Origin: a bacterium
GTDB taxonomy: Bacteria > DYJV01 > JALVYZ01
Assembly: GCA_027037705.1 (NCBI GenBank)
Contig: JALVYZ010000290.1
Coordinates: 1-8,995, forward strand
DNA: 8,995 nucleotides
Direction of reading: 5' to 3'
The position numbers were made by a program, and so were the translations under genes. This document shows, piece after piece, positions 1-8,995 of the stretch (its first letter is position 1; each line of letters begins with the position of its first letter). The notes under the pieces are model-generated. The model did not search any database. It saw nothing but the letters and a program-made list of their open reading frames with translations, and was not told where the DNA came from.

Positions 1-1
1 A

Positions 2-274
2 CCAGAATTCAGAAGTAGAAAATTTAGAATGTTTCTTGAGAGAAATAGAATAAAGCAAGAATTTATACCAAAAGGGAGTCCATGGGAAAATGGAAATATT
101 GAGAGTTTCATAGGCAAATTGAGGGAAGAATGCCTTAATATGCATGAATTTAGTAGCATCAATGAAGCAAGGGAAATTATAGAAAATTACAGGAATTTTA
201 ATAATAACCAAAGGCCTCATAGCTCTCTTGGAGGAAAATCCCCCTATGAATGTTACATTGTTAATAAAAGATAA
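2..274 (+). CDS. IS3-family transposase (OrfB), C-terminal part, runs in from the left edge
   Basis: This is the end of a DDE integrase-type transposase of the IS3 family, which cuts and joins the ends of its own insertion sequence. The frame is open to the window edge, and its first visible residues, PEF, fit the conserved DNGPEF block around the second catalytic Asp, so the missing part lies outside the window. Counting from the internal Met at position 29, the GSPWENGNIESF block (residues about 16-27) carries the third catalytic residue, Glu. It is followed by KLREECLN and by the typical tail NQRPHSSLGGKSPYE, so the C-terminus looks intact. The gene points at the 3' end of the AEP operon, and its stop is 97 nt from that operon's stop. 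I could not fix the right inverted repeat of the element within 275-371. Family assignment is firm; whether the whole element is intact cannot be seen. Confidence 0.88.
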   Translation, partial: PEFRSRKFRMFLERNRIKQEFIPKGSPWENGNIESFIGKLREECLNMHEFSSINEAREIIENYRNFNNNQRPHSSLGGKSPYECYIVNKR

Positions 275-371
275 ATTTAACTTTAACATTTTAATTGACA
301 TTTTTAATATTCGTATTTATAATTTTACAAATTTAGAGAGCATATCATTTAATGCCTTTATACGATGATTA

Positions 372-2177
372 TTATTGTATTACATTTAAATATTCTTCTA
401 AAAGGGATAAAAAAAGGTTTATATTAGTGTAATCAATATCCCCAATATTTGCTATTCTAAAAGTATTAAATTTTTCAACTTTACCTGGATATATAGTAAA
501 TCCTTTTCGATAAAAATAATCATGCAAAAGTTCAAATTCTATTCCTTCTGGTAAAATTATTGAAGTAATAATACGTGAATGATTCTCATCATCCACTAAA
601 TATTTTAACCCAAGTTTTTTTAGCCCTTTGGTTAATGTGTCCCATGATTTTGAATATCGTTTATATCTGTTTTCTATACCTTCTTCTTTTAATTCATTTA
701 TTGCCTGTTTTAATGCATAAAATGTCTGAACTGGTGGAGTGAATCTCATTTGCTTTGTTTTCATAAAATATTCATATTGTGTATATAAGTTAAAATAAAA
801 ACTTCTCTTAATTTTTTTTGTCTTTATTAATGATTTTTTCTTTGCTACTACAATACCTATACCTGCCATTCCTTGAATATTTTTATTACTACTTGAAATT
901 AAATACGAAATATTTTGTTTTTTCATATCTATTGGAACTGCTCCAAAAGAACTCATAGCATCTACAATTAATTCTAATCTAAACTTTTTAGACAATTCTC
1001 CAATTTTATCAAGATTTGTTAAAAGTCCTGTTGTTGTTTCATTATGCACAACTGCCAAATGAGAAATATCATTATTTTTTTTAATTATATTTTCTAATTT
1101 ATCTAAATTTATAGGTTCTATTGGAGAAGAAATAAATTCAATATAATTAACATTAAATACATCAGCTATTTCACACATTCTCTTTCCATAAGGTCCATTA
1201 TTTACTATGAGCATTTTTTTGTTATAAGGAATTGATGAGGTAATAACTGCTTCAATAGCACCAGTACCACTACCACCAAAAAAGATTGTAGTGTATTCAT
1301 CAGTATTTGCAACAAATTTTGTTATTTCATTAGAGCAATATTCCATAATTTCTCCAAACTCAGCTTCTCTCGGACAAATATCTGGAACAACTTGAGCTAA
1401 TTTCACAGAATCTGTTGTAGTTGCAGGTCCTGGGTTTAATAATATATTTTTTTTAATAAATAAACTTTTTGCTTTTATTTTAGGGAATATCTCTTCTTTT
1501 GCTTTTTTTAAATGGTTCTTATCATCAATTTCGCACCATAAAAGATCCTCTACCTTTTTAACAAAAATTCCTCTTTTTTTTGAGGACTCTACTAAAATAT
1601 ATTCATAATCTATCTTTTTATTATTCATCTTTTCATAAATTCTACATAAATTTTTATATCTGTTATAAGAAATTTTTGAAATTCCTACTAACTCGCAACA
1701 AATATTTTTTAAAAGATTCCTATTTTTAGAGACATTTATAAGATTAAAACTATCATCTATTTCAATAAAAACCTCATCTCCTGAATTAGTTAGATTACTT
1801 GCTAAAATAACATCATCCTTTTTATTGAAAATCAAATGCTTTAAAGCATCCCTTTCATAAAGTAAATCTGATTCAAGAAGTAAAAAATCTTCTTTTATAT
1901 AATTTTTTAAAATATAAAGTGTTTCCATAGATGAAGTATTTGCATAATTCACATTTTTTACAGTTTTTATCCCTTCATTTTTTGCAAAATCATCATAAAA
2001 TTCACTTAAATATCCTGTTCCAATAATAATATTTTTTATACCAAAACTTCTTAAGTTTTCCACACTTCTTTTTATTAAACTAATTCCTTCTATCTCTATA
2101 AAACCTTTTGGTTTGTTAATTGTTATTTCTTTTAATCTACTACCTAAACCTGCTGCTAAAACTACTGCTAATTTCAT
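372..2177 (-). CDS. pntC: Bifunctional CTP:2-aminoethylphosphonate cytidylyltransferase / 2-aminoethylphosphonate transaminase
   Basis: A 601-residue two-domain protein for the last two AEP steps, presumably cytoplasmic. Residues 1 to about 235 form a LicC/PntC-like nucleotidyltransferase. LAAGLGSRL (7-15) and KPKG (22-25) bind the nucleotide, D104 in ESDLL is the likely first metal ligand and D218 in EIDD the second. Residues about 240-601 are a PhnW-like class V aminotransferase: it opens with LLNPGPATTT (246-255), VDAMSSFG (405-412) supplies the Asp under the PLP ring, and K432 in SSNKNIQG is the expected Schiff-base lysine. The transaminase interconverts phosphonoacetaldehyde and AEP; the other half would charge AEP to CMP-AEP for transfer to a glycan or lipid. 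I recall a fusion of this order characterised from Treponema denticola. The start codon lies in an ATGA overlap with the methyltransferase stop, with GGAG 5 nt upstream, which implies translational coupling. It is the last gene of the operon. Confidence 0.9.
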   Translation of the reverse strand: MKLAVVLAAGLGSRLKEITINKPKGFIEIEGISLIKRSVENLRSFGIKNIIIGTGYLSEFYDDFAKNEGIKTVKNVNYANTSSMETLYILKNYIKEDFLLLESDLLYERDALKHLIFNKKDDVILASNLTNSGDEVFIEIDDSFNLINVSKNRNLLKNICCELVGISKISYNRYKNLCRIYEKMNNKKIDYEYILVESSKKRGIFVKKVEDLLWCEIDDKNHLKKAKEEIFPKIKAKSLFIKKNILLNPGPATTTDSVKLAQVVPDICPREAEFGEIMEYCSNEITKFVANTDEYTTIFFGGSGTGAIEAVITSSIPYNKKMLIVNNGPYGKRMCEIADVFNVNYIEFISSPIEPINLDKLENIIKKNNDISHLAVVHNETTTGLLTNLDKIGELSKKFRLELIVDAMSSFGAVPIDMKKQNISYLISSSNKNIQGMAGIGIVVAKKKSLIKTKKIKRSFYFNLYTQYEYFMKTKQMRFTPPVQTFYALKQAINELKEEGIENRYKRYSKSWDTLTKGLKKLGLKYLVDDENHSRIITSIILPEGIEFELLHDYFYRKGFTIYPGKVEKFNTFRIANIGDIDYTNINLFLSLLEEYLNVIQ

Positions 2178-2857
2178 TGTATCTCCATAATAACATTAAA
2201 CCTAAGTTCAGCATTTCCATAATTTTTAAAGGTATGATTAAATATTTTTATTTTTAAATTATATCGCTTGGCAATATTGTAAAAAAAATTTTTATCATAA
2301 AATAAATGATCTAATCCTTTATATTTTCTTAAATATTCTTTTCCCATTTTCTTCATTCTTATTTTATGGTATTCATTTTTTTTAGAAATATCATTAATAT
2401 CAAATATTCCTATCTTTTTCCGAGATTTTTTAATCATTTTTTTTATAACTGTTTTCGAATATTCCAAATTAGGAAAATAATTAAAAGTACCATTACTTAT
2501 TACAATATCGTATTTTTTTGTTGTATCTAAATATACAGCTTCTTTAACTTCGAAATTTCCGTGAACAATAATTTTTTTTGCCAAATTTATTAATGGAATT
2601 GAATAATCTATGCCGCCTACTTTATAATTTTTTAAAGCTAATGGAAATAGGAAAGCTCCAGCCCCACAACCTACTTCAAATATTGTATCGTTATTTTCAA
2701 TACCTAAAATGTTATAAAAATTTGAGGAATATTCTAACCACTCATCTACATCAAGTTTCCCTGGTCCACTATCAAAGCCATCAACTTTTATTAACATTTC
2801 TAAAATATATTTATTTACTCTATCTTGATTATTCCAAATATTTTTCCAGTTATTCAT
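2174..2857 (-). CDS. SAM-dependent class I methyltransferase embedded in the AEP operon
   Basis: A 227-residue soluble Rossmann-fold methyltransferase. Motif I is EVGCGAG (61-67), the acidic residue binding the SAM ribose is probably D84 in GGIDYS, and YDIVISNGTFNYFP (116-129) is the motif IV region. No membrane segment or signal peptide is seen. It sits between the decarboxylase and the pntC-transaminase fusion. Its SD-like GAGGG overlaps the TGA of the upstream gene, about 10 nt before the ATG, and its own stop overlaps the next start by 4 nt, so it is clearly co-translated with the pathway. The acceptor is unknown. The context suggests a phosphonate intermediate (amino group of AEP, or an oxygen of the phosphonate), possibly after CMP activation, but a sugar hydroxyl of the decorated glycan is also possible. 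The WKNIW start and the RFNV element near the C-terminus remind me of small methyltransferases in surface-polysaccharide loci; that is weak recollection, not proof. Confidence 0.82.
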   Translation of the reverse strand: MNNWKNIWNNQDRVNKYILEMLIKVDGFDSGPGKLDVDEWLEYSSNFYNILGIENNDTIFEVGCGAGAFLFPLALKNYKVGGIDYSIPLINLAKKIIVHGNFEVKEAVYLDTTKKYDIVISNGTFNYFPNLEYSKTVIKKMIKKSRKKIGIFDINDISKKNEYHKIRMKKMGKEYLRKYKGLDHLFYDKNFFYNIAKRYNLKIKIFNHTFKNYGNAELRFNVIMEIQ

Positions 2858-2870
2858 TTTTTATTTACCC

Positions 2871-3926
2871 TCAAATTTTATTTATTAAAATAGCATTAAC
2901 AGGTGGTCTTGGAGTGGTCTCATCATAAGAACATTTTATATGTAAAAAATTAATTCCCTTTTTTAATTTTAATAAAGTATTCTTAAATTCATCTAAAGTC
3001 AAAATTGTATTTTCCACAACTTTAAAACCACTGTATTTAGCAATTCCTATATAATTTACATGATTTTGATATGTAGCCTGTCCTCCTGTAGACTTATTTG
3101 ACTCATTATCAAATAAAATATACGTTAAATCTAAATTTTTATATCTTCCAGCAGTTGTCAGTCCTCCCATATGCATAACAAACTCAGCATCTCCTCCCAA
3201 AACTACAACTTTTTTTCCTGTTTTTGCCATTCCTACACCAAGACTCAATGCTCCTCCCATATTTCCTACCATATAAAAATTTTTTGTATTTTTCATAAAT
3301 GAATACATCTCTCGTGATGTATTTCCAGTTGTTCCAATAAAGATAGTATCACTATTTTTATATAATTCATTTAAAATTTTTAAAAATTTACTCCTTGGTA
3401 TATATCCCAAATGTAACTTATAAGGTTCTCTAAGTTCGACCCTACTAAATGTGTCTTTTTTTAAAATATTTATTATAAATGAACTATTAGACTTTATTAA
3501 TTGTTGAATTGCTTTATTTAAATTAGATTGATCAAGTATCTCAAATTCATATCCATAAGCACTTATCAATTGTGGTAAATTTGTTGCTAAATGTTTATGC
3601 TGAACTTCACTATCCCCTTCTTTATAAGTCCTCCAACTAATTATTATAGGAAAAGTTATTTTATATGGTAAAAGTAAGCTTGTTATACAACTTCCCATAT
3701 TTGTAAGACCACTTGATTGTGCTATTACTATAGGTTTTGCTCCTCCAATTTTTAATCCTGCTGCGACACTACATGCTACAGCCTCACTTGCACAGGGCAC
3801 ATACTCAATTTGTTCATTATTTATAACACCATTTATTAAATATTTTGCAAAACTACACGGTACTGCACAAATATGAGAAAAACCTTCTTTTATCAAATTA
3901 TCTACAAATTTTTTAGTATCCAGCAT
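2871..3926 (-). CDS. aepY: Phosphonopyruvate decarboxylase
   Basis: A thiamine-diphosphate enzyme that decarboxylates phosphonopyruvate to phosphonoacetaldehyde. This irreversible step pulls the unfavourable PEP mutase reaction forward. At 351 residues it is slightly shorter than many family members (about 370-400). The N-terminal pyrimidine domain contains E48 in ASEAVA, the expected cofactor-activating Glu, followed by QSSGLTNMGS (70-79). The C-terminal PP domain has GGDAEFVMHMGG (244-255) then FDNESNKSTGGQ (272-283), the TPP/Mg site, and ends with the family-typical TTPRPPV (337-343). In the usual GDG of the TPP motif the last Gly is Ala247 here. The gene begins immediately after the aepX stop (TAA then ATG, no gap), and the methyltransferase starts 13 nt after its own stop. 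A sulfopyruvate decarboxylase-like role is less likely given the PEP mutase beside it. Confidence 0.92.
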   Translation of the reverse strand: MLDTKKFVDNLIKEGFSHICAVPCSFAKYLINGVINNEQIEYVPCASEAVACSVAAGLKIGGAKPIVIAQSSGLTNMGSCITSLLLPYKITFPIIISWRTYKEGDSEVQHKHLATNLPQLISAYGYEFEILDQSNLNKAIQQLIKSNSSFIINILKKDTFSRVELREPYKLHLGYIPRSKFLKILNELYKNSDTIFIGTTGNTSREMYSFMKNTKNFYMVGNMGGALSLGVGMAKTGKKVVVLGGDAEFVMHMGGLTTAGRYKNLDLTYILFDNESNKSTGGQATYQNHVNYIGIAKYSGFKVVENTILTLDEFKNTLLKLKKGINFLHIKCSYDETTPRPPVNAILINKI

Positions 3927-5216
3927 TTATCTTGTCCCGGGAATCAAATCTAATATTTTTTTAATTGGCATACAATACTTTTCTGCTTCAAAACTTCTTT
4001 TATTTTTTAAAATTATTTCTGCTACTTTTTTCATCCCAGGATATGCAGATCTCAACATATGATTAGCATATATTACTATATTAACACCAACTTTTTCAAA
4101 CTCATCAATTCTAATTTTATTAAAACTTGTTGGTACTACTACTATAGGCGTTATACTATCTTTTTCTCTAAATCTATTTATAAATTCAAAAATCTCATCA
4201 GGATCTTTTTTTCTTGAATGTATCATTATACCATCTGCACCAGCTTTTACATAAGCAAAAGCTCTCTTTAATGCATCATCAATACCTTTTTCAAGGATAA
4301 AACTTTCTATTCTTGCTATTATCATAAAATCTTCAGTTATTTGGGCATTTTTACCTGCTTTGATTTTAGCACAAAAATTTTCAATACTATCTTGAGTTTG
4401 GTTGGCTTCTGTACCTAATAGAGAATTCTTTTTTAGACCTTTTTTATCTTCAATTATTATTGCACTTACTCCTATTCTTTCTAAAGTTTTTACTTTGTAT
4501 GGAAAATGTTCAATTCTTCCCCCAGTATCTCCATCAAATATTAATGGCTTTGTAGTAACTTCAAATATTTCATTTATTGTATTTAACCGAGAAGTTAAAT
4601 CTACAGCTTCAATATCTGGTTTTCCTTTTGCTGTAGAATCAGTTAGTGAACTACTCCACATTCCGTCAAAACTATCATTATCTTCTGTCTTTGTATATTC
4701 AACAATTAGAGCGCTTAAAGCATTATGAACTTCCATTATTTTTAAAATTTTTTTTACATTTAATAAATATCTCAAACGTGAAAGTCTCATATTAGTAGTA
4801 ATGCCAATTCTTTTTAATTCATCCTTTAATTTTAAATCTTTTATATCTTTAGAATATGGAATTTCAATAAGCTCTCCATTCCATTTTTTTAATAAATTTA
4901 TAACCTCTTCTCTGTATTTCTTTTTATAATTATATTTCCAATCATCACCATGAACTACGTAATCAGGTTTAAGTGTTAAAAGATTTTTTCTATAACTTGC
5001 ACTATCTTGTGGGATTACTTTGCTTACAAATCTTAAATTTTCTACTACAGCTTTTCTTTTTTCAAAATCTAAATAAGGAACATCATTAAGCTCAGCACAT
5101 GCTTTGTCTGTATATAATCCAACAATAACCTCCCCTAACTCATAAGCTTTTTTTAATACCTTTATATGTCCAGCATGTAAAAAGTCTGCAATTAGTGCAA
5201 CATAAACTTTTTTCAT
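3927..5216 (-). CDS. aepX: Phosphoenolpyruvate mutase with N-terminal nucleotidyltransferase domain
   Basis: A 429-residue fusion that starts the phosphonate pathway. Residues 1 to about 135 are an HxGH-superfamily nucleotidyltransferase of the TagD/RfaE type: an ADFLHAGH segment (10-17) holds the HAGH signature, followed by a TDK (36-38) and a VVHGDDW block (87-93). Residues about 145-405 are PEP mutase, of the isocitrate lyase superfamily, which rearranges PEP to phosphonopyruvate and makes the C-P bond. MWSSSLTDS (186-194) is the substrate loop, DGDTGG (228-233) the metal-binding loop, EDKKGLKKNS (256-265) the signature that separates true PEP mutases from relatives, and RIES (302-305) an active-site element. 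It is the first gene of the operon. The upstream SD is weak: the best candidate is GGG about 11 nt before ATG. Such N-terminal fusions occur in other PEP mutases; the substrate of the N-terminal domain is not known to me. Confidence 0.93.
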   Translation of the reverse strand: MKKVYVALIADFLHAGHIKVLKKAYELGEVIVGLYTDKACAELNDVPYLDFEKRKAVVENLRFVSKVIPQDSASYRKNLLTLKPDYVVHGDDWKYNYKKKYREEVINLLKKWNGELIEIPYSKDIKDLKLKDELKRIGITTNMRLSRLRYLLNVKKILKIMEVHNALSALIVEYTKTEDNDSFDGMWSSSLTDSTAKGKPDIEAVDLTSRLNTINEIFEVTTKPLIFDGDTGGRIEHFPYKVKTLERIGVSAIIIEDKKGLKKNSLLGTEANQTQDSIENFCAKIKAGKNAQITEDFMIIARIESFILEKGIDDALKRAFAYVKAGADGIMIHSRKKDPDEIFEFINRFREKDSITPIVVVPTSFNKIRIDEFEKVGVNIVIYANHMLRSAYPGMKKVAEIILKNKRSFEAEKYCMPIKKILDLIPGTR

Positions 5217-5310
5217 TATTATTTTAACCCAATTAAATATCTAATTTGTTTATATTAATAAAACTTTTAAGCTTTCCCCTAAACTTACACTCTTTTCCTT
5301 TTAGAATTTA

Positions 5311-5339
5311 ACTATAATAAAATTTTTAAAATTCAGCAA
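5311..5339 (-). promoter_or_regulatory. Putative sigma-70 type promoter of the AEP operon
   Basis: On the minus strand TTGCTG (-35, complement of 5334-5339) is followed after exactly 17 nt by TATAGT (-10, complement of 5311-5316). A start about 7 nt further on gives a leader of roughly 88 nt before the aepX ATG. In such an AT-rich region -10-like hexamers are common, so the support comes from the spacing and the position upstream of the operon. No operator repeat or riboswitch fold was recognised in the leader. Confidence 0.35.
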
Positions 5340-5442
5340 ATTTTTTTTATTATTATCATACTCCTTCAACATCTCCTATTTTATATTATTCATAGTAAGT
5401 TTTGGAAAATTTGGTTTTTTTGTTAAAGTCAAGAAAAAATTT

Positions 5443-5466
5443 CTACTTTAAAGCTTTAAAAAGTAG
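5443..5466. repeat. AT-rich near-palindrome
   Basis: A 24-nt imperfect palindrome: arms CTACTTT (5443-5449) and AAAGTAG (5460-5466), with AAAGCTTT between them off-centre by two bases. It lies about 100 nt upstream of the predicted -35 of the AEP operon. It could be an operator-like site or merely a relic; it has no T-tract and does not look like a terminator. Confidence 0.35.
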
Positions 5467-5937
5467 CAATCCCAAAGGAGTTATAGTAGATATTTAATTT
5501 TATAATTAATTAAAAATAAAGAAATATTTTTGAAAAAATTTGCTTTATTAATAATGTAAACATAAAGAAAAGACAAGCCTGGAATTAGAATTTATTAATG
5601 TAAAATTTTTGATTTTTCTTATAGAAATAAATGAAAAATTAAAAAAGATATAAAAAAATCTCCAGTAAAAAACACTTAAAATTCCTCATCTGACAAAGTA
5701 TGGACTTACCTCTAAAAAGATTTGGCAAAAATGTTAAATTTTAATCTATATTATAGAGGAAAGTTAAAAAGGTATAAATTGAAAGGCGATTTTCTGAAGA
5801 AAAATAAAGTAAAAAATAGTAAATAAAAATAGTATTAAAAATTTATATTTAGAAAAATGATACTGACTGTCAACTTTATTTTTCAAACTCCTTCTTTTAA
5901 ATTTATTGTACTTATAACAATAGCACACAATTCTTTT

Positions 5938-6141
5938 TTAGTGGTTTAACAATTTTTTTAATTTAAGGATATATTCATAAAATATATTCTTAAATAAGAG
6001 ATTAGTCAAGGTTTTAATTTTATTTTTAATTTTGCAAAATATAAAGTATATTGTAGAATTGTTTTCACATATTCCAATATATTCCACTTCATTTTCAACA
6101 ACAAAAGCATAAATTACTATTTCATCAACAAACTTATTCAA
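5938..6141 (-). pseudogene. Possible remnant of a GIY-YIG family nuclease
   Basis: A 67-codon frame. Residues about 9-24, IYAFVVENEVEYIGIC, resemble the opening of small GIY-YIG proteins, where a Y-[AF]-VV-x-x-x-[VE]-x-YIG segment forms the two catalytic strands. The following ENNST would fit the start of the helix normally carrying a conserved Arg, but here the expected TTL-x-x-RM-type sequence has become IYFIFCK. The rest keeps only a vague resemblance and is dominated by Lys, Ile, Leu and Asn. The frame ends much earlier than a complete protein of this type would. No clear SD precedes the ATG, and a small inverted repeat lies just upstream. If real, it is a broken gene. The alternative is a chance frame in AT-rich sequence. 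The similarity is from memory only. Confidence 0.3.
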
Positions 6142-6148
6142 TTTGAAG

Positions 6149-6178
6149 GTAACTCCACTTTCTATATAATGGAGTTAT
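6149..6178. repeat. Short inverted repeat upstream of the GIY-YIG-like frame
   Basis: Arms AACTCCA (6151-6157) and TGGAGTT (6170-6176) are perfectly complementary. They extend by a T-A pair and a possible G-U pair on the outside, with a 12-nt loop. The repeat ends about 8 nt before the start codon of the minus-strand frame at 6141. It is not followed by a clear T-tract in either direction, so it may be an operator, an element end or chance. Confidence 0.35.
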
Positions 6179-6394
6179 ATATTTCATAAACATTGATAAA
6201 AAATTAAAATAGGAGAAAAAAGTTGTGATATTTAATAAAATATAAAAATTCCATTGTTCATTTTTTTTATAAAAAAAATAAGCTAATCTTTTTTAATATC
6301 ATATCAAAAAACTGGATGTAACTTTGCATCAAGAAAATTTTAAATTTTTTATAACATTTTGAAATTACTGAAAAATAAAAAGTTAGTTTAACCT

Positions 6395-6436
6395 AAAAAT
6401 TGGGTGCATTTTGGGTGCATTTTTCACCCAATTTTT
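6395..6436 (-). terminator. Perfect 12-bp hairpin, likely terminator of the tRNA-Arg transcript
   Basis: The arms AAAAATTGGGTG (6395-6406) and CACCCAATTTTT (6425-6436) are fully complementary with an 18-nt loop. The layout A5-stem-T5 is typical of an intrinsic terminator able to work in both directions. The loop holds a second copy of GGGTGCATTTT, so a shorter 7-bp hairpin (6411-6417 with 6425-6431, 7-nt loop) competes for the same right arm. It lies about 83 nt beyond the 3' end of the minus-strand tRNA, which is the only gene it could obviously serve. Confidence 0.5.
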
Positions 6437-6518
6437 GAAGTTATTTGAAGCTGTTTGAGTTTTTAGATTTTTCAAGAGAAGTTTAATCATTTCAATGAAA
6501 TGCTTAATTATAAAGGAA

Positions 6519-6592
6519 TGCGCCCAGAGGGAGTTGAACCCCCAACCTCCAGATCCGTAGTCTGGCGCTCTATCCAGTTGAGCTATGGGCGC
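6519..6592 (-). tRNA. tRNA-Arg, anticodon ACG
   Basis: A complete 74-nt cloverleaf reads on the minus strand. The acceptor stem is GCGCCCA/TGGGCGC, the D arm GCTC...GAGC, the anticodon stem CCAGA/TCTGG with loop CTACGGA (anticodon ACG, read as inosine-CG for CGU/CGC/CGA), a 5-nt variable region, and T stem GGGGG/CCCTC with loop TTCAACT. One T-stem pair is G-U. The discriminator is A. The following bases are TTC, so the CCA end is not encoded and must be added by CCA-adding enzyme. The identity implies a TadA deaminase elsewhere in the genome. It stands alone, with no other tRNA adjacent, between the phosphonate and fucose genes. Confidence 0.97.
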
Positions 6593-6698
6593 TAAAATTA
6601 ATTTATGTAGTAGCGATATTAATCTCACTTATCATTTAAAATATTAAAGGAATAATTCTTTTTATATGAAAAATAATTAACTTTCAATAAAAATTTTC

Positions 6699-6725
6699 TT
6701 GACAAAAAAATTAAAAATGTAAATT
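6699..6725 (+). promoter_or_regulatory. Putative promoter of gmd (good -35, weak -10)
   Basis: A perfect TTGACA at 6699-6704 lies 64 nt before the gmd start. The best -10 at a usable distance is TAAATT (6720-6725) with a short 15-nt spacer. The consensus TATAAT at 6744-6749 has no -35 at proper spacing and is too close to the ribosome binding site. The -35 is convincing by eye; the pairing is not. Confidence 0.3.
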
Positions 6726-6753
6726 CAATATTTAAAATTTAATTATAATATCC

Positions 6754-6760
6754 AAAGGAG
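6754..6760 (+). promoter_or_regulatory. Strong ribosome binding site of gmd
   Basis: AAAGGAG sits 8 nt before the ATG at 6769. This near-consensus Shine-Dalgarno sequence settles the gmd start and contrasts with the weak sites of the phosphonate operon. Confidence 0.85.
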
Positions 6761-6768
6761 CAAATTTT

Positions 6769-7950
6769 ATGAGAAAAAAAGCTTTAATTACTGGCATTAC
6801 AGGGCAAGATGGAGCTTATTTAGCAGAGTTATTATTGAACAAAGGTTATGAAGTTCATGGAATAAAAAGAAGAAGTTCTCTTTTTAACACTGAAAGAATA
6901 GACCATTTATATAAAGATCCCCATGAGGAAAATGTTAATTTTTTCCTACATTATGGAGAGATGACTGATAGTTTGAATTTAACAGCAATTATTCAAAAAA
7001 TCCAACCTGATGAAATTTATAATTTAGCTGCTCAATCTCATGTTGCAGTATCATTTGAACAACCAGAATATACTGCAAATGCTGACGGAATAGGGATACT
7101 AAGAATCCTTGAAGCTGTTAGATTGCTTGGATTAAAAGATAAAACAAAAATATATCAAGCTTCTACTTCTGAACTTTATGGTAAAGTAAAAGAAATTCCT
7201 CAAAATGAAAAGACACCTTTTTATCCAAGAAGTCCTTATGGTGTAGCAAAATTATATGCCTACTGGATAACAGTGAATTATAGAGAAGCTTATGGTATGT
7301 TTGCTTGTAATGGAATTCTTTTTAACCATGAATCACCAATTAGAGGAGAAACATTTGTTACAAGGAAAATTACAAGAGGAGCAGCAAGAATTTTATTGGG
7401 ACTTGATAAAAAGCTTTATCTTGGGAATTTAAATGCTAAAAGGGATTGGGGGCATGCAAAAGATTATGTAGAAGGGATGTGGCTTATATTACAGCAAGAT
7501 GAACCAGATGATTATGTACTGGCAACAGGTAAAACAACAGAAGTTAGGGAATTTGTAAGAATGGTTTTTGCTGAATTAGGAGTAGAAATTGAATTTAAAG
7601 GTAAAGGAGTTGATGAAAAAGGAGTTATTGTAAATGTAGAATTAGAAATTTTGAATTCTAAATTAGAAAATATCGGGATAGATAAAAATATAATTAAAAA
7701 TATAAAATCACAAGTTCAAAATCTTTTAGGAAAAGTTGTGGTTGAAGTAGATCCAAGATATTTTAGACCAGCTGAAGTTGATATACTTTTAGGAGATGCC
7801 ACAAAAGCAAGAAAAAAACTTGGATGGAAGCCAAAACATACTGTTAAAGAACTGGTGAAAGAAATGGTAGTATTCGATCTTGAAAAAAATTATAGAGAAT
7901 TATTACTTAAAAATTATGGGATTGAATTGCCAAAAAGTTGTGAATTGTAA
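6769..7950 (+). CDS. gmd: GDP-mannose 4,6-dehydratase
   Basis: A cytoplasmic short-chain dehydrogenase that converts GDP-D-mannose to GDP-4-keto-6-deoxymannose using a bound NADP cofactor. This is the first step to GDP-L-fucose and related 6-deoxysugars. The Rossmann motif GITGQDG is at residues 9-15, and the catalytic set appears as T133/S134/E135 in STSELYG and Y157-x3-K161 in SPYGVAK. The Gmd-typical [16 protein letters not shown] block is at 186-201 and the family C-terminal [12 protein letters not shown] at 327-338. The protein has 393 residues against about 373 for the E. coli enzyme. The extra length is mostly one Lys/Asn/Ile-rich insertion at about 290-322, between the GVDEKG element and VDPRYFRP. 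It is followed after 63 nt by fcl on the same strand, as in most GDP-fucose operons. Confidence 0.97.
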
Positions 7951-8013
7951 ATAAAAAATGTTAGTTAATTATGGAAAAATTACTATATTTAATAAATTTT
8001 AGTGAGGCTAAAA

Positions 8014-8995
8014 ATGATTCAGCAAAAAAATTTTTTACTAATTACAGGTTCTTGTCCCCCTATTACTGCTAACAGTAAAATTGTTGTATTCGGCGGTACT
8101 GGACTTGTAGGTAGTGCAATATTAAAAAAACTTGTAGAGAAAGGTTATAAAAATATATTAGCAACTTATAATAAAACTAATCCTGAAAAAATATATTTAC
8201 AGATTACTGATTACAGAGGAAAGATTATATTTATTCAAGTTGATCTTCTATCTCAACAAGCTGTTGCTGATTTTTTTAAAAAATACAAACCAGAATATGT
8301 TTTTCTTGCTGCTGCAAAGGTCGGAGGAATATTAGCAAATAATATATATAGAGCAGATTTTATTTATGAAAACTTACAAATTCAAAATAATGTGATATAT
8401 AATGCTTATAAATATGGAATTAAAAAGCTGTTATTTCTTGGTAGTAGTTGTATATACCCTAAAGATTGTCCTCAGCCAATAAAAGAAGATTATTTATTAA
8501 CTGGAGAACTTGAATATACAAATGAACCTTATGCAATTGCTAAAATTGCTGGAATAAAAATGTGTGAGAGTTTTAATTTGCAATACGGAACTAATTTTAT
8601 TTCTGTAATGCCAACAAATTTATATGGACCAAATGATAACTTTGACCTTGAAACATCTCATGTTTTACCAGCGCTTTTAAGGAAAATATATCTTGGAAAA
8701 TGCTTAGAAGAAAATAATTGGGAAGCGATTAGAAAAGATTTAAATAAAATTCCTCTTGAAGGAATTGATGGAAATGCAAGTGAAGAAGATATTTTAAAAA
8801 AATTAGAAAGATATGGGGTTTCATTGGAAATTCAAAAATCAAAATCTATAATAAAAATAGAAATATGGGGGACAGGAAATCCTCTTCGGGAATTTCTTTA
8901 TGTTGATGATATGGCAGATGCTTGTATTTATATTATGGAAAAGGTTAATTTTCAAGATCTTGTTACTCAGATGTCTAAAATGCCAAATTCAAAAA
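8014..8995 (+). CDS. fcl: GDP-L-fucose synthase (long form), 3' end beyond the window
   Basis: The frame is open for 327 codons to the window edge. The enzyme epimerises and reduces GDP-4-keto-6-deoxymannose to GDP-L-fucose, using the gmd product. GGTGLVG (27-33) binds NADP(H), and the catalytic triad appears as S144/S145 in GSSCIYP and Y173-x3-K177 in [23 protein letters not shown] (199-213) and [19 protein letters not shown] (285-303) are hallmark blocks. An insertion of about 50 residues (about 229-282) is, as I recall, typical of the long form known from Bacteroidetes and relatives, so most of the protein is probably visible. The start at 8014 has GAGG 6 nt upstream. It gives about 20 residues before the first strand, and the stretch at about 49-78 is longer than in common Fcl proteins. 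There is no in-frame ATG between 8014 and the NAD motif, so this start is the best available. Confidence 0.93.

Follow-up and report, generated by a model that had tools for sequence, protein, structure and literature searches.

A predicted N-methyltransferase in a bacterial aminoethylphosphonate operon and its relatives beside PntC- and CobD-type genes

Results

The window, that is the whole 8,995-nucleotide stretch analysed, is part of a 2.05 Mb draft genome. Its minus strand holds four closely spaced genes in the order PEP mutase (PepM), phosphonopyruvate decarboxylase (Ppd), methyltransferase (MT) and a fusion of PntC with 2-aminoethylphosphonate (AEP) transaminase (AEPT). The features discussed here are as follows.

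3927..5216, minus strand: PepM with an N-terminal cytidylyltransferase-like domain (PF01467); TIGR02320, PF13714 and PF01467
2871..3926, minus strand: Ppd; TIGR03297 (8.6e-61) and operon position
2855..2872, minus strand: Shine-Dalgarno (SD)-like GAGGG on the Ppd stop codon, spacer and MT ATG
2174..2857, minus strand: MT, a class I SAM-dependent methyltransferase of 227 amino acids, predicted AEP/CMP-AEP N-methyltransferase; open reading frame, Pfam, family alignments and AlphaFold2 model
2174..2177, minus strand: ATGA start/stop overlap of MT and PntC-AEPT
372..2177, minus strand: PntC (AEP cytidylyltransferase) fused to AEPT; TIGR03301, match to 6pd1 and a conserved glutamate pair

The PepM protein scores 424 bits against TIGR02320 (cut-off 319.55) and contains EDKKGLKKNS, which fits the PepM-specific motif EDKxxxxxNS (PMC6697681) and identifies it as a true PEP mutase. 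For Ppd, TIGR03297 is the top match among all NCBIfam models at 205.9 bits, under its curated cut-off of 312.5, and the operon position supports the assignment. The PntC-AEPT fusion is above the cut-off of TIGR03301 (394.8 bits) and aligns over its whole length (residues 2-600; 593 bits, 5.8e-177) with structure 6pd1 of Tde1415, the PntC-AEPT of Treponema denticola that has been characterized biochemically and structurally (PMC6697681). By sequence, we regard the window protein as an orthologue of Tde1415. The operon also has two nucleotidyltransferase-type domains, the PF01467 CTP_transf-like domain fused to PepM (within 3927-5216) and the PF12804 PntC domain fused to AEPT. The former contains a HAGH motif, and its canonical C-terminal S/T-rich motif looks degenerate by eye.

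The junctions between the four genes are tight. The Ppd ATG directly follows the PepM stop codon (TAAATG). Ppd ends in ...AAATTTGA, and the minus strand there is TTTGAGGGTAAATAAAAAATG. The SD-like GAGGG thus shares bases with the stop codon of Ppd (TGA); the Ppd-MT spacing is 13 nt, and GAGGG lies 10 nt ahead of the MT ATG. The original prediction had placed the methyltransferase gene between the decarboxylase and pntC-transaminase genes, with its SD on the upstream stop and an ATGA overlap downstream, and the sequence bears out each of these points. The neighbors are also the ones it named, except that PntC and the transaminase are a single fused gene rather than two.

The 8,995-base contig, which ends close to the operon, shows no gene for a phosphonyl transferase to glycan or lipid. 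The other features of the window are the C-terminal part of an integrase/transposase (2-274; rve_3, 3.4e-23), cut by the window end and marking an insertion element near the end of the phosphonate operon; a tRNA-Arg with anticodon ACG (6519-6592) in the long AT-rich gap between the operon and a pair of sugar genes; and, on the opposite strand, that pair itself (6769-8994), encoding a GDP-mannose 4,6-dehydratase (gmd) and, by sequence, a GDP-fucose synthase-like protein (fcl). Both sugar genes seem longer than typical, with inserted segments.

MT exceeds the Pfam cut-offs for Methyltransf_31 (3.5e-11), Methyltransf_25 and others, and its SAM motif I reads EVGCGAG. Together with the matches of its structural model described below, these features place it in the class I SAM-dependent methyltransferase fold. 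It falls far under every cut-off of the NCBIfam equivalog methyltransferase models (UbiG, BioC, TehB, NodS etc.), the best score being 28.6 bits where 158.9 are required. These comparisons place MT only among generic class I SAM methyltransferases, and neither Pfam nor NCBIfam has a model that defines its family.

The first relative of MT was found on a Gloeothece plasmid (45% identity). The family motif GLxHLFYxKxxF, read from these two proteins, was run as a degenerate DNA pattern on 84,980 species genomes and gave 93 matches, of which four are true relatives (44-55% identity), from Campylobacterales, Caenarcaniphilales, Prochlorococcus and SAR86, and the remainder arose by chance. No relative turned up in viral contigs, by related-locus scan or by the DNA pattern, in genome contigs by alignment scan, or in a phage collection. 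A six-row family profile was then run on four genome samples. At E<=1e-20 it matched 7 of 386 genomes of the cyanobacterial phylum and 5 of 318 Campylobacteria; among 369 Gammaproteobacteria, SAR86 alone was matched (E<=1e-15), and the 71 Peptostreptococcaceae genomes gave only two matches at a generic level of about 5e-13. The comparison set has two genomes of the window's own phylum, so the survey speaks for other lineages. Judged by these counts, the family is rare yet spread across several phyla.

Besides the window MT, we collected 16 loci with relatives. Looking for homologues next to pepM had been proposed with the original prediction, and at seven loci MT does adjoin both PepM and Ppd. 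Four of these, from Campylobacteria (L175, L176, L177 and L178), have the order of the window, PepM-Ppd-MT-PntC-AEPT, with PntC and AEPT as separate genes. A Caenarcaniphilales contig (L073) carries PepM-Ppd-MT and one further gene before it ends, and in two loci of the cyanobacterial phylum (L173 and L174) the MT beside PepM, Ppd and AEPT is truncated or divergent. In L177, at the end of contig G1071:C46, the MT-adjacent PepM reads through one in-frame TAG, and the gene may be broken or may contain a sequencing error.

At five further loci (L022, L168, L169, L171 and L172), MT adjoins a fusion of a PntC-like nucleotidyltransferase and a CobD-like PLP domain; among NCBIfam models, this domain scores highest against CobD (TIGR01140, threonine-phosphate decarboxylase), under cut-off. 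By analogy, this fusion would give a CDP-activated amino alcohol phosphate, and LicD-like or CDP-alcohol phosphotransferase genes lie near several of these loci. Relatives of the CobD-like fusion in Erwinia, Priestia, Pseudonocardia and Fusobacterium have no MT neighbor. TagF-like PF04464 proteins are encoded near MT in L174, L175, L176 and L178, and polysaccharide genes surround several of the relatives.

The remaining four copies (L165, L166, L167 and L170) have no head-group genes as neighbors. We examined the PepM loci of the genomes that carry them and found no recognizable MT beside PepM. One SAR86 genome contains two of these, both divergent copies (L165 9806-10516 and L166 9168-9812), and its PepM lies elsewhere, adjoining neither.

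Overall, 12 of the 15 genomes that carry MT have PepM (TIGR02320 over cut-off), which for all four unlinked copies lies elsewhere in the genome, against a baseline of 9-13% (cyanobacterial phylum, 16/184; class Campylobacteria, 25/190). In a shared sample that excludes the two genomes used as search centers, 5/5 MT carriers and 35/367 non-carriers have PepM (Fisher p=1.1e-5, or p=1.2e-3 with the Campylobacteria carriers counted as one event); these p-values are optimistic because of relatedness within clades, and the test takes the smaller samples to be the first part of the larger ones, as the genome numbering indicates. Because MT is conserved in other phyla at 44-55% identity and its operon position recurs, its placement goes beyond chance. 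The gene could still be an unrelated housekeeping-type methyltransferase, acting on RNA, protein or a small molecule and present in the operon by accident, and its similarity to known families is indeed only generic. We consider this very unlikely given the recurring position, the co-occurrence with PepM, the tight translational coupling and the rarity of the family in all four samples.

PepM was not found in three MT genomes (G387, G595 and G661), each of which has a CobD-like fusion. As the G387 homologue is the closest relative of the window MT (55% identity), the enzyme is probably not specific for phosphonates. The original prediction had held that close homologues acting on a sugar or another non-phosphonate substrate in genomes without pepM would speak against it. 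Close homologues in genomes where no PepM was found do exist, and to that extent the objection holds, but their MT genes stand beside the PntC-like/CobD-like fusion. This makes an amine carried by a phospho- or phosphono-alkyl group, and not a sugar, the probable common substrate.

The cytidylyltransferases next to MT point to the same group. In Tde-PntC, Glu104 and Glu196 are placed so that they can form hydrogen bonds with the amine of AEP (PMC6697681), and the window PntC keeps them as E102 and E192. The pair is retained in every aligned MT-adjacent cytidylyltransferase, whether of the PntC type or the CobD-fusion type; in L187, from a genome with an unlinked MT, Glu196 is replaced by Asp. 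Since the glutamates are kept across the linked contexts, a CTP-activated amine on a phospho- or phosphonoalkyl group appears to be their common feature. Phylogenetic trees of MT, in which the backbone is weakly supported, intermix the contexts, and a single clade of PepM-adjacent MTs is rejected (p-AU 0.016); MT has therefore probably moved between phosphonate and phosphate contexts. The mixed topology fits an enzyme that would recognize the amine head group in C-P and C-O-P compounds alike.

These contexts also bear on the position of the methyl group. As an O-methyltransferase, MT would make a phosphonate methyl ester or act on phosphonoacetaldehyde or phosphonopyruvate. Many class I methyltransferases are O-methyltransferases, Pfam cannot separate the two kinds, and MT precedes PntC-AEPT in gene order. 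However, what the CobD-like contexts have in common is an amine, not phosphonoacetaldehyde, and by our own reasoning a phosphonate ester would hinder CMP activation by the PntC of the same operon; we regard O-methylation as very unlikely. Of the end products originally proposed, those made by N-methylation of AEP or CMP-AEP are favored and the O-methyl phosphonate is disfavored.

An AlphaFold2 model of MT, built from five aligned members, has a pLDDT of 86 and a pTM of 0.85. A conserved N-terminal motif with W4 and W8 lies in a low-confidence segment of this model and may be a lid. Toward the C-terminus, H184, Y187, K189 and R219 are conserved in the family. The best VIA structural matches are the dTDP-aminosugar N-methyltransferases TylM1 (Z 19.3), CalS10 and DesVI, along with KedS8 (Z 19.3-18.1 over 186-193 residues, 7-11% identity). 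Phosphoethanolamine N-methyltransferases (Z 16.7-17.2, 12-13% identity) appear among generic methyltransferases, which the top Z values exceed by only about 2. In a comparison of the MT profile with PDB sequences, the phosphoethanolamine N-methyltransferase 5wp4 was matched (6e-7), among many others. The shared fold backs the assignment of the modeled protein as an N-methyltransferase in a supportive way only and does not show its substrate or function.

The structural neighbors raise a further alternative, in which MT methylates the amine of AEP that is already attached to a glycan, or modifies another part of the glycan such as a sugar amine or hydroxyl, so that the operon would reflect co-expression only. 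The closest matches act on sugar-nucleotide amino groups, gmd and fcl are nearby in the window, and several relatives lie amid polysaccharide genes. In independent genomes, though, MT recurs between Ppd and PntC and not among glycosyltransferases, and what the linked contexts share is a cytidylyltransferase for amine-phospho groups rather than a sugar pathway. We judge this alternative unlikely.

Discussion

The sequence itself shows which genes the operon has and in what order, how they are coupled in translation, and to which family and contexts MT belongs. From this we conclude that MT is probably a SAM-dependent N-methyltransferase of a phosphonyl-tailoring pathway, predicted to act on AEP or CMP-AEP. 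The repeated synteny and the co-occurrence with PepM lend good support to the predicted methylated head group of AEP type. Against this reading stand the truncated or divergent MT of L173 and L174, the four unlinked copies and the three carrier genomes without a detected PepM.

In the proposed pathway, PepM and Ppd would produce phosphonoacetaldehyde, which the AEPT domain would aminate to AEP and the PntC domain would then activate to CMP-AEP. MT would methylate the amine of either AEP or CMP-AEP, once or several times. A phosphotransferase of the CDP-alcohol type, which in related loci is TagF- or LicD-like, would place N-methyl-AEP on a surface glycan or lipid. In this scheme we infer the amine as methyl acceptor, as well as which intermediate serves as substrate, how many methyls it receives and what finally carries the head group. 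The likeness of the model to nucleotide-sugar N-methyltransferases leans toward CMP-AEP as the substrate. N-methyl-AEP is not a substrate of PhnW (PMC10590968). A methylation that follows transamination would therefore be irreversible via PhnW, which fits a methylation step later than transamination. By blocking re-entry via PhnW, N-methylation could also shield the head group from breakdown by this route, and it could change the amine chemistry of the head group.

The window operon resembles phosphonyl-tailoring (Pnt) clusters with PntC, such as that of T. denticola Tde1415 (PMC6697681; PDB 6PD1/6PD2), in its PepM, probable Ppd, PntC-AEPT fusion and amine-contacting glutamate pair. It differs in having a predicted N-methyltransferase built in; PMC6697681 nowhere uses the word methyltransferase. 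TylM1, CalS10, DesVI and KedS8 methylate an amine on a nucleotide-activated substrate, and their substrates are nucleotide-linked sugars. The phosphoethanolamine N-methyltransferases (Plasmodium PMT, nematode and plant PEAMT) methylate aminoethyl phosphate, and MT resembles them in profile and fold at the 12-13% identity given above. The dehydrofosmidomycin pathway passes through 2-(trimethylamino)ethylphosphonate, and homologues of DfmD occur in operons with putative SAM N-methyltransferases (PMC9296572). That pathway shares with the predicted MT reaction the N-methylation of an AEP-type phosphonate and yields a secreted natural product rather than tailoring a surface.

A similar operon logic is found in the flagellin glycan operons CD0240-CD0244 of Clostridioides difficile (type A; PMC10714395) and PA1088-PA1091 of Pseudomonas aeruginosa (b-type; PMC11833859). 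There, a nucleotidyltransferase that activates a phospho group bearing an amine is encoded together with an N-methyltransferase and a TagF-like phosphotransferase. Their head group is phosphothreonine, whereas that of the window is a predicted phosphonate. In the C. difficile operon, CD0243 N-methylates phosphothreonine and is encoded beside the nucleotidyltransferase and the TagF-like transferase; when cd0243 is mutated, phosphothreonine is still added, in unmethylated form (PMC10714395). P. aeruginosa without the methyltransferase makes glycans that lack the phospho head group, which its authors read as early methylation (PMC11833859). The TagF-like PF04464 proteins near MT in four of our loci parallel CD0244, the proposed phosphothreonine transferase. 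By analogy, the CobD-fusion clusters suggest that N-methylating CMP-activated amine head groups may be a general strategy, as in the flagellin glycans of these two species. We had expected CD0243 to be a close orthologue of MT. In the 71 Peptostreptococcaceae genomes, the MT profile gave no match below 5e-13 and no close orthologue of this family; as far as tested, only the operon logic is shared with C. difficile.

Already known are PntC pathways and class I methyltransferases, the natural product N-methyl-AEP and its degradation, and a trimethyl-AEP intermediate. Sea anemones, shellfish and marine phytoplankton have all yielded N-methyl-AEP (PMC10590968, its refs 27-29), and bacteria have oxidases dedicated to its degradation, PbfB, PbfC and PbfD (PMC10590968). 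In the literature searched, which leaves most subscription journals outside and is not proof of novelty, we found no N-methyltransferase assigned to surface phosphonate tailoring and no enzyme that makes N-methyl-AEP for a bacterial surface. The MT family is a testable candidate for such a bacterial source in Prochlorococcus, SAR86, Campylobacteria and the organism of the window. More tentatively, and with somewhat less confidence than doubt, we propose that MT represents a widespread, unrecognized family of N-methyltransferases for amine-bearing phospho and phosphono head groups that partner PntC- and CobD-type cytidylyltransferases, the PepM-linked members leading to N-methylated AEP on bacterial surfaces. 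If this is true, AEP may be methylated up to a trimethyl phosphonocholine analogue, and the family, including in Prochlorococcus and SAR86, would be a source of the N-methyl-AEP that is broken down by PbfB-D in environmental bacteria.

A separate observation concerns the Campylobacteria genome G1071, which has a second PepM locus (L189, G1071:C28, 4080-10421) that also carries genes resembling those for Ppd and phosphonoacetaldehyde reductase. From its gene content, this organism may be able to make two phosphonates.
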